Made by a program: the position numbers and the translations under genes. Positions 1-64,000 of a stretch of 64,000 nt of DNA are shown here, in pieces. Location: assembly GCF_001886715.1 (NCBI RefSeq), contig NZ_CP018082.1, positions 3,348,001 through 3,412,000 on the forward strand, read 5' to 3'. Position 1 is the first letter of the stretch. Every line of letters starts with the position of its first letter. Source of the DNA: Nocardia mangyaensis (lineage in GTDB: Bacteria > Actinomycetota > Actinomycetes > Mycobacteriales > Mycobacteriaceae). Under the pieces are notes generated by a model. The model saw only the letters and a program-made list of their open reading frames with translations, ran no database searches and was not told where the DNA came from.

Positions 1-54
1 CCTGGGCCCATCATCGTTCGGGCGCCCGCCGGAGTCAACTATACACAGAACGAA

Positions 55-67
55 CGGTAACTTATCT
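55..67. promoter_or_regulatory. Dyad operator copy A (CGGTAACTTATCT)
   Basis: Imperfect copy of a 13-bp dyad centred on a C, consensus CAGTAA-C-TTACTG. It is the first of two copies, 98 bp apart, in front of the operon that starts at 228. The preceding bases (GAACGAA) resemble those before copies B and C. An operator role is inferred from recurrence and symmetry. The binding protein is unknown. Confidence 0.45.
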
Positions 68-152
68 TGCCGAAGGAGCAGCTAAGGCGCCATTCAATAG
101 CGCGTAAGCAGGCTGGTTCGTGTACTCAGGGGGTTTCCATGCTGAGAATGAA

Positions 153-165
153 CGGTAACTTAATG
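153..165. promoter_or_regulatory. Dyad operator copy B (CGGTAACTTAATG)
   Basis: Second copy of the shared dyad, about 63 bp before the acyl-CoA dehydrogenase start. The left context is GAATGAA, nearly identical to copy C near 11,905. Together with copy A it could allow paired binding of a dimeric repressor. No clear -10/-35 pair was recognised in positions 1-227. Confidence 0.5.
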
Positions 166-227
166 CTTGCGCTCCGGCTGTTGGTGTGAGAAGTTCTGTG
201 GGTCATCGCATCGTGGGGGAGGAAGAC

Positions 228-1406
228 ATGCTTGACGCTGCGCAGCACGCAGCCCGCTCGCTGGCAGGGCAGGTGCGGGCGACAACCCTGCGATACACCG
301 GCTCGGACGCTGAGCCGGATGCCCACCGCCGACACCGCGCGGTGAGTGAGCTGCTCGGCACCGGTCTGATCGACCTCGTCATCGAGCCCTCGGCCGTCGA
401 CGATCCGACGCGCCTGTTCTGCACGGCGCTGGAGACGATCGCGCTCCACTCCGTAGAGCTGGCCGAAGCCGTTCAGGTGCAGGCCTTTTCGGTGCGCACC
501 ATCCGACGCCACGCCACTGCGGCGCTGTGGGCGGAACTGGGCGAGGGCTTGCGCTCGGGTGCCGTGCCGATCGCCAACTGCCTCAGCGAACCCGCGGCCG
601 GGTCCGATCTGTCGGCCATCGAGCTCGCGGCCACCCGTGACGGCCCCTGCTTTCGGCTGAGCGGCTACAAGGATTGGGCGGCCTACGCCTCGCAGGCAGG
701 CGAACTGATCGTCTACGCGCGCACCAGTGCCGCCGGTCTCGGTGGGATCACCGCCTTCCTGGTGCCCGCCGACAGTCCGGGGGTCACCATTTCGCCCGCC
801 GCCGAACAACTGCGCGGGTTGTCGATTCCGGTGTCCGACATAGCTTTCGACGACGTACTCGTGCCGGCCCACCGGGTTCTCGGCCGCCCGAATCGTGGTG
901 TCAGAGTCGCCACCATCCTGCTCACCCAGGGGCGGCTCGGTCTTGCGGCCTGCGCACTCGGACTGGGGAACGCGGCATTCGAGCGGGCGCTGGAATTCGC
1001 GAGAACGCGGGTGCGATTCGGGCGTCCGATCATCGAACATCAGGGCATCGGATTCGCCCTCGCCGATATGGCGACCGGCCTGCAGGCCGGTCGCCAGCTG
1101 CTGCGCCACGCCTGCGAGGTGTTCGACCACGACCCCGACGGTGCTGTTCTGGCGTGCGCGCAGGCGAAGCTGTTCGCCACCGATACCGCCCAGCGGGTCA
1201 CCGCCGACGCCGTCCAGATCCTGGGCGCCAGCGCCTACCTTCCCGATGAACCGGTCGAGACGTGGATGCGTCAGGCGTCGCTGCTGCAGATCCTGCAGGG
1301 CACCAACCAGATTCAACGCAGAACCATCGTGGCGCGGCTCGGCGGCTCCGCACGGCCGACCAGGAGCGACGCGGCTCCCGACCTGCCCACCACGCCATTC
1401 GAATGA
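228..1406 (+). CDS. Acyl-CoA dehydrogenase family protein, first gene of the biosynthetic-type operon
   Basis: Predicted FAD-dependent acyl-thioester dehydrogenase of 392 residues, normal family length. The middle beta-domain shows the typical CLSEPAAGSD substrate-loop motif, and the C-terminal helical domain has RVRFGRPI and GTNQIQRR. The start is ATG 228 because GGGGGAGGA lies just upstream; an in-frame GTG at 186 has no comparable site. Oddly, the residue that aligns with the catalytic glutamate of MCAD (the E in YEGT) is Gln357 (LQGTNQIQ). The alternative base position used by isovaleryl-CoA dehydrogenase appears to be Gly (TQGRLGLA). It may therefore act on a carrier-bound substrate, use another base, or have lost dehydrogenase activity. 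The ACP gene follows at once, which favours an ACP-bound substrate. Confidence 0.85.
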   Translation: MLDAAQHAARSLAGQVRATTLRYTGSDAEPDAHRRHRAVSELLGTGLIDLVIEPSAVDDPTRLFCTALETIALHSVELAEAVQVQAFSVRTIRRHATAALWAELGEGLRSGAVPIANCLSEPAAGSDLSAIELAATRDGPCFRLSGYKDWAAYASQAGELIVYARTSAAGLGGITAFLVPADSPGVTISPAAEQLRGLSIPVSDIAFDDVLVPAHRVLGRPNRGVRVATILLTQGRLGLAACALGLGNAAFERALEFARTRVRFGRPIIEHQGIGFALADMATGLQAGRQLLRHACEVFDHDPDGAVLACAQAKLFATDTAQRVTADAVQILGASAYLPDEPVETWMRQASLLQILQGTNQIQRRTIVARLGGSARPTRSDAAPDLPTTPFE

Positions 1407-1426
1407 TCAGCACGGGAGGACAACCA

Positions 1427-1690
1427 GTGCCCCACCCAGCCGACGACACCCTCACCCACGCGGTGGCCGATCTGGTGGCTCAGGCCACCGACGGCATCAT
1501 CGACGTGTCGAGCACGGAGACCGCCGGAACGAGCTTCGCCGATGCCGGGATGACATCGCTGTCGTTCCTGCGGCTGGTCGACGCGTTGGAGATCCGCTAC
1601 GGCATCGAGATCGACCTGGAACACGACATCGGATCGATGCGCACGGTAGCGCTGATCGTGGAATACCTGCGCGCCCAAGGGCTGCCGTGA
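1427..1690 (+). CDS. Acyl carrier protein
   Basis: An 87-residue stand-alone carrier protein. The phosphopantetheine attachment serine lies in DAGMTSLSFLRL, followed by the acidic helix typical of ACPs (EIRYGIEIDLEHDIG). GTG 1427 is preferred because GGGAGGA sits 6 bases upstream. An ATG at 1403 overlapping the previous stop is possible but lacks such a site. Its place between a dehydrogenase and a DapB-like reductase, with an alpha-oxoamine synthase downstream, suggests it carries the acyl or amino-acyl intermediate of this pathway. It is too isolated to be the primary fatty-acid-synthesis ACP. Confidence 0.88.
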   Translation: MPHPADDTLTHAVADLVAQATDGIIDVSSTETAGTSFADAGMTSLSFLRLVDALEIRYGIEIDLEHDIGSMRTVALIVEYLRAQGLP

Positions 1691-2382
1691 TCAGCGGGGG
1701 AGTAGCGATCATCGGTGCCACCGGGCGGCTCGGCTCGGCGATCCACCGCGCATGCGACGACAACGCTGTCGCCGTGGTCGCCACCGCCGGCTCGGCAGGG
1801 TGGAACACCGAATCCGCCACGCCGGCCGTGGTCGTCGACGCGAGCCGACCCGCCGCGCTGCCCTCGACGATCGACTTCTGCGCACGGTCCGGCGCCGCGC
1901 TGCTGTACTGCGTGTCGAACCCGACGCCGGAGGGCCTGCGGCGACTGCGGGTGCTCGGCCGGGACGTGCCGGTCGGCCTGGTCACGAATCTCAGTCCACT
2001 GCAATGGATTCAGACCCGGTCGGCGCAGCTGTCGGCACGACTGGCCGGCATGTTGCAGCTGCCCGTCGAAGTCACCGTGATCGACCGGCACCCCGCCGCC
2101 AAGGCCGACGCCCCGTCTGCGACGGCCCGGCTGCTGGCATCGGCGCTGCCACTCTCGGCCACCGTGGCCTCCGAGCGCTTCGGTCCCCGCGTCTGCGACC
2201 ACCGGGTCGTGTTGACCGCGCGCGGTGAGACCTACGAGATCGCGCATTCGGTCCGGGACCTCGACCTGGTCGCGGCCGCGGCCGTGCGCCTGGCCGCACA
2301 GCTGGCGGGCTCGGCACCCGGGGTGTTCAGCACCGATGAGCTCTACACCCAGCTGACCTGCCGACGCGAGGGGGACCGATGA
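1687..2382 (+). CDS. DapB-like NAD(P)-dependent reductase
   Basis: A 231-residue protein resembling 4-hydroxy-tetrahydrodipicolinate reductase. The N-terminal Rossmann motif GATGRLGSAI (residues 10-19) binds NAD(P). The sequence DRHPAAKADAPSATA (133-147) matches the DapB signature (H)HxxxKxDAPSGTA, keeping the catalytic His135 and Lys139. It starts with GTG overlapping the ACP stop codon, so the two genes are translationally coupled. Context argues against housekeeping lysine synthesis: no other lysine genes are near, and the flanking genes are carrier-protein and C-C bond-forming enzymes. It probably reduces a cyclic imine or another carbonyl-derived intermediate. The substrate is unknown. 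Confidence 0.72.
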   Translation: MISGGVAIIGATGRLGSAIHRACDDNAVAVVATAGSAGWNTESATPAVVVDASRPAALPSTIDFCARSGAALLYCVSNPTPEGLRRLRVLGRDVPVGLVTNLSPLQWIQTRSAQLSARLAGMLQLPVEVTVIDRHPAAKADAPSATARLLASALPLSATVASERFGPRVCDHRVVLTARGETYEIAHSVRDLDLVAAAAVRLAAQLAGSAPGVFSTDELYTQLTCRREGDR

Positions 2383-3119
2383 CATCGGAACGACCATCGG
2401 GCCACTCGCCGCTCGTCATTCAGGCCGCCATCGGGGCACGCGCACTGTCGGCGCACGGTCACGACGATTTCAACCAGGGCCAGATCTCCTGCCGACGCCC
2501 CGGCAGCACACGGTTCATGATCAAGGGTGCCCTGGTCGGCTTCGACGAGGCCACACCGTCGCGATTCGTCGAGGCCGACATCGCCCCCGGCGCCGACGTG
2601 GACGCGCAAGCGCCGCCGGAGCTTCCCCTGCATCAGTCGATCTACGCGGCCCGACCGGAGATCGGTGGCATCGTGCACAGCCACGCACCCGCCGGACTGG
2701 CCTTCGGCGCCCTCGACGCGGAGGTGGAATCGCTCAGTCACGAGGGCGCGCTGCTCGCGGGTGCGGTGCGTCGATTCCGCGACACGAGCAACACGGTACT
2801 GACGCGTGAGACCGGCGATGCCATCGCGCGATGCCTCAGCGATGGGATCGCGGTGTTTCTGGTGAACCACGGCAGTGTCGTCGTCGGCCGCAGCGTGCGC
2901 CATGCCGTGGTCTTCGCGCTCATGCTGGAACGCGCGTGCCGCCTGCAACTGGACGTGCTCGCCACCGGCCGCGACTACGCGGTCTCCACCGCGGTGGATG
3001 TGGCGGCCAAACGCGACTACATCTTCGCCGACCTCTCGGTGCGGTCCTACTGGGAGCACACCCGCCGCCGGGTCCGGCGTTCGCACCCCGACATCGAAAG
3101 CTGGGTTCGACATGCATAG
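2379..3119 (+). CDS. Class II aldolase/adducin family protein
   Basis: A 246-residue metal-dependent aldolase-fold protein. The metal ligands are visible as HSHAP (about residue 106) and a second His in VNHGSVVVG, as in fuculose- and ribulose-phosphate aldolases. The start overlaps the previous stop by 4 bases, so it belongs to the same operon. Members cleave or form C-C bonds through an enediolate, or act as decarboxylase-type enzymes. The substrate cannot be read from sequence, but within this operon it may make or trim a hydroxy-keto intermediate. Confidence 0.82.
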   Translation: MTSERPSGHSPLVIQAAIGARALSAHGHDDFNQGQISCRRPGSTRFMIKGALVGFDEATPSRFVEADIAPGADVDAQAPPELPLHQSIYAARPEIGGIVHSHAPAGLAFGALDAEVESLSHEGALLAGAVRRFRDTSNTVLTRETGDAIARCLSDGIAVFLVNHGSVVVGRSVRHAVVFALMLERACRLQLDVLATGRDYAVSTAVDVAAKRDYIFADLSVRSYWEHTRRRVRRSHPDIESWVRHA

Positions 3120-4284
3120 CATCGCCACCGCGCCGATGGCCTGGAAGGATCTCATCGACCCCGTCGCGCCACAGATCGCGCGGATGGAGCCGCTCGGGGG
3201 CCGGGTAGCCGGGGTCGTGACCCGGATCGAGGAGATGATCGGCCGCGGCGGTGCCTCGTCGCTGCGCCGTGTTCCCTCCGCGGGTGCCACCTATCCGTAC
3301 GAAATACTGCTCGTCTCACCGGCTTCGACGTCGGTGGTCCTGGTGGACCTGGTTCGTCGGCAGGTGGTGGCTCGCGCAGGTGACTGCTTCGATGTCGACG
3401 CCGACAGCTATGCCTGCCTGCTCGTGGGACGCCCGTGGCTGTCGATGCGCAAGTACGGTCCGCGCGGATATCTGTATCACCTGATCGACGGTGGTCATGC
3501 GATTTTCGACCTGGCGCTGCTGAGCGTCACCGAACCACCGCCCGGTCCGGGTACGGGTCTGCTGCCCGGTTCACACGACACCGTGATCGGTGACGTCCTG
3601 GCGGCGGGCAGGATCACCGCCGGTGCACCTCGCTCGTCGAGCAGATGGCGGCTGGTGACCACCGCGGACGCGCACGTGCAGTCCGGACGCACCGCCTTCG
3701 AGAAGTGGGCCACGCGGATCAGCCCGCCTGCCCCGGCCCCGGTGGTCTTCGATCGCGTCGGGAACCTGCCCGGACAGCCGGAACGAGCCGTCACCGCGCG
3801 CCGGTCGGCGGGGTCGTTCACCCCGGGCTACGACACCGAACCGCTGCGGCGAGTCATCGCCTCGGGGGTGCGATGCGCGGACAGCGCGCTCGAGCAATTG
3901 AACCTGCCGCGGCCCGTGGTGCAGGTCACCGGGCACGGTGCCGCGGCGGTGACGCGGCCGCCGACCGATCTGCTGGCGGCACTGGGCGGACAGGACCATC
4001 TGATCGGCGCGGATGCCTACGTCGTGATCGGTGTGCCGACCCGCGGCGACGACACCATCGATCACCGGCGTCAGGGCCTGCTGATCGCCGCAGGGGTCGT
4101 CGGGCAAGCGCTCTATCTCGCGGCGACCGAATCGGGTGCCGCGGTCACCGGAATCGGTGGCATCGACCCGAGCGCGTGGAACCGGGTGCTCCCCGCCGGT
4201 CAACAGGCTCTCTATCTCATCGCCGTGGGCGGCTCCGCCGACGGGGAGAAGTTCGACGCGCTGCACCCGGGCAGCCACGGCTGA
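3112..4284 (+). CDS. SagB-like nitroreductase-fold oxidoreductase
   Basis: A 390-residue protein with the SagB/nitroreductase signature RRVPSAGATYPYE near residue 55 (flavin phosphate-binding region). A second half carries AGVVGQALYLAATESGAAVTGIGG, typical of the FMN-binding dimer interface. There are apparently two tandem half-domains, as the length exceeds that of a single nitroreductase. The ATG overlaps the aldolase gene by 8 bases. SagB-type enzymes oxidise azolines in thiazole/oxazole peptides, but no YcaO cyclodehydratase is nearby. It is more likely a general FMN oxidase, for example of a ring or amine in this pathway. Confidence 0.72.
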   Translation: MHSIATAPMAWKDLIDPVAPQIARMEPLGGRVAGVVTRIEEMIGRGGASSLRRVPSAGATYPYEILLVSPASTSVVLVDLVRRQVVARAGDCFDVDADSYACLLVGRPWLSMRKYGPRGYLYHLIDGGHAIFDLALLSVTEPPPGPGTGLLPGSHDTVIGDVLAAGRITAGAPRSSSRWRLVTTADAHVQSGRTAFEKWATRISPPAPAPVVFDRVGNLPGQPERAVTARRSAGSFTPGYDTEPLRRVIASGVRCADSALEQLNLPRPVVQVTGHGAAAVTRPPTDLLAALGGQDHLIGADAYVVIGVPTRGDDTIDHRRQGLLIAAGVVGQALYLAATESGAAVTGIGGIDPSAWNRVLPAGQQALYLIAVGGSADGEKFDALHPGSHG

Positions 4285-4295
4285 GGGGCGACACG

Positions 4296-7103
4296 ATGAC
4301 CACGACGATTCCGTCCGCCGCCGAGGTGTCGCGCGCCGAGCATCGGCAGGCGAGCCGCGTTCTCGCGGCATCCTTCGCCGACGACCCGGTGTGGCGTGCG
4401 CTGAGACCCCGCCGCCGCCGCCGTGCCGACCTGGCGCTGTACTGGATCTTTCGCTGCGAGATCACCATCGCGAGGGCGCTCGGGGGCCACCTGCTCGCAG
4501 CCCGCGACATCGACCGCCACATCACCGCCGTCGTCATCGCCTACTCGCGGTCCCGACCGGGATTCCCGTGGTGGACTGCCATTCTGCGGATTCCCGCCAT
4601 GGTCCTGCTCGGCCCGGGTCGCACGTTCCGGGCAGCTCGGATGGCGCTGGCCGCCCAGGCACACCAACCGGACTACCCCCATGTGTACGGCTTCTATGCC
4701 GGGTCGACCACGCTCGGTGGCGGAGCCGCTCTGCTGAAGCGGTTGATGCGAATCGCCGAGCACGCGGGACTTCCGGCCTACGGCGAGGCCAAATCGCCCG
4801 AGTCACGGGAAATCATGCGAATTCTGGGTTGGCGGATGTCGGAACCGATCGACATCGGAGACGACCGCCAGCTGACCCCCGCCCGATGGGATCCACCGAA
4901 CCACCCTGCCCCTGCGAGGCCTTCCGAGAACGGAACATCGATGATCGATCGTTTGGCGGGCATCGCCGGCCGCGCCCCCAAAGCTGTGCTGGCCGTCATC
5001 GGCATCGCCTTCGTTGTCCTCGGAGTCCTCGGCGCACCAGTGGCCGAGCGGTTGTCCGCCGGCGGATTCATCGGTTCCGAGGCCGAATCCGCGCGCGCCA
5101 CAGCAATTCTCGAGCGTGACTTCGGTCTGTCGGGAATGCAGTTGGTGCTGGCGGTCGAGTCGGACTCGGGCGCGCTGGGGGCAGCCGCAGACGAGCGGGC
5201 GAACCGGATCGTCACCGAACTGCGCGCCGATCCACGGATTCAGGCGGTGCTGTCGCCGTGGACCGAGCCGCTGGCCCGCGCCACACTGGTCAGTGACGAC
5301 GGCCGGATCGGACTGATCGTGGCCACCGTTCGCGGTGGTGACGACTCGGCTCCGGGGACCGCGCACGAGGTGGCCGAGCGCCACACCGGGAGCGACGGCG
5401 GTGTCGAGGTGCGTGCGGGCGGCCAGTCGATTCTCTTCCACGACGCCAACACCCAGGCCGCGCGCGACCTGCTGCTGGCCGAGGCGGTCGCCCTGCCGTT
5501 GTGCTTCCTGCTGCTGGTGTGGTTTCTGCGCAGTGCCATCGCGGCGGCGATCCCGATCATCGTCGGGATGGTCGCCATCGTGGGCACCACCGCGATCCTG
5601 TATGCCTTGACGTTCGTCGTCGAATTGTCGGTGTTCGCGCTCAATCTCACGACCGCGATCGGTCTCGCCCTCGCCATCGACTATTCACTGTTGCTGATCA
5701 GCCGGTACCGCGAGGAGGTGGCCCGGGGCAGCGCGCCACCGGATGCCATCGCGATGGCCATGCGCCGGGGCGGGCGCGCCGTGGTGTTCGCCGGCGCGAC
5801 CGTGGCCATCGGCATCGTCGGCATGGTGTTCTTCCCGATGCCGTTTCTGCGCTCCATCGCCTACGCGGGCGTGGCTGTCGTCACCTTGACGGTTCTGTTG
5901 GCACTCATCATGGTTCCCGCTCTGCTCACCGTGCTGGGCGAGCGGATCAACCGCAAACCGCTGCGCGAGGCCACCCCCGTCGAGCAGACCCGGTTGTACC
6001 GGACCGCCCGCGCGATACAGCGACGGCCACTGCTGGTCGCCGTGCCGATCGTGGCGTTGCTGCTGGCGCTCGGGGCACCGGTGCTCGGCTTGCGGCTCGG
6101 ATTGCCCGACGATCGGGTGCTGCCGGCGACGGCCGCGGCCCATCAGGTCGGCGACGACCTGCGGGAACGCTTCTCCGACAACCCGACCGGTGTCGTCCAG
6201 ATCGTGGTGACCGGGGACCGGGCCGACGACGCGGTCGCGCTGGCCGACTATTCGGCCGAGATCTCCCGGGTAGCCGGGGTATCGGGCGTGGTCGGACCAA
6301 CGGGTGCCTACGCCGGTGGTCTGCGCGTGGCCGACGGTGACACGGCCATGGCAGGCCAGCGATCCGCGTACCTGACCCTGTCGACCACCTCCGATCCGTA
6401 TTCCACCCAAGCACGTGACCAACTCGATGCCCTGCACGCCGTCCCGGCGCCGGGGGACACCGCGTTCGGTGGACTGGCCCAGCAGACCCGCGACACCGCC
6501 AGCGGCATCAGCCAGGCCTTCCCCCTGGCCCTGGCCTGGATCGCGGTGGTCACGTTCGTGCTGCTGCTCCTGCTCACCGGCAGTGTGCTCCTGCCGCTGA
6601 AAGCCCTGGTGCTCAATACGCTGTCGCTGTCGGCGACTTTCGGCGCGATGGTGTGGATCTTCCAGGACGGACACCTGGGTGGCCTCGGCACCGTCGCCCC
6701 CGGCTATATCGCGGCGACCGTTCCGGCGTTGGTGTTCTGCACCGCGTTCGGGTTGTCGATGGACTACGAGATCTTCTTGCTCACGCGGTTCAAGGAGGAA
6801 TGGGACAACTCCGCGCGAACCAGGGCTGACAACGACACCGCTGTCGCGGTCGGACTCGCGCGCTCCGGACGGGTGATCACCGCGGCCGCGGTGCTGATGA
6901 CCGTGGTCTTCTCGGCCGTCATCACCAGCGATCTGTCGCTGATGCGCATGTTCGGCTTGGGGCTGACCTTGGCTGTCGTCGTCGACGCCACATTGGTCCG
7001 GATGCTGCTGGTACCCGCGTTCATGCGGTTGCTCGGCACCGGGAATTGGTGGGCTCCGGCATGGTCGCGGACCACCCTCGAACGGATGGCATTGCGTGAG
7101 TAG
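4296..7103 (+). CDS. GNAT acyltransferase-MMPL transporter fusion
   Basis: One uninterrupted frame of 935 residues after a GAGGGG site. Residues 1 to about 205 resemble a GNAT acyltransferase: RAEHRQASRVLAASFADDPVW at the start, then a late ALLKRLMRIAEHAGLPAY helix and an ESREIMRILGWRMSEPI segment like the C-terminal GNAT motif. From Met216 (base 4941) it is a full RND/MMPL exporter with two repeats of a periplasmic loop plus several membrane helices, including AIGLALAIDYSLLLISRYREE and AFGLSMDYEIFLLTRFKEE. No stop separates the parts. Met216 has only a weak ribosome site (GGAAC), so internal initiation is possible but not required. The fusion suggests acylation coupled to export of the pathway product. 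Confidence 0.83.
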   Translation: MTTTIPSAAEVSRAEHRQASRVLAASFADDPVWRALRPRRRRRADLALYWIFRCEITIARALGGHLLAARDIDRHITAVVIAYSRSRPGFPWWTAILRIPAMVLLGPGRTFRAARMALAAQAHQPDYPHVYGFYAGSTTLGGGAALLKRLMRIAEHAGLPAYGEAKSPESREIMRILGWRMSEPIDIGDDRQLTPARWDPPNHPAPARPSENGTSMIDRLAGIAGRAPKAVLAVIGIAFVVLGVLGAPVAERLSAGGFIGSEAESARATAILERDFGLSGMQLVLAVESDSGALGAAADERANRIVTELRADPRIQAVLSPWTEPLARATLVSDDGRIGLIVATVRGGDDSAPGTAHEVAERHTGSDGGVEVRAGGQSILFHDANTQAARDLLLAEAVALPLCFLLLVWFLRSAIAAAIPIIVGMVAIVGTTAILYALTFVVELSVFALNLTTAIGLALAIDYSLLLISRYREEVARGSAPPDAIAMAMRRGGRAVVFAGATVAIGIVGMVFFPMPFLRSIAYAGVAVVTLTVLLALIMVPALLTVLGERINRKPLREATPVEQTRLYRTARAIQRRPLLVAVPIVALLLALGAPVLGLRLGLPDDRVLPATAAAHQVGDDLRERFSDNPTGVVQIVVTGDRADDAVALADYSAEISRVAGVSGVVGPTGAYAGGLRVADGDTAMAGQRSAYLTLSTTSDPYSTQARDQLDALHAVPAPGDTAFGGLAQQTRDTASGISQAFPLALAWIAVVTFVLLLLLTGSVLLPLKALVLNTLSLSATFGAMVWIFQDGHLGGLGTVAPGYIAATVPALVFCTAFGLSMDYEIFLLTRFKEEWDNSARTRADNDTAVAVGLARSGRVITAAAVLMTVVFSAVITSDLSLMRMFGLGLTLAVVVDATLVRMLLVPAFMRLLGTGNWWAPAWSRTTLERMALRE

Positions 7104-7160
7104 GCCAGCCGACAGCGCGGCGACACCAAGGACACCGACAACAGATACGGGGAGACCACG

Positions 7161-8396
7161 ATGAGTCTGGCGAAGTTCCGCGAGCGGATCGATTACGCGG
7201 GAATGCGATTGCTGGTGCGCGAGCTGGAGGACCTCGGCAGGTCGCCGATCTTCCGGGTGATGCAGTCCGCCACCACTTCCCATGTCCGGGTGGCGGGCCG
7301 CCCCCGGCTGATGCTGGGATCCAACAACTACCTGGGTCTGGCCACCCACCCCGAGGTGATCGCGGCGTCTCATCGGGCCCTCGATCGATTCGGTGCGGCG
7401 AGCACCGGGAGCCGGGTGGCCAACGGTAGCTGCGAGGTGCACACCGAACTCGAGGCCGAACTGGCCGACTGGCACGGCACCGAGGCCGCCATGGTGGTGA
7501 CCACGGGTTACCAGGCGAACGTCGGCGTGGTGAGCGCTGTGGCCGGGCGCGGTGACGCGGTGGTGCTCGACTGGGCGGCGCACGCGTCACTGCACGACGG
7601 CGCGAGGATGTCGGGCGCGCAGGTCAGCCGGTTCGCCCACAACGACGTGGTCGAGTTGCGCTCGATCCTGTCCGCGGCTCGGTCGCCGGTGTTCGTGATC
7701 GTGGACAGCGTCTATTCGATGGACGGTGACATCGCACCGATCGACCAGATCGCCGCACTGTGTACGGAATTCGATGCCTTGCTGATGGTCGACGAGGCAC
7801 ACGGCGTGGGAATATTCGGCGCCGAGCGCACCGGCGCGGTGGAACTCTACGGCGCGAGTGGCGCTGTCGACATCCGCATGGGGACCCTGTCCAAGGGAAT
7901 CGGTTCCATCGGTGGCTACCTCGCCGGGTCGCGCGACCTGATCGACTACCTGCGCACCCACAACCGGGGGTATCAGTTCAGTACCGCGGGTACCCCGGCG
8001 TCGATCGCGGCCGCGTTGGCGGCGGTGCGGGTGATCCGTTCCGCGGAGGGCGCCGAGCTGGCGCACAGCCTGCTGGGCAATTCCCGGAAACTGCGAGATG
8101 CCTTGCTGGCGAGAGGCATTCCGGTCCAGGGGACGACTGTCACGCCCTGGGGGGACGATGTCATCGGCCCCATCGTGCCGGTCCCGGTCGCGGACGAGCC
8201 CGCCTTGGTGGAGCAGTGGAATCAGCTGTTCGAGCGCGGGATCTTCGCCGGGATCAGCGTATTTCCCGGTGTCCGGCTCGGCAGCCCCATGCTGCGCCTG
8301 TGTGTACAGGCCACCCACTCGGTCCCGGACCTCGAGTTCGCCGCCGACACGATCGCCGAAACGTATTGCCACGCCATGGAACCGTCCGCTTCCTGA
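7161..8396 (+). CDS. Alpha-oxoamine synthase (AONS/KBL/SPT family)
   Basis: A 411-residue PLP enzyme of the family of 8-amino-7-oxononanoate synthase, 2-amino-3-ketobutyrate CoA ligase and serine palmitoyltransferase. Visible motifs are SNNYLGL (52-58), TGSR, DEAHGVG (211-217) and the PLP lysine in TLSKGIGS (Lys245). The start has GGGGAGACC upstream. The family condenses an amino acid with an acyl thioester and releases CO2, giving an alpha-amino ketone. No bioB, bioA or bioD is nearby, so biotin synthesis is unlikely. The linked ACP and ligase suggest it condenses an ACP- or CoA-bound acyl group with an amino acid. Confidence 0.87.
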   Translation: MSLAKFRERIDYAGMRLLVRELEDLGRSPIFRVMQSATTSHVRVAGRPRLMLGSNNYLGLATHPEVIAASHRALDRFGAASTGSRVANGSCEVHTELEAELADWHGTEAAMVVTTGYQANVGVVSAVAGRGDAVVLDWAAHASLHDGARMSGAQVSRFAHNDVVELRSILSAARSPVFVIVDSVYSMDGDIAPIDQIAALCTEFDALLMVDEAHGVGIFGAERTGAVELYGASGAVDIRMGTLSKGIGSIGGYLAGSRDLIDYLRTHNRGYQFSTAGTPASIAAALAAVRVIRSAEGAELAHSLLGNSRKLRDALLARGIPVQGTTVTPWGDDVIGPIVPVPVADEPALVEQWNQLFERGIFAGISVFPGVRLGSPMLRLCVQATHSVPDLEFAADTIAETYCHAMEPSAS

Positions 8397-8425
8397 ACCT
8401 CGAACCACCGACAAGGATCCGCCCG

Positions 8426-8875
8426 ATGGGAACCATCGCCCTCACCAAACACCTGTCCAGCACGCCGCACGCCGTCTTCGACACCATCATCGACCCCGCG
8501 ACCTGGGAGCATTGGTTCAGTATCCACCGCTGCTTCGTCGGTGTGCCGCCCCAGCGGCTGGCCGAGGACTCGGTGCTGACATCGAAGGTGGCGCTGCTCG
8601 GGATGACCAATGAGATCGAATGGACCGTGACCGCGGCCGAGCGGTCGAGTCGCATCGCCCTGCTCGGTCGCGGCAAGGCGGGTGTCCGATGCGAATTCAC
8701 CTACCTCATGCGCGATTCCGGCGGGGGTACCGAGCTCGCGGCCGGCGGTGACTTCTCCGGACCGCTCATCACCGGTCTGCTCGCCCGAGCACTGGAGAAG
8801 CAAGGACGCGACCAACTGGGCGCGACGCTGGACCTGCTCGCTGCCCACGTCGCGGATGCCGGTCCGCCGAGGTGA
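8426..8875 (+). CDS. SRPBCC (START/Bet v1-like) family protein
   Basis: A 149-residue small-ligand-binding fold: it begins with TKHLSSTPHAVFDTIIDPATWEHW, the usual first strand and helices, and ends in an amphipathic C-terminal helix. AAGGA precedes the ATG. It is the last gene of the operon and ends only 4 bases before the convergent PucR gene. Such proteins bind hydrophobic ligands or act as cyclases or aromatases. Here it may bind or shape the lipid-like product. The function is unassigned. Confidence 0.72.
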   Translation: MGTIALTKHLSSTPHAVFDTIIDPATWEHWFSIHRCFVGVPPQRLAEDSVLTSKVALLGMTNEIEWTVTAAERSSRIALLGRGKAGVRCEFTYLMRDSGGGTELAAGGDFSGPLITGLLARALEKQGRDQLGATLDLLAAHVADAGPPR

Positions 8876-8879
8876 TCGC

Positions 8880-10079
8880 TCAGGCCGTTCGCGAAGGGTG
8901 AAACGCCCGGGCGACGACGGCCGACTTCAGTCGCCAGAGGCCAGTGGTGTGCGTCGCGTCGAGTCCGGTCAGGTTCGCGATACGGCGTAGCCGGTAGACG
9001 ACCGTATTGGTGTGCAGATGGAGGTGTCGGGCGGTGCGCTGGCGGTTCAGGTCATTGGCGATGTGTACGCGCAATGTCTCCGACAACTCGGGATGGGCAT
9101 CCAGCGGCGCGAGCAGTTCACCGAGCTCGGCCAAGCCGGGGCCGGGCCGGGTGAGCTGGTATTCCAGCGCGAGATCTTCGAATCGGTAGAGCCGCGCGGT
9201 ATAGCCGAGCCGGACGACGATGTCGAGAAGTTCGTGTGCGCGCTGTACGGCGTCCGGGATCGCGCCGGTCCTGGCGGGTATCACGGCCGCGACGACATCG
9301 ACCCGGGCGGCGGTCGAGAGCGACTCGATCAGGGCATCGAGTTCGGCGTCGTCGGGGTCCTCACCGGGGATCAGGACGGTCCCGCCGTCGACCGACAGCA
9401 TCGCCAGTGCGGGGTCGCCATGGTGTGCGAGCGCCGCGCGGATTCTGTGTAGCCTGCGCCGTGCGCTCAGTGCCTCGTCGTCGGGAGGGCGATCATGGGT
9501 GCTCCGGGGGATCGCTATGCCGATCACCCGGTAGTTCTCGGCCACATGGACGCCGGACTCGCGGGCCATGGTCGTCGTGGCGCGCCCGGCGAGGAGGGCC
9601 GAGGTCACGGTGCGTATCGCCGTGTGGTGCTCGCCGACCACCAGGCGGTATTCGTCCAGGTACGCGCTGATCATGGTGGTGGACATGAGGTTCGATACCG
9701 CGAGCGCGGCGCGGAGTCCGTTGGTCAAGGTGTCGCGGTCGTAGGTGGTACCGGCGGCGTAGACCGCGTCCAGGCTCAGCCGCAGCGCTTCGTGGAAGGC
9801 GCGGACAATGGTGTCGATCGGCAGGCCCTCACGGGCCCAGCCCGCCGCGGCGGTGGAGAGCCAGTCCAGTTTGTCGGAGACATCGCAGCCGTCGACGATG
9901 CCGCGGCCGATCTCCGCGCACATCCTTGTCGCCGTCGTGATCTCACCCGAGATCGCGTCGCCCAACTGAGTGCGGCGCGCGGCCACATGGTCGAGGAAGT
10001 GGCTGACCACCTGCCCGGTCAAGTCTCCGACATCGGCCTGCGGACGCCGAGTCGGTGAGTAGTCCATGTCGATCGCCAT
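8880..10079 (-). CDS. PucR/CdaR-type transcriptional regulator
   Basis: A 399-residue regulator with the C-terminal PucR helix-turn-helix (NRQRTARHLHLHTNTVVYRLRRIANLTGL region) after a divergent N-terminal sensory part and a degenerate GGDEF-like middle. The start is chosen at ATG 10079, which has AAGGAG 9 bases upstream. It lies downstream of the acyl-CoA ligase on the same strand (92-base gap) and converges on the eight-gene operon, so it is a candidate regulator of the cluster. Confidence 0.8.
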   Translation of the reverse strand: MAIDMDYSPTRRPQADVGDLTGQVVSHFLDHVAARRTQLGDAISGEITTATRMCAEIGRGIVDGCDVSDKLDWLSTAAAGWAREGLPIDTIVRAFHEALRLSLDAVYAAGTTYDRDTLTNGLRAALAVSNLMSTTMISAYLDEYRLVVGEHHTAIRTVTSALLAGRATTTMARESGVHVAENYRVIGIAIPRSTHDRPPDDEALSARRRLHRIRAALAHHGDPALAMLSVDGGTVLIPGEDPDDAELDALIESLSTAARVDVVAAVIPARTGAIPDAVQRAHELLDIVVRLGYTARLYRFEDLALEYQLTRPGPGLAELGELLAPLDAHPELSETLRVHIANDLNRQRTARHLHLHTNTVVYRLRRIANLTGLDATHTTGLWRLKSAVVARAFHPSRTA

Positions 10080-10171
10080 CGTCGGCTTCTCCTTGGTCGC
10101 ATTCATCGCACCGCGTGGGGTCGCCGGTGAGCCGAGCCCGCGGACAGCCGCACCCGGTGGATCCAGGGCTG

Positions 10172-11893
10172 TCACGGCGTATCGACGGCTTCGAGACGGT
10201 GGCGCAGCACTTTTCCGGTGGCGTTGCGTGGTAGTTCGCTGACGAAACGCACGTCGCGGGGAACCTTGTGCCGGGCCAGTGTTTCCCTGACGTAGTCCTT
10301 GATCTCCTGCTCGGTGCACGAGGAATCAGGGGCGCGAACCACATACGCGCGCAGGCGTTGTCCGAAATCGCGGTCGGGTACACCGACGACCGCCGCCTCC
10401 AGAACGTCGGGACGGTCGACGAGCAGGTACTCGACCTCGAGTGGATAGATGTTCTCGCCGCCGGAGATGACCATGTCGTCGTCGCGGCCGTCGATGAACC
10501 ATCGGCCCTCGTCGTCGAAATGCCCGAGATCGCCCGTGGAATGCATGCCGTCGACGATCTCCTTGCCGGTCCCGTCGGTGTAGCCGGTGAAGCTGAGCCC
10601 GCTGGCGACGAACAGGGTCCCGACCACGCCCGGGGTGGTGATGCGGCGGCGGTTCTCGTCGTAGACCGCGACCCGGCAGCCCACCGGCGGTCGGCCGACG
10701 GTACCCGGCGCCTCGCGCAAGTCCTGGGGTGTCGCGACCGCCGCGACGGCCACCTCGGTGGAGGCGTAGAGGTTGTAGAGCACGTCGCCGAAGTGCTGTG
10801 CGGTGCGTCGGCTCAGGTCCGGCGAGAGCGCCGACCCCGCCGAGAAGATGACCGTGAGCGCGGTGGTGTCGTACTCGGCCAGCACCGCCGGGTCCAGGTC
10901 GACGATTCGCTGGAGCATGGTCGGTACCAGGACCAGCGCGCTCGCGCGATGCCGGGCCACGGCGGCCAGCGTGCGGCGAGGATCGAACCGGTCCGGCAGC
11001 ACCACCATCGTGTTGCCCAGCGCCCAGCCCAGGATCAGCTGGGACAGGCCGGTGCCGTGGAACAGCGGCGCCGCGAGCACGATCGTGCTCGCCTTCGGCA
11101 ACGGGATCCGGTCCAGGAATTGAGCCGACTGCAGCGGTGAGACCTTGCCGCGCGGAGCACCTTTCGGTGTGCCGGTGGTGCCGCTGGTGAGTACGACGAT
11201 GCCGCCGGGGTCTTCCGGGGCGAGCAGGGGAAGCGCCGAGCGCGACGCGGAGATGCCGTGGATCGTCGGTAGGCCGCGCTGGTTGGTTTCCCCGGCACGG
11301 GTGAGGATGATCGAGATCTCCGGTGGGAGTTCGTCGAACAGGTCGGCGAACTCCGCATCGACCAGGAGTACGCCGATCTGTTCGCGTTCCAGGACCGCGG
11401 TCAGCTGTGGACCGGCCGTGCCGGTGTTGAGCAGCACGATGCGCGCGCCGAGTTTGCCCGCGGCGACCAGCGACAGGACCAAGCCGCGGTGGTCGCGGCA
11501 CATCGCGCCGAGCACGGTGCCGGTGGTGACGCCCCGCGCGGCAAGGCCGTTGGCCAGCCGGTTGGACGCCTGATCGAGCTGTTCGAAGGTGATCGGTCCG
11601 CGGTCGTCGATGAGTGCGGTGGTCGAGCCCGCGGCGCGGGTCGCGTGCGCCAACGTCGTCACCACCGGGCCGAGGGTGGTGGCGTCACGCGCCGTGCGAA
11701 CCAGCTCGAGCGGGTGCCGGAGCTCGACCGCGCCGCGTCGGTACAGGACGAGGGCTGCGGAGAGCGCATCGGCGACGGCACGCACGACGGCGGTCGGCGC
11801 GGAGGGGGCGGACGGCACGGATACCTCCGAGAGCTGGGTGGTCATCAGGGCTGAGCGGTCGGAGCCGGGTGCCGACTCGTCATTGCGGAGCAT
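10172..11893 (-). CDS. Fatty acyl-CoA ligase (ANL superfamily)
   Basis: About 573 residues, normal for acyl-CoA or acyl-AMP ligases. The AMP-binding loop reads LTSGTTGTPKGAPR, followed by an adenine-site motif (YNLYASTEVA) and the STGDLGHFDDEGRWFIDGRDDDMV hinge. The C-terminal catalytic lysine is in PRNATGKVL. It would activate a carboxylic acid for CoA or for the ACP encoded at 1427. The start is uncertain: ATG 11893 or ATG 11845, neither with a clear ribosome site. Dyad copy C sits 19 bases upstream of 11893. Confidence 0.86.
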   Translation of the reverse strand: MLRNDESAPGSDRSALMTTQLSEVSVPSAPSAPTAVVRAVADALSAALVLYRRGAVELRHPLELVRTARDATTLGPVVTTLAHATRAAGSTTALIDDRGPITFEQLDQASNRLANGLAARGVTTGTVLGAMCRDHRGLVLSLVAAGKLGARIVLLNTGTAGPQLTAVLEREQIGVLLVDAEFADLFDELPPEISIILTRAGETNQRGLPTIHGISASRSALPLLAPEDPGGIVVLTSGTTGTPKGAPRGKVSPLQSAQFLDRIPLPKASTIVLAAPLFHGTGLSQLILGWALGNTMVVLPDRFDPRRTLAAVARHRASALVLVPTMLQRIVDLDPAVLAEYDTTALTVIFSAGSALSPDLSRRTAQHFGDVLYNLYASTEVAVAAVATPQDLREAPGTVGRPPVGCRVAVYDENRRRITTPGVVGTLFVASGLSFTGYTDGTGKEIVDGMHSTGDLGHFDDEGRWFIDGRDDDMVISGGENIYPLEVEYLLVDRPDVLEAAVVGVPDRDFGQRLRAYVVRAPDSSCTEQEIKDYVRETLARHKVPRDVRFVSELPRNATGKVLRHRLEAVDTP

Positions 11894-11911
11894 AGCAAGT
11901 CAGAGAATGAG

Positions 11912-11924
11912 TAGTAACTTATTG
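11912..11924. promoter_or_regulatory. Dyad operator copy C (TAGTAACTTATTG)
   Basis: Copy of the shared dyad just upstream of the acyl-CoA ligase, with left context GAATGAG like copies A and B. The position is suitable for repression of the minus-strand ligase-PucR transcript. Confidence 0.5.
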
Positions 11925-11986
11925 GCAAGAAGTCGCAGGTTGTAGGTCCGAGCATCGCCAGGTTCTGCTACCTAGGAGAAAATGCA

Positions 11987-11999
11987 CAGTAACTTACTG
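11987..11999. promoter_or_regulatory. Dyad operator copy D, perfect (CAGTAACTTACTG)
   Basis: The best copy: CAGTAA and TTACTG are exact inverted repeats around one central base. It lies 75 bases from copy C (start to start), in the same divergent region. Confidence 0.55.
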
Positions 12000-12297
12000 G
12001 GTGCAGGTTCGTGATTCCGCGCCCAGCTGGGCCTGGACTGGAGTCCGTGCCGGCAGGAGATTCTCGAGCGGCTGTGCGCGGCGGGCCGCCGGGTCCTCGT
12101 GGTGACGCGCGAGTCTGTGCGGAGCAGCCCTTTCGGCTACTGGCCTCGCCGGTATCCGCAGGTGCCGGGTCAGGGTGGGAATCTCATGGAGGCGACGGGT
12201 GCCCGGTCGCCGGCGTGGCCGCTCGTTCAGTGGAGAACGATCGCCAACTTATATTCGTTCCGTATCGATGAATCCGCGTGTCAGAAGTGAGAATCAT

Positions 12298-12310
12298 CAG
12301 TAACATAGTT
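12298..12310. promoter_or_regulatory. Dyad operator copy E (CAGTAACATAGTT)
   Basis: Weaker copy with the left half-site intact (CAGTAAC) and the right half degraded. It is 80 bases before the DUF2236 gene start, with left context GAATCAT. Confidence 0.4.
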
Positions 12311-12390
12311 GGAGGCTGCCGAAACTGCCCCTCGGCGTCGATCCGCGTTGGTGACAGCCGAGGCGCGGGCACCTCTGGGAAAGGATGACG

Positions 12391-13389
12391 ATGACCACGG
12401 CAACGAAGCCCGGCGAACCCGAGTACGGAGATCCGAACAGCGACGGATACGTCGAGGAGGGGCCTGCGGCACAGTGGCGATCCGCGCAGCGCCCGTTCCC
12501 GGCGCAGGAGCAAGCCGTCGAGGAACTGACCCTCGAGCAGGTGCGCATTCACATCCCCGACACGTACCGCTCCCCGCGTAAGAAGCCGGCGCAACTGGCC
12601 GACTCGCTGGACTTCTGGATGTTCGCCGGCGCGGCGGCGAACGTGGCGATGCAGTTCGCGCACCAGGGTGTCGCGGCCGGTGTGATGGAAAGCCAGGTCG
12701 AATCCGGCGCGCTGATGGTGCATCCGTGGAAGCGGTTGCGCACGACGTCGGCCTACCTCGCGACAGCGGTGCTGGGTACCGACGAGGACAAGAAGGCCAT
12801 GCGCGAGGCGGTCAACGTCGCGCACCGTCAGGTCAAGTCGCGGCCGGGATCGAAGGTCAAGTACAACGCCTTCGACCGCAACCTGCAGATGTATGTGGCC
12901 GCTGCCATCTACATCGGCTTCGAGGACACGAACCAAATGCTGCACGGCAAGATGACCGCCGAGGAGCTGGAGGCCTTCTACCAGGGCGCTGACACTTTCG
13001 GCACCACCTTGCAGGTGCACCCCGACATGTGGCCCAAGACCCGCGCCGATTTCGACGCCTACTGGCTCGAGGCCTGCAAGGGCGTGGTGTGCGACGACGA
13101 ATTCCGTGCCTATATCGACGACCTGGTGCACCTTCGGATGATCCACTGGTCGCTGCGGATCGTCGCGGGCGGGCTCCTGCAGTTCTTGACCGCGGGCTTT
13201 CTGCCGCCGCACTTCCGCGAGCAGATGGCGATCGAGTGGAGCGAGTCGGACCAGCGCCGGTTCGAGCACCTCTTCCTGTTCGTCGGTTTCGTCAACCGAT
13301 TCATCCCGAAGTTCATCCGGTTCGCCGGTACCCACTCGATGATGCGTGATGTGCGCCGCCGCATCCGCAAGCAGAAGGCGCTGATCTGA
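12391..13389 (+). CDS. DUF2236 (MpaB/rubber-oxygenase-like) family protein
   Basis: A 332-residue protein with the hallmarks of the MpaB/Lcp family: an early helix DFWMFAGAAANVAMQFAHQGVAAGV, HPWKRLRTTSAYL, an NAFDRNLQMYVAAAIYIGFEDTNQM segment and a late LVHLRMIHWSLRIV helix. Conserved His residues in these helices are expected to bind a b-type heme. The start is ATG 12391 because AAAGGA lies 5 bases upstream; ATG 12385 overlaps that site. Dyad copy E is upstream, tying it to the ligase and the 228-8875 operon. It could oxidise or cleave an isoprenoid or acyl chain. The substrate is unknown. Confidence 0.8.
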   Translation: MTTATKPGEPEYGDPNSDGYVEEGPAAQWRSAQRPFPAQEQAVEELTLEQVRIHIPDTYRSPRKKPAQLADSLDFWMFAGAAANVAMQFAHQGVAAGVMESQVESGALMVHPWKRLRTTSAYLATAVLGTDEDKKAMREAVNVAHRQVKSRPGSKVKYNAFDRNLQMYVAAAIYIGFEDTNQMLHGKMTAEELEAFYQGADTFGTTLQVHPDMWPKTRADFDAYWLEACKGVVCDDEFRAYIDDLVHLRMIHWSLRIVAGGLLQFLTAGFLPPHFREQMAIEWSESDQRRFEHLFLFVGFVNRFIPKFIRFAGTHSMMRDVRRRIRKQKALI

Positions 13390-13430
13390 GAACGGCGATT
13401 GGCCGGCGCCTCGCGGGGTAGGCGCCGACC

Positions 13431-13547
13431 ATGGAGATACTCGCTATCGCAGCTCTGATCGTCCTGGTCATCGGCGTCATCGCGTACCGGCGGTCGACGA
13501 CTCGACCGCCGGATGAACCCGAATCGACAGGCAACGACCCGCGGTGA
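13431..13547 (+). CDS. Small single-helix membrane protein, 38 residues
   Basis: A short frame that looks real. An N-terminal hydrophobic helix (MEILAIAALIVLVIGVIAY) is followed by RRS and an acidic/proline-rich tail (TTRPPDEPESTGNDPR), so the tail should be cytoplasmic by the positive-inside rule. The ribosome site is weak (GGGGTAGG). It sits between two membrane-associated or oxygenase genes, 8 bases from the end of the convergent gene. The function is unknown. Confidence 0.45.
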   Translation: MEILAIAALIVLVIGVIAYRRSTTRPPDEPESTGNDPR

Positions 13548-13554
13548 GCCGAGG

Positions 13555-14694
13555 CTAGGCCGTCGGCGCCTTCGCCGGCGTCGGCGCGTGCGCCGGTTGC
13601 GGCACCGTGACCGTGGCGACCACCGAGACAATGGCGACGACGAAACAGGCCAGGGTGTACCAGAGGTTTCCGATCGGGTCGCCGTTGCTGGTCACGCCGT
13701 CGACCGCGGTGAAGTAGTCCGGGAGCGCGGTGAGCCAGAGGAAAGCGAACACGACCAGGTAGATCGAGGCGAAGATCTTGACGAAGCGGTCGACGTAGCC
13801 CGGGTCGTCCGCGGTTCCCTGGCGTAGTTGCCGCCACTGACGTGTCATGACCACCGTCGCGACCACCGCCATCACCGCCAGTTCGAGCAGATAGACCACC
13901 CCGCGGACCGTGTCACCGCTCATCCCGATCACCGTGGCGGGCAGCGGGAGCAGGAAGGTGCCGACCGAGGCCAGCAGGCCGATGACCACGGTGCGCCAGG
14001 TCAGTGCGAGCCCGGAGAAGCTCTGGCCCGCGTCCACGTGACGGCCGACGAAGTACTGCACGCAGAACGCCAACGACATCGGCCACAGGGCCGCGAAGAC
14101 CACCACGCTGCCGACCGGGACCGAGTCGAACATCGGCTGGTTGATCGGATTGTCCAGCGACCACTCCCACCAGCGCAGCTGCGGGCCGAGGTGATCGAAG
14201 ATCTCGTAGAACGCGTGATGCACGAATCCCACACAGATGGCGCCGACCAGCACGCCGTAGCGGCGGAAGATGCCGAGCATCCGGACGATGCCGAACGCGA
14301 GTGTGGCCATCAGCGGATAGATCGCGATGATGTAGAGGGGGAGACGTCCCCAGAGGAAGTCCACGGTGAACACGTTGTGCGCGAACATCGTGTCGACATG
14401 TTCCTCGATGCCGAACGCGGCCGGGAAGTACAGCGGCGGCTCGATGATGAACAGGTAGGCGCAGGCGCCGAACCACAACACCAGATTGGTGGGGTCGCCG
14501 TGGCGGCGCAGGCGCACGATCGCGTAGATCAATGCCAGCACGGCGCCGACGGTGATGGTCAGTTCGAGAACCGGCAGCGTCCAGTTCTCCAGGTCGGTCG
14601 GACTACGGAACTCGACCAGTCCGCCCGCTTCCGCGCAGGAGAAGCCGAGACGTTCGGCGAGATCGGCAAAGGTGGGTGAGCAAAGCTCGGCCAT
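13555..14694 (-). CDS. Polytopic membrane protein of unknown function
   Basis: A 379-residue integral membrane protein with about nine hydrophobic segments (for example LELTITVGAVLALIYAIV, LPLYIIAIYPLMATLAFGIV and ASIYLVVFAFLWLTALPDYF) and a Pro/Ala-rich C-terminal tail. Histidines and acidic residues in or near helices (EEHVDTMFAHN, FVHHAFYEIFDHLGP) could bind metal or a pigment. It is not a recognised transporter. It follows the predicted diiron hydrolase by 12 bases on the same strand, so the two are probably co-transcribed. Confidence 0.7.
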   Translation of the reverse strand: MAELCSPTFADLAERLGFSCAEAGGLVEFRSPTDLENWTLPVLELTITVGAVLALIYAIVRLRRHGDPTNLVLWFGACAYLFIIEPPLYFPAAFGIEEHVDTMFAHNVFTVDFLWGRLPLYIIAIYPLMATLAFGIVRMLGIFRRYGVLVGAICVGFVHHAFYEIFDHLGPQLRWWEWSLDNPINQPMFDSVPVGSVVVFAALWPMSLAFCVQYFVGRHVDAGQSFSGLALTWRTVVIGLLASVGTFLLPLPATVIGMSGDTVRGVVYLLELAVMAVVATVVMTRQWRQLRQGTADDPGYVDRFVKIFASIYLVVFAFLWLTALPDYFTAVDGVTSNGDPIGNLWYTLACFVVAIVSVVATVTVPQPAHAPTPAKAPTA

Positions 14695-14706
14695 CGGGCG
14701 TTCCTT

Positions 14707-15639
14707 CTACGAGCTGGCGGCGGAATCGGCGGTGTACCAACGGGTGACGTCGTAGCCTTCGTCGTAGCGCCGGAACCATTCGTTGGCGAGTTCGGGCAGG
14801 TTCTCGTGCGCGGGATTGTGGTGCGGCATCTGACTGCGCACGATGCCGACCAGGGCGACGAGCTGTTCACGCAGCGCGAGGTCGTCGAAGGCGCGCGGTG
14901 AGGTCCCGTTCTCGATCGGGGCGCCGAGGAATGGCAGCAGTCGACGCAGCTTCTGCTGATTGCGGTAGCTGGCGAACATCGACATCGCGTCGACCTGGCG
15001 ATCTTCCAGCGGTACATGCTCGTTGAAGCCCGCGCACGCCACCCGGATCACCTGCATGACGTGCCGGAAGATCGAGGGCGCCACCCGCATCCGGTACAGC
15101 TCGCTGCCGACCACGGAATTGAAGAGGATCAGTGCCGAACTGCGGTGCTCGACCTCCTCGACGAAATGCCAGATGAACAGCGAGGCCACCCGGTCGTCAC
15201 CGGGGGCGAACAGGCTCGCGTCGTTGTCGAGCATCAGCTTGAACACCGGGGTGAAGGTGGCCTCGAGATCGGCGGTGTAGGCGAGGCGGTACTTCACCGG
15301 GGTGGTCGCGGTGAGCTTGTCGAACTCGGCGATCACCGCGTCCAGGGTCTGCTGCAGGCCGGGGTAGCGCCGGATCAGCGCCTTGACGTGCTGGCGGTGC
15401 GCGGTCGAGTGCTGGCCCTCCTGGCGCATGAAGGCGTCGGCCTCCTCGGCGACCTCGGGGTCGGTGAACTGGGGTTTCGCCTGCGTGATCAGCTGCACGA
15501 TCATCTTCTCGAAGCCGATCGCCAGGAACGAGACGGCGTTGGCCATCGAGGAGAAGGCCGGGTTCTGCGGGTTCCACAGAAACGGCACGTCGTAGTCGGA
15601 GAACGCGAAGTCCATTTTGCGGACGTGAAGATCGGTCAC
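14707..15639 (-). CDS. Predicted metal-dependent hydrolase, ferritin-like diiron type (PF10118-like)
   Basis: A 310-residue helical protein with two carboxylate-histidine motifs expected for a dinuclear metal site: EADAFMRQEGQHSTAH and WHFVEEVEHRSSAL (ExxH types). GTG 15639 is chosen because GAGGT lies upstream; the frame extends to 15720 but would then run through the TetR operator. Relatives are annotated as metal-dependent hydrolases, although the motifs resemble diiron oxygenases. The downstream membrane protein and the divergent TetR gene form a unit with it. Confidence 0.78.
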   Translation of the reverse strand: MTDLHVRKMDFAFSDYDVPFLWNPQNPAFSSMANAVSFLAIGFEKMIVQLITQAKPQFTDPEVAEEADAFMRQEGQHSTAHRQHVKALIRRYPGLQQTLDAVIAEFDKLTATTPVKYRLAYTADLEATFTPVFKLMLDNDASLFAPGDDRVASLFIWHFVEEVEHRSSALILFNSVVGSELYRMRVAPSIFRHVMQVIRVACAGFNEHVPLEDRQVDAMSMFASYRNQQKLRRLLPFLGAPIENGTSPRAFDDLALREQLVALVGIVRSQMPHHNPAHENLPELANEWFRRYDEGYDVTRWYTADSAASS

Positions 15640-15703
15640 GGTCGAGTACCTCGTTGTTCGGGCATGCGCCGGTGTCGGGCCTGCCACTCGGGTGGTTGAA
15701 GCA

Positions 15704-15733
15704 ATCATACGAATGGACATCTCTCTGTATGAT
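15704..15733. promoter_or_regulatory. Inverted repeat operator for the divergent TetR/diiron gene pair
   Basis: Perfect 7-bp arms ATCATAC and GTATGAT separated by 16 bases, lying between the diiron gene start (15639) and the TetR gene start (15783). This is the usual position for a TetR autoregulatory operator. Binding is inferred. Confidence 0.6.
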
Positions 15734-15782
15734 CACTTTCGGGGAATTCGCTGTGACCTGGGCTTGTGCTAGCGTCCACCCG

Positions 15783-16397
15783 GTGGCGCGAAGACGTGGC
15801 TGGGGTGGGAGTCCACCGGCGGATGATGCGGAGGCATCGCGCCGAATCATCGCCGCCGCAGTCGAACTCATCGGCCGGACCGGCGCGGAGATCAGCATCG
15901 CCGACGTCGCCGAATCACTCGGCGTGATCCGCCAGACCGTCTACCGGTATTTTCCGAGCGCGGACGCGCTGATGACCGCGGCTGCCATCGCCTCGGTCGA
16001 CGGCTTCCTCGACCGCCTGACCGCGCATGTCACCGGCCTGCGTGATCCGGCCACCGCCATGATCGAAGCCATCGTCTACACCCTCGCCGAGGTCCGCCGC
16101 ACCCCGCACCTGGGCATCTTGCTGTCGAGTTCCTACTCCAACGCCCACCCCGACAGTCTCACCTCCGACGAGGCCCAAGCTTTCGGCATGACGATGATCC
16201 GTCGCTTCGACGTCGACTGGGCGGACCACGGCTACGACGAACCCGCCCTGCGCGAACTCGTCGAATACGCGCTGCGCACCATGCAGTCGTTCTTCCTCTC
16301 GCCCGGCAACCCCCAGCGCGACGACGAGGAACTGCGTGGCTATCTGCGCCGCTGGATGGGCACGGCGATCAGCGCCCAGTCCACCTCACCCCGGTGA
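15783..16397 (+). CDS. TetR family transcriptional regulator
   Basis: A 204-residue TetR regulator: the N-terminal helix-turn-helix reads AAAVELIGRTGAEISIADVAESLGVIRQTVYRYFPS, followed by a ligand-binding helical domain. The start is GTG 15783 (VARRRGWGG). The frame extends upstream, but that stretch covers the promoter and operator. TGCTAGCGT just upstream could be a -10 for a leaderless transcript. It probably represses the divergent diiron and membrane protein genes. Its last 29 bases overlap the end of the convergent reductase gene. Confidence 0.83.
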   Translation: MARRRGWGGSPPADDAEASRRIIAAAVELIGRTGAEISIADVAESLGVIRQTVYRYFPSADALMTAAAIASVDGFLDRLTAHVTGLRDPATAMIEAIVYTLAEVRRTPHLGILLSSSYSNAHPDSLTSDEAQAFGMTMIRRFDVDWADHGYDEPALRELVEYALRTMQSFFLSPGNPQRDDEELRGYLRRWMGTAISAQSTSPR

Positions 16398-17205
16398 GAT
16401 CGTCGAGCGCGGAGTCCACATCGGGTCCGGTGAGCGGGTGCCGGACGCTGCGCAGCACCAGTCGTCGCGGCCGCGGGCAGTCCTCGACCCTTGTGCTCGC
16501 GTCCGTCGGGATGATCTGCGCGGGGGCGCCGAGCCGATCGCGCACGCGAGTCGTCAACTCGAAGCGGCTCAGCGTCTGGGCGCCACCGACGTGTGCCACG
16601 CCCGAGAGATCGAAGAGCTGCTCGAGCATCACGGCCAGACTGGGTAGATACAGCGGATTGCACACGATATCGGTGCGCGCTTCGATCTCGGGCGCGGCGA
16701 ACCGAGCGAGAAACTTGTCCGAACCCGGGCTGCGCCCGTAGACGAGCGGAAGCCGCACGACCAGATGCCGATCGTGCGCCAGCACCAAGTCCTCCGCCGC
16801 GGCCTTGGTCCGCCCATAGACATTGATCGGTGCCCGCGTGGCGGTCTCGTCGTAGAACTCACGAGTCCCGTCGAACACATTGTCGGTCGACAAATACACG
16901 AGCTTGGCCCCGGTCTCCTCGACCGCGTCGAGCAATGCCGCCATCGGCTCCACATTCGCCGCGTAGGCGAGTTCCGGATCCCGCTGTGCCGCAGCCAGGT
17001 CCACAACACCGGCAGTATGAATCACCACATCGAATCTCTGCCGCACCAGCCCCCGAACCGCTGCTCCATCTCCGAGATCCACCCGCACACGCCCGCTCCG
17101 ACTCGCCCCCACCACCTCGTGCCGCGCACCGAGCCGCGCCTGCAACGCACTCCCGACGAACCCAGAAGCACCGAGAATCAGAAGCCGGAAGCAGTGGGTC
17201 CGCAT
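16369..17205 (-). CDS. RmlD-like NAD-dependent reductase/epimerase (short-chain extended)
   Basis: A 278-residue extended SDR. The Rossmann motif is GASGFVGSALQARLG, with IHTAGVVDLAAAQRDPE, LSTDNVFDG and the catalytic YGRTK (Tyr-x-x-x-Lys) in the dTDP-4-dehydrorhamnose reductase pattern. ATG 17205 removes a basic leader present in the longer frame (17235). No other deoxysugar genes are close, so the substrate is open. Convergent with the TetR gene, overlapping by 29 bases. Confidence 0.78.
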   Translation of the reverse strand: MRTHCFRLLILGASGFVGSALQARLGARHEVVGASRSGRVRVDLGDGAAVRGLVRQRFDVVIHTAGVVDLAAAQRDPELAYAANVEPMAALLDAVEETGAKLVYLSTDNVFDGTREFYDETATRAPINVYGRTKAAAEDLVLAHDRHLVVRLPLVYGRSPGSDKFLARFAAPEIEARTDIVCNPLYLPSLAVMLEQLFDLSGVAHVGGAQTLSRFELTTRVRDRLGAPAQIIPTDASTRVEDCPRPRRLVLRSVRHPLTGPDVDSALDDLTGVRWTGR

Positions 17206-17311
17206 CCGGTGATCGTAGCCAGACCGCACGGACATCCCGGCCCCTTGCCCAGGTCCGGACGGACTTCGCGACCGAGCACAGTGGATCCGGGGACGAAGTT
17301 CTGCGTCACGG

Positions 17312-18091
17312 TCAGCGGGCCTGCCAGGTGGGTGTGCGTTTCTGGGCGAAGGCGAGGGTGCCTTCGCGGACGTCTTCGGTCATGAAGAGGGCGGCGATTT
17401 CGCGGTTGGTGTGGTCCCAGGCGGCGTCGTCGGCGAGTTTGCCGTCGAGGATGCCGAGGGCCACCCGCTTGCTCGCCTGGACGGCGAGGGGAGCGTTGTC
17501 GGCAATGCGGGTGGCGAGGGCGAGTGCGGCATCGAGGACTTCGGCGGCGGGGACCACGCGGTTGATCAGGCCGAGTTCCAGGGCACGGGCGGCCGTGATG
17601 GGGTCACCGGTGAGGATCATCTCCATGGCGATCTTGTGGGGGAGTTGTTCGGGGAGGCGGAAGGCGCCGCCCGCGGCGGCGAACAGGCCGCGAGCGACCT
17701 CGGGCAGGCCGAAGGTGGCGGTGTCGGCGGCGACGGCGAGGTCGCTGGCGAGGACGAGTTCGGTGCCGCCGCCGAGCGCGAAGCCGTTCACCGCGGCGAT
17801 GGTCGGCTTGGAGATCGGGTGGCGCATGTAGCCGGCCAGGCCCCAGTCCTCGTGTCCCGCGGCCAGAATCGACTCACCGCGCCCGAGCGCCTTGAGATCG
17901 GCGCCCGCGCAGAACGCGCGTTCCCCGGCGCCGGTGAGCACCACCGCCCGGATCTGCGAATCGGCTTCGGCCCGTTCCAGTGCCTCGCCGACGCCGGTGC
18001 TGACCTCGGCATCGACCGCGTTCATGGCCTGCGGCCGGTTGAGGACGATGACGAGTACGTGCTCGCGTTGCTCGACGAGAACTGCGGTCAC
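17312..18091 (-). CDS. Enoyl-CoA hydratase/isomerase family protein
   Basis: A 259-residue crotonase-fold enzyme of standard length. Oxyanion-hole motifs AFCAGADLKAL and FALGGGTELVLASDL are present, with the acidic residue in FGLPEVARGL. GTG 18091 has AAAGGAG 7 bases upstream. It probably hydrates or isomerises an acyl-CoA in fatty-acid or related degradation. It has no operon partner on its strand. Confidence 0.88.
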   Translation of the reverse strand: MTAVLVEQREHVLVIVLNRPQAMNAVDAEVSTGVGEALERAEADSQIRAVVLTGAGERAFCAGADLKALGRGESILAAGHEDWGLAGYMRHPISKPTIAAVNGFALGGGTELVLASDLAVAADTATFGLPEVARGLFAAAGGAFRLPEQLPHKIAMEMILTGDPITAARALELGLINRVVPAAEVLDAALALATRIADNAPLAVQASKRVALGILDGKLADDAAWDHTNREIAALFMTEDVREGTLAFAQKRTPTWQAR

Positions 18092-18264
18092 CGGTGACTC
18101 CTTTGTCGATGTCTGCGCACAGTAGGCGTGCCAGATCCCGTCGACATGTATCACGCCGACGGTCCCCGGGCATCCGGATCGCGTATCCGCGCTCGCCTTT
18201 CCGGGCACCACGTCGCGCCGCGTCGTAGGCTGCCGGAAACTCGCGAAAAGAAAATTCGATCGGG

Positions 18265-18292
18265 TGTCGATTCGCGCTGGTGCCCGTTCGAC
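18265..18292 (+). promoter_or_regulatory. Putative ECF42-type promoter (TGTCGA-N18-CGAC)
   Basis: TGTCGA at 18265-18270 and CGAC at 18289-18292, 58 bases before the DGPF/YCII gene. This bipartite pattern matches what is reported for ECF42 sigma factors, which often drive their own DGPF partner genes. The downstream sigma factor is of that type, so autoregulation is likely. Confidence 0.6.
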
Positions 18293-18350
18293 CTAGGGAT
18301 GAACAGCAGGATCCGGCAGGCGGATCCGCACCGATTCGAGGAGACAGAAC

Positions 18351-18770
18351 ATGAAGTACATGCTGATCATGCGCGCGACCGACGAAGCCTATGCCGCGAT
18401 GGGCGAGGTGAACTTCGACGAGATTCTCGAGACCATGGGCAAGTTCAACGACGAGTTGATCAACGCCGGGGTCCTCGTCGCCGCCGAGGGGCTGGAGGAC
18501 CCGGCGGAGGGGGTGGTCGTCGACTACTCCTCGGAGACTCCGGTGATCACCGACGGCCCGTACGGCGAGACCAAGGAACTGTTCGGTGGGTACTACATCC
18601 TCAACGTCGCCTCCAAGGAGGAAGCGATCGAGTGGGCCAAGCGGATGCCCGGCGCCGGACCCGGGGTGAAGACCGAGATCCGTCGGGTCAGCAGCATCGA
18701 CGAGTTCCCGCAGGACAACATCTGGATCCAGAAGGAACGCGCCTGGCGCGAGGCCACCGGCCAGCTCTGA
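18351..18770 (+). CDS. YCII/DGPF-domain protein
   Basis: A 139-residue single-domain protein that begins MKYMLIMRATDEAYA and contains the DGPYGETKELFGGYYIL motif, from which DGPF proteins take their name. GAGGAGACAG precedes the ATG. The sigma factor gene starts 12 bases downstream, so they form one transcript. DGPF proteins are widespread partners of ECF42 sigma factors. Their biochemical role is not established. Confidence 0.9.
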   Translation: MKYMLIMRATDEAYAAMGEVNFDEILETMGKFNDELINAGVLVAAEGLEDPAEGVVVDYSSETPVITDGPYGETKELFGGYYILNVASKEEAIEWAKRMPGAGPGVKTEIRRVSSIDEFPQDNIWIQKERAWREATGQL

Positions 18771-18781
18771 GCCCGACCGAG

Positions 18782-20080
18782 ATGAGCGACCACACCGGCC
18801 GCGAGGCCGTCGCCGCCGTCTGGCGGATCGAATCGGCCAGGATCGTCGGCGCCCTCGCCCGCTACACCGGCGATTTCGCGATGGCCGAGGACCTCGCCCA
18901 AGAGGCGCTGGCCGAGGCGCTGGTGAGCTGGCCGCGCGAGGGCGTGCCGCGACACCCGGCCGGGTGGTTGCTCACCGTCGGGCGGCGCCGCGCGATCGAC
19001 GCGTTCCGGCGCCGCGCCGCCCTCGACGACCGGTACGCCGCTCTCGCCGGCGATCTCGGCGAGGGCGGCGTGCTCACCGGAGGCGAGGGCGCCGATCCGG
19101 TGCGCGCGGCGGCGGAGGTGCTGTGGGATCCGGATCAGATCGACGACGACGTGCTCGCGCTGATCTTCATCTCGTGTCACCCGGTGCTGTCGCGGGAGGC
19201 CAGGCTGGCGCTGACACTGCGCGTGGTCGGCGGTCTCACCAGCGACGAGATCGCCAGGGCGTGCCTGGTGCCGACCGCAACCGTGCAGGCCAGGATCACC
19301 AGGGCGAAGAAGACACTCGGGGCGGCGAGGGTCGCCTTCGAGGTGCCGCCCGCCGCCGAGCGCGGTGCTCGGCTCGGCTCGGTGCTCGGCGTCATCTACC
19401 TGATCTTCACCGAGGGGTCATCGGCCAGTTCCGGTGGTGATCTCATTCGCTTCGACTTGGCCGGGGAGGCCCAGCGGCTCGCTCGCGTCCTGTCCCGGCT
19501 GATGCCCGGCGAGCCCGAGGTGTTCGGACTGCTCGCCCTGCTGGAACTGACCGCGGCCCGATTCCCCGCCCGCACCGGACCCGACGGCGAACCGGTGCTG
19601 CTCGAACAGCAGGACCGCCGCCGCTGGGACCACTCGGCGATCGGTCGTGGTCGGGCCGCGCTGGTCAAGGCCGGACAGGTCGGGCGCGGGCTCGGTGCCT
19701 ACGGCCTGCAGGCCGCGATCGCCGAATGCCACGCCGTCGCTGCCTCGGTGGCCGAGACCAACTGGGAACGGGTGGTGCTGCTGTACGAAGCGCTCGGGCG
19801 GTTGGCGCCGTCGGCGGTGGTGGATCTCAACCGCGCGGTCGCGGTGTCGATGGCCAACGGTCCGGCTGCCGCGCTCCGGATCGTCGACGAGCTGGTCGAC
19901 GCGGGCGCCCTGTCGACCTCGCACCTGCTGCCGAGTGTGCGCGGCGAACTGCTCACCCGGCTCGGTCGCACCGAGGAAGCCCGTACCGAACTCGCGGAGG
20001 CCGTCCGCCGCTGCGCCAACGACCGCGAACGCGCCGTCCTCACGAACAAACTCGCGGCCCTCCCGACACCGGACCACTGA
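18782..20080 (+). CDS. ECF42-type RNA polymerase sigma factor with C-terminal extension
   Basis: 432 residues. Region 2 (REAVAAVWRIESARIVGALARYTGDFAMAEDLAQEAL, HPAGWLLTVGRRRAIDAFRR) and region 4 (LTLRVVGGLTSDEIARACLVPTATVQARITRAKK) occupy the first half. The second half is a long helical extension (TPR-like in this group) that includes ALIVE-like elements such as NWERVVLLYEALGRLAPSAVVDLNRAVAVSM. ATG 18782 is used; the frame is open far upstream but would overlap the DGPF gene. No anti-sigma factor is nearby, as expected for ECF42, where the extension controls activity. Confidence 0.88.
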   Translation: MSDHTGREAVAAVWRIESARIVGALARYTGDFAMAEDLAQEALAEALVSWPREGVPRHPAGWLLTVGRRRAIDAFRRRAALDDRYAALAGDLGEGGVLTGGEGADPVRAAAEVLWDPDQIDDDVLALIFISCHPVLSREARLALTLRVVGGLTSDEIARACLVPTATVQARITRAKKTLGAARVAFEVPPAAERGARLGSVLGVIYLIFTEGSSASSGGDLIRFDLAGEAQRLARVLSRLMPGEPEVFGLLALLELTAARFPARTGPDGEPVLLEQQDRRRWDHSAIGRGRAALVKAGQVGRGLGAYGLQAAIAECHAVAASVAETNWERVVLLYEALGRLAPSAVVDLNRAVAVSMANGPAAALRIVDELVDAGALSTSHLLPSVRGELLTRLGRTEEARTELAEAVRRCANDRERAVLTNKLAALPTPDH

Positions 20081-20116
20081 CCGCCAGGCTCTCCGGGCGG
20101 CGTCGCCCGAGCGCCG

Positions 20117-20254
20117 TCACCCCGCGAGCCCGACGCCCCAGCCGAACACCCCGTCGAAGCCCGCCGTTTCGGCCTCGGCGGCGACCTCCGACAGCACGCG
20201 CGGATCGGCGAGTTCGCCGAACGGTGGCAGATGAACCCCGTGTCGCAGCGCCAT
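20117..20254 (-). pseudogene. Remnant of an F420-type LLM oxidoreductase (N-terminal fragment)
   Basis: Only the first 45 residues survive: MALRHGVHLPPFGELADPRVLSEVAAEAETAGFDGVFGWG, the typical start of LLM-class oxidoreductases (expected to continue into a WDH motif), followed by a short unrelated tail and a stop. The rest of the roughly 300-residue protein is missing, and the sigma factor gene ends 36 bases further on. This is a deletion scar rather than a frameshift. Confidence 0.6.
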
Positions 20255-20358
20255 TTCCGCCGTGTAGAGGGTATGAGTGATGTTCTTCGCACCCCCGACA
20301 CGTTTGTTCGCTGATCGGCCCGGGTAGCCCGCATTGGCGACGAAGAGAGGTTTTGTGG

Positions 20359-21729
20359 ATGTCACAGGAATCGAAATCGGTGCTGCATCGGGCCATCGGT
20401 GCATCGGCGATCGGCAATGCGGTCGAATGGTTCGACTATGGCGTCTATGCCTATCTGGCGACCTATATCGCCGTGTCGCTGTTTCCCGGAAACGGGGAGG
20501 GATCCAGCGTTGTCTACGTTTTGCTCGGATTCGCCGTGTCATTCCTCATCCGGCCGATCGGCGGCATGATCTGGGGGCCGCTCGGTGACCGGATCGGACG
20601 CAAGCGCGTCCTCGCGATGACGATCATTCTGATGGCAGGTTCGACGATGGTCGTCGGCCTGATCCCCAGCTACGAGGTCATCGGGATCGCCGCGCCGATC
20701 CTGCTCTACCTGCTGCGCATGCTCCAGGGCCTGTCCGCGGGCGGTGAGTACGGTGGCGCCGCGACCTTCATGGCCGAATACGCGCCCGACCGCAAGCGCG
20801 GCTTCTATGGCAGTTTCCTGGAAGTCGGCACCCTGGCCGGTTTCACGCTCGGTAATCTGACCGCCCTGCTGCTGGTGAATGTGCTCGACGAATCATCGAT
20901 GCATTCGTGGGGCTGGCGCATTCCGTTCCTGATCGCCGGGCCGCTGGGTTTGATCGGCATGTATCTGCGCAGCAGAGTCGAGGACACGCCGGTTTTCCGC
21001 GAGGTGGAGCGCAACGACGCCACCGAGGAAACCGTCGGCGTCTACCGCGATCTGGTGACGAAATACCTGCGCCCGGTGCTGACCCTGTTCGGTCTGGTGA
21101 TCGCCTTGAACGTGGTGAATTATTCGCTGCTCAGCTATACCCCGACGTATTTGGGCACCACGCTCGGCATGGCGGAATCCGACGCGCTGCTCGTCCCGCT
21201 GATCGGCCAGATCGCCATGCTGTTGACCTTGCCGTTCCTCGGCGCGCTCTCCGACCGGGTGGGCCGCCGGCCGATGTGGCTGTTCTCCTGCGCGGCGCTG
21301 ATGATCATGGTGATCCCGATCTACAAGTTGATCGGGACCTCACTGACCGGTGCGATCGTCGGCTTCGCCATCCTCGGCCTGCTCTACGCACCCCAGTTGG
21401 CCACCATCTCGGCGACCTTCCCCGCCATGTTCCCGACGATCGTGCGCTTCGCCGGCGTCGCGATCGGCTACAACGTGGCCACCTCGCTGTTCGGCGGCAC
21501 CGCGCCGGTGATCAACCAGACGCTGATCGAGGCGACCGGCGATCAGCTGATTCCCGCCTACTACATGTTCGGCGCCTGTCTGATCGGTTTGATCGCGGCG
21601 TACTTCCTGATCGAGACCAAGGGCGTGTCGCTGCGTGGCACCCAGGTACCCGGCACCCCGGAGGCCATCGAGGAGCAGCGTGAACTGGGCGAGTTCACCG
21701 AGGCGAGTCAGTCGGTCCCGGTGAAGTGA
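20359..21729 (+). CDS. MFS transporter, metabolite:H+ symporter (MHS) family
   Basis: A 456-residue, 12-helix major facilitator. MHS signatures include IGNAVEWFDYGVYAYL at the start, GPLGDRIGRKR between helices 2 and 3, and LQGLSAGGEYGGAATFMAEYAP in helix 4. The family imports compounds such as proline, betaine, shikimate, citrate or alpha-ketoglutarate. ATG 20359 is preferred over TTG 20353 because AGAGAGG is 8 bases upstream. It is a stand-alone gene. Confidence 0.85.
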   Translation: MSQESKSVLHRAIGASAIGNAVEWFDYGVYAYLATYIAVSLFPGNGEGSSVVYVLLGFAVSFLIRPIGGMIWGPLGDRIGRKRVLAMTIILMAGSTMVVGLIPSYEVIGIAAPILLYLLRMLQGLSAGGEYGGAATFMAEYAPDRKRGFYGSFLEVGTLAGFTLGNLTALLLVNVLDESSMHSWGWRIPFLIAGPLGLIGMYLRSRVEDTPVFREVERNDATEETVGVYRDLVTKYLRPVLTLFGLVIALNVVNYSLLSYTPTYLGTTLGMAESDALLVPLIGQIAMLLTLPFLGALSDRVGRRPMWLFSCAALMIMVIPIYKLIGTSLTGAIVGFAILGLLYAPQLATISATFPAMFPTIVRFAGVAIGYNVATSLFGGTAPVINQTLIEATGDQLIPAYYMFGACLIGLIAAYFLIETKGVSLRGTQVPGTPEAIEEQRELGEFTEASQSVPVK

Positions 21730-21740
21730 GTGCCGCGGGA

Positions 21741-22217
21741 TCAGCTCGCCGCGGCGGCCCGGAAGACGGCGAGCGCTTCCTCACCCAGGTGCGGTCCGCT
21801 CACCTCGACGGGCACGTTCGACGTGGCGACCAGTTCGGCGCAGGTGAGCGCGAATCGCGGCCCACCGGGCAGGATCGGTCCGAACTCGGCCGCCGCGGCC
21901 GCGAAGACGATGCGACCCACCTGGGCCCACACCATCGCCGCCGCGCACATCGGACACGGTTCGCCACTGGCGTAGACGGTCGCGCCGCGCAGCGACTCGG
22001 CCCGGCCCGCCGCCGTGGCGGTGGTGATCGCGGCGAGTTCGGCATGGGTCGTCACATCGCCGCTGGTGCTGACCGCGTTCTCGCCCTCGGCGATCACACC
22101 GCCGGCGCGGTCGACGGCCACGGCGCCGAACGGCCGGTCTCCGCGTACTGATGCCTGCTCGGCGAGTGCGATCGCGCGGCGCAGATGGGTGAGGTCGATC
22201 TCGGTGAGTGCGGTCAT
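21741..22217 (-). CDS. Nucleoside/guanine-type deaminase (cytidine deaminase superfamily)
   Basis: A 158-residue zinc deaminase: THAELAAI (HAE zinc and proton-shuttle motif) and EPCPMCAAAM (PCxxC zinc motif). Length and the PCPMC form fit guanine deaminase or tRNA-adenosine deaminase-type proteins. It is the last gene of the BMP-ABC operon, overlapping the cyclodeaminase-like gene by 4 bases. A catabolic role on an imported nucleoside or base is more likely than tRNA editing. Confidence 0.85.
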   Translation of the reverse strand: MTALTEIDLTHLRRAIALAEQASVRGDRPFGAVAVDRAGGVIAEGENAVSTSGDVTTHAELAAITTATAAGRAESLRGATVYASGEPCPMCAAAMVWAQVGRIVFAAAAAEFGPILPGGPRFALTCAELVATSNVPVEVSGPHLGEEALAVFRAAAAS

Positions 22218-23194
22218 GAGCTCAGATCCACTTCCGTTCCGATGCCGTTGGCGCGGGCCTTGTCGATGAGCAGGCGGGCGGCGGCCAGATCCTGCAGGCC
22301 GATCCCGACCGAATTGAACAGGGTGATGTCGTGTTCACCGGTGCGGCCGGGCGCGTGGCCGACGATCACCGCACCCAGTTCGGTGCCCACCGCGGTCTCG
22401 GTGATCGCGCCCTCGGCGATGGCCAGCAACGTGTCACCGGACTTGGCGAGCGTGGTGCCGATCGAGTCTACGACCACGGTGGCGCGCCGCATGGCCTCGC
22501 CGTCGACCTCGCGATGATCGGCCCGCGGCGGGGCGCCGACGGCGTTGACGTGCAGTCCGTGGCCGAACCAGGCACCGTGCACGATCGGTGTGCGCGAAGG
22601 GGTCAACGTGCACAGGACGTGCGCCGCTCTGGTGACCGCTTCGGGGGAGTCCAGCGCTCGCACCTCGAGACCGAGATCGGCGATCTCGGCACAGAACGAT
22701 TCGATCGTGGCGGCCGTACGCGACCAGACGAACACCGTCTCGAGCGCGCGGACCTGCGCGATGGCGCGGGTGTGTTCGACGGCGAGGCCCCCGGCACCGA
22801 TCAGCCCGAGCACCGAACTCTCTTGCCGGGAAAGGTGTTTCGTTGCAACCGCACTGGCGGCAGCGGTGCGCACGGCAGTGACCATGCGTCCGTCGATGAG
22901 TGCCTCGCAGCCACCGTCGGCCGCCGAGGTCACCACGATCACCGACCGCTGCACCGGCAGCCCGCGCGCCCGGTTGCCGGGCAGGTCGGCGAGCAGTTTC
23001 ACCGCCGCGGCGCCTGCGGACTCGGCGGCGGCGACCATCGGCACGAACGCCGCGTCGCCCAGCGTCAGCGCAGGCGGGGCGGGCACGAGCGCGGTGCCGA
23101 GCGCGAGGTCGGCGTGCGCGCGTTCGACGGCGGCGAGCACCTCGCCGCGGTCGAGCACGGTGGCCACATCGGAATGCGACAGGATCAGAGTCAA
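22214..23194 (-). CDS. Ornithine cyclodeaminase/mu-crystallin family protein
   Basis: A 326-residue NAD(P)-dependent enzyme: LIGAGGLAVEHTRAI is the Rossmann loop, with KLLADLPGNRARGLP and the late GEHDITLFNSVGIGLQD motif of the family. TTG 23194 is preferred, with GAGGAG upstream; no ATG is suitably placed. Members are ornithine cyclodeaminases, ketimine or imine reductases, or alanine dehydrogenases. In an operon with a nucleoside-type importer and a deaminase, an imine or amino-acid step of a heterocycle degradation route is plausible. Confidence 0.82.
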   Translation of the reverse strand: MTLILSHSDVATVLDRGEVLAAVERAHADLALGTALVPAPPALTLGDAAFVPMVAAAESAGAAAVKLLADLPGNRARGLPVQRSVIVVTSAADGGCEALIDGRMVTAVRTAAASAVATKHLSRQESSVLGLIGAGGLAVEHTRAIAQVRALETVFVWSRTAATIESFCAEIADLGLEVRALDSPEAVTRAAHVLCTLTPSRTPIVHGAWFGHGLHVNAVGAPPRADHREVDGEAMRRATVVVDSIGTTLAKSGDTLLAIAEGAITETAVGTELGAVIVGHAPGRTGEHDITLFNSVGIGLQDLAAARLLIDKARANGIGTEVDLSS

Positions 23195-23223
23195 CGTCGG
23201 CTCCTCGGGAAAGCAGGGAAAGG

Positions 23224-24150
23224 TCAGGACGTGCGGGCGAAGGCGACGGTCAGGTCGCGCGGTGAGCGGCTGTTGCCGACCAGGCCGCTCACGGCGACGA
23301 TCGCGATCAGATAGGGCAGCATCACCAGCAGCGCGAACGGGACGGTCACGCCGAGCGCGGGCAGCGCGAACTGCAGCGCCTGGGCGATGCCGAAGAACAC
23401 CGACGCCCAGATCACGCCGAGCGCGCGCCAGCGCCCCGCGATCACCGCGACCACGGCCAGATAGCCGATGCCACCGGTCATGTTGTCGCTGAACGAATGC
23501 ACCTCCGACAGCGCCAGTTGCGCGCCACCGAGACCCGCGGCGAACGCGGCCAGCAGGACGCAGCCGTAGCGGACGGCGCGCACGGACAGGCCGGTGCGGT
23601 CGGCGGCGACGGCGTCTTCGCCGACCGCGTCGATCATCAGACCCAGCTTCGTCCGGCGGGCGAACACGAACGCCAGCGCGGCGACGACCGCGATGCACAG
23701 GTAGCCGAGGGCGGTCTGTCCGAACAGGGCGCGGCCGATGATCGGAATCTGGTGCAGCAGCGGGATTTCCAGCGGATCGAAGCCGGGCACGCGGTGGCCT
23801 TTGCCGTCGGACAGCAGCAGCCGCGCACCGTAGGTGGTGGCGGCGAGGGCCAGCGCGTTGCTGGCGATGCCGACGACGATCTGATCGGCGCGCAGCCCGA
23901 TGCTCCAGATCGACTGCAGTACACCGAAGATCAGGGCCGCCGCGACGGCGGTGACCGCGCCGAGCACCGGTGACCCGGTGGTGACGGCGCCGAGTACCCC
24001 GGCGAACGCACCGGTCAGCATCATCGCCTCGAGGCTCAGGTTGAGCACTCCGGCGCGTTCGCTGACCAGTTCGCCGCTGGCGGCCACGAGGATGGGCAGG
24101 GTGAAACCGATCCCGCTGGTGGCGATGTCGGTGACCGTGTCGAGGCTCAT
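23224..24150 (-). CDS. ABC transporter permease, BMP/nucleoside type (second permease)
   Basis: A 308-residue membrane protein of the branched-chain-like permease family. SERAGVLNLSLEAMMLTGAFAG near residue 30 is the hallmark of the nucleoside-type permeases (NupQ/BmpD class). Its start overlaps the other permease by 4 bases. Confidence 0.88.
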   Translation of the reverse strand: MSLDTVTDIATSGIGFTLPILVAASGELVSERAGVLNLSLEAMMLTGAFAGVLGAVTTGSPVLGAVTAVAAALIFGVLQSIWSIGLRADQIVVGIASNALALAATTYGARLLLSDGKGHRVPGFDPLEIPLLHQIPIIGRALFGQTALGYLCIAVVAALAFVFARRTKLGLMIDAVGEDAVAADRTGLSVRAVRYGCVLLAAFAAGLGGAQLALSEVHSFSDNMTGGIGYLAVVAVIAGRWRALGVIWASVFFGIAQALQFALPALGVTVPFALLVMLPYLIAIVAVSGLVGNSRSPRDLTVAFARTS

Positions 24151-25382
24151 CGCGGCGCTCCTGCCAGGTCGGTGGTGTCGGGGGATGCAATCGGGGAAAC
24201 CGGCTGCGGCGCAGCGGGTTCGGACTTGCGGATGGTTCTGGTCCAGAGCGCGGCGCCCGCGATGAACACGATCATCAGCGACTCCACGACCGAGACGGTC
24301 GAGGCGGGTACCCCGGCCGCCAACTGCAGATTGATCCCGCCGGAGACCAGGAATCCGAGCAGCAGCGAGACCGCGACCACCGCGGCCAGCGAGCCGCGCG
24401 CCAGCAGGCCGACGACGAGTCCGGAGAAGCCGTACCCAGAGGACAAGCCCTCGGCCAGCACGAACGGCGCCGAGGCCACGAGCAGGCCACCCGCCACGCC
24501 GGAGAACGCGCCCGCGCTGGACAGGCTGAGGAAGCGCAGCCGCTGCACGGGCAGACCGAGTCGCGCGGCGGCCTCGGGATTGAGCCCGACCGCGCGCAGC
24601 CGGGTACCGAGTGCGGTGCGGCGCACCAGGATCGCGGTGCCGAACGCGGCCAGCAGCGCGATCCAGAGCGCGACGGTGGCGGGGGAGCGCTCGATGCCGA
24701 GCAGGGGCAGATGCGCGGCCGGGGTCAGCGGCGCGGACTGCGGCAGGGTCTCCGAAGAGGTCACCGGCTGGCGCAGCAGCGCGGGCTCGTGCACGACGAG
24801 CAGCACCAGCGCCAGGCCGACGAAGTTGAGCAGTAGCGTGGTGATGATCTCGCTGGTGCCGCGCCGGACTCGGAGATACGCCGCGATCGCCGCCCACGAC
24901 CACCCCGCTGCCGCTGCCGCGATCAGCACGGCGGGCACCGTGATCGCGGCGGGCGCGCCGGTGAACGTGGTGCCGACCGCGGTGGCGGCGATGGCGCCCG
25001 CGCAGATCTGGCCCTCGCCACCGACATTCACCAGCCCGGCGCGGTGCGCGATGGTGAAGCCGACGGCCACCAGCATCAGCGTGGCCGCCACATTGAGCGA
25101 GGCGCCGATGGCGTAGTCGCTGCCGAACATGCCCTCCCACAGGGCCGACATCGCGGCCCCAGGCGCGGCCCCGGCGACGGCGGCCAGGATGAGCCCGATC
25201 ACACCAGCGGCGAGCATCGCCGCCACCGCGACGACGATCGGGTGGTGGGCCCACTGACGCAGGTCGACCGGTCGCTGACCAGTGCCACGCAAGGTTGCCG
25301 TGGCGCGTCGCACGGTCCGCTCCCCGCGGTGGGGGTGTGGGTCGGCCACGGTTGGCTTCGGTTCCCGATGCGGTGTGCTCAT
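24147..25382 (-). CDS. ABC transporter permease, BMP/nucleoside type (first permease)
   Basis: A 411-residue permease with an N-terminal basic cytoplasmic stretch and the signature AHRAGLVNVGGEGQICAGAIAA. RRGTSEIITTLLLNF is the EAA-like coupling region. It forms the heterodimeric channel with the downstream permease. The 4-base overlap with the ATPase gene indicates coupled translation. Confidence 0.88.
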   Translation of the reverse strand: MSTPHREPKPTVADPHPHRGERTVRRATATLRGTGQRPVDLRQWAHHPIVVAVAAMLAAGVIGLILAAVAGAAPGAAMSALWEGMFGSDYAIGASLNVAATLMLVAVGFTIAHRAGLVNVGGEGQICAGAIAATAVGTTFTGAPAAITVPAVLIAAAAAGWSWAAIAAYLRVRRGTSEIITTLLLNFVGLALVLLVVHEPALLRQPVTSSETLPQSAPLTPAAHLPLLGIERSPATVALWIALLAAFGTAILVRRTALGTRLRAVGLNPEAAARLGLPVQRLRFLSLSSAGAFSGVAGGLLVASAPFVLAEGLSSGYGFSGLVVGLLARGSLAAVVAVSLLLGFLVSGGINLQLAAGVPASTVSVVESLMIVFIAGAALWTRTIRKSEPAAPQPVSPIASPDTTDLAGAPR

Positions 25383-26944
25383 GCCGCTACTCCCATCATC
25401 AGTTCGCTGATCTGTTGTGCGGCGGTGAGATCAGCGGTCTCGACCGGGCCGGTGAGCGCGCCGCGGTAGGCGACGAACACCCGATCGCACAGGGCCAGCA
25501 GTTCGGGTACCTCGCTCGAGACCACCAGCACCCCGCAGCCCTCGGTGGCCGCGCGGCGTAGCTGGGTCAGCACGAAATCGACCGCGCCGATGTCCAATCC
25601 GCGCGTGGGTTGCGCGGCGACCAGACAGCGCAGGTTCGTGGCGGACAGTTCCCTGGCGAGCACCACCTTCTGCTGGTTGCCGCCCGACAGTGAGCCCATC
25701 CGCACCCACGGGCCGGACGCGCGTACGTCGAACCGGTCGAGTTCGGCCTGGGCGGCGCGACCGATCGCCCGCCGGTCCAGCAGCCCGAAGCGGCGGAACC
25801 GGCCGAGCTGACCGAGGAACAGATTCTCGGCGATGGTCATGCCGGCGACCATGCCGTCGCGATGCCGGTCCTCGGGGACGACACCGAGGCCCAATTCGGT
25901 GCGGGTGGCGGGGCGCGCGGCGGTGATGTCGGTGCCGTCGAGGGTGACGGTGCCCCCGGTCGCCGAGGCGCTGCCGGCCAGAATCGCGACCAGTTCGCTC
26001 TGGCCGTTGCCCTCCACCCCGGCGATGCCGACGATCTCGCCGGGGCGGACCGCCAGGCGCGCCTGGGCGAGCGCGGTGCTGCCGTCGGCGCGCTCGGCGC
26101 ACAGGCCCTCGACCGACAAGACCGGGGCGGTCGCGTCGAGCGCGGTCGAATGGCGCTGTCTCGCCGCGGCTCTCGGCCCCGCGGTGTCGAGGCCGAGCGT
26201 GGCGGCCACGGTCGGATCGAGGTCGGCGGCCGTGCGCCCGACCATCGCGGTGAGCAGTTCGGCGATGCTCGTCTTCGACATCCGCCCGCCGCCCGCGACC
26301 GTGCCACGCCGCAGCACGGTCGCGGCATCGGCGACCCTGGCCACCTCGCCGAGCTTGTGCGTCACCAGCACCACCGCGGTGCCGTCGGCGGCGACGGCCC
26401 GGCAGGTGTCGATCAACGCGTCGATCTCTGCCGGATCGAGCACTCCCGTCGGTTCGTCCAGCAGGATCAGCGACGGCTCGCGCAGCAGCGCCTTGACGAT
26501 CTCGACCTTCTGCCGCGCCCCGACCGGCATCGTCGCGACCCGCTGATCGAGGTCGACGCGCAGCCGGTAGCGCTGCGCGATCTCGTCGAGCCGGTCGGTG
26601 AGATCCCTGCGGCGCATCCGGAGGCCGTGCTGGGTGAGCAGCAGATTCTCCGCGACGGTCATCGTGGTGACCAGGCTGAAGTGCTGGTGCACCATGGCGA
26701 CACCGGCGGCCATCGCGGCGGCCGGGGAGTCGGGGTGGAACTCGTTGCCACCCAGCAGCATTCGGCCCGCGTCGGGCCGGTAGCCGCCGAACACCAGATT
26801 GCACAGCGTCGACTTGCCTGCGCCGTTCTCGCCGAGCACGCAGTGGACGGTGCCGGATTCGACGGTGACGTCCACGTCGTGCAGGGCTCGCACGTCACCG
26901 AAACTCTTCCCCAACCCCTGCAGGGTCAATGCGGGAGTGCTCAT
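25379..26944 (-). CDS. ABC transporter ATP-binding protein, tandem domains
   Basis: 521 residues with two nucleotide-binding domains. The first has Walker A GENGAGKSTL and the Walker B region LILLDEPTGVLDP. The second has a degenerate Walker A (GVEGNGQSEL), a signature LSGGNQQKVVLARELS and a Walker B-like LVAAQPTRGLDIGA, as is normal for sugar/nucleoside-type importers. ATG 26944 follows the lipoprotein gene by 5 bases. The second site may be structurally rather than catalytically important. Confidence 0.9.
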   Translation of the reverse strand: MSTPALTLQGLGKSFGDVRALHDVDVTVESGTVHCVLGENGAGKSTLCNLVFGGYRPDAGRMLLGGNEFHPDSPAAAMAAGVAMVHQHFSLVTTMTVAENLLLTQHGLRMRRRDLTDRLDEIAQRYRLRVDLDQRVATMPVGARQKVEIVKALLREPSLILLDEPTGVLDPAEIDALIDTCRAVAADGTAVVLVTHKLGEVARVADAATVLRRGTVAGGGRMSKTSIAELLTAMVGRTAADLDPTVAATLGLDTAGPRAAARQRHSTALDATAPVLSVEGLCAERADGSTALAQARLAVRPGEIVGIAGVEGNGQSELVAILAGSASATGGTVTLDGTDITAARPATRTELGLGVVPEDRHRDGMVAGMTIAENLFLGQLGRFRRFGLLDRRAIGRAAQAELDRFDVRASGPWVRMGSLSGGNQQKVVLARELSATNLRCLVAAQPTRGLDIGAVDFVLTQLRRAATEGCGVLVVSSEVPELLALCDRVFVAYRGALTGPVETADLTAAQQISELMMGVAA

Positions 26945-26949
26945 GATCG

Positions 26950-27942
26950 TCAGTACGGCTTCACGGCGCCGGTGGACAGTGCGGTCTTGGCCTTGTCGAG
27001 CGCCTCGGCGACCGCGGTGTCGGTGCTGCACAGCACGAAATCGGTGCCGTCGTTGTCCGAGGTCAGCCCGAACTGCACGTTCTCGGCCTTCCAGGTGTCA
27101 TCCAGGACCGCCTGGACGGCGTATTCGACCTCGGCGCCGATATCGGTGTGCACGTAACCCAGGTAGACGGGGTTGCCGCAATCGCCGGGGATGGGTCCGC
27201 CGACGACGTTCGCGTTGGACTGGGTCGCGGCCTGTTCCAGACCGGCCTTGCCCAGGTTCACGATCTGCCCCAGCGCGCCCGCGCCCGCGCCGTAGTTGGC
27301 CAGTGCCGCCTGCTTGGCCTTGGCCGGGTCGTTGAAGTCGCCCACGTACTGCGGAGTGAGCACTCTGACATCGGGCTTGGCGAAGCGCGCGCCGTTGCCG
27401 AAGGCAGTGGCGGCGTTGACGATCGCCGGCAGCTCCACACCGCCGACGAAGGCCACCGCGCCGGACTTGGAGCCCGCCGCCGACACCGCGCCGCTGAGGA
27501 ACTCCGCCTCGGCCTGCTGCGGGTCGTAGTAGGCGAGGTTGGCCATCGGCACCGCGTCGGCCGGGCCGCCGATCTCGACGAATTTCACGTCGGGGAACTG
27601 CGGGGCCACCTTGCGCAGGTCGGCGTCGGTCTGGCCGCCCAGGGAGATCACCAGGTCGTTGGTGGAGGCGAACCGGACCAGTGCCTGCTGGTAGTCGGCC
27701 GCGGCGACCTGCTCGACCTTGCTGAGCTCCACCTTGTCCCCGAGGGTCTCGGCGATGCGCTGGTAGCCGAGGTACCCCGACTGCATGAAGCCGGTGTCCG
27801 ACAGCGAACCGGGGAAGAACACGCCGACCGCGAGCTTGTCGCCCGAAGCGGCGGTGTCGGCGGATCCGCACGCCGACAGCAGAGCAGCGGCGGTCAGGGC
27901 GGCCGAGCCGAAGGCGATCGCGCGCCGAGTGGACTTGTGCAC
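26950..27942 (-). CDS. BMP-family substrate-binding lipoprotein
   Basis: 330 residues with a type II signal peptide ending in the lipobox LLSAC (lipidated Cys25). The mature part is a periplasmic binding fold of the basic membrane protein/PnrA family: VFFPGSLSDTGFMQSGYLGYQRI, LGGQTDADLRKVAPQFPDVKF and VAFVGGVELPAI. Family members bind purine nucleosides or related ligands. It is the first gene of the six-gene operon and starts 27 bases from the operator. Confidence 0.88.
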   Translation of the reverse strand: MHKSTRRAIAFGSAALTAAALLSACGSADTAASGDKLAVGVFFPGSLSDTGFMQSGYLGYQRIAETLGDKVELSKVEQVAAADYQQALVRFASTNDLVISLGGQTDADLRKVAPQFPDVKFVEIGGPADAVPMANLAYYDPQQAEAEFLSGAVSAAGSKSGAVAFVGGVELPAIVNAATAFGNGARFAKPDVRVLTPQYVGDFNDPAKAKQAALANYGAGAGALGQIVNLGKAGLEQAATQSNANVVGGPIPGDCGNPVYLGYVHTDIGAEVEYAVQAVLDDTWKAENVQFGLTSDNDGTDFVLCSTDTAVAEALDKAKTALSTGAVKPY

Positions 27943-27968
27943 GGGGTACTCCTTGATCGAACGAACCG

Positions 27969-27996
27969 CTCACTTAGCGGTATACCGTTAAGTGAG
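27969..27996. promoter_or_regulatory. 28-bp palindromic operator for the divergent GntR gene
   Basis: Outer arms CTCACTTA and TAAGTGAG are perfect inverted repeats and surround a central perfect palindrome GGTATACC; one position in the whole 28 bp fails to pair. It lies between the BMP operon and the GntR gene. GTATAC cores are common in sites of GntR proteins with FCD domains, so the downstream GntR is the likely ligand-responsive repressor. Confidence 0.72.
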
Positions 27997-28101
27997 AGCC
28001 TGGTGCCCGGAGATGACGAGCGGATTACCGAAACGTAAGAAACGGTCGCCTCCCGCGAGCGGGCTACCGTGGGAAGCGTGCGGGAGCGGAAGGATGCTGT
28101 G

Positions 28102-28824
28102 GTGGCTGAGGAACCGGTGAAGAAGTCGCTGCGGGATCAGGCGTACGAGGAACTGCGCGATCGGATCATCGACCTACGATTGAGTCCTGGTCAGCGACTG
28201 GTGGAACGGGACCTGGCCACCGAGCTGGCCATCTCGCGGATCCCGCTGCGCGAGGCGCTGCAGATGCTCGAACGCGAGGGCCTGGTGGTGATCGTGCCGC
28301 GCCAGGGCGCCATTGTCGCGCCGTTCACCGTCGCCGATGTGCGTGATCTGTTCGACGTGCGCGAGAGCCTGGAAGTGCTCGCCGCCCGCCTGGCCGCCGA
28401 GCGCGCCGAGCCCGCCGACCTCGCGGCGCTGCGTGCCCAGCTCTCCGCCGCGCGCCAGGCCACCGCTCGCGGTGACCAGGCCGCCATCGCCGCCGCCAAT
28501 GCCGGATTCCACGCCGTCATCGTGGAAGTCTCCGGCAACCCACTGCTGCAATCGTTGCTGCGCCCCTTGGAATCGCGCGTCCGCTGGCTGTTTCACCTCA
28601 CCAAGGAACGCGACCCCGGCACCCAGTGCGACGAACACGAGGACCTCTACGCCGCCATCGCCGCCAATGACCCCGACGCCGCAGCCGAAATCGCCTACCG
28701 CCATGTGGCTTCCGGCCGCGAACCCAGCTTGGCCCTGTCGGCCCAGTGGTCCATGCCCGACTTCGACCCGGTCACCGCGACTCGCACCCGCCAGCGCGGG
28801 TCCGCACGGGAGAAGACGGCCTGA
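28102..28824 (+). CDS. GntR family (FCD domain) transcriptional regulator
   Basis: About 240 residues: winged helix near the N-terminus (LRDQAYEELRDRIIDLRLSPGQRLVERDLATELAISRIPLREAL) followed by an all-helical FCD ligand domain with conserved His/Asp-type metal residues (FDVRESLE, NAGFHAVIVEVSGNPLL, DEHEDLYAAI, YRHV). GTG 28102 or 28099 is favoured by AAGGA at 28090; the frame is open to GTG 28069. It probably represses the divergent BMP-ABC operon through the palindrome at 27969. Confidence 0.87.
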   Translation: MAEEPVKKSLRDQAYEELRDRIIDLRLSPGQRLVERDLATELAISRIPLREALQMLEREGLVVIVPRQGAIVAPFTVADVRDLFDVRESLEVLAARLAAERAEPADLAALRAQLSAARQATARGDQAAIAAANAGFHAVIVEVSGNPLLQSLLRPLESRVRWLFHLTKERDPGTQCDEHEDLYAAIAANDPDAAAEIAYRHVASGREPSLALSAQWSMPDFDPVTATRTRQRGSAREKTA

Positions 28825-28977
28825 GTGAGTCGGCATCGTTGAACTGGGCTGTTGATCACGAGGCGTTGGTGGCGGCAGCTTCTCGTTCGGGTTCGAGGGG
28901 TGGATGCACCAGTCCGGCGCGGTCCCCTGGCGATGGGGGCGCGGGCCGGCTTGCGAGCGTGACGCGGGTCAGCGACA

Positions 28978-29874
28978 TCAGGTGCGACGGTCCTCGGATG
29001 ATGTCGCGGCGGCGTGCAGCGCTGTGCGGGCTGCGGTGATGGCGGGGTGGAAGGCCGCGCCGTTGCGGTAGGCGAGGTGGGTGCGACGGCGGGTCGACAG
29101 TGGGGTGAGCGCGATGTCGGTGGGTGGGGCATAGAGGGCCAGGGCGGGCACTATGGCGGTGCCCGCGCCCGCGGCGACCAGGGCGAGGACGGTGTCGAAG
29201 TCGTCGGCGTGGTGGCGGACGTGGGGCGTGAATCCTGTTGCCTGGCAAGCGCGAATGGTCATGGTGTGGCAGAGCGTGCCGGGGGTGCCCGCGATCCAGG
29301 GTGATGCACGGTGGGCGCGGAGGGGATCGGCGCCGGGGCTGGGTTCTCGGGTCGCCAGGTAGACGGTTTCGGTGTGCAGGGGCTCGGTCTGCAGGGACGG
29401 GTCCTGGTCGGCGGGGACGAGGTCGTAGTCGTGGGTGAGGGCGATGTCGATGGTGCCCGCGCGCAGGGCGTCGGGGACGTCGGCGGGATCGATTTCGGTG
29501 ACCGTCAGTTCCAGGCGTGGGTGGTCGGTGCTGAGCGTGACCAGGGCGGGGGACAGCAGGGTGCGTGCGGCGGTGGGGAATGCGCCGATGCGCAGGGCGC
29601 TGATGAGTTCGGTTCGGGTGCAAGACAATTCGGCGTCGGCGTGCTCCAGGGCGGCGAGAATCGTCTCGGTGTGGCCGACCAGCAGGTGGGCGGCGGGGGT
29701 GAGTTCGACGCGGCGGCCGGTGCGTTCGAGGAGCGGGACGCCCGCTTCGCGTTCGAGCGCGCTGAGCTGTTGCGAGACCGCCGATGGCGTGTAACTGAGG
29801 GCCTCGGCGACCGCGGCGATGGTGCCGCGATGGGCCAGTTCGCGGAGCAGGCGCAGTTTGCGGACATCCAGCAT
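28978..29874 (-). CDS. LysR family transcriptional regulator
   Basis: 298 residues: N-terminal winged helix (KLRLLRELAHRGTIAAVAEALSYTPSAVSQQLSALEREAGVPL) and a two-lobed effector domain, complete in length. It is divergent from a DapA-like gene, with a palindrome directly upstream of its start, so it is likely the regulator of that neighbour. Confidence 0.87.
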   Translation of the reverse strand: MLDVRKLRLLRELAHRGTIAAVAEALSYTPSAVSQQLSALEREAGVPLLERTGRRVELTPAAHLLVGHTETILAALEHADAELSCTRTELISALRIGAFPTAARTLLSPALVTLSTDHPRLELTVTEIDPADVPDALRAGTIDIALTHDYDLVPADQDPSLQTEPLHTETVYLATREPSPGADPLRAHRASPWIAGTPGTLCHTMTIRACQATGFTPHVRHHADDFDTVLALVAAGAGTAIVPALALYAPPTDIALTPLSTRRRTHLAYRNGAAFHPAITAARTALHAAATSSEDRRT

Positions 29875-29911
29875 CAGTTCAGCTTACGGTTGACAATGTA
29901 AATGTGAACTG
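29875..29911. promoter_or_regulatory. LysR operator-like inverted repeat
   Basis: Perfect 7-bp arms CAGTTCA (29875-29881) and TGAACTG (29905-29911) flanking an AT-richer spacer containing TTGACAATGTAAATG. It touches the LysR start codon and lies upstream of the divergent DapA-like gene. It is probably the shared autoregulatory and activation site. Confidence 0.55.
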
Positions 29912-29944
29912 GACCTGATGCATTCGGGGACCGACCATGGACCC

Positions 29945-30847
29945 ATGACCTCGCTGCACGGACTCTTCGTCCCGTTGATCACCCCATTCACCAGTGACGG
30001 CGCCGTCGCTGGCGATGCGCTGGAGCGGCACGCGCACACCGTCCTCGACGCGGGCGCGACCGGGCTCGTCGCGCTCGGAACCACCGCCGAGGCCTCCGCC
30101 CTGACCGTCGTCGAACGAGCCAGGGTCCTCGACATCTGCGTGCGGGTGTGCGCCGACCGGGACGCACCGCTGATCGTGGGCGCGGGCGGCAACGCGACCG
30201 CGGAGTCGGTCGACGCGATCACCGCACTGCCACCCGGCGTCGCGGCGGTGCTCGCGGTGGTGCCGTATTACGTCCGGCCCACCGAGGATGGCGTCATCGC
30301 GCACTTCACGCGGGTCGCGGCGGCCAGTCCGGTGCCGGTGCTCGTCTACGACGTGCCCTACCGGACCGCCCGGACATTGAGCGGCGAGACCCTGGTCCGG
30401 CTGGCCGACATCCCGAACATCGCCGGCTTCAAGCACGCCGTCGGCGGCGTTACCGCGGCCACCGTCCAACTCTTCGCCGAAGCCGGTTCGCGCACCACGA
30501 TTCTGGGCGGCGACGACCGCTTCGCCTCGGCTCAGCTCGCCCTCGGCGCCCACGGCGCGATCCTCGCCGCGGCCAATGTCGCCCCCGCCGCCTACGCAGA
30601 CCTCGTCACCTCCTGGCTCGCCGGTGACGTCCTCCGGGGCCGAGCGCTCGGCAACCGCCTCGACGCGCTCAGCACCGCCCTGTTCGCCGAACCGAACCCG
30701 GCGGTGATCAAGAGCGTGCTCGCCGCTCGCGGTGAGATTCCCGATCCGGGAGTCCGATTGCCGCTGCTCGCCGCCACGGCCGACGCGACCGAGCAGGCAC
30801 TGCGAAGGTATCGGGTCGTGATGAGCGTCGTGGAGCCGGTGGGGTAG
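29945..30847 (+). CDS. DapA/N-acetylneuraminate lyase family protein
   Basis: A 300-residue TIM-barrel class I lyase. GTTAEASALTVVERARVL corresponds to the GTTGE region, the Tyr is in VYDVPYRT and the Schiff-base Lys in GFKHAVGG. ATG 29945 gives a start at the barrel (MTSLHGLFVPLITPF); ATG 29918 is an alternative. A stand-alone paralogue with its own LysR points to catabolism of a keto-acid or sugar acid rather than lysine synthesis. Confidence 0.82.
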   Translation: MTSLHGLFVPLITPFTSDGAVAGDALERHAHTVLDAGATGLVALGTTAEASALTVVERARVLDICVRVCADRDAPLIVGAGGNATAESVDAITALPPGVAAVLAVVPYYVRPTEDGVIAHFTRVAAASPVPVLVYDVPYRTARTLSGETLVRLADIPNIAGFKHAVGGVTAATVQLFAEAGSRTTILGGDDRFASAQLALGAHGAILAAANVAPAAYADLVTSWLAGDVLRGRALGNRLDALSTALFAEPNPAVIKSVLAARGEIPDPGVRLPLLAATADATEQALRRYRVVMSVVEPVG

Positions 30848-30882
30848 TCCCGCCTCTGCGAGTCGTGTTCGCCGCCGAAGGT

Positions 30883-30921
30883 GCCCGACTGCCCCGGAAG
30901 GACACCGTCGCACAGTCGGGC
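30883..30921. terminator. Bidirectional hairpin between convergent genes
   Basis: Perfect 9-bp arms GCCCGACTG and CAGTCGGGC with a 21-base loop, placed exactly between the stops of the DapA-like gene and the convergent SRPBCC gene. There is no U-tract, as is common in actinobacteria. Confidence 0.5.
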
Positions 30922-30927
30922 GAAACC

Positions 30928-31359
30928 TCAGCCGTAGAGCTTGACGAACGCCTCGAGTGAGCGCTCGATGTCGCCGCGCAACGCCTTCGCCACCGCCGAG
31001 CCGATCGGGCCGAACAGTGGTGCGCCACCGAGATCGATGTCGACGCTCACCTTCGACCCGGTGCCCTTGGGCTCGACCAGCATCCCGAGACCGAACTTGG
31101 TGCCGCCGATGCCCGAGCCGGTGAGCGCGAGCCGACGCGGGGGTTCGGCCGTGCGCACGGTCCAGGTGACCTTGTTGCGGAAGCCTTTGACCCGGGCGAT
31201 GCCTACGAGCACCGTGCCGGGGATCAGGTCCTCGGGCAGGGTGCCGCGCCAGGCCTCGTGGATGGTCAGCCAGTCGCCGAGTCGCGGGAGGTCGGCGGCG
31301 TGGGCCCACGCCTGATCCGGCGGGACGGGGACATCGACGGAGAGCTTCAGTTTCGCCAC
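30928..31359 (-). CDS. Rv0910-like SRPBCC protein
   Basis: A 143-residue START-like protein very similar in pattern to M. tuberculosis Rv0910: KLKLSVDVPVPPDQAWAHAADLPRLGDWLTIHEAWRG at the start and GGAPLFGPIGSAVAKALRGDI near the end. Rv0910 is described as the toxin of a pair with the small Rv0909 protein, but no Rv0909-like antitoxin is adjacent here. GTG 31359 places the start at the first strand. It may instead be a lipid- or polyketide-binding protein. Confidence 0.75.
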   Translation of the reverse strand: MAKLKLSVDVPVPPDQAWAHAADLPRLGDWLTIHEAWRGTLPEDLIPGTVLVGIARVKGFRNKVTWTVRTAEPPRRLALTGSGIGGTKFGLGMLVEPKGTGSKVSVDIDLGGAPLFGPIGSAVAKALRGDIERSLEAFVKLYG

Positions 31360-31652
31360 GCCGGGATGGTATCCGGTACCCGAGGTTCCGCGTCGGGCGG
31401 CTCGAGGCATAGCGAATAAGAATAGATCAATCGTCCGGGAGCGGGGGCGGCTTCGGTGGGAATTCTGATGGCGGACACGATGATCCACTTCGGAGTCGAT
31501 CATGATGCTGCTAGTGTGTGCGGGTCGCTGGAAGCGGAGCATGTGGATCGGATATTCGGACCCATCCCGCGGTCGAAGGCGAATGCCTCCCGGGCAGGCC
31601 GGGCAGGGCCCACCGGCCAGGGCGTCGCGTGGTCACGACGACGAAAGATCTG

Positions 31653-33041
31653 ATGAACTCAGGAATCGCGGTGCTGTTACTCGCCATCGGAGCACCGCTG
31701 TTACTGCTCGCGATGGCCGTTGCCGTGCTGGCGATGCGTAACGAGCGCCAGCAACGACTGCGCGCCGACGCCGCGATCCGTGAACGCCTCGCCGCCGAAG
31801 ACGCCCTGCTCCAGCTGGCACGAACCACCTTACCCGCGATCACCGAAGCCGTGCGCCGCCACGAGATCCCGACCGTCGCTGTCGACGTGCCCGCGGAACT
31901 CGGCGATTCGCAGTTCGGCCAGGCGCTGCAGTGGATCGCGACCGGGCACGCCGAGGACCTGCGCACCGTCACCGAGGACACCAGGGCGATGGTCGAACGC
32001 TACAGCGAGCAGCGCCGCACCAGTGAGGTCCAGGCCGCCCAGGAGCAGGCGCGGGCCGAGGTGGCGGCGTCCTCGCGCGCGGCGACCAGTGCCGCGGTGC
32101 GCTCGTTCGGCACCTCGGTGGTCAGCCTCGGCACCGACCTGGGCCAGGTGGTCAGTGCCGCGCTGCGCGAGCATCGCGACGACGCGATCTACGAGACCCT
32201 CACCCGCATCGACCACACCGTGCAGCAGATGATCCGGCAGGCGCAGTCCTATGTGATCGTCTCCGGTGGCCTGCCCGGCCGTCGCTGGCCACAGCAGTCG
32301 CTCACCGATGTCGCGGGCGGTGCCACCGGGCGGGTGCGCGAATTCCTGCGCGTGCGTTCGGGACAGTGCGAACGGATCGTGATCAGCCGTGCGGTCGAGC
32401 CGCTGGTGCACACTCTCGCCACCCTGCTCGACAACGCGCTGCGCTACTCGCCGCCGTCGTCGTTCGTCGAGGTCGGCTTCCAGGAGGGCCACCACGGCGT
32501 CACCGTCATCATCGATGACGCCGGCATGCGTATGAGTCCCGAACAACTCGAGGACGCGCGGCTGGTGCTCAGCGGTGAACGTCCGGTCGACATCCACGAT
32601 CTCGGCCCCGCGCCGAAGGTCGGCTTCCCCGGCATCGCTGCACTGGCGAGTCGCTACGGGTTCTCCGTCCACGTCGATGGACCGAACATCTTCGGCGGCA
32701 TGCGGGCCATGGTCTATGTGCCGTCGGCGCTGCTGGTCAGCGGTGCCGCGCCGCGGTTGCCCGAGCCCGAACTCGCCGCTCCCGCACATATTCCGGTCGC
32801 GGTGCCTACTCTGGTCGAAGCCGAAGCGCCCAGCGCCGCGGTCCACGAGATCACCAGTGGCGGGCTGCCCAAGCGCCGCCGAAGGCCGGTTGCCCCGGAT
32901 TCGGCGGGGGTGGCCACCGAATCGGGGCAGGCTCGCCCCGACCTCGCCGCTGCCTGGCACAGCGGTTCCCGCAGCGGTCGCGCCGCTGCGGCCGAGCGAA
33001 CCACGGAAGGAACAGCCGATGAGCACACCGGTGGCCGATAG
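31653..33041 (+). CDS. cvnA: Conservon sensor CvnA-like protein (histidine kinase-like ATPase)
   Basis: About 462 residues: one N-terminal membrane helix (AVLLLAIGAPLLLLAMAVAVLAM), a long coiled region, then a GHKL ATPase domain with N-box LLDNALRYSPP and G-box DDAGMRMS. A basic, Pro/Ala-rich tail follows. No convincing phospho-acceptor His box is seen, as is typical of CvnA proteins. It is the first gene of a five-gene conservon; cvnB overlaps its end by 23 bases. Confidence 0.87.
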   Translation: MNSGIAVLLLAIGAPLLLLAMAVAVLAMRNERQQRLRADAAIRERLAAEDALLQLARTTLPAITEAVRRHEIPTVAVDVPAELGDSQFGQALQWIATGHAEDLRTVTEDTRAMVERYSEQRRTSEVQAAQEQARAEVAASSRAATSAAVRSFGTSVVSLGTDLGQVVSAALREHRDDAIYETLTRIDHTVQQMIRQAQSYVIVSGGLPGRRWPQQSLTDVAGGATGRVREFLRVRSGQCERIVISRAVEPLVHTLATLLDNALRYSPPSSFVEVGFQEGHHGVTVIIDDAGMRMSPEQLEDARLVLSGERPVDIHDLGPAPKVGFPGIAALASRYGFSVHVDGPNIFGGMRAMVYVPSALLVSGAAPRLPEPELAAPAHIPVAVPTLVEAEAPSAAVHEITSGGLPKRRRRPVAPDSAGVATESGQARPDLAAAWHSGSRSGRAAAAERTTEGTADEHTGGR

Positions 33042-33429
33042 CACGAACCGACTGGCGTGGCTGCTCGAGGATCTGGAGATCCCCGGCGTCCGCTTCGCGG
33101 TGCTGCTGTCCGATGATGGACTGCGGATCGCCCATTCCCGTGGCGTGACCAAAGACGATGCCGAACGGTTCGCCGCGGCCGCGTCGGGCCTGCGTTCACT
33201 CGGCAAGGCGCTCGGCGAGTTCTGTGGCGGCTCCTCGAACTCGGTGCGCCAGAGCATGACCGAGTACGACGACGGCATGATCATGATCACCGCCGCCGGC
33301 GCCGGCGCGCTGCTCGGTGTCGCGACGACGGTCGACGTCGATGTCGCGCTGGTGGCGCACCGGATGAACGAACTGGCCTCGCGCGTCGGGCACGAAATCG
33401 GTGCCGCGCCACGGCACGGTGGCAGGTAA
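33019..33429 (+). CDS. cvnB: Conservon roadblock/LC7-domain protein CvnB
   Basis: 136 residues. A roadblock/LC7 fold is visible as LAWLLEDLEIPGVRFAVLLSDDGLRIAHSRG, followed by alternating strands and helices. In conservons it is thought to regulate the CvnD GTPase together with CvnC. GGAAGGAAC precedes the ATG, and the stop overlaps the cvnC ATG by one base (TAATG). Confidence 0.9.
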   Translation: MSTPVADSTNRLAWLLEDLEIPGVRFAVLLSDDGLRIAHSRGVTKDDAERFAAAASGLRSLGKALGEFCGGSSNSVRQSMTEYDDGMIMITAAGAGALLGVATTVDVDVALVAHRMNELASRVGHEIGAAPRHGGR

Positions 33430-33779
33430 TGAGCCGGGGCAGGCGTGATCCCGACCTGGTCAGGTCATATGTGCGCACGGGCGGGCGAGTCAGAGCGGCC
33501 CATGAACTCGACCTGGTGACCCTGGTCCGTGCCGTGGCCGATGGCCGGCCCGACCACCGTCCCGACGAGCGCCGCCTGCTGGCGCTCACCAGCCGCCGCG
33601 GCGCGCTGTCGATCGCGGAGTTGTCGGCCTATCTCGATCTACCCGCTTCCGTCGTGAAGATCATCGTGTCCGATCTGCTCGACAGCGGCCATCTGCAGTG
33701 CCCGACACCGGCTGAGGTGAAGCCGGAACTCGCGTTGATCAAGGAGGTGCTCCATGGTCTCCGTGCCATCGCGGGCTGA
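33429..33779 (+). CDS. cvnC: Conservon DUF742 protein CvnC
   Basis: 116 residues with the DUF742 pattern: an N-terminal DPDLVRSYVRTGGRV and a winged-helix-like core (RRGALSIAELSAYLDLPASVVKIIVSDLLDSGHL). It overlaps both neighbours, so all are translationally coupled. Confidence 0.9.
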   Translation: MSRGRRDPDLVRSYVRTGGRVRAAHELDLVTLVRAVADGRPDHRPDERRLLALTSRRGALSIAELSAYLDLPASVVKIIVSDLLDSGHLQCPTPAEVKPELALIKEVLHGLRAIAG

Positions 33780-34353
33780 GGTCGAATACGTCGCGGAGAC
33801 CGTGACCCGGTCGGTGAAGATCCTGGTCGCGGGGAACTTCGGCGTCGGCAAGACGACATTCGTGTGCGGGGTCTCCGAGATCCGGCCCCTGCGAACCGAG
33901 GAGACGATCACCGAGGCCAGCATCGGCGTCGACGACATGGCGGGGCTCGGCAGCAAGGTACAGACCACCGTCGCCCTCGATTTCGGCCGGCTCACGCTCA
34001 ATCCGCAGCTGGCGCTGTACCTGTTCGGTACGCCCGGTCAGGAACGGTTCGCCCCGCTGTGGGAGGAGCTGGCTCGCGGTGCGCTGGGCGCGCTGGTGCT
34101 CGTCGACACCCGGCGCATCGAGAAGGCCGACGACGTGCTCTCGGCGCTCGAACAGCGTGGGGTGCCCTACGCGGTGGCGGTCAACGAGTTCGAAGGATTC
34201 CGGCGCTATCCGCTCGAGGAGGTGCGGGAGGCGCTCGACCTGGCCCCGGACACCCCGGTGGTCGCGGTGGACGCGCGACGGCGCGATCACGGGTTGCGCG
34301 CCTTGATCACCCTGGCGGAGTATCTGTTCCGCAGGCAGGAAGCAGCAGTGTGA
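33754..34353 (+). CDS. cvnD: Conservon small GTPase CvnD
   Basis: 199 residues. P-loop GNFGVGKTT (G1), Thr switch region, G3 motif TPGQERF, and VNEFEG in place of the usual NKxD G4 motif, which is the normal variant in conservon GTPases. It is the effector of the four-protein conservon complex. Confidence 0.9.
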   Translation: MVSVPSRAEVEYVAETVTRSVKILVAGNFGVGKTTFVCGVSEIRPLRTEETITEASIGVDDMAGLGSKVQTTVALDFGRLTLNPQLALYLFGTPGQERFAPLWEELARGALGALVLVDTRRIEKADDVLSALEQRGVPYAVAVNEFEGFRRYPLEEVREALDLAPDTPVVAVDARRRDHGLRALITLAEYLFRRQEAAV

Positions 34354-35558
34354 CCATGCTCGACCCCTTGGTCGAGGACCGGGTGCCGATGTACGCGCCC
34401 GAGTTCGCGGCCGATCCGCAAGCGGCCTACCGGGAGATGCGGCGCCGCTTCGGTTCCCTGGTGCCCGTCGAATTGTCGCCGGGTATCCGGGCGACGCTGG
34501 TCATCGGCTACCACACTGCGGTCCGCATTCTCAACGATCCCGACCACTTCCCGGCCGATCCGCGGATGTGGCAGCGCGACATTCCGCCGGACTGCCCGGT
34601 CCTGCCGATGCTGCAGTTCCGTCCCGCCGCGCTGCGCACCACCGGCGCCGAGCACGCCAGGTACCGGCAGGCGAACGTGGCCGGGATCGCCGGAGTCGAC
34701 CTGTACGCCATGCACAGCACGGTCGAACAGTTCGCGATCCCCCTGATCAACAGCTTCTGCGCGAACGGATCAGCGGATCTGTTGAGCCAGTACGCCTTTC
34801 CGCTGGTTTTCCAGGCGCTGAACTCGATGCTCGGCTGCACGCCGGAGATCGGGGCGAAAGTGGCGACCGGGATGGCGCAGATCTTCGAGGGTGACGAGGC
34901 AGAGGCGGGCAACAACCTGCTCGCCACGGCGCTGGCCGACCTGGTCGCGCTGCGCCAGAGCGAGCCCGGCGACGATGTCGCCACCCGCCTGCTGCACCAT
35001 CCGGCGGCCCTGACCGACGAGGAGATGGTGCACCAGTTGCTGGTGCTCTACGGGGCGGGCATCGAGCCGATGCTGAACCTGGTGGTCAACACGCTGCGGC
35101 TGATGCTCACCGACGACCGCTTCGGTGGCAGCGTCCTCGGTGGCAGCCTGTCCACCCGCGACGCGCTCGACGAGGTGCTGTTCACCGATCCGCCACTGGC
35201 CAACTTCTGCATGACCTATCCGCGCCAGCCCATCCTGGTCGACCAGACCTGGCTGCCCGCGCACGAGCCGGTCGTGATCAGCATGTCCGCGTGCAACAAC
35301 GATCCGGCCATCGCCGGACGCGATGTCGTCGACAATCGCGCGCACCTGGCCTGGAGCGCGGGCCCGCACGGCTGCCCCGCCAAATCGGTGGCCTACCTGA
35401 TCGTCCAGGACTCGATCGACCAGCTCCTCGACGCACTCCCCGAAATCACCCTGGCCGTTCCCGCCGAGAACCTCGTCTGGCGGCCGGGCCCCTTCCATCG
35501 CTCCCTGGCCGCCCTCCCGGTCGAATTCCCGAAAACCCCGCCCCTGCCCATGCCCTGA
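34350..35558 (+). CDS. cvnE: Conservon-linked cytochrome P450 CvnE, ExxR-degenerate
   Basis: 402 residues, P450 length. The heme cysteine is Cys342 in AWSAGPHGCPAKS. The helix-K ExxR motif is E275-V-L-F278, so the arginine is absent, and the heme loop has Trp in place of the usual Phe. Loss of ExxR is known for the CYP157 family of Streptomyces conservons. The start GTG 34350 overlaps the cvnD stop (GTGA) with AGGA upstream. It is the last gene of the conservon and probably a partner of the signalling complex. Confidence 0.85.
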   Translation: MTMLDPLVEDRVPMYAPEFAADPQAAYREMRRRFGSLVPVELSPGIRATLVIGYHTAVRILNDPDHFPADPRMWQRDIPPDCPVLPMLQFRPAALRTTGAEHARYRQANVAGIAGVDLYAMHSTVEQFAIPLINSFCANGSADLLSQYAFPLVFQALNSMLGCTPEIGAKVATGMAQIFEGDEAEAGNNLLATALADLVALRQSEPGDDVATRLLHHPAALTDEEMVHQLLVLYGAGIEPMLNLVVNTLRLMLTDDRFGGSVLGGSLSTRDALDEVLFTDPPLANFCMTYPRQPILVDQTWLPAHEPVVISMSACNNDPAIAGRDVVDNRAHLAWSAGPHGCPAKSVAYLIVQDSIDQLLDALPEITLAVPAENLVWRPGPFHRSLAALPVEFPKTPPLPMP

Positions 35559-35563
35559 GCAGG

Positions 35564-36118
35564 TCATCGGCTCCGGAGCACGGGACCGACGAATCGTTCG
35601 ACCAGGCGTCGTTCGGCGGTGGCGTCGGGCAGCGGCCAGGTGAGCAGCGAGAGCACGACCCGCACGATCCAGCTCGCGGCCGCGTCGTCGGGAGCGATAC
35701 TGGTCAGGGTGGTCGCGATGCGGCCGAGTTCGGGTGCGTTGGCGAGGAAATCGTCGGTGTCGGCGGACCGGTGCCGGATCAGCCACTGCCGCAGCACCGG
35801 GTCGGCGCGGAGGGCAGCGACGGCAGCCAGGATCGCTTCGACCGGTCGTCGGCTCGGCGGCACCGGATCGATGGCCGCCTCGACCCTGGCGACGACGTTG
35901 CCCGCGGCTCTGACCATGACGGCCCGCACGATCCGTGGTTTTCCACCGACGTAGCGGTACAGCGTCGCGCGTGAGCAGCCTGCCGCGGCCGCGATGTCCT
36001 CGGTTTTGACCGAGTCGATGCCGCGGTCGAGGAACAGGGCGAGGGCGGCGCGTTCGATCCGGTCGATCGCCAGGGCGCGCCGGTCACCGCCCGCGAGCCA
36101 GTCCGCCTGTCCGGTCAT
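35564..36118 (-). CDS. TetR family transcriptional regulator
   Basis: 184 residues with helix-turn-helix RIERAALALFLDRGIDSVKTEDIAAAAGCSRATLYRYVGGK. ATG 36118 has GGGAG upstream. It is convergent with cvnE and divergent from the second P450 gene, its likely target. GTCTC-N5-GAGAC at 36138-36152 is a weak operator candidate. Confidence 0.85.
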   Translation of the reverse strand: MTGQADWLAGGDRRALAIDRIERAALALFLDRGIDSVKTEDIAAAAGCSRATLYRYVGGKPRIVRAVMVRAAGNVVARVEAAIDPVPPSRRPVEAILAAVAALRADPVLRQWLIRHRSADTDDFLANAPELGRIATTLTSIAPDDAAASWIVRVVLSLLTWPLPDATAERRLVERFVGPVLRSR

Positions 36119-36318
36119 CGGCGACTCCCAGGGTGGTGTCTCGGGTTGAGACGTTCTCCGTGATCTGTCTAGTCGAATCGGTGCCGCAAGATCGTTGTTT
36201 CGGTGAATTCGGGTGTCGTCATCCGGATCGGTCGGTTGTCGCACGGTGAGACGGTCGTTGCCGGGTGCTCGGGACCGAGGCATGGTCAGTGCTCGACAGC
36301 CGACCGCAGAAGGTGACC

Positions 36319-37542
36319 ATGGACCTCGATACGCTGGATCTGTTCGACGCGACGGTGCTCGACGATCCGACCCCGCTGTACCGGACGCTGCGAGATACGG
36401 CGCCGGTGTACCGCGTGCCGGGGACCGACTTCTTCCTCGTTTCCTCCTGGAAGGCGGTCACCGAGGCGACCCGTCGCCCGGCGGAGTTCTCCTCGCATCT
36501 GACGGGCGTACTCGTCGCCCGGGCGGGCGCGGCACCGGTGACCTTCGACCTCGACGCGACCGGTCAGGGACTGCATGTGCTCGCCACCGCCGACGCCGAG
36601 GTGCACAGCGTGCATCGTGGCATCGTCGGCCCGGCACTGGCCAAACGGGTTCGCGGCCTCGGGCCGGTGGTGACCGCGCTGGCGGAGCGGTTCTGGTCCG
36701 GGGAACTCGACGGTGACCGCATCGATTGGGCCACCGGGATGGCCGACCGACTGCCGCTGGCGCTGCTCGCCGAACTCCTCGGGCTGCCCGGCGAGGACGT
36801 GTCGCGATTGCTCACCCTGGCCTACGACTCCACCGAAATGCTGGGCGGCGTCGTCGCCGAGGACCGGATGCCGGCGCTGATCGCCTCGGCGACCGAATTG
36901 GCCCACTACGCCTACCTGGCCGTGACCGGCGCGAAGCGACGGATCGGCTCGCCGCGGACACTGCTCGATGCGCTGGTCGCGGCCGTGCGAGCAGGCACGA
37001 TCGACGAGCCGCAGGCGGTGCTGATCCTGGTGCAGCTGATCGGTGCGGGCGGCGAGTCGACGGCGGGCCTGATCGCGTCGGCGGCCCGGCTGCTCGCGAC
37101 CGGCCCGGCTTTGCAGTCACGGCTGCGTGAGCGCCCCGACCTGATTCCCGCGTTCTTGGACGAAGCGTTGCGCCTGGAGTCGCCGTTTCGTGGCCATCAC
37201 CGCCACGTCCTGGCCGACACTCGACTCGATGGCGTCGACCTGCCCGCGGGCAGTCACCTGCTGTTGCTGTGGGGCGCGGCGAATCGGGATCCGGTGGCCT
37301 ACCCCGATCCTGACGTCGTCGCCTTCGATCGTCCGCGTGGCCGCGCCCACGCGGCCTTCGGCGCGGGAGCCCACTTCTGTATCGGCTCGGCATTGGCCCG
37401 CCTGGAGGCGACAGCCGCGATCACGCTGCTGCTCGAGCGCACCGAATCGTTCACCCTCATCGACGCGGAGCCGCCGCGCTGGGTGCCGAGCCTTTTCGTG
37501 CGCCGACACGTGACGCTGCCCTTGCGCATCATCTGCCGCTGA
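36319..37542 (+). CDS. Cytochrome P450
   Basis: 407 residues with all class motifs: I-helix VQLIGAGGESTAG, K-helix EALR, and the heme loop AFGAGAHFCIGSALAR. ATG 36319 follows AGAAGG; an in-frame ATG at 36265 has no site. No ferredoxin gene is beside it. Soluble bacterial monooxygenase; substrate unknown. Likely controlled by the divergent TetR. Confidence 0.87.
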   Translation: MDLDTLDLFDATVLDDPTPLYRTLRDTAPVYRVPGTDFFLVSSWKAVTEATRRPAEFSSHLTGVLVARAGAAPVTFDLDATGQGLHVLATADAEVHSVHRGIVGPALAKRVRGLGPVVTALAERFWSGELDGDRIDWATGMADRLPLALLAELLGLPGEDVSRLLTLAYDSTEMLGGVVAEDRMPALIASATELAHYAYLAVTGAKRRIGSPRTLLDALVAAVRAGTIDEPQAVLILVQLIGAGGESTAGLIASAARLLATGPALQSRLRERPDLIPAFLDEALRLESPFRGHHRHVLADTRLDGVDLPAGSHLLLLWGAANRDPVAYPDPDVVAFDRPRGRAHAAFGAGAHFCIGSALARLEATAAITLLLERTESFTLIDAEPPRWVPSLFVRRHVTLPLRIICR

Positions 37543-37991
37543 CCGTCAGGCACGGACTGCCGACTTGCGCGGGGTGCGGGCCTGGGCGCACGAATTCCGG
37601 AGAGTCGCGCAATGTTCGCCAGCGCTTGCCGCGGGGTGTGAGCCAATAGTTGACAAGAGTGCTTGTTGTGAACATGGCTACCTATCGTGAGAATCTGGCA
37701 AATCCTGGGACAGGGCGGAGCAGGTGGATTAGCTGGCTATTTGCCAGATAGGGATACCGGTTGGTTCGGTCGAGATTGTTCGCCGAATTCGCACACGAAG
37801 GAATCTGCCGATGAATACCGGCCGGTAGCGCGATTTTCCGATTCGAGATCGCTTGACGGGCGATCTTCCTCGTTTTACTGTCCCTGGCACAGTTCGATAT
37901 CGAAGTGTCCGGTGTTATCGCTCGAAATGGTTTCCCGGATGGCACGCCGGCCCCTGCCGTCCTCCGTGTGCGTTTCCTAGGAGTAATGATA
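37543..37991. other. Long upstream region of the LPMO gene with an inverted repeat
   Basis: About 450 bases with lower GC and no supportable gene. It contains an isolated TTGACA at 37650 and a perfect 11-bp inverted repeat, ATCTGGCAAAT (37693-37703) and ATTTGCCAGAT (37739-37749), separated by 35 bases. This may be an operator for a regulator of polysaccharide use or a hairpin in the leader. The repeat is seen; its role is inferred. Confidence 0.45.
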
Positions 37992-38834
37992 GTGCGAAGT
38001 CGAATGCTGTCCATCGTCGGTGCAATGGTGTTGGCGCCCCTTGTCACTGCGCTCGTTCCGGCCACGAAGGCCGAGGCCCACGGCTGGGTCACCGGACCGG
38101 CGAGCAGGCAGGAGCAATGCGCCAAGGGGATCGTGCCGTGTGGACCGATACGGTATGAGCCGCAAAGTGTCGAGGGGCCCAAAGGCTTGACCAATTGCAG
38201 CGCGAACAGATATCTCGAACTCGATGATGACAGTCTGGGCTGGGTGCCACAGAAAGTTTCCGGGAGTACCACATTCACCTGGCAGAAGACCGCCAATCAT
38301 CGCACCTTGAATTGGGAGTATTTCATCGGCGGAACGCGGATCGCAGTTTTCGACGGGCGTAATGAACAACCGCCCATGCAGGTGAGCCATACGATCGACC
38401 TGTCGAAGTACTCCGGTCGCCAGAAATTGCGCGCGGTCTGGAACATCGGTGACACCGCGGCGGCGTTCTACAGCTGCGTCGACCTCGAGATCACCGGCGG
38501 GGGCGGCGGTACGCCGCCGACCACCACGTCGCCGACCAGCACGCCGAAGCCGACCACCACCACGCCGAAGCCGACCACCCCACCCACGACCCCGCCCGAG
38601 ACGACCACGAAACCGCCCGTCACCACGACGAAACCACCGGCCACCACGACCACTCCCGGCGGTGGCCACGAACACCCGACCACCCCACCCACTTCCTGGC
38701 AGCAGGGCGCCGCCTACGCCGTCGGCGACAAGGTCACCTACCGGGGTGTCACCTACAGCTGCCGCCAGGCGCACACCGTTCACGACCCGAATTGGACACC
38801 ACCGAATACACCCGCCCTCTGGTCGCGGGTGTGA
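37992..38834 (+). CDS. Secreted AA10 lytic polysaccharide monooxygenase with chitin-binding module
   Basis: 280 residues. A Sec signal peptide ends in KAEA, leaving His as the mature N-terminus (HGWVTGPASRQ). This His and the His of ANHRTLNWEYF form the copper histidine brace of AA10 enzymes, and the axial Phe lies in AAFYSCVDL. A Thr/Pro-rich linker (about residues 175-230) leads to a C-terminal CBM5/12-type module (SWQQGAAYAVGDKVTYRG, ALWSRV). GTG 37992 has AGGAG 8 bases upstream; ATG 37986 is too close to it. It oxidatively cleaves chitin or cellulose. Confidence 0.9.
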   Translation: MRSRMLSIVGAMVLAPLVTALVPATKAEAHGWVTGPASRQEQCAKGIVPCGPIRYEPQSVEGPKGLTNCSANRYLELDDDSLGWVPQKVSGSTTFTWQKTANHRTLNWEYFIGGTRIAVFDGRNEQPPMQVSHTIDLSKYSGRQKLRAVWNIGDTAAAFYSCVDLEITGGGGGTPPTTTSPTSTPKPTTTTPKPTTPPTTPPETTTKPPVTTTKPPATTTTPGGGHEHPTTPPTSWQQGAAYAVGDKVTYRGVTYSCRQAHTVHDPNWTPPNTPALWSRV

Positions 38835-38877
38835 GCGACGGGGTCGGCGAGAACAGGAAACGTTTCGTGTGTTCTCC

Positions 38878-38899
38878 CCCCATCGATCCGACGATGGGG
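38878..38899 (+). terminator. Hairpin after the LPMO gene
   Basis: Stem CCCCATCG/CGATGGGG with a 6-base loop, 44 bases after the LPMO stop and before the next secreted-protein gene. Confidence 0.5.
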
Positions 38900-38964
38900 C
38901 GAGGATTGACACCGACTCGCCGACCTCGCGTTCGGTCGGCCCCGCAGCACAAGGGACGTGAGAT

Positions 38965-39357
38965 ATGAGTGACAGGAAATTCGCCCTCGCCGTCGCGGCC
39001 ACCGGAACCGCCCTGCTGGCCATGACGATCGGCGCGCCCACGGCATCGGCCGGCGTCTCGCAATTGAGCGTGCTCCCCGGACTCAGCTTCGGCTTGTCGA
39101 CCGACTATGGCACGGGGTGCACCCATCAGTTGCTGGCCCGCCTCAGCGTCGGCATCGATCCTGTTTCCTTCTACGACAACGGATCGCTGCTGGCGGTGGT
39201 CACCCCCACCGACGGCATCGCCACCTTCGAATGGGTGCCGTCGAGCACCGGAGCGCACTCGCTCGCAGCCATTCAGAACGGTGTCGGCCGCGGAATCGAT
39301 GTGAGCGTCGGCCGTGGCTACCGGTTCGGGGAATCCTGCGTGATCACCGGCGGTTGA
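38965..39357 (+). CDS. Small secreted protein of unknown function
   Basis: 130 residues with a Sec signal peptide (MSDRKFALAVAATGTALLAM, cleavage after PTASA). The mature 100-residue part is mainly beta-strand-like, with two cysteines (GTGCTHQL and GESCVITGG) probably forming one disulfide; the fold looks Ig-like. AGGGACGTGAG precedes the ATG. No enzyme motif was seen. Confidence 0.75.
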   Translation: MSDRKFALAVAATGTALLAMTIGAPTASAGVSQLSVLPGLSFGLSTDYGTGCTHQLLARLSVGIDPVSFYDNGSLLAVVTPTDGIATFEWVPSSTGAHSLAAIQNGVGRGIDVSVGRGYRFGESCVITGG

Positions 39358-39362
39358 CCCGC

Positions 39363-39406
39363 CGACGAGGGTGGCCCGGTCCGTACGGACCGGGCCACCC
39401 TCGTCG
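39363..39406. terminator. 44-bp perfect palindrome, bidirectional terminator
   Basis: Every base from 39363 to 39406 pairs across a central GTAC with no mismatch. It sits between two convergent stops (39357 and 39412). There is no poly-U tract on either side. Likely an intrinsic bidirectional terminator. Confidence 0.75.
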
Positions 39407-39411
39407 CCGGA

Positions 39412-41982
<2,571 letters not shown>

Positions 41983-42177
41983 GTCCACACCTCTTCGCTC
42001 GTCATGCCGCGCGTAGCGGCGACTCCTGCAGATCGGGTCGGTACTGCCAGCAATACTTCGGCAATGCGCGGTGGCGTGCAAGCGGTTGGACAGTTTCACA
42101 TCAGCAACATCATGAGGTGTGGCGCGCAAACCAAAATCCGGCCGAATCGCCCCGAAACCACCGGTTTTGTCTGATTC

Positions 42178-42208
42178 TTGATCAGGGAACGGCACGGACG
42201 GGTAGCGT
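42178..42208 (+). promoter_or_regulatory. Putative promoter of the SRPBCC-ligase fusion gene
   Basis: TTGATC (42178-42183), 19 bases, then TAGCGT (42203-42208), a reasonable sigma-70-type pair for this GC content. Confidence 0.3.
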
Positions 42209-42296
42209 GACGACCCGCGCGGTGGTATTGGCCGTCGCGTCCATTTTTGCCCGCCGACCGAGCTGGTCGAACAGGCCGACGGGAAGAGCACGGAGT

Positions 42297-44363
42297 TTGG
42301 TCAACGACGTCATCGATGTCAGCGCGGATTTCACCATCGCGCGTCAGGCATTGTGGGATGTGCTGCTGGATCCGCAGAGTTATCCGCGGATGTTCACCGG
42401 CATCGGTAGTTGTGAACGTGTCGAGCGCCCCGACGGGGCGGTGGTCTGGCAGGTCCGGGTCGGCTCGGCCGCCGCGGGCATCCAGACCCACGAGTTCGTC
42501 CTCTCGATCGGGCGCTGGTACGAGAGCTTCGAACTGCGCAGCCCGGTGCTCGGCAGTTTCGTGTCGGTGCGGCTGCGCGGCGATGTGGAACGCACCCGGC
42601 TCGACATCACCCTGTTCGCGGCGGCCAATGTCCATCCCGCGCTGGCCAACCGCAGCAACTCGGCGGTCACCGACTGGGTGAAGGCCGGATTGCGACGAAC
42701 CTCCGACGTGATCGCGGGGACGCGCTCCTCGGTCGTGATCAACGCCGAACGTTCGCCGCTGCGCCGCAACGCCGGCGTCGCGCGCAGCATCGCGGCCACC
42801 GGTCTGATGCGGCCCGACCCGGTGTCGATGGTGAAGCAGCTGCGGTCGCTGTCCAAATGGGGCTTCAACCTCGCCGGCGGCTACGCCGCGGGCGCCGCGC
42901 ACGAACCGGACCGGGTGGCGATCATCGACCCGACGCGGCAGCGCAGCTTCGCCGAGGTCGACGCGCGCTCGAGCGCGCTGGCGGGGGCGATGTACGCGGT
43001 GGGCCTGCGCGCGGGTGACGCCATCGGCCTGCTGGCGCGCAATCACGCGGGCATGGTCGAGACCATGGTCGCGGCAGGCAAGCTCGGCGTCGACGTCGCG
43101 CTGCTCAACGCCGGGCTGTCCGGGCGCCGGATCGAGGAGATCGTGCAGCGGCACCGCCTCAGCGCGGTTTTCGTCGACGGCGAGCTGGAAACGCTGATCC
43201 GCTACCTGCACAGCGAGATCCCGCGTTTCACCACCGATCAGTGCCCGCCCGACCCGGAGCGCACGACCGTGGACGGCCTGATCGCCCTGGGCCAGGACGA
43301 CTTCCCGGTGCCCGCCCACCCCGGTCGGCTGATCGTGCTCACCTCCGGCACCAGCGGCTCGCCCAAGGGGGCGCGCCGTCCGCACGCCAAGGGCTTCGGC
43401 ACCATCGCCGCGCTGCTGTCGCGGATTCCGCTGCGGGTCGAGGACGTGATGCTGATTCCGGCGCCGCTGTTCCACACCTGGGGCCTGGCCGGTCTGCAGC
43501 TGAGCACGGCGCTGCGCGCCACGGTGGTGCTCACCGACGGATTCGACGCCTTGGACTGCCTGCGCGCGATCGCCGAGCACAAGATCAGCACCCTGATCGT
43601 GGTGCCGACCATGGTCGAGCGGCTGCTCGACGTGCCCGCGGACATGCGGGCGGGTTTCGACCTGTCCAGCCTGCGGCACGTGATCAGCTGCGGCGCGCCG
43701 CTGGCCGGGGCCACCGTGCTGCGTTTCCTCGACACCTTCGGCGACGTGCTCTACAACGTCTACGGCTCGACCGAGGTCTCCTGGGCCAGCGTCGCCACAC
43801 CGGATGACCTGCGGGTCTCGCCGACCACCGCCGGTCGGCCCCCGCTCGGCACCAGGGTCGCGGTGCTCGGCCCGGATCTGCGGCCGGTGCCGGTCGGATC
43901 CACCGGGCACATCTTCGTCGCCAACCACATGCTCTTCGACGGCTACGTCAACGCCGCACCGCCCGAAGAAGCCGACGGCATGCTCGACACCGGCGACCTC
44001 GGTTATCTCGACGCCTCGGGCCGGTTGTTCGTCGCGGGCCGCGACGACGAGATGATCATCTCCGGCGGCGAGAACGTCTTCCCGCGTCCGGTGGAGGAAG
44101 CGCTGGCCCATCTGCCCCAGATCACCGAGGTGGCCGTGGTCGGTGTGCCCGATCGGGAATTCGGTCAGCGGCTCGCGGCGTTCGTGGTGAAACGCGAAGG
44201 CGCGGGCCTGGATTCGGACATGGTCCGGACCTACATCCGTAACCGGCTCAGCCGCTTCTCGGTGCCCCGCGATGTCACCTTCCTCAGCGCGCTGCCGCGC
44301 GGGGAGACCGGCAAGATCCTCAAGCGGGTGCTGGTGCGGCCGGAGTCAGCGCTGAGCGAGTAG
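42297..44363 (+). CDS. SRPBCC-acyl-CoA/AMP ligase fusion protein
   Basis: About 688 residues. Residues 1-150 are an SRPBCC ligand-binding domain (VSADFTIARQALWDVLLDPQSYP, then WVKAGLRRTSD as the C-terminal helix). From about 190 comes a complete ANL ligase: LTSGTSGSPKGARR, YNVYGSTEVS, DTGDLGYLDASGRLFVAGRDDEM and LPRGETGKIL. No stop separates them. The start is uncertain: TTG 42297 is weakly supported, and in-frame GTG 42207 overlaps the putative -10. The close similarity of its ligase part to the one at 10172 suggests paralogy. The SRPBCC domain may hold the acyl product. Confidence 0.8.
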   Translation: MVNDVIDVSADFTIARQALWDVLLDPQSYPRMFTGIGSCERVERPDGAVVWQVRVGSAAAGIQTHEFVLSIGRWYESFELRSPVLGSFVSVRLRGDVERTRLDITLFAAANVHPALANRSNSAVTDWVKAGLRRTSDVIAGTRSSVVINAERSPLRRNAGVARSIAATGLMRPDPVSMVKQLRSLSKWGFNLAGGYAAGAAHEPDRVAIIDPTRQRSFAEVDARSSALAGAMYAVGLRAGDAIGLLARNHAGMVETMVAAGKLGVDVALLNAGLSGRRIEEIVQRHRLSAVFVDGELETLIRYLHSEIPRFTTDQCPPDPERTTVDGLIALGQDDFPVPAHPGRLIVLTSGTSGSPKGARRPHAKGFGTIAALLSRIPLRVEDVMLIPAPLFHTWGLAGLQLSTALRATVVLTDGFDALDCLRAIAEHKISTLIVVPTMVERLLDVPADMRAGFDLSSLRHVISCGAPLAGATVLRFLDTFGDVLYNVYGSTEVSWASVATPDDLRVSPTTAGRPPLGTRVAVLGPDLRPVPVGSTGHIFVANHMLFDGYVNAAPPEEADGMLDTGDLGYLDASGRLFVAGRDDEMIISGGENVFPRPVEEALAHLPQITEVAVVGVPDREFGQRLAAFVVKREGAGLDSDMVRTYIRNRLSRFSVPRDVTFLSALPRGETGKILKRVLVRPESALSE

Positions 44364-44430
44364 CCGCCACAGCGCGCGCTCGATCGTGGTCGAGGCTTGT
44401 TCGGCGGTCAGTCACCGCCACCCGGATGGT

Positions 44431-45387
44431 TCAGTGCCCGCCGACGAGCGCGCGCAGGAAGAACCCGAGGTTGGCGGGACGTTCGGCCAGGCGGCGCAGG
44501 AAATAGCCGTACCACTGGTCGCCGTAGGGGACGTAGACGCGCACGTGCTTGCCCGCGTCGGCGAGGCGCTGCTGCTCGTCGGACCTGATGCCGAACAGCA
44601 TCTGGTACTCGTACTCCTCGGTCTTGCGCTGCGCGGACTGCACGGCGACCTCGGCGGCGCCGAGGACCGCCGGGTCGTGCGAGGCGATCATCGGATAGCC
44701 CGTCCCGGCGACGAGCACGGCGAGGCAGCGCAGATACGAGGCATCGACCTCGGCGCGGTCACGGAAGGCCACCGACTCCGGTTCGTCGTAGGCGCCCTTG
44801 CACAACCGGATTCGTGATCCGGGCCCCGCCATCGCTCGGCAGTCTTCTTCGGTACGGCGCAGGTAGGCCTGCAACACCGTGCCGAGCCACGGGAATTCCG
44901 CACGCAGCTCCCGAACGATCGAAAGCGTGGAGTCGGTGGTGGTGTGATCCTCGGCGTCGACGGTGACCCACAGCCCGGCGGCCTCGGCGGCGGCGCAGAT
45001 CTGGTGGGCGTGGTCGCGGGCGATCGCGTGCCCGTCGTGGGGCAGGGCCTGGCCGAGTGCGGACAGCTTGACCGAAACCTCCAGCGGGCGAACAGCTCCC
45101 GTCGTGACATCGGCATGGGGGAGGCTGCCGAGCGCGGTGATCAGGGAGCGGTAGTTCGCGACGATCGCCTGCGCGCTCGCCAGATCGGTGGTGTCCTCGC
45201 CGAGGTGGTCGATGCTGACGAAACGACCGGATCGCAACAGGGTCCGCGCCGTGTCGACCGCCTGCTGCTCGGTGGTTCCCGCGACGAACCGGGCCACCAC
45301 CGCGCGGCTCACCGGCAGCCGGGTGACGGTGCGTTCCAGCCGCGCGGACCGGGCGGCGGCGAGCATGGTCGAGCGCAGTGCGGACAT
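44431..45387 (-). CDS. pruB: Proline dehydrogenase
   Basis: 318 residues, the monofunctional actinobacterial size. FAD-barrel motifs include VSVKLSALGQAL, VTVDAEDHTTTD, RIRLCKGAYDEPES, ASHDPAV and EYEYQMLFGIRSDEQ. It oxidises proline to pyrroline-5-carboxylate. Its start codon overlaps the stop of the upstream P5C dehydrogenase by one base. Confidence 0.92.
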   Translation of the reverse strand: MSALRSTMLAAARSARLERTVTRLPVSRAVVARFVAGTTEQQAVDTARTLLRSGRFVSIDHLGEDTTDLASAQAIVANYRSLITALGSLPHADVTTGAVRPLEVSVKLSALGQALPHDGHAIARDHAHQICAAAEAAGLWVTVDAEDHTTTDSTLSIVRELRAEFPWLGTVLQAYLRRTEEDCRAMAGPGSRIRLCKGAYDEPESVAFRDRAEVDASYLRCLAVLVAGTGYPMIASHDPAVLGAAEVAVQSAQRKTEEYEYQMLFGIRSDEQQRLADAGKHVRVYVPYGDQWYGYFLRRLAERPANLGFFLRALVGGH

Positions 45388-47039
45388 CAGTGGGCCTCCG
45401 TCTCGGGTATCTGGTGCGGATAGCAGTGCTCGGTCGGCGGGTCGAAGGTCTCCTTGATGGTGCGCGCGGAGGTCCAGCGCAGCAGATTCTGCGCGGACCC
45501 GGCCTTGTCGTTGGTGCCCGAGGCGCGCCCGCCGCCGAAGGGCTGCTGGCCGACGACCGCGCCGGAGGGTTTGTCGTTGATGTAGAAGTTGCCCGCCGCG
45601 AAGGTCAGCCGTTGGGTCGCGGCCGTGATCGCCGCGCGGTCCTCGGCGATGATCGAGCCGGTCAGGCCGTAGGCGCTGCCGCCATCGACGAGGTCCATGG
45701 CCTCGGTGAAACCGGCCGGGGTGCTGTCGTCGTAGACGTGCACCGCGAGCAGCGGGCCGAAGTACTCGGTGCGGAAGATCTCGTCGGTGGGATCGTCGCC
45801 GACCACGACGGTGGGCTCGACGAACCAGCCGACGCTGTCGTCGCTGTGGCCGCCCGCCATCACGGTGAGCCCCTGGGTCGCCTTGGCCCGGTCCAGCGCG
45901 GCGGTGTTGCGCTCGAAGGCGCGCTGATCGATCAGTGCCCCACCGAAATTCGTGAAATCGGTGATGTCGCCGTAGCGCAGCGCCGCGGTGTGCTCGATGA
46001 GCTCTTCCGACATCCGCGCCCAGACCGACCGCGGGACGAACGCGCGCGAGGCGGCCGAACACTTCTGGCCCTGGTAGTCGAACGCGCCGCGCAGCAGGGC
46101 GGTGGTGAGCACCGCCGGGTCGGCCGAGGAGTGCGCGAGCACGAAGTCCTTGCCACCGGTCTCACCGACCAGGCGCGGATAGGTCCGGTACCGGTCCAGT
46201 CTGCCCGCGACCTCGCGCCACAGGTGCTGGAAGGTGGCCGTCGATCCGGTGAAGTGCACACCGGCCAGTCGCGGATCGGCCAGGACGACCTCGGAGATCT
46301 CCGGGCCGGGACCGTGCACGAGGTTGATCACCCCGGGCGGCAGGCCTGCGGCCTCGAGCAGGCGCATGGTCAGGTAGGCGGCGAGAGCCTGGGTGCGCGC
46401 GGGCTTCCAGACCACGGTGTTGCCCATGAGCGCGGGCGCGGTGGGCAGATTGCCCGCGATGGCAGTGAAATTGAACGGTGTGACCGCGTAGACGAAGCCC
46501 TCGAGTGAGCGGTACTGCATCCGATTCCACACCCCGCGCGTCGAGATCGGCTGCTCGGCCAGGATCTGGCGCGCGAAGGACACGTTGAACCGCCAGAAGT
46601 CGACCAGTTCGCACGGGGCGTCGATCTCGGCCTGGTAGGCGGACTTGGACTGCCCGAGCATGGTCGCGGCGCAGATCGTGGTCCGCCACGGACCGGCGAG
46701 CAGGTCGGCGGCGCGCAGGAAGATGGCGGCGCGATCGTCGAACGACCTGGCCCGCCAGACGGGGGCCGCGGCCTCGGCGGCTTCGACGGCGGCGGCCGCC
46801 TCGGCCGCGCTCGCCTCGTGGAGGGTGCCCAGGACCGCGGCGTGCCGATGCGGCTGGACCACGTCGAAGGCCGGGCCGTCGCCGCGCAGATGACGGCCGT
46901 CGATGACGTGCCGGATCTCGGTGGGCGTGGCGGTCAACTCGGTGAGCGCGGACTGCAGACGGGCGCGCTCCGGCGTTCCCGGAGCGAAGGTGCCGACCGG
47001 CTCGTTGACCGGCGGCGGGGTGGTCGCGATGGCGTCCAT
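45387..47039 (-). CDS. pruA: L-glutamate gamma-semialdehyde (P5C) dehydrogenase
   Basis: 550 residues, standard for PruA. Motifs: VTPFNFTAIAGNLPTAPALMGN, catalytic Glu in VGETGGKDF, catalytic Cys in GQKCSAASRAF and the C-terminal PFGGGRASGTNDKAG. It converts P5C semialdehyde to glutamate and is co-transcribed with proline dehydrogenase. Confidence 0.93.
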   Translation of the reverse strand: MDAIATTPPPVNEPVGTFAPGTPERARLQSALTELTATPTEIRHVIDGRHLRGDGPAFDVVQPHRHAAVLGTLHEASAAEAAAAVEAAEAAAPVWRARSFDDRAAIFLRAADLLAGPWRTTICAATMLGQSKSAYQAEIDAPCELVDFWRFNVSFARQILAEQPISTRGVWNRMQYRSLEGFVYAVTPFNFTAIAGNLPTAPALMGNTVVWKPARTQALAAYLTMRLLEAAGLPPGVINLVHGPGPEISEVVLADPRLAGVHFTGSTATFQHLWREVAGRLDRYRTYPRLVGETGGKDFVLAHSSADPAVLTTALLRGAFDYQGQKCSAASRAFVPRSVWARMSEELIEHTAALRYGDITDFTNFGGALIDQRAFERNTAALDRAKATQGLTVMAGGHSDDSVGWFVEPTVVVGDDPTDEIFRTEYFGPLLAVHVYDDSTPAGFTEAMDLVDGGSAYGLTGSIIAEDRAAITAATQRLTFAAGNFYINDKPSGAVVGQQPFGGGRASGTNDKAGSAQNLLRWTSARTIKETFDPPTEHCYPHQIPETEAH

Positions 47040-47114
47040 GGGTGCGGCTCCTGCGTCGTGGCGGATACCTGATGTGACGTAGTCAACACTGGTCCGGAGC
47101 GGTCATAATCGTCT

Positions 47115-47150
47115 GATCGGACGAATCGATGGTGATTCTTTGATCCGATC
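47115..47150. promoter_or_regulatory. Operator-like inverted repeat in the pruA/PucR divergent region
   Basis: Arms GATCGGA (47115-47121) and TCCGATC (47144-47150), perfect over 7 bp, lie between the pruAB operon and its divergent PucR gene. Likely the binding site of that activator. Confidence 0.5.
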
Positions 47151-47174
47151 CGCCAACATCCGGGGAGGCGCGCG

Positions 47175-48812
47175 ATGCTCGACGAGGACACCACGCTCGG
47201 CGCGCTGCTCAGCGCGCTCGACCAGACCGTCGCCACCCTGGTCGACGCACCGGCGGGGGAGCGGGTGCCGGTGCGGTCGGTCGTGCTGGTCGAACCTGCC
47301 GATCTGCCCGAACACCTCGGTGCCGACGGGGCGCTGCCCGCGGTGTATTTGCTCGTCGGTGTCGATGCCGAGGCCACCGCCCGCTGGCTGCACACTGTCG
47401 GCGAGCGGGACAGCGGGCAGCGGCCGCGGGTGCTGATGACCAAGGGTGCCAACGACTCGCCCGCGGTGCGCTCGGCCGCGCACGCCGCCGGGATCGCGCT
47501 GGTGCACGTGCACCGGCACGCCCGCTGGGACCAGGTGTTCGCACTGGTGCGCCGCGCGCTGGACCGCTCGCCCGGTCAGCGGACGGCCGACGAGCCCGAT
47601 CTGCTCGCCCCCGACACCGACCTGTTCGCGCTGGCCCAGGTGGTGGCGAGAGAGACCGACGGCATGGTCTCCATCGAGGACCCGCACTCGCACGTGCTCG
47701 CCTACTCGGCCTCCGACGCCTCCGCCGACCAGCTGCGCATCCGCTCCATCCTCGGCCGCGAAGGCCCCGGCGACTATCTGCGAATCCTGCGGGAATGGGG
47801 TGTCTTCGACCGAGTGCGGCGCAGCGACGAGGTCGTCGACGTGCCCGAGCATCCCGAACTCGACATCCGTCGCCGCCTCGTCGTCGGCATCCGGCGCGGC
47901 GCCGACGGCGCGCAGTCCAGAATGCTCGGCACCATCTGGCTTCAGCAGGGCGATCGACCTCTGCGTCCCGACGCGGCCCAGGTGCTGCGCGGTGCCTCCG
48001 CGGTGGCGGCCCGGATCATCGCGCGCGGGCTGGACGCGCCCTCCACCGAAGCACTACTGATACGGCGCCTCTTCGGCGCCCACGGCGAAGGCGTCGATGT
48101 CCCGTCGGTGGCCGCCGCGCTGAACCTGCCCGTCGCCGGTCCGGCCGCGGTGATCGGCTTCGCCCCGGTCGGTGCGGATGACCCGGCCGCCCGGCTGAAC
48201 GCGTCGAGCGGACTGCTCCGATTGCACGCCAGCGCGTTTCGTGATGACTCGGTGACCGAGGTGATCGGTGACCGAGTCTATGTCCTCCTGCCGGGCTATC
48301 ACTCCGAGGCCGGCCTGAGCTCCTGGGCGCGGCGGCTGGTCGCTCAGCTCGAACGGTCACGCGCGCTGATCGTGCGAGCCGCGATCGCCGCACCGGTGGC
48401 CGGTCTGACCGCTGTGGCAGGTGCCCGTGCCGAAGTCGACCGGGTACTGGACTCACCTGCGGCCGCCACCTCCGGCGGCCGCGTCACCACCCTGGCCGAC
48501 GCGCGCACCGCGGTGCTGCTCACCGAGATCGTCGATCTGATCCGAGAACGTCCCGATTTGCACGACCCGCGACTGCGCACGCTCGACGAATACGACCGAA
48601 CGCACGCCGCCGAACTGCGCGTATCGGCGCAGACGTACTTGCGAGCACACGGTGAGGTCAGCACCGCCGCCGCCGAACTGCGCGTTCACCCGAACACGCT
48701 GCGCTACCGGCTACGGCGCGTGGAGGCGATCCTCGGCGTCGACCTGACCGACCCCGCGGATCGCCTCCTGCTCGAGATCCAACTCGCCGCTGTGCCCGTT
48801 TCCCTGCGCTGA
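47175..48812 (+). CDS. PucR family regulator of proline utilisation (PruC-like)
   Basis: 545 residues with an N-terminal PucR-like sensor, a GGDEF-like middle and the C-terminal helix-turn-helix (GEVSTAAAELRVHPNTLRYRLRRVEAIL). GGGGAGG precedes the ATG. Divergent placement next to pruAB is the same as for the proline-responsive activator of mycobacteria. Confidence 0.87.
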   Translation: MLDEDTTLGALLSALDQTVATLVDAPAGERVPVRSVVLVEPADLPEHLGADGALPAVYLLVGVDAEATARWLHTVGERDSGQRPRVLMTKGANDSPAVRSAAHAAGIALVHVHRHARWDQVFALVRRALDRSPGQRTADEPDLLAPDTDLFALAQVVARETDGMVSIEDPHSHVLAYSASDASADQLRIRSILGREGPGDYLRILREWGVFDRVRRSDEVVDVPEHPELDIRRRLVVGIRRGADGAQSRMLGTIWLQQGDRPLRPDAAQVLRGASAVAARIIARGLDAPSTEALLIRRLFGAHGEGVDVPSVAAALNLPVAGPAAVIGFAPVGADDPAARLNASSGLLRLHASAFRDDSVTEVIGDRVYVLLPGYHSEAGLSSWARRLVAQLERSRALIVRAAIAAPVAGLTAVAGARAEVDRVLDSPAAATSGGRVTTLADARTAVLLTEIVDLIRERPDLHDPRLRTLDEYDRTHAAELRVSAQTYLRAHGEVSTAAAELRVHPNTLRYRLRRVEAILGVDLTDPADRLLLEIQLAAVPVSLR

Positions 48813-48837
48813 CGACAGTCTGAGTGAGGGTGCGGTG

Positions 48838-49188
48838 ATGGATAGCGAACGGGGCGCGGTCTCGGGCTGCTACCGGGTCCGCGGGCTCGACCTCCCCGAC
48901 GGCCTTGGCTGGGTCGATCACGCCCTCGCGCTTCTGGCCGGGCACCGCGATGGTGTGATCCGGAGTGTTGCCGATATCGGTGCAGCGCCCGGAACACCGC
49001 TGAACTGGAACGATGCGTGTTCACTGCGACAGCCCGAGTGGGCCGACGCTCAGCGTTCCGTGTCGTTAGCGCTGTTACAGTTTCCGCGCCGATCGCACGG
49101 TGGCTTGGTCAACGATGGAGACGAACCGGTCGGGGAGCGACACATATGGCTAGAGGTTCCGAACGCGGACTCGTCCGGATGCTGGTGA
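48838..49188 (+). CDS. Doubtful small hypothetical protein
   Basis: A 116-residue frame in an otherwise empty 330-base gap, with GAGGG 8 bases before the ATG and actinobacterial-like codon use in the first 45 codons. It overlaps the start of the next gene by 43 bases, and the second half loses coding character. No family was recognised. It may be chance or a degraded gene. Confidence 0.2.
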   Translation: MDSERGAVSGCYRVRGLDLPDGLGWVDHALALLAGHRDGVIRSVADIGAAPGTPLNWNDACSLRQPEWADAQRSVSLALLQFPRRSHGGLVNDGDEPVGERHIWLEVPNADSSGCW

Positions 49189-51182
49189 CGATTCTCGCGG
49201 TGGTCGTGGTGCTCGGCTGCGGTGGTGGATCGGCCGCCGGGCATCCCGGCGACGATCCGGCCACGCACTGGACGGCCCTGCACGACGGGCACACCGCCTA
49301 CCCCGAGGTGCGGGTGGAGCGCGGCGTGTCCATCCGGATGAGTGACGGCGTCGAGCTCAAGGCCGATCTCTACCGGCCCGCCGACGCCGCGGGCGTCGTC
49401 GAGACGAACCCGCTGCCGACGATCGTCAGCCTCACCCCGTATTCGAAACTGATGACGGGGCTGATCGAATCGGCCGCCGCCACACCGGGTCTGCAGCCGA
49501 TGGCAGTCGACCTGGTGCGCAGGCTGAACCTGTCGACCACGCCGATCAGTGGCTTCGGCGATCTGATGCAGGCACTCGACGGCGGTATGATCCAGACCAT
49601 GCTCGGCGTCGACCGCGCCCTCATCCGCAGCGGCTACACCGTCGTGGTCGCCGATGTGCGCGGAACCGGCCTGTCGCAGGGGAAGTGGGACACCCTCGGC
49701 GCGCGCGAGCAGCTCGATACCCGCGAGGTGATCGACTGGGCCGCCACGCAGCCGTGGTCGAATGGGCGGATCGGGATGAGCGGCGGCTCCTATTCCGGTA
49801 TCAACCAGCTGCGCGCCGCGGAGAACGCGCCGGCCGCCCTGCAGGCCATCTTCCCCGTGGAACCCGGCAGTGACCTCATGCGCGACGTGGTCGCCCCCGG
49901 CGGCGGAGTCGGCACGACCTTCCTGCCCATGTGGCTGAACTCGGTCAATCAGTTCAAGCTCGTGCCCGATGTGGCCTCGATGGTCGAGGGCGAGTTCGAC
50001 TGGACCTGGCTCAACGACCGCATCGCCGATCCCACCACCAACTTCGACCTGCTCGCCCAGGCCCTGCTCACCCCCACCCTGGACGACATGCCCCCGGAGC
50101 TGGCCGCGGCGCTGGACGACAAATCCGACTTCCGTCAGGCGATCCAGGGCCGTCCCGAGGAGATCACCGTACCCACTTTCGTCTACGGCGGCTGGCACGA
50201 CATCTTCGCCAACAGCGCCACCAAGCTCTACGAGCAGATCCCACTGCCTGCCGGCCGCAAACAGCTCGTCGTCGGCGACACCTACCATGCCAATCCCGGT
50301 GCGGGCACCGGTGTGCCAGGTGCGCCGCCGCGCCTGGATGTGCTGCAGCGCGCCTGGTTCGACAAGTGGCTCAAGGACATCGACAGCGGCATCGAGGATT
50401 TCGGCCCGGTCACGGTGAAACAGCAAGGCGGCGACTGGATCACCCTCGACCAGTTCCCGCAGCCGGGCGTCACCCACCGCCGCGTCTACCTGTCCGCCGC
50501 GGCCAGCGGCAGCACCGAGGACAGCCTGCACGACGGATCGCTCTCGGCCACCGGCCCCGGTACAGCCGAAACCCTCACCGTCGCACCGGGAATCACCACC
50601 GCCTGCTCTCGCGACGCGGCCCAGGGCTCGGCGGGAATGACTGCGTTCCTCGACCTGTGCGCCAAAGACGCGCGCATCGCCGAACGCAACGGGCTCACCT
50701 TCACCAGCGCGCCGCTCACCGAACAGACGGTGATCTCCGGCCCGATCAACGTGCGGCTCAACACTGTTCACGACGCCGCCGATGGCTACTGGAACGTCAC
50801 CGTCAACGACGTCGCCCCCGACGGTACCTCGACCGTGCTCACCACCGGCCAGCTCACCGCATCGATGCGGGCGATCGACGAACGCCGCAGCGCCCGCTCG
50901 GTCAACGGCGACCTCACCGCCCCGTTCAACCCGCTCAGTCTCGACCGGCTCCTGCCGGTGCCGACCGGGCACCCGGTGGCCATCGACATCGCCGTGATTC
51001 CCACCCAGGCGGTGCTGGCGCCGGGCCACCGGGTGCGCGTCGACGTCTTCGCGGGCAATTCGCCCAAGGGTCTGGCCTTCCGGCCGATGCTCAACAACAC
51101 CGAGCTCAAACCCCAGCACCTGCACCTGGATCCGGCGGCCCCGAGCTTCGTCAACCTGCCCACCGACAAGCCGATCCCGTGA
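49146..51182 (+). CDS. CocE/NonD-type hydrolase (S15 family), probable lipoprotein
   Basis: 678 residues. The N-terminus is basic then hydrophobic, ending in VVLGCGGG, a lipobox-like cleavage site. The alpha/beta-hydrolase domain has nucleophile motif GGSYSG, an Asp in YGGWHDIF and a His in GDTYHANPG, and the C-terminal third is a beta-sandwich typical of X-Pro dipeptidyl-peptidase-like enzymes. ATG 49146 has GGGGAG upstream. Likely an exported esterase or peptidase. Confidence 0.87.
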   Translation: MARGSERGLVRMLVTILAVVVVLGCGGGSAAGHPGDDPATHWTALHDGHTAYPEVRVERGVSIRMSDGVELKADLYRPADAAGVVETNPLPTIVSLTPYSKLMTGLIESAAATPGLQPMAVDLVRRLNLSTTPISGFGDLMQALDGGMIQTMLGVDRALIRSGYTVVVADVRGTGLSQGKWDTLGAREQLDTREVIDWAATQPWSNGRIGMSGGSYSGINQLRAAENAPAALQAIFPVEPGSDLMRDVVAPGGGVGTTFLPMWLNSVNQFKLVPDVASMVEGEFDWTWLNDRIADPTTNFDLLAQALLTPTLDDMPPELAAALDDKSDFRQAIQGRPEEITVPTFVYGGWHDIFANSATKLYEQIPLPAGRKQLVVGDTYHANPGAGTGVPGAPPRLDVLQRAWFDKWLKDIDSGIEDFGPVTVKQQGGDWITLDQFPQPGVTHRRVYLSAAASGSTEDSLHDGSLSATGPGTAETLTVAPGITTACSRDAAQGSAGMTAFLDLCAKDARIAERNGLTFTSAPLTEQTVISGPINVRLNTVHDAADGYWNVTVNDVAPDGTSTVLTTGQLTASMRAIDERRSARSVNGDLTAPFNPLSLDRLLPVPTGHPVAIDIAVIPTQAVLAPGHRVRVDVFAGNSPKGLAFRPMLNNTELKPQHLHLDPAAPSFVNLPTDKPIP

Positions 51183-51194
51183 CCGCCGTCGACC

Positions 51195-52112
51195 TCAGAG
51201 CTGCGATTTCACCTCGGCGGCGATGAGTTCGAGGTGATCGAGATCGGCGAGGTCCAGGATCTGCAGGTAGATCCGGCTCGCACCGATCTCGCGGTAGCGG
51301 GCGATCTTGTCGACCACCTCGGCGGGCGAACCGGCCAGCCCGTTCTCCTTCAGTTCGTCGACCTCGCGACCGATCGCGGCCGCCCGGCGCGCCACTTCGG
51401 CATCGGTGTGCCCGACACACGCCACCAGCGCGTTGGAGTACACCAGGTCGTCGGTGCGCCCTGCCGCGCGGACCGCGGCACGCACCCGGTCGAACTGGGC
51501 GACGCTGTCGTCGATCGAGGCGAACGGCATGTTGAACTCGGTGGCGTAGCGGGCGGCCAGGCGCGGCGTGCGGACCTTGCCGTTGCCGCCGATCACCACG
51601 GGCACCGGATCCTGCACCGGCTTGGGCAGGGCGGGGGAGTCGGTGAGCTGGTAGTGGTCGCCCGCGAAGCCGAACGTTTCACCGGGCTTGGTCTCCCAGA
51701 GTCCGGTGATGACGGCCAGCTGCTCCTCGAGCAGGCCGAAACGGTTGTCCGGGAACGGTATTCCGTAGGCGGCGTGCTCGGCGGCGAACCAGCCGCTGCC
51801 CAGGCCGAGTTCGATCCGTCCGCCCGACATCTGATCGACCTGGGCGACCTGGATGGCCAGTGGTCCCGGCAGCCGGAAGGTCGCGGCGGTCACCAGCGTG
51901 CCGAGCCGGATGCGGGAGGTGTCGCGGGCCAGCCCGGCCAGGGTGATCCAGGCGTCGGTCGGGCCGGGCAGGCCGGAGGCGTCGCCCATGGCGAGGTAGT
52001 GGTCGGAGCGGAAGAACGCGTCGAAGCCGAGCTCCTCGGCGGTGCGCGCCACCGACAGCAGCGTGTCGTAGTCGGCGCCCTGCTGGGGCTCGGTGAAGAT
52101 GCGGAGGTCCAT
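51195..52112 (-). CDS. F420-dependent LLM-class oxidoreductase
   Basis: 305-residue TIM barrel: RIFTEPQQGADY at the start, then AEELGFDAFFRSDHYLAMGD, the loop GGRIELGLGSGWFAAEH, and ADDL-type helices. The pattern is that of actinobacterial F420 enzymes rather than luciferases. ATG 52112 (MDLRIF) is favoured over the longer form. Substrate unknown. Confidence 0.85.
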   Translation of the reverse strand: MDLRIFTEPQQGADYDTLLSVARTAEELGFDAFFRSDHYLAMGDASGLPGPTDAWITLAGLARDTSRIRLGTLVTAATFRLPGPLAIQVAQVDQMSGGRIELGLGSGWFAAEHAAYGIPFPDNRFGLLEEQLAVITGLWETKPGETFGFAGDHYQLTDSPALPKPVQDPVPVVIGGNGKVRTPRLAARYATEFNMPFASIDDSVAQFDRVRAAVRAAGRTDDLVYSNALVACVGHTDAEVARRAAAIGREVDELKENGLAGSPAEVVDKIARYREIGASRIYLQILDLADLDHLELIAAEVKSQL

Positions 52113-52225
52113 GATCACCATCGTGCCCGATCCCGCTCCGGCGGGTTCGATTCGGTGCCGGGCGCCCGCCGGGTGCGACAGGATGGTGGGATTCTGGTGT
52201 GCTCGACTCGTCGTGAGGAGGTCGT

Positions 52226-52735
52226 GTGGTGGCGCAGCCCATCATCGTCGTCATGGGTGTGTCCGGATGCGGCAAGTCCACGATCGGCGTGCTGACCGCC
52301 GAACGGCTCGGACTGCCCTACGCCGAAGGCGACGACTTCCACCCCACCGCGAACATCCAGAAGATGGCGGCCGGCATTCCACTCACCGACCAGGACCGGG
52401 CCCCGTGGCTCGACATCGTCGCGGCCTGGCTCGGGGACCATCGCGTCTCCGGCGGGGTCGTGGCCTGCTCGGCGCTGCGGCGCGCCTACCGGGACCGGCT
52501 GCGCGCCGGTGCGCCCGAGGCGTACTTCGTCCATCTGGCCGCAGGTCGCGACGAACTGCTGCGCCGGATGGCGGGCCGGCACGGCCACTTCATGCCGACC
52601 ATCCTGCTCGACTCACAACTGGCGACGCTGGAGCCACTCGAACCCGACGAGCCCGGCGTGACCCTCGACGCGCTTGCCCCGCCGAGTGTCCTGGTGAACG
52701 AGGCGATCGACGCCTGGCGCGCCGATCACCGCTGA
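52226..52735 (+). CDS. gntK: Gluconokinase
   Basis: 169 residues of the GntK/IdnK family: P-loop MGVSGCGKST, GDDFHP, the NIQKMAAGIPLTDQDRAPWL substrate segment and CSALRRAYRDRLR. It phosphorylates gluconate to 6-phosphogluconate. GTG 52226 follows GAGGAG. The 3' end overlaps the convergent protease gene by 10 bases. Confidence 0.92.
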   Translation: MVAQPIIVVMGVSGCGKSTIGVLTAERLGLPYAEGDDFHPTANIQKMAAGIPLTDQDRAPWLDIVAAWLGDHRVSGGVVACSALRRAYRDRLRAGAPEAYFVHLAAGRDELLRRMAGRHGHFMPTILLDSQLATLEPLEPDEPGVTLDALAPPSVLVNEAIDAWRADHR

Positions 52736-53472
52736 AGCAACGGATGCAGTTGCTCGACCGGGGCGAGCATCAACCCCGCGCCGACGACCAGGGCGGCCAG
52801 GCAGACAACAGCGAAGAACACCACCCACAGCAGCGCGGGCAGATGCGTGAGCCGGGCCAGCTGATCGGCGTCGGACACCCCGGGACCGCGTTGCCTGCGC
52901 CTGCTGCGCTGCAGCTCGATCACCGGCCGGACCGCGGCCGCGAGCAGGAACCAGGCGGCGAGATAGGCGAAACCGGCCTGCAGCAACTCGTCACCGAACC
53001 AGGAGACGCCGAACACCGCCCCGCCGAGCACGAGCACGGTCACCACGCCGTAGACGTTGCGCACCTTGACCAGGACGGCAGCCAGCATGACCAGTGTCGC
53101 CCACAGCATCACCGTGACCCGCCCCGAGCCCAGCAGCGCCGCGTACCCGAGCCCGAGCAGCGCCGGCGCGGGATATCCGGCAGCGGCGGTGACGATCATG
53201 CCGAGTCCGGTCGGCTTGCCGCTCGAGACCGTGAGCCCCGAGGTGTCGGTGTGCAGGGTGATCGCGTGCAGCCTGCGCCCGGTGAGCAGGGCGAACAGCG
53301 CGTGCCCCGCCTCGTGCGCCACGGTGACCACGGCCCTGGTCAACCGCCACAGTGGCCGATATCCGACGAGGACGAGCGCGAGCACCGCGGTGACCAGCAC
53401 CAGCCACCACGGTGGCGCGTCTTGCGGGGCGAGCAGTTGTTCGAACGACGAGCTGACGGATCCGGTGTCCAC
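52726..53472 (-). CDS. M50-like membrane metalloprotease
   Basis: 248 residues. HEAGH at 53-57 lies in a membrane helix (VVTVAHEAGHALFALLTGRRL), with about six hydrophobic segments in all. The second conserved Asp-containing M50 motif is not clearly seen, so activity is open. The layout matches the M50B-like group of actinobacteria. Confidence 0.82.
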   Translation of the reverse strand: MDTGSVSSSFEQLLAPQDAPPWWLVLVTAVLALVLVGYRPLWRLTRAVVTVAHEAGHALFALLTGRRLHAITLHTDTSGLTVSSGKPTGLGMIVTAAAGYPAPALLGLGYAALLGSGRVTVMLWATLVMLAAVLVKVRNVYGVVTVLVLGGAVFGVSWFGDELLQAGFAYLAAWFLLAAAVRPVIELQRSRRRQRGPGVSDADQLARLTHLPALLWVVFFAVVCLAALVVGAGLMLAPVEQLHPLLQR

Positions 53473-53641
53473 CGCCGCACCTTAGCCGCGAATCGCCGTC
53501 GGCACCGCCCGGTCCAGCCCACTCGCCCGGGATTCGCCCGAGCCCGATGCCGGCGGCGCTGTACTCGTTTGTGCGAGCGGCTGTTTCAGGGATCGGTGGT
53601 TTCGCCATCGGGTACCACGACGATCGTTAGCCGTGGTAGCA

Positions 53642-54640
53642 ATGGGCATGCAGATGCGCCCTCACCGCTGGACTCCGCCCCGCCCCACCGCCCGTGCGCG
53701 GCAGACACACAGCGAACCACCCATGCCGTCGCCGCGACTGCTGCCGCTGCCGGGCAAGGGCCCCGAGGACGTCGTGCTGACCCCGGACGGGAAGGTGGTC
53801 ACCGGCACCGATGACGGAGCGATCTGGCGCATCGATCCGGCCGACGGCTCGGTCGAGCGGATCGCGCAGGCCGGTGGCCGCGTACTGGGCATGCACGCCG
53901 ATGCCGACGGTTCGCTGCTGATCTGCGTGGCGGGCCACGGCGTGCTCCGGCTGGCCGAAGCGGGCGCCGAGCTGGAAGTGGTGATCGGCACGATCGACGG
54001 GGTGCCACTGGCCTTCCCGAGCAATGTGGTGCGCGACGACGACGGCACCATCTACTTCTCGATCGCCTCGCGACGGTGGCCGTTCGAACAGTGGATGGCC
54101 GACATTCTCGAGCATTCCGGCAGCGGGCAGCTGGTGCGCCGCGATCCGGACGGGACGCTCGAGGTGCTCGTCGACGGGCTGCAGTTCGGCAACGGCGTGG
54201 TACTCGCGCCGGACCGCTCCTGCCTGCTGGTCGCCGAGACGGGCGCCTACCGGATCACCCGCTACTGGCTGACGGGTCCGCGCGCGGGCACCCACGACCA
54301 CCTCGTCGAGAATCTGCCCGGCTCACCCGACAACATGTCGCTCGGCAGCGATGGGCTGGTCTGGGTCGGCATGGTCGCACCCCGCAACCCGCTGCTCGAC
54401 CGCCTCTTCGCGCTGCCCGGCCTGTTCCGCCGCCTGTCCTGGGCGCTGCCGGACCGGTTGCAACCCGCGCCGGTGCGCTCGACCTGGGTGCTCGCCCTCG
54501 ATTTCGGTGGCACCGTCGTCCACGATCTCCAGCGGGCGGGTGACACCTACGCGATGGTCACCTCGGTCGCCGAACACGATGGCACCCTGTATCTCGGCAG
54601 CCTGTCCGAATCGGCCGCCGCGGTGACCGCTGTGCGGTGA
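53642..54640 (+). CDS. SMP-30/strictosidine-synthase-like beta-propeller protein
   Basis: 332 residues forming a six-bladed propeller: GKGPEDVVLTPDGKVVTGTDDGAIWRIDP, FPSNVVRDDDGTIYFSIASRRW and GNGVVLAPDRSCLLVAETGAYRITRYWL. These are typical of gluconolactonase/strictosidine-synthase-like enzymes. An N-terminal basic stretch (MRPHRWTPPRP) makes the exact start unclear (53633-53723). It may hydrolyse a lactone. Confidence 0.78.
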   Translation: MGMQMRPHRWTPPRPTARARQTHSEPPMPSPRLLPLPGKGPEDVVLTPDGKVVTGTDDGAIWRIDPADGSVERIAQAGGRVLGMHADADGSLLICVAGHGVLRLAEAGAELEVVIGTIDGVPLAFPSNVVRDDDGTIYFSIASRRWPFEQWMADILEHSGSGQLVRRDPDGTLEVLVDGLQFGNGVVLAPDRSCLLVAETGAYRITRYWLTGPRAGTHDHLVENLPGSPDNMSLGSDGLVWVGMVAPRNPLLDRLFALPGLFRRLSWALPDRLQPAPVRSTWVLALDFGGTVVHDLQRAGDTYAMVTSVAEHDGTLYLGSLSESAAAVTAVR

Positions 54641-54701
54641 CCTCGCGCAGTATCGTCGAACTCGTCCGGCACGTGCACCGCGCTGAGGGGACGGTCCGAC
54701 G

Positions 54702-55433
54702 ATGTCCAAGCCCTGCCTGTTGTTGCAGCTGCGCCCGGAGCGGGCGGCCGCCGACGACGAGTACACCGCGCTGCTGCACGCGGCCGGCCTGACCGTCGGC
54801 GAGGTGGTGCGCGTCCAGATGGACCAAGGGTTCCCCGAGATCCAGCTGGACGAGTTCTGCGCGGTGATCGTCGGCGGCGGACCGAGCAATGTGAGCAATC
54901 CCGAACACGAGAAGTACGACTACCAGCGTCGATTCGAACCACCGCTGCGGCAGTTGATCGCCGAGATCGTCGACCGGGACTTCCCGTACTTCGGCGCCTG
55001 CTACGGGTTGGGCATTCTGGCCGAGGTGCTCGGCGGGGAAGTCGGTGCCGAGCGCTACGGCGAACCCGTCGGCGCCGCCACGATCATCCTGACCGACGGC
55101 GCCGACGACCCGCTGCTCATCGACATCCCGCGCTCCTTCCGCGCGTTCGTCGGCCACAAGGAGGCTGTTCAGCAGGTGCCACCCGGCGCGGTCCTGCTCG
55201 CCGAATCCGCCGACTGCCCGGTCCAGATGATCCGGGTCGGCCGCAATGTCTACGCCACCCAGTTCCATCCCGAACTGGACGGAAACGGCTTGGCGGTTCG
55301 CATCGAAACCTACCGGCACGCGGGCTATTTCGATCCGAGTGCGGCCGACGAGCTGGCCGAACTCGGGCGCCGGGAATCGGTCCCGGTGCCCAGGGAACTC
55401 CTGCGCCGCTTCACCGCCCGGAGTAGAAGCTGA
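54702..55433 (+). CDS. Class I glutamine amidotransferase (GMP-synthase-like)
   Basis: 243 residues: nucleophile Cys in FGACYGLGIL and His-Glu in QFHPELDG, the full triad of a GATase1. The N-terminal half begins LLLQLRPERAAADDEYTALL. The target is unknown; no partner synthase is adjacent, and it could act as a stand-alone gamma-glutamyl hydrolase-type enzyme. Confidence 0.86.
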   Translation: MSKPCLLLQLRPERAAADDEYTALLHAAGLTVGEVVRVQMDQGFPEIQLDEFCAVIVGGGPSNVSNPEHEKYDYQRRFEPPLRQLIAEIVDRDFPYFGACYGLGILAEVLGGEVGAERYGEPVGAATIILTDGADDPLLIDIPRSFRAFVGHKEAVQQVPPGAVLLAESADCPVQMIRVGRNVYATQFHPELDGNGLAVRIETYRHAGYFDPSAADELAELGRRESVPVPRELLRRFTARSRS

Positions 55434-55499
55434 GTTCGGCGGTGACGTCGAAGCGGGGACTCGGCGCCGGTGCGGGTCGGCTGGCTGCGAGTCGGCCGA

Positions 55500-56717
55500 T
55501 CAGCGCGCTGTACCGCTCACGGTGCCGGATTTCGGTCCGGGGCCGAGAACCCCGGCCAACAGTGCCGCGGCCGCGAGGGCGGCGGCGCTCCACAGCAGGG
55601 GAAGAATTCCGGCACTTTCGACGACGAGTCCGCCGACAAACGCGCCTGCCGCGATGGCGGCGGTGAAAACCCCGACGTACAGCCCCGTGACGTGCTCGAT
55701 CCGATCCGGTGCCGCCGCGGTCATCCACAACTGCGCGCCCACAGAGAGCCCGCCATAGGCCAGCCCCCACAGCGCGATGGCCGCCCCCGCCGTGAGCGCC
55801 GCCGTGCCGAACACCGCGAGGGTCGTGACCGCGACGCCGATGCCGACGGCCAGCAGCGCCACGGTGTGCACCGGGCGACGTGCCGCGAGTGCACCGGCGG
55901 CAAAGTTGCCGACCATGCCGAACACGCCGTACAGCAGCAGGAGCAGCGCGATCGCGTTCGCGGCCAGCCCCGCGCGATCCTCGAGGACCAGCCGGACATA
56001 GGTGTAGGCGGCGAAGTGCGCGGTCACCAGCAGAACCACCACGACCAGACCGGTGACGACCGCGGGCCGAAGCAGCGGCCGGGGCGCCGTCGACACCGCG
56101 TCGTCGCCCGGTCCTTCGGGGCGGCGCAGGCGCGGCAGAACCAGCACCAGACCCGCGGCGACAACCAGCCCGACAGCCGTGAGCGCACCGAACGCGGCGC
56201 GCCAACCGAATCCGTTCCCGACGAATGTGCCGAGCGGCACACCAAGGACCGAGGCCGCGGCGACGCCGCTGACGGTGAACGAGACAGCCAGCGCGATGTG
56301 CCGGGGAGCGACCAACCGGGTCGCCACCGCCGACGCGAGACCCCACACCGTGCCCATCCCGATCCCGAGGACGGCCCGCGACAGCATGAGCGTCCCGAAT
56401 CCGCTCGCGACCATGGTCAGCGCGTTTGCGGCGGCGAGCAGGACCATCGCGGCGGCCAGCACGATGCGCCGGTCCAGGTTCCCGAGCAGCCGAGGCACGA
56501 TCGGCGCGGTCACCGCCGAGACCAGCCCGGTGACGGTGAGGCTGAGCCCTGCCTTGCCCGGCGAGATCCCGAGGCCCTCTCCCATCGGCGTGAGCACACC
56601 GACCGGAAGCATCTCGGAGGTCACCACGAGAAAGGTGCTGAGGGTCAGCACACCGACCGCACCCCACCGGGCGGGCGATGTTCTTTCGGGCGCGGCGGGA
56701 AGAACCGTAGTCGTCAT
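55500..56717 (-). CDS. MFS exporter, DHA1 type
   Basis: 405 residues, 12 helices. Motifs: STFLVVTSEMLPVGVLTPM in helix 1 and RAVLGIGMGTVWGLASAVATRLV in helix 4-5, the AraJ/YdhP-like drug-efflux pattern. ATG 56717 is used; the longer frame would cross the LysR operator. Likely controlled by the divergent LysR. Confidence 0.85.
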   Translation of the reverse strand: MTTTVLPAAPERTSPARWGAVGVLTLSTFLVVTSEMLPVGVLTPMGEGLGISPGKAGLSLTVTGLVSAVTAPIVPRLLGNLDRRIVLAAAMVLLAAANALTMVASGFGTLMLSRAVLGIGMGTVWGLASAVATRLVAPRHIALAVSFTVSGVAAASVLGVPLGTFVGNGFGWRAAFGALTAVGLVVAAGLVLVLPRLRRPEGPGDDAVSTAPRPLLRPAVVTGLVVVVLLVTAHFAAYTYVRLVLEDRAGLAANAIALLLLLYGVFGMVGNFAAGALAARRPVHTVALLAVGIGVAVTTLAVFGTAALTAGAAIALWGLAYGGLSVGAQLWMTAAAPDRIEHVTGLYVGVFTAAIAAGAFVGGLVVESAGILPLLWSAAALAAAALLAGVLGPGPKSGTVSGTAR

Positions 56718-56770
56718 ACCCACCAGTCCACCGCCCGGCGACCGGTGGAACAACGCCGATCTGCTCACCG

Positions 56771-56789
56771 ATCAATGAGCTAGATTGAT
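56771..56789. promoter_or_regulatory. LysR box overlapping the lysR start
   Basis: ATCAAT-N7-ATTGAT, perfect T-N11-A type symmetry. It covers the first candidate start codons of the LysR gene (TTG 56785, ATG 56788), implying autorepression or a true start further downstream. Confidence 0.6.
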
Positions 56790-57735
56790 GGATATGGCCG
56801 GTGAACACCCCACGATGCACCAGGTGCAACTCCAGCAGATCGAATGCCTGATCACCCTCGCGGAGGAACTGCACTTCGGCCGCACCGCCGAGCGTCTCGG
56901 CTACTCCCAGTCGCGGGTGAGCCAGCTCGTCGCCGCGCTCGAGGGCCGCGTCGGTGCGCGGCTGGTCGAGCGCACCAGCCGGCGCGTGGCGCTGACCCGA
57001 CTCGGCGAGCAGTTCGTCAAGGAGGTCCGGCCCGCCTACCGCGCCCTGGCGACGACCTTCACGCGGGCGCGGGAGCGGGCCATGCGCGGCGCGTTGCAGG
57101 AACTGCGGATCGGATTCACCGGCATGGTCTACGAGGAGATCACCCGCAGTTTCCGTGCCTTGCGCGCCGAATACGGAGTCACTGTCGACGTGCACGACCT
57201 GCCACTCGGCTCGCCCTTCTCGGCCGTCCTCGATGGCACGGTCGATGCCGTCATCGCCGAACTACCCGTCCACGAAGCCGAACTCACCGTCGGCTTCCGT
57301 TTCCCGCCACAGGATCAGTTCGTCGCCCTGGCCTCCGAACACCGCCTGGCGCGGCGCGACGCCATCGATGTCGAAGACCTCGCCGAACTCGACCTACTGC
57401 ACCGGGTCGGTGACGCGGCCGACTATTGGAAAGCCGCCCGCACCCCACCGGTCACCCCGTCGGGCGCACCGATCCCGTCGACAGCGGGCATCACCACCAT
57501 CCAGCAGGGGATGGCGCTGGCCGCCGCCGGGCAGCACGCCCTGCTCGTGTGCCGCCCGGTCCTCGACCACCATGTCCGCACCGACTTGCGCTTCCTGCCG
57601 GTACGCGGGCTCGAGGGCACCAGCCGACTCGGTCTGATCTGGCGCACCGACCGCACCAGCCCGGCCTTGACCGCCCTCGCGGGGCTGCTCGAACTCGGCG
57701 GCCCCGCCGACGCGGAGCCGCTCGTCGCCGTCTAG
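56788..57735 (+). CDS. LysR family transcriptional regulator
   Basis: About 315 residues. Winged helix QLQQIECLITLAEELHFGRTAERLGYSQSRVSQLVAALEGRVGARL, then an effector-binding domain. ATG 56788 is overlapped by the LysR box, so ATG 56815 (MHQVQLQQIE) may be the true start. Regulates the divergent MFS exporter. Confidence 0.85.
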   Translation: MDMAGEHPTMHQVQLQQIECLITLAEELHFGRTAERLGYSQSRVSQLVAALEGRVGARLVERTSRRVALTRLGEQFVKEVRPAYRALATTFTRARERAMRGALQELRIGFTGMVYEEITRSFRALRAEYGVTVDVHDLPLGSPFSAVLDGTVDAVIAELPVHEAELTVGFRFPPQDQFVALASEHRLARRDAIDVEDLAELDLLHRVGDAADYWKAARTPPVTPSGAPIPSTAGITTIQQGMALAAAGQHALLVCRPVLDHHVRTDLRFLPVRGLEGTSRLGLIWRTDRTSPALTALAGLLELGGPADAEPLVAV

Positions 57736-57742
57736 ACCTGGG

Positions 57743-58321
57743 TCAGCCGCGCACGGTGGACGGCACCGGGTGATCGGGTTCGAGCGCGGGCAGGCCGTCG
57801 ATGCTGGCGGAGTTGTCGCCCGCGATGCGCCGGGCGAAATCGGCGTCGGTGCGACGAGTGTGGGCCTCGTCGAGGACGGCGCGTTCCTCGACGAAGTCGA
57901 GGCGAGGCACCGACCACCCACACGAATCGGCGATCCGGTCGACCGAGATCGTGACCACCGCGCGAATTCCGGTGTGTCCGGTGCCGAAATGCGCACTGAG
58001 CGCGGCGAATTCGGGGGAATCCGGGCGAACCACCCGGCCGGTACCGAACAGGCGAAGGATGCGGGCGACGCGGTCGAACGAACAGAACATGACGGTGATC
58101 CGGCCGTTGTCGCGCAGATGGGCGATTGTTTCCGAGCCGCTGCCGAACAGGTCGAGATAGGCGACCGTGTGATCGTCGACGACGGCGAAGGTGTCGCGAT
58201 AGCCCTTCGGCGAGACATTGACATGCCCGCCCTCCGACGGCGCGGTGCCGACGAAGAACATCGGCTGCGCCGTGATGAAGGCTCGCAGCTTGTCATCGAT
58301 CCGGTCGAAGATCTTGCCCAT
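57743..58321 (-). CDS. Pyridoxamine-5'-phosphate-oxidase-fold protein
   Basis: 192 residues with the flavin- or heme-binding split beta-barrel: MFFVGTAPSEGGHVNVSPKGYRDTF, ETIAHLRDNGRITVMFCSF and IRAVVTISVDRIADSCGWSVP. Start ATG 58321. Could bind FMN, F420 or heme. The gene ends 7 bases from the convergent LysR stop. Confidence 0.85.
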   Translation of the reverse strand: MGKIFDRIDDKLRAFITAQPMFFVGTAPSEGGHVNVSPKGYRDTFAVVDDHTVAYLDLFGSGSETIAHLRDNGRITVMFCSFDRVARILRLFGTGRVVRPDSPEFAALSAHFGTGHTGIRAVVTISVDRIADSCGWSVPRLDFVEERAVLDEAHTRRTDADFARRIAGDNSASIDGLPALEPDHPVPSTVRG

Positions 58322-58660
58322 GACGCTCTTTCCGTCTCGCCGAGCGGCGAGCTCCCCGGCGCCGAGTGTATCGACCGACCTGAGCCCCGACGGTTCACGA
58401 TCAGGGGTTGACGCAGACGAGCGCCACCGCGGTGACCGACGAAGACACGTCTGACGCGAACCGCTCTCGGCCGGGATCACCCGATGCCGCAGCCCACCGC
58501 CGATCCGGCCACCGAGGCTCTCGCGCAGTGGAACCCGGTGTCCGAGTGCGAACAGCGCATCGGACCGAACGCCTCGTGGCCCGCCTGGCCGCCAACGTAT
58601 CTCGCCGCCCCTTCCGATTCGGCCGTCAGAGGACGCCGTCGGCATCGAGCAGGCGACCGG
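58322..58660. other. Intergenic stretch with no recognised feature
   Basis: About 340 bases between two minus-strand genes. Frames exist on both strands but are arginine-rich with no domain features. No clear hairpin or operator was seen. Confidence 0.5.
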
Positions 58661-59653
58661 TCAACCGTTGATGGCTTTGCGGGTGAGGTCGAGGGAGCGG
58701 ATGCGGGCGTCGATGTCGTAGACGAGGGTGTTGAGCATGAGCTCGTCGGGGGAGGTGGCGTCGAGAAGTTGGGCTGCCTGGGCGCGGACCGTTTCCGGGG
58801 AGCCCTGGAGCTGACCGGCCTTGCGCTGGGCCGCGAAGTGTCGTTCGGCGTCGCTGCCGGGAAAGCCCGCGGCTTGGTCGGGGGTGGCCAGTGCTTGGGG
58901 GCGGCCCGAGCGCAGGTTGGCGAAGGCGAGGTCGCGGGGGGCGGCGAGGCGGTCGGCTTCGTGGTCGGTGTCGGCGCAGATGGCCGAGGCGGCGACGATG
59001 GTGTACGGCGCGCTTCTGGTCTCCGACGGACGGAAGTTGTCGCGGTAGAGGTCGAGGGCGGCGGCGGTGTTGTCGGGGGCGATGTGATGGGCGAAGGCGA
59101 AGGGTAGCCCGAGTGCCGCGGCCACCTGGGCGCTGTACCCGCTCGAGCCGAGCAGCCAGACCTCCGGCTCGGCGCCGCGCCCGGGACTGGCGACGATTCC
59201 GTCGGTGTCGGTGCCGCGGAAGAAGCCGATCAGCGTGGTGAGCTCGCGGGGGAAGGATTCGGCGCCGAGGCCGTCGGCATGACGGCGCAGGGCGCGCGCG
59301 GTCACCGGATCGGTGCCGGGTGCGCGTCCGATACCCAGGTCGATCCGGCCGGGATGCAGGGACTCGAGAGTCCCGAACTGCTCGGCGACCACCAGCGGCG
59401 CGTGGTTGGGCAGCATCACCCCTCCCGAGCCGAGCCGGATCCGCGTGGTCGAGGCCGCCAGATGTGCCAGCACCACCGCGGGCGCCGCGCTCGCGATGCC
59501 GGGCATGTTGTGGTGCTCGGCGACCCAGAAGCGGTGAAAGCCCAGCTCCTCGGCGTGCTGGGCCAGCTGCGTCGTCGCGCGCAGCGCATCGCCCGCCGTC
59601 ACGTCGGCCTGCACCGGCGCCAGATCCAGAACCGACAGCGTGACCGCGTTCAT
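58661..59653 (-). CDS. LLM-class flavin-dependent oxidoreductase (MsnO8-like)
   Basis: 330 residues with the start [42 protein letters not shown], and [14 protein letters not shown]. The WVAEHHN and GRAPGTDP motifs are typical of the MsnO8/luciferase-like group, probably FMN-dependent. ATG 59653 follows GGAGG. Confidence 0.87.
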
Positions 59654-59880
59654 GAGCCTCCTCGAGTGTGCGATACCCCCTGTTGAGGCCAACCGGTTCG
59701 GTGCTCGCGGTATTTCCTGGCGTGTGGGTGCGGTGTCCCCGTCTCGGTCGCCGCGCGGGATTTGCTGGAAAGCCGCTGGCAGACAGGCATTTTCTGTCAT
59801 ACCCCACCGGTATCGTCGAAGGGTCACACTACGAGCCCGGCGCGAGGGTGGCCGGGCGGTGCGAGAACGGGGGCACGGGG

Positions 59881-60885
59881 ATGAGTGACAACGACCGTGG
59901 CGAGCTGCTGCCACCGAGCAGGCACGGCACCACCTGGCGGGAATCGGAGTACCGGGTTCTGGCCGACGATCTGCGCGCCGGGGTCGACCTGGCCCGCACC
60001 GCGCACACACTGGGGCGAACCGAATCCGCGGTGCGCGCCGCCTTGCGCAACTTCGTCGCGCCCGAGGACCGCGTGTCCACGGCGGAACGAGAACGCTGGG
60101 TCCGCGGGCGGCTGGTCGCCGAACCGGAATGGGACTGGTGGGCGGTGGTCGTCGACCGGCACCGTCGCTCCCGCAGCGGCCTGTGGTTCACCAGGCACGA
60201 GCACTGCGCCCGGATCGGCTGGCGTCGCCGCACCCCGATGCCCGCGCTCGCGCAGGAACTGGGCACCTCGGAGCTGACCGTCGCCGAACTGCTGCGCTCG
60301 CTCGGCCTCGCCGACAGCATCGAGGAGGCGGCCGATCGGCTGGGCGCGACACCGGGGCTGGCCTTGGCCAAGCGCGTCTCGGCGCACCGCGACAATGCGG
60401 CGGGTGCCCGCTGGATCCTGGTCATCGACGGCGCGGCGGGCACGAGCCGACCCCGCAACGCCCCGGTCCGCCGCCAGATCTCCCTGCACGAGACCCGCGC
60501 GGGCGCCGAAGCCGAACGTGATCGGGTCCTGGCCTGGCACAGCCGCCTGGGCGCGGGCGAGCCGGACACCCCGGTGTGGTGGACCATCGCCGAACGCGGT
60601 CTGGGCGCGAGCGTGGGTCACACCCGGTGCGGTACCGTCGACACCATCGTCCCCGGCGGCGCGATCCACGCCGAAGGGCTCACCGTCGGCGACGTCATCC
60701 GTGTGCAGGTCCCCGACGGCGGCTACCTCCAGGACCGAATCACCGCGATCACCCACACGGGCCCCGGCGCCCCGGTGGTGGTCGACCTGGCCCCGGTCGC
60801 GAACTCGCGAGTCCGCCGCGTCGTCGAGTTCGCCCCCGGCGAGGTCGTCGACGTCGTACGCCGCCGGGAGGGTCGAGCCGGTTAG
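59881..60885 (+). CDS. Unrecognised protein with two HTH-like segments
   Basis: 334 residues, family not recognised. Residues about 18-60 look like a Myb/SANT-type helix-turn-helix ([39 protein letters not shown]). Residues 120-165 give a second helical pair ([36 protein letters not shown]). The C-terminal third is beta-rich ([27 protein letters not shown]), resembling a small barrel or Hint-like end domain. Possibly DNA-binding; function unknown. Confidence 0.7.
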
Positions 60886-61050
60886 GCGGTCCAGACCTTG
60901 AGCGACGGTCCGACGACGACCACGTTCGGCGTATACGGAGGCCTGTATCCCGAACGACTACGCTCGCTGCGCCGCCGAGTCGCCAGATCCATGTCCGCAG
61001 TCGGATGCCCGATTCCCCACACTTCCTCGACGACACCGAGCAGCGTCCAA

Positions 61051-62460
61051 CTAGGCGGACTTCGTTCGTCCCGGCATCGTCACCGCGGCGACGAGCATGA
61101 CCACCGCCATGACCAACATGGCCACGAACACCAGGTGGATGCCGTGGGCGAGTTCGGTCGGCGCGGGGTGGTCGGGGTCGCGGATGCCCGCGTTGACGAC
61201 CGCGCCGAACACCGCCACCCCGACCGCGCTGCCCAGCGAGCGAGCGAACATGTTGGCCGAGGTGACCACACCGCGCTCCTGCCATTCGGCGCTGGCCTGC
61301 GCCGCGATCAGCGTCGGCGTCGCCACGAGGCCCATCCCGGCGCCGATCAGGAAGCACGAGAGCGCGATCTGCGCCGTGCTCGACTGCTCACCGATGAGCA
61401 GGGTGGTCGCGCAGCCGAGCATGACCAGGATGCTGCCGACCACGGCGGTCACCCGGAATCCCCACCGCAGGTAGAGCCTTCCCGCATTCGAGGCAGCCAG
61501 CGGCCAGCCCAGCGTCAGCGCGCCGACCGTCAGTCCGGCGACCAGCGCACCGGTGCCGAGCACGCCTTGGGCGAAGGTCGGCACGTACGAGGTGAGTCCG
61601 AGCACCACCGCGCCGATCAGCAGCGAGACGGTGCTGCTCGCGATCACCACCCGGCGGGTGAAGATCCACAGCGGCAGAATCGGATTCGTCGCCCGCCGCT
61701 CGACCATGGTGAACAAGCCGAGCACCACCACACTGCCCGTGAACAGCGCCAGCGAGACCGGCGAGGTCCACGCCCAGGCCTGACCGCCCTCGAGCAGGCC
61801 CAGGATGAGCCCGCCCGCGCCGAGCGTGAGCAATACCGCGCCGAGGTAGTCGATGCGCTGGGCGCGCCGGGGCGCCGATTCGCTGAAGTGGCGCACCAAC
61901 ATCCAGGCCGCGACCGCGCACAGCGGTAGGTTGATCAGGAAGATCCACCGCCAGCTCAGATAGTCGGCGAACACACCACCGAGCAGCGGGCCGAGCACCG
62001 CCGAACTGGCCCACACCCCGGCCAGGTAGCCCTGCACCTTGGCCCGTTCGGTAAGGGTGTAGAGGTCTCCGGCGATCACCATCGTCATCGGCTGGATCGC
62101 CCCGGCGCCGATACCCTGGATGGCCCGGAACACGATCAGGCCCACCATGCTCGTGGCGAGCCCGCACAGCAGCGAGCCCAGCGCGAAGACCGCGATCCCG
62201 ACCAGGATCACCGGTTTGCGCCCCACCATGTCGGCGAGCTTGCCGTAGATCGGCACCGTCACCGCCTGGGCGAGCAGATAGATCGAGAACAACCAGGGGA
62301 ACAGCGCGAATCCACCGAGGGTGTCGGTGATGGTGAGCACCGCGGTGGCGATGATGGTCGAGTCGAGCGCGATCAATCCGGTCGCGAGCATCAGCGACGC
62401 GAGAATCGGGCCCCGCTCGGAGCGCAGGCCGATGGCCGGACTCGCGGTCTCCGTTGCCAC
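61051..62460 (-). CDS. MFS drug exporter, DHA2 (EmrB/QacA) type
   Basis: 469 residues, about 14 helices. Motifs: ALDSTIIATAVLTITDTLGG in helix 1, YGKLADMVGRKPV (motif A) and RAIQGIGAGAIQPMTMVIAGD (motif C region). GTG start. Probable proton-coupled multidrug exporter. Confidence 0.88.
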   Translation of the reverse strand: MATETASPAIGLRSERGPILASLMLATGLIALDSTIIATAVLTITDTLGGFALFPWLFSIYLLAQAVTVPIYGKLADMVGRKPVILVGIAVFALGSLLCGLATSMVGLIVFRAIQGIGAGAIQPMTMVIAGDLYTLTERAKVQGYLAGVWASSAVLGPLLGGVFADYLSWRWIFLINLPLCAVAAWMLVRHFSESAPRRAQRIDYLGAVLLTLGAGGLILGLLEGGQAWAWTSPVSLALFTGSVVVLGLFTMVERRATNPILPLWIFTRRVVIASSTVSLLIGAVVLGLTSYVPTFAQGVLGTGALVAGLTVGALTLGWPLAASNAGRLYLRWGFRVTAVVGSILVMLGCATTLLIGEQSSTAQIALSCFLIGAGMGLVATPTLIAAQASAEWQERGVVTSANMFARSLGSAVGVAVFGAVVNAGIRDPDHPAPTELAHGIHLVFVAMLVMAVVMLVAAVTMPGRTKSA

Positions 62461-62601
62461 CGGCGATCCTCTCGTTGCTTCGACTGACCACTCTGGACAA
62501 CGTATCGATGCCGGGACTGTTCCCGCCCGGTGTTTTCCCAGGATGTGACACGATCGGCCGCCCGCGCTGTCGTGCGGTGTGGTTCGCGTCGCGCGAGGTC
62601 G

Positions 62602-63150
62602 TCAGTCGCGGCGCGATCCCGCCACCCACACAGGTCCGGTGAGCAGCCAGATCACGGTGATCACCCCGAGCGTGCCGAATACGCCCATCAGCTGCTCGCG
62701 CTGCTCGGTGTCGGCCACCGTGTAGCTCAGCGCTACCGTCAGGACGGCGGCGATGGCGGCGGCGCCGAGCCAGCGGGCGAAATCGGCCCACTCTTTGCGG
62801 GACCGTTCGGGACCGTATTTCGGGACCTTCACCGGCGCCGGTCCGCCCGCGAACCGGTAGGCGAAACGCTCGTCGAGCCACTGGATGATCCGGTGCCCGA
62901 ACATCACGGTGCAGCCCAGGTAGATCCCGGCCAGCCGGTGCGCGAAGCCCACCTCCCCACCGCGATGCAGATCGATGGCCACCGCGACCACGAGCACGAC
63001 ATCGAGCACCGGCACCAGCGCCAGCGTCACCAGGCCCGCGCGCGGCAGCCGGACCGCGTAGCGCAGGAGCAGACCGCCGACGACCAGCACCCAGAAGCCG
63101 ATCTCGCAGCCCAGGATGGTCACCAGCACCGGGTTCGTCATCTCGTCCAT
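62602..63150 (-). CDS. Small membrane protein of unknown function
   Basis: 182 residues with about four or five membrane helices, one charged loop in the middle (RFAGGPAPVKVPKYGPERSRKEW) and no recognised family. Start is ATG 63150 or 63141. Divergent from the sensor kinase at 63261 but probably unrelated. Confidence 0.65.
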   Translation of the reverse strand: MDEMTNPVLVTILGCEIGFWVLVVGGLLLRYAVRLPRAGLVTLALVPVLDVVLVVAVAIDLHRGGEVGFAHRLAGIYLGCTVMFGHRIIQWLDERFAYRFAGGPAPVKVPKYGPERSRKEWADFARWLGAAAIAAVLTVALSYTVADTEQREQLMGVFGTLGVITVIWLLTGPVWVAGSRRD

Positions 63151-63260
63151 TCCTCGACTGTGGCAGGCACACCGGTCCGCGGTCGTCGGGCTTTCCGCTC
63201 GCCGCGGGTCCGCCTTTCGGAGGACCCGAGACTTGGCGCGCGTGTGCTGGAATGGGGGAC

Positions 63261-64000
63261 ATGTCTTCGTCGCGCGCGCCCATGAGTCGGCTCGCGGACG
63301 TGTTCGACAGTTCGACCACGGCCGCGGTCGGCATCTTCCTGGTCGGGCTGTTGCTGTGGGCCGCCGGGGGCTGGGCGGTCGTGGCGAATGACGACGTCTA
63401 TCCGCCGCTGGTGAAGCTCGCTCTGCTGTCCACGGCGTTCGCGATCCAGCTGACCGCGCAGCAACGGCCCGCACTGGCCTTCGGGCTGATGGTCGCCCTG
63501 CTGGCCGGGGATCTCGCGGTGAGTCCGTCGCTGCCGCTGTGGATCGCGCTGGCCGACGTCATCTTCCTCGCAGTCAGCAAGGGATCGGACCGGTTGGGCG
63601 TGGTGGTCGTCTGGTTCTCGCTGATCCTGACCCTGGGCGGGGCGCTCCTGGCGGCGGCCCTGCTCGATGTTCGGGTGGGGCTCTATGCCGCCTTGGCCGG
63701 AGTGGCGCTGACCTGGTCACCGCTCGGCTACGCACGGGCCGTGCGGGCCTCACGCCGGATGGCGCGGATGGAGCGCGAGGCGGCGCGCGCCCAACTCGCG
63801 GTTCTCGACGCCGAGCGTTCGGCCGCCCTCGGCGACGAGCGTCGTCGGCTGGCGCGCGACCTGCACGACACAGTGGCCGGTCACCTGTCCGCCGTCGCGA
63901 TCCTGTCCGAGGTGGCTCAGAAGGAACCGGGCAACACCACCGTCCTGCGTTCGATCCGGGCGGGCAGCCTGGCCGCGCTCGAGGAGATGCGCGCGACGAT
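63261..64000 (+). CDS. Two-component sensor kinase, HisKA_3 type (3' end outside window)
   Basis: The first 246 residues of a kinase cut by the window end. About four membrane helices (VGIFLVGLLLWAAGGWAVVA, LALLSTAFAIQLTA and others) are followed by a coiled linker and the phospho-acceptor box RRLARDLHDTVAGHLSA, where the His is phosphorylated. The ATP-binding domain and any partner regulator lie outside. Start ATG follows a short GGGGG site. Confidence 0.85.
   Translation, partial: MSSSRAPMSRLADVFDSSTTAAVGIFLVGLLLWAAGGWAVVANDDVYPPLVKLALLSTAFAIQLTAQQRPALAFGLMVALLAGDLAVSPSLPLWIALADVIFLAVSKGSDRLGVVVVWFSLILTLGGALLAAALLDVRVGLYAALAGVALTWSPLGYARAVRASRRMARMEREAARAQLAVLDAERSAALGDERRRLARDLHDTVAGHLSAVAILSEVAQKEPGNTTVLRSIRAGSLAALEEMRAT

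What the first reader, a model, noticed from the sequence alone, without database searches (positions are those of the whole stretch)
228..12390. Uncharacterised gene cluster for an amino-ketone or acylated small-molecule/lipid
The sequence shows a coupled operon of ACAD-like, ACP, DapB-like, class II aldolase, SagB-like, GNAT-MMPL fusion, alpha-oxoamine synthase and SRPBCC genes, with an acyl-CoA ligase and PucR regulator opposite. ACP plus ligase plus alpha-oxoamine synthase implies condensation of an acyl thioester with an amino acid. A GNAT acyltransferase beside these recalls bacterial ceramide-type synthesis, where a serine palmitoyltransferase, an ACP and a GNAT-like acyltransferase cooperate. 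The DapB-like, aldolase and SagB-like genes do not fit any such pathway I know. No biotin, lysine or thiazole-peptide genes are present.
Basis: partly seen in the sequence, partly recalled or inferred. Interest (0 to 1): 0.8.

Follow-up and report, generated by a model that had tools for sequence, protein, structure and literature searches.

The report
Nocardia acyl-carrier cassette joined to aminoketone genes
Some Nocardia, including species known from human infections, carry a compact gene cluster that appears to build an unusual acid on a carrier protein, attach it to an amine made by a second enzyme set, and export the product; the acid-building genes match a poorly understood part of the pathway for the antibiotic paulomycin.

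Summary
In detail: ten genes of the stated families lie at 228-11893, eight of them a tight + strand operon. One component lies outside the window: a divergent adenylating enzyme about 345 bp from the ACAD start. A cassette (SagB-like, adenylating enzyme, ACP, DapB-like, class II aldolase-like; usually ACAD) is complete in 23 of 24 cassette loci scored, from Nocardia, Gordonia, Pseudonocardiaceae, Dactylosporangium and Bradyrhizobium. The same families in the same order are pau33-37 and pau39 of paulomycin (PMC4425429), where they were left unassigned or split between paulic acid and a sugar. The cassette goes with one of three unrelated acyltransferases: GNAT (10 of 24), condensation domain (9) or KAS III (3), never two; 2 have none. 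The GNAT loci also hold an amine-making set: AONS (4) or thioester-reductase-like enzyme plus aminotransferase (6). An AONS-ligase-MMPL module without cassette or GNAT exists in one Nocardia. Best reading: the cassette makes an acyl-ACP, GNAT transfers it to the AONS amine, MMPL exports the amide. The acyl group is unknown; two of the extra paulic-acid genes (KAS III, cysteine-desulfurase type) are not found here. The ceramide reading is not supported; the AONS is not the biotin enzyme.

The parts
228..1406 (+). acyl-CoA dehydrogenase-like (ACAD), Pau39-like member of the cassette
   Evidence: Pfam PF00441/PF02770; profile hit above 400 bits in 21 of 24 cassette loci, 74 bits in L024, none in L071 and L075
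1427..1690 (+). stand-alone acyl carrier protein (ACP), Pau35-like
   Evidence: PF00550 30.5 bits; profile hit in 24 of 24 cassette loci
1687..2382 (+). DapB-like reductase, Pau36-like; keeps the His and Lys that align with the active site of true DapB
   Evidence: PF05173 47 bits; TIGR00036 43 bits, below cut-off 122; family profile matches a DapB structure at 157 bits
2379..3119 (+). class II aldolase/adducin-like enzyme, Pau37-like; H100, H102, H164 and E81 invariant in 12 of 12 (metal-site role recalled)
   Evidence: PF00596 115 bits; alignment A6; 58% identical to a 249 aa Streptomyces albidoflavus homologue
3112..4284 (+). SagB-like nitroreductase-family enzyme, Pau33-like, invariant R-x-Y-G and LYHL-x-D-x-GHA
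   Evidence: PF00881 33.5 bits, TIGR03605 34.4 bits, below cut-off 78.4, alignment A1 of 18
4296..4940 (+). GNAT-fold acyltransferase domain, fused to MMPL
   Evidence: AF2 model, Foldseek; separate gene in 8 of the 10 GNAT loci, fused here and in L016
4941..7103 (+). MMPL exporter domain
   Evidence: PF03176 270 bits
7161..8396 (+). alpha-oxoamine synthase (AONS), not BioF
   Evidence: PF00155; BioF 329.6 bits below 426.45, SPT 325.8 below 500; PLP Lys motif TLSK
8426..8875 (+). SRPBCC/START-like protein that accompanies the AONS
   Evidence: PF10604; NF047960 110 bits over cut-off 100; present in 5 of 7 AONS loci scored
8880..10106 (-). PucR-type regulator (start uncertain, 10094-10319)
   Evidence: PF13556; homologues at L048, L040
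10172..11893 (-). FadD-like acyl-CoA ligase of the AONS module
   Evidence: PF00501/PF13193; 71% identical gene in L048, 63% in L053
12385..13389 (+). MPAB/Lcp-type oxygenase next to the cluster; a second copy lies on the other flank (L038:12629-13417)
   Evidence: the L038 copy matches PF09995; this one is 42% identical to it and was not itself run in Pfam

Best explanation
Two modules are joined. Module 1 is a paulic-acid-type acyl cassette: an adenylating enzyme (just outside the window) loads an acid without a free alpha-amine onto the stand-alone ACP, and ACAD, DapB-like, aldolase-like and SagB-like enzymes reshape it by dehydrogenation, hydride transfer, C-C or C-O lyase chemistry and oxidation. 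Module 2 (FadD-like ligase, AONS, SRPBCC, MPAB oxygenases) condenses an acyl-CoA with an amino acid to an alpha-aminoketone. The GNAT domain takes the acyl group from the ACP and puts it on the amine; the fused MMPL domain exports the N-acyl aminoketone. Shown: gene content, co-occurrence, acyltransferase swap pattern, family and GNAT fold. Inferred: every chemical step, the AONS donor, the order of steps, the product.
For: Cassette core complete in 23 of 24 loci. Among the 12 loci found by SagB, the aldolase gene is present in 11 (L024 lacks it); in the 10 loci found by the aldolase gene, SagB lies within about 5 kb in 10, two of these being the places already known as L021 and L022. GNAT occurs in exactly the 10 cassette loci that also hold an amine-making set (AONS 4, reductase plus aminotransferase 6); condensation domain in 9 others, KAS III in 3, none with two. 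The AONS-only locus L048 has ligase, MMPL, SRPBCC and MPAB but no GNAT and no cassette. Adenylating enzyme: Asn in 11 of 11 where an amino-acid A domain has Asp. Clade 2 reductase matches the thioester reductase model (94 bits, below cut-off 213); its aminotransferase matches putrescine aminotransferase (337.5 bits) and PigE (304 bits), both below cut-off. Midpoint-rooted cassette trees: GNAT loci form one clade, and the window and L039 group with the reductase/aminotransferase loci to the exclusion of L018 and L019, so the AONS loci are not a clade (FastTree 1.0 and 0.87, UFBoot 91 and 99). A GNAT-like acyltransferase, Plm19, is needed for paulomycin and was proposed to transfer paulic acid (PMC4802897).
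Against: No acyl substrate or product is known. The paulomycin authors disagree which enzyme transfers paulic acid (Plm19 GNAT or Pau29 KAS III). The ligase is beside the AONS in the window and L048 but about 15 kb away in L053, has no counterpart in the stretch of Gordonia L019 that is held, and L018 ends soon after the SRPBCC gene. L049 and L050 hold AONS without ligase, MMPL or SRPBCC. The branch placing L048 with the window AONS has UFBoot 57, so loss and gain of the cassette cannot be told apart. L043 has the cassette with MMPL but none of the three acyltransferases. The GNAT is nearest to an acetyl-CoA-using enzyme and may use acyl-CoA.
Confidence: 0.45

Rival explanations
1. Prodigiosin-like order: the AONS uses the cassette's acyl-ACP as acyl donor, releasing it as an aminoketone, and the GNAT then acylates the amine from an acyl-CoA made by the ligase.
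For: In the sister clade the AONS is replaced by a thioester-reductase-like enzyme plus class III aminotransferase, which would fit two ways of off-loading the same acyl-ACP as an amine. Precedent recalled: PigH.
Against: AONS with ligase, MMPL and SRPBCC exists in L048 without ACP and cassette; GNAT is absent there although an aminoketone would still be made; in other genera the cassette is paired with a transferase, not an AONS.
Confidence: 0.25
2. The cassette and the AONS module are neighbours only, making two separate products that share an exporter region.
For: The AONS module exists alone (L048); in L039 the MMPL groups with that of L048, not with the MMPL of the other cassette loci.
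Against: Tight spacing and overlaps in one direction in the window; the same pairing in four AONS loci, with different gene orders; GNAT fused to MMPL here.
Confidence: 0.15
3. Paulic acid itself (2-isothiocyanatobut-2-enoic acid) is made and attached, with the sulphur enzymes encoded elsewhere.
For: Six of the seven genes pau33-39 have counterparts of the same families here.
Against: No aminotransferase-V/cysteine desulfurase or KAS III profile hit in the stretches held of any of the 11 Nocardia/Gordonia cassette loci; deletion of either sulphur/nitrogen-side gene tested in S. albus (plm28, plm29) abolished paulomycins. The rest of the genome was not searched for such genes.
Confidence: 0.05
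4. Bacterial ceramide-type pathway (serine palmitoyltransferase, ACP, GNAT-like ceramide synthase).
For: Best solved-structure match of the AONS is serine palmitoyltransferase (248 bits); a GNAT and an ACP are present.
Against: Below the serine palmitoyltransferase cut-offs; no epimerase/SDR-type reductase among the Pfam results of the ten genes (no dedicated search for a ceramide reductase was made); the ACP belongs to a cassette that occurs without AONS in 20 of 24 loci.
Confidence: 0.06

Closest known systems
Paulomycin cluster, pau33-pau39 (plm31-plm37), Streptomyces paulus and S. albus J1074 (PMC4425429, PMC4802897)
   Same: Same families in the same order: oxidoreductase, acyl-CoA synthase, ACP, dihydrodipicolinate reductase, ribulose-5-P 4-epimerase homologue (= class II aldolase family), ACAD. 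L072-L074 carry the same set plus SDR, KAS III, aminotransferase V, LuxR regulator, glycosyltransferase, glyoxalase.
   Different: No PPTase noted and no KAS III or cysteine-desulfurase-type profile hit in the Nocardia clusters; joined instead to AONS or reductase/aminotransferase, GNAT and MMPL; in the window the ACAD is the first gene and the adenylating enzyme is divergent. Protein sequences of Pau33-39 were not available by name; only a 249 aa S. albidoflavus aldolase homologue was compared (58%; 85% to L072).
Triacsin and azaserine carrier-protein steps (Tri29/30/22/31, AzsP/Q/F/S; PMC10445470, passages only)
   Same: AMP-ligase, stand-alone CP, ACAD and an N-acetyltransferase work on a CP-bound small acid.
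   Different: No DapB-like, aldolase or SagB-like enzyme in the part of the gene table seen; there the N-acetyltransferase acts before loading.
Prodigiosin MBC pathway (PigI/G/A/H)
   Same: A enzyme, carrier protein, ACAD and AONS (pathway recalled).
   Different: ACAD 135.9 bits against a cut-off of 500 for PigA; AONS has no fused ACPs; no DapB, aldolase or SagB-like gene in that pathway (recalled).
Nocobactin SagB-type dehydrogenase (PMC7413640, passages only)
   Same: A SagB-type enzyme outside peptide toxins in Nocardia, linked to oxazoline oxidation.
   Different: Different cluster type; sequences not compared.

Membership tests
paulic-acid cassette (pau33-37, 39) | SagB-like, adenylating enzyme, ACP, DapB-like, aldolase-like, ACAD genes together | tested here: met
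   families and order compared with the table in PMC4425429
paulic-acid cassette (pau33-37, 39) | KAS III pau29 and cysteine-desulfurase-type pau31 | tested here: not met
   no profile hit in the stretches held of the window locus or the other 10 Nocardia/Gordonia cassette loci
paulic-acid cassette (pau33-37, 39) | ThiF-like pau30 | not tested
   no profile was made for it
paulic-acid cassette (pau33-37, 39) | the acyl group is paulic acid | not testable with these tools
   needs chemistry
BioF (biotin) | TIGR00858 cut-off and biotin neighbours | tested here: not met
   329.6 bits against 426.45; at L002 a bioA that passes its cut-off lies beside another AONS, which itself scores 384, also below
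serine palmitoyltransferase / bacterial ceramide | curated SPT cut-offs | tested here: not met
   325.8/500, 322.1/640, 253.6/670
DapB | TIGR00036 cut-off 122 bits | tested here: not met
   43 bits; another gene at 4668098 passes with 186.6 bits
DapB | His/Lys and D-x-P-S loop of the active site | tested here: met
   H135, K139, D141, P143, S144 invariant in 13 of 13, aligned to the same residues of DapB structures; the second His of true DapB is not kept; roles recalled
SagB (TIGR03605) | cut-off 78.4 bits | tested here: not met
   34.4 bits
alpha-amino-acid adenylation domain | Asp that binds the alpha-amine | tested here: not met
   Asn183 in 11 of 11, aligned to the FDG of a gramicidin synthetase A domain; role of the site recalled
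GNAT | GNAT fold | tested here: met

The most novel reading that the evidence does not exclude
SagB-like, adenylating enzyme, ACP, DapB-like and aldolase-like proteins form one undescribed carrier-protein pathway to an unusual (perhaps unsaturated or heterocyclic nitrogen) acyl unit that is passed around as a block and plugged into interchangeable acyltransferases; in Nocardia it caps an aminoketone or amine lipid that is exported by MMPL. This also means that Pau37 of paulomycin is not a sugar epimerase but part of paulic acid formation, together with the unassigned Pau33 and Pau36.
Probability: 0.45. Interest if true: 0.75.

Novelty: new variant of a known kind. Interest (0 to 1): 0.6.

Why it matters
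It turns scattered annotations into one transferable biosynthetic block, gives a testable role to three paulomycin genes that were unassigned or given to a sugar, and predicts a new class of exported Nocardia metabolite; the block is present in species such as N. farcinica, N. cyriacigeorgica and N. abscessus. Its authors called the logic of the isothiocyanate group of paulomycin an open question (PMC4425429 of 2015); clusters with and without the sulphur-side genes separate the acyl steps from the sulphur steps.

Tried and rejected
Pyridomycin / pyridine formation: tried because Dactylosporangium hosts a cassette; search listings and passages of PMC10683483 gave no gene match. Karnamicin hydroxypyridine: passages of PMC9838390 show an ACAD only, other logic. 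Cispentacin AmcH: where it was listed, adenylating enzymes of the family score 63-84 bits against it, cut-off 370, and generic acyl-CoA ligases score higher. Plasmid origin: no match for SagB or aldolase in PLSDB at the limits used. Literature on the cassette: full-text searches returned nothing; 70, 71, 93 and 98 led only to the papers cited; only an open-licence library was searched, so print elsewhere is not excluded. Class sample: 1 of 394 genomes (own) with the aldolase at E <= 1e-60. Order sample with SagB: 5 of 298, four of them weak; two of these four (G111, G150) later proved to hold distant cassettes, so that search underestimates; G098 and G204 were not followed up. Genus search: 14 of 150 matched: 9 full length, G303 a divergent cassette, G390 and G350 remnants, G364 and G368 not followed up.

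Rows dropped before counting: L041, L055, L067, L068 (same places as L015, L018, L022, L021). L038 and the window count as one locus. In one search 29 loci were scored, 24 with the cassette, 5 without (L042, L044, L048, L049, L050). The gene caller is home-made and trained on ten window genes; it missed genes in Bradyrhizobium L020, which were read; one search uses stop-to-stop frames so that gene calling does not decide presence. Profiles for one search were built partly from the loci scored. Loci were found by SagB or aldolase, so the gene used for finding is present by construction. Second structure job and pdb_via search were not used.
Full report
Setting. The window is genome position 3348001-3412000 of a 7.31 Mb single-contig genome. 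Same-genus hits lie at the same contig positions as loci of named Nocardia records (for example N. abscessus, N. beijingensis, N. cyriacigeorgica), so the genome is a Nocardia.

What is there. Coordinates, overlaps and families are as in the observation check. Among the NCBIfam matches shown, only the SRPBCC gene passes a curated cut-off (for the ligase 25 of 102 families were shown); the others fall below the cut-offs of the families they resemble, so names are family-level only. The SRPBCC hit is to a model named Rv0910-type toxin; here the gene goes with AONS in 5 of the 7 AONS loci scored (window, L018, L019, L039, L048; not L049, L050).

Missing enzyme found. In the other Nocardia and Gordonia cassette loci an AMP-binding enzyme sits just before the ACP. 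In this genome it lies divergently about 345 bp from the ACAD start, outside the window (L038:13438-14883 -). The family has an Asn in 11 of 11 aligned members where an amino-acid-activating domain has Asp, and its best full-length solved relatives are acyl- and aryl-CoA ligases. It should therefore activate an acid without a free alpha-amine (inference from recalled structure rules).

Conservation. Close SagB homologues are few: 25 proteins at E <= 1e-3 among 8000 candidates scored. A scan of the genome collection with two peptide patterns found 12 loci. A search with the aldolase profile in 297 genomes of one family of the order (Pseudonocardiaceae by inference) found 10. The aldolase has at least 392 protein relatives at E <= 1e-50; many of the 120 listed are from Streptomyces. 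In 29 loci scored by profiles, 24 carry the cassette; SagB, adenylating enzyme, ACP, DapB-like and aldolase-like genes are all present in 23 of 24. ACAD is present in 22 of 24, once only weakly (L024, which also lacks the aldolase gene).

Link to paulomycin. PMC4425429 (passages with the gene table, allose and unassigned genes; the paulic acid section whole) lists pau33 oxidoreductase 496 aa, pau34 acyl-CoA synthase 478, pau35 ACP 98, pau36 dihydrodipicolinate reductase 250, pau37 ribulose-5-phosphate 4-epimerase 249, pau38 PPTase, pau39 ACAD 380. Loci L072, L073 and L074 show SagB-like, adenylating enzyme, ACP, DapB-like, aldolase, ACAD in this order, preceded by SDR, KAS III, aminotransferase V and a LuxR regulator, as pau28, 29, 31 and 32 (no pau30 counterpart was noted); L076 has a PPTase next to the aldolase gene, as pau38. 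A 249 aa S. albidoflavus protein, very likely Pau37/Plm35, is 85% identical to the L072 aldolase and 58% to the window's. The authors left Pau33 and Pau36 unassigned and gave Pau37 to allose. The cassette occurs in other contexts, among them the Nocardia ones, where no sugar gene was seen in the stretches annotated; this argues that Pau33, Pau36 and Pau37 act on the ACP-bound acyl group. This is my inference; no Pau sequence other than the homologue above was compared.

Swap of partners. GNAT is found in 10 of 24 cassette loci, a condensation domain in 9, KAS III in 3, never two together; L024 and L043 have none of these. The 10 GNAT loci are those with AONS (window, L018 N. cyriacigeorgica, L019 Gordonia, L039) or with a thioester-reductase-like enzyme plus class III aminotransferase (L013 N. 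higoensis, L014 N. beijingensis, L015 N. shimofusensis, L016 N. farcinica, L017 N. abscessus, L040). On midpoint-rooted trees of three cassette proteins the GNAT loci form one clade, and the window and L039 group with the reductase/aminotransferase loci rather than with L018 and L019 (FastTree 1.0 and 0.87; UFBoot 91 and 99). So, most simply, one amine-making set replaced another while cassette, GNAT and MMPL stayed. Among structure matches of the GNAT are the Ebony condensation domain (rank 14) and SbzI (rank 24), which as I recall take acyl groups from carrier proteins; both are weak (E 1e-4 to 6e-4), far behind the puromycin enzyme, which uses acetyl-CoA.

AONS module alone. L048 (genome G425, not among the SagB hits) shares flanking genes with the window on both sides and holds MMPL, SRPBCC, AONS (71%), PucR, MPAB, ligase (71%) and MPAB (82%) but no cassette and no GNAT. 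G353 has the cassette with a free GNAT, an MMPL that groups with that of L048 (support 1.0), and a ligase about 15 kb away beyond an mce-like operon. This favours an acyl-CoA donor for the AONS and the cassette acyl group as the cap. Against it: the AONS tree places L048 with the window only weakly (UFBoot 57), and L049 and L050 hold AONS without ligase.

Decay. L042 and L044 keep MMPL and MPAB genes; L042 has a SagB C-terminal piece and a GNAT N-terminal piece, L044 a SagB piece with in-frame stops. The system is being lost in some lineages.

Prevalence. Within 150 Nocardia genomes: 10 with the cassette (9 full-length SagB hits, this genome included, and the divergent G303); AONS at E <= 1e-120 in 6, three of them without a full SagB hit.

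Verdict. A real, conserved, modular cluster; the acyl cassette is of a known but uncharacterised kind; the combination with AONS, GNAT-MMPL and ligase was not found in the library searched. Chemistry remains to be shown.

Noticed in passing
L038:146-10557 (upstream of the window): Operon that looks like mce lipid import (two permease genes matching TIGR00056 below its cut-off; the mce label is recalled) flanks the cluster; related flank genes occur at L048, L053 and L017, so the site is shared.
   Followed up: partly
window 12385-13389; L038:12629-13417; L039, L048, L042, L044, L049: MPAB/Lcp-type oxygenase genes recur beside the AONS or MMPL genes in Nocardia, often two or more copies; role unknown.
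   Followed up: partly
window 8426-8875: Gene passes the cut-off of a model named Rv0910-family toxin, yet it travels with AONS; no antitoxin gene was noted beside it. The model name may mislead here.
   Followed up: partly
L042:9146-9709, L044: Remnants of SagB-like (both) and GNAT (L042) genes beside an intact MMPL gene: loss of the cassette.
   Followed up: partly
L020:9194-18504: A complete cassette with a condensation-domain-like protein, luciferase-like monooxygenase and MFS in Bradyrhizobium cytisi, the only non-actinobacterial case among the 12 named loci; probably acquired by transfer.
   Followed up: no
L020-L023, L043, L069, L070: A luciferase-like monooxygenase gene lies next to ACAD in these 7 cassette loci but has no profile hit in the GNAT-type or KAS III-type loci.
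   Followed up: partly
L024:9770-20292: Divergent cassette relative in Actinokineospora pegani with a larger SagB-like protein, two AMP-binding enzymes and no aldolase gene in the stretch held; may be a related but different pathway (PMC4425429 lists KedU31 and KedU34 of kedarcidin as relatives of Pau33 and Pau35).
   Followed up: no
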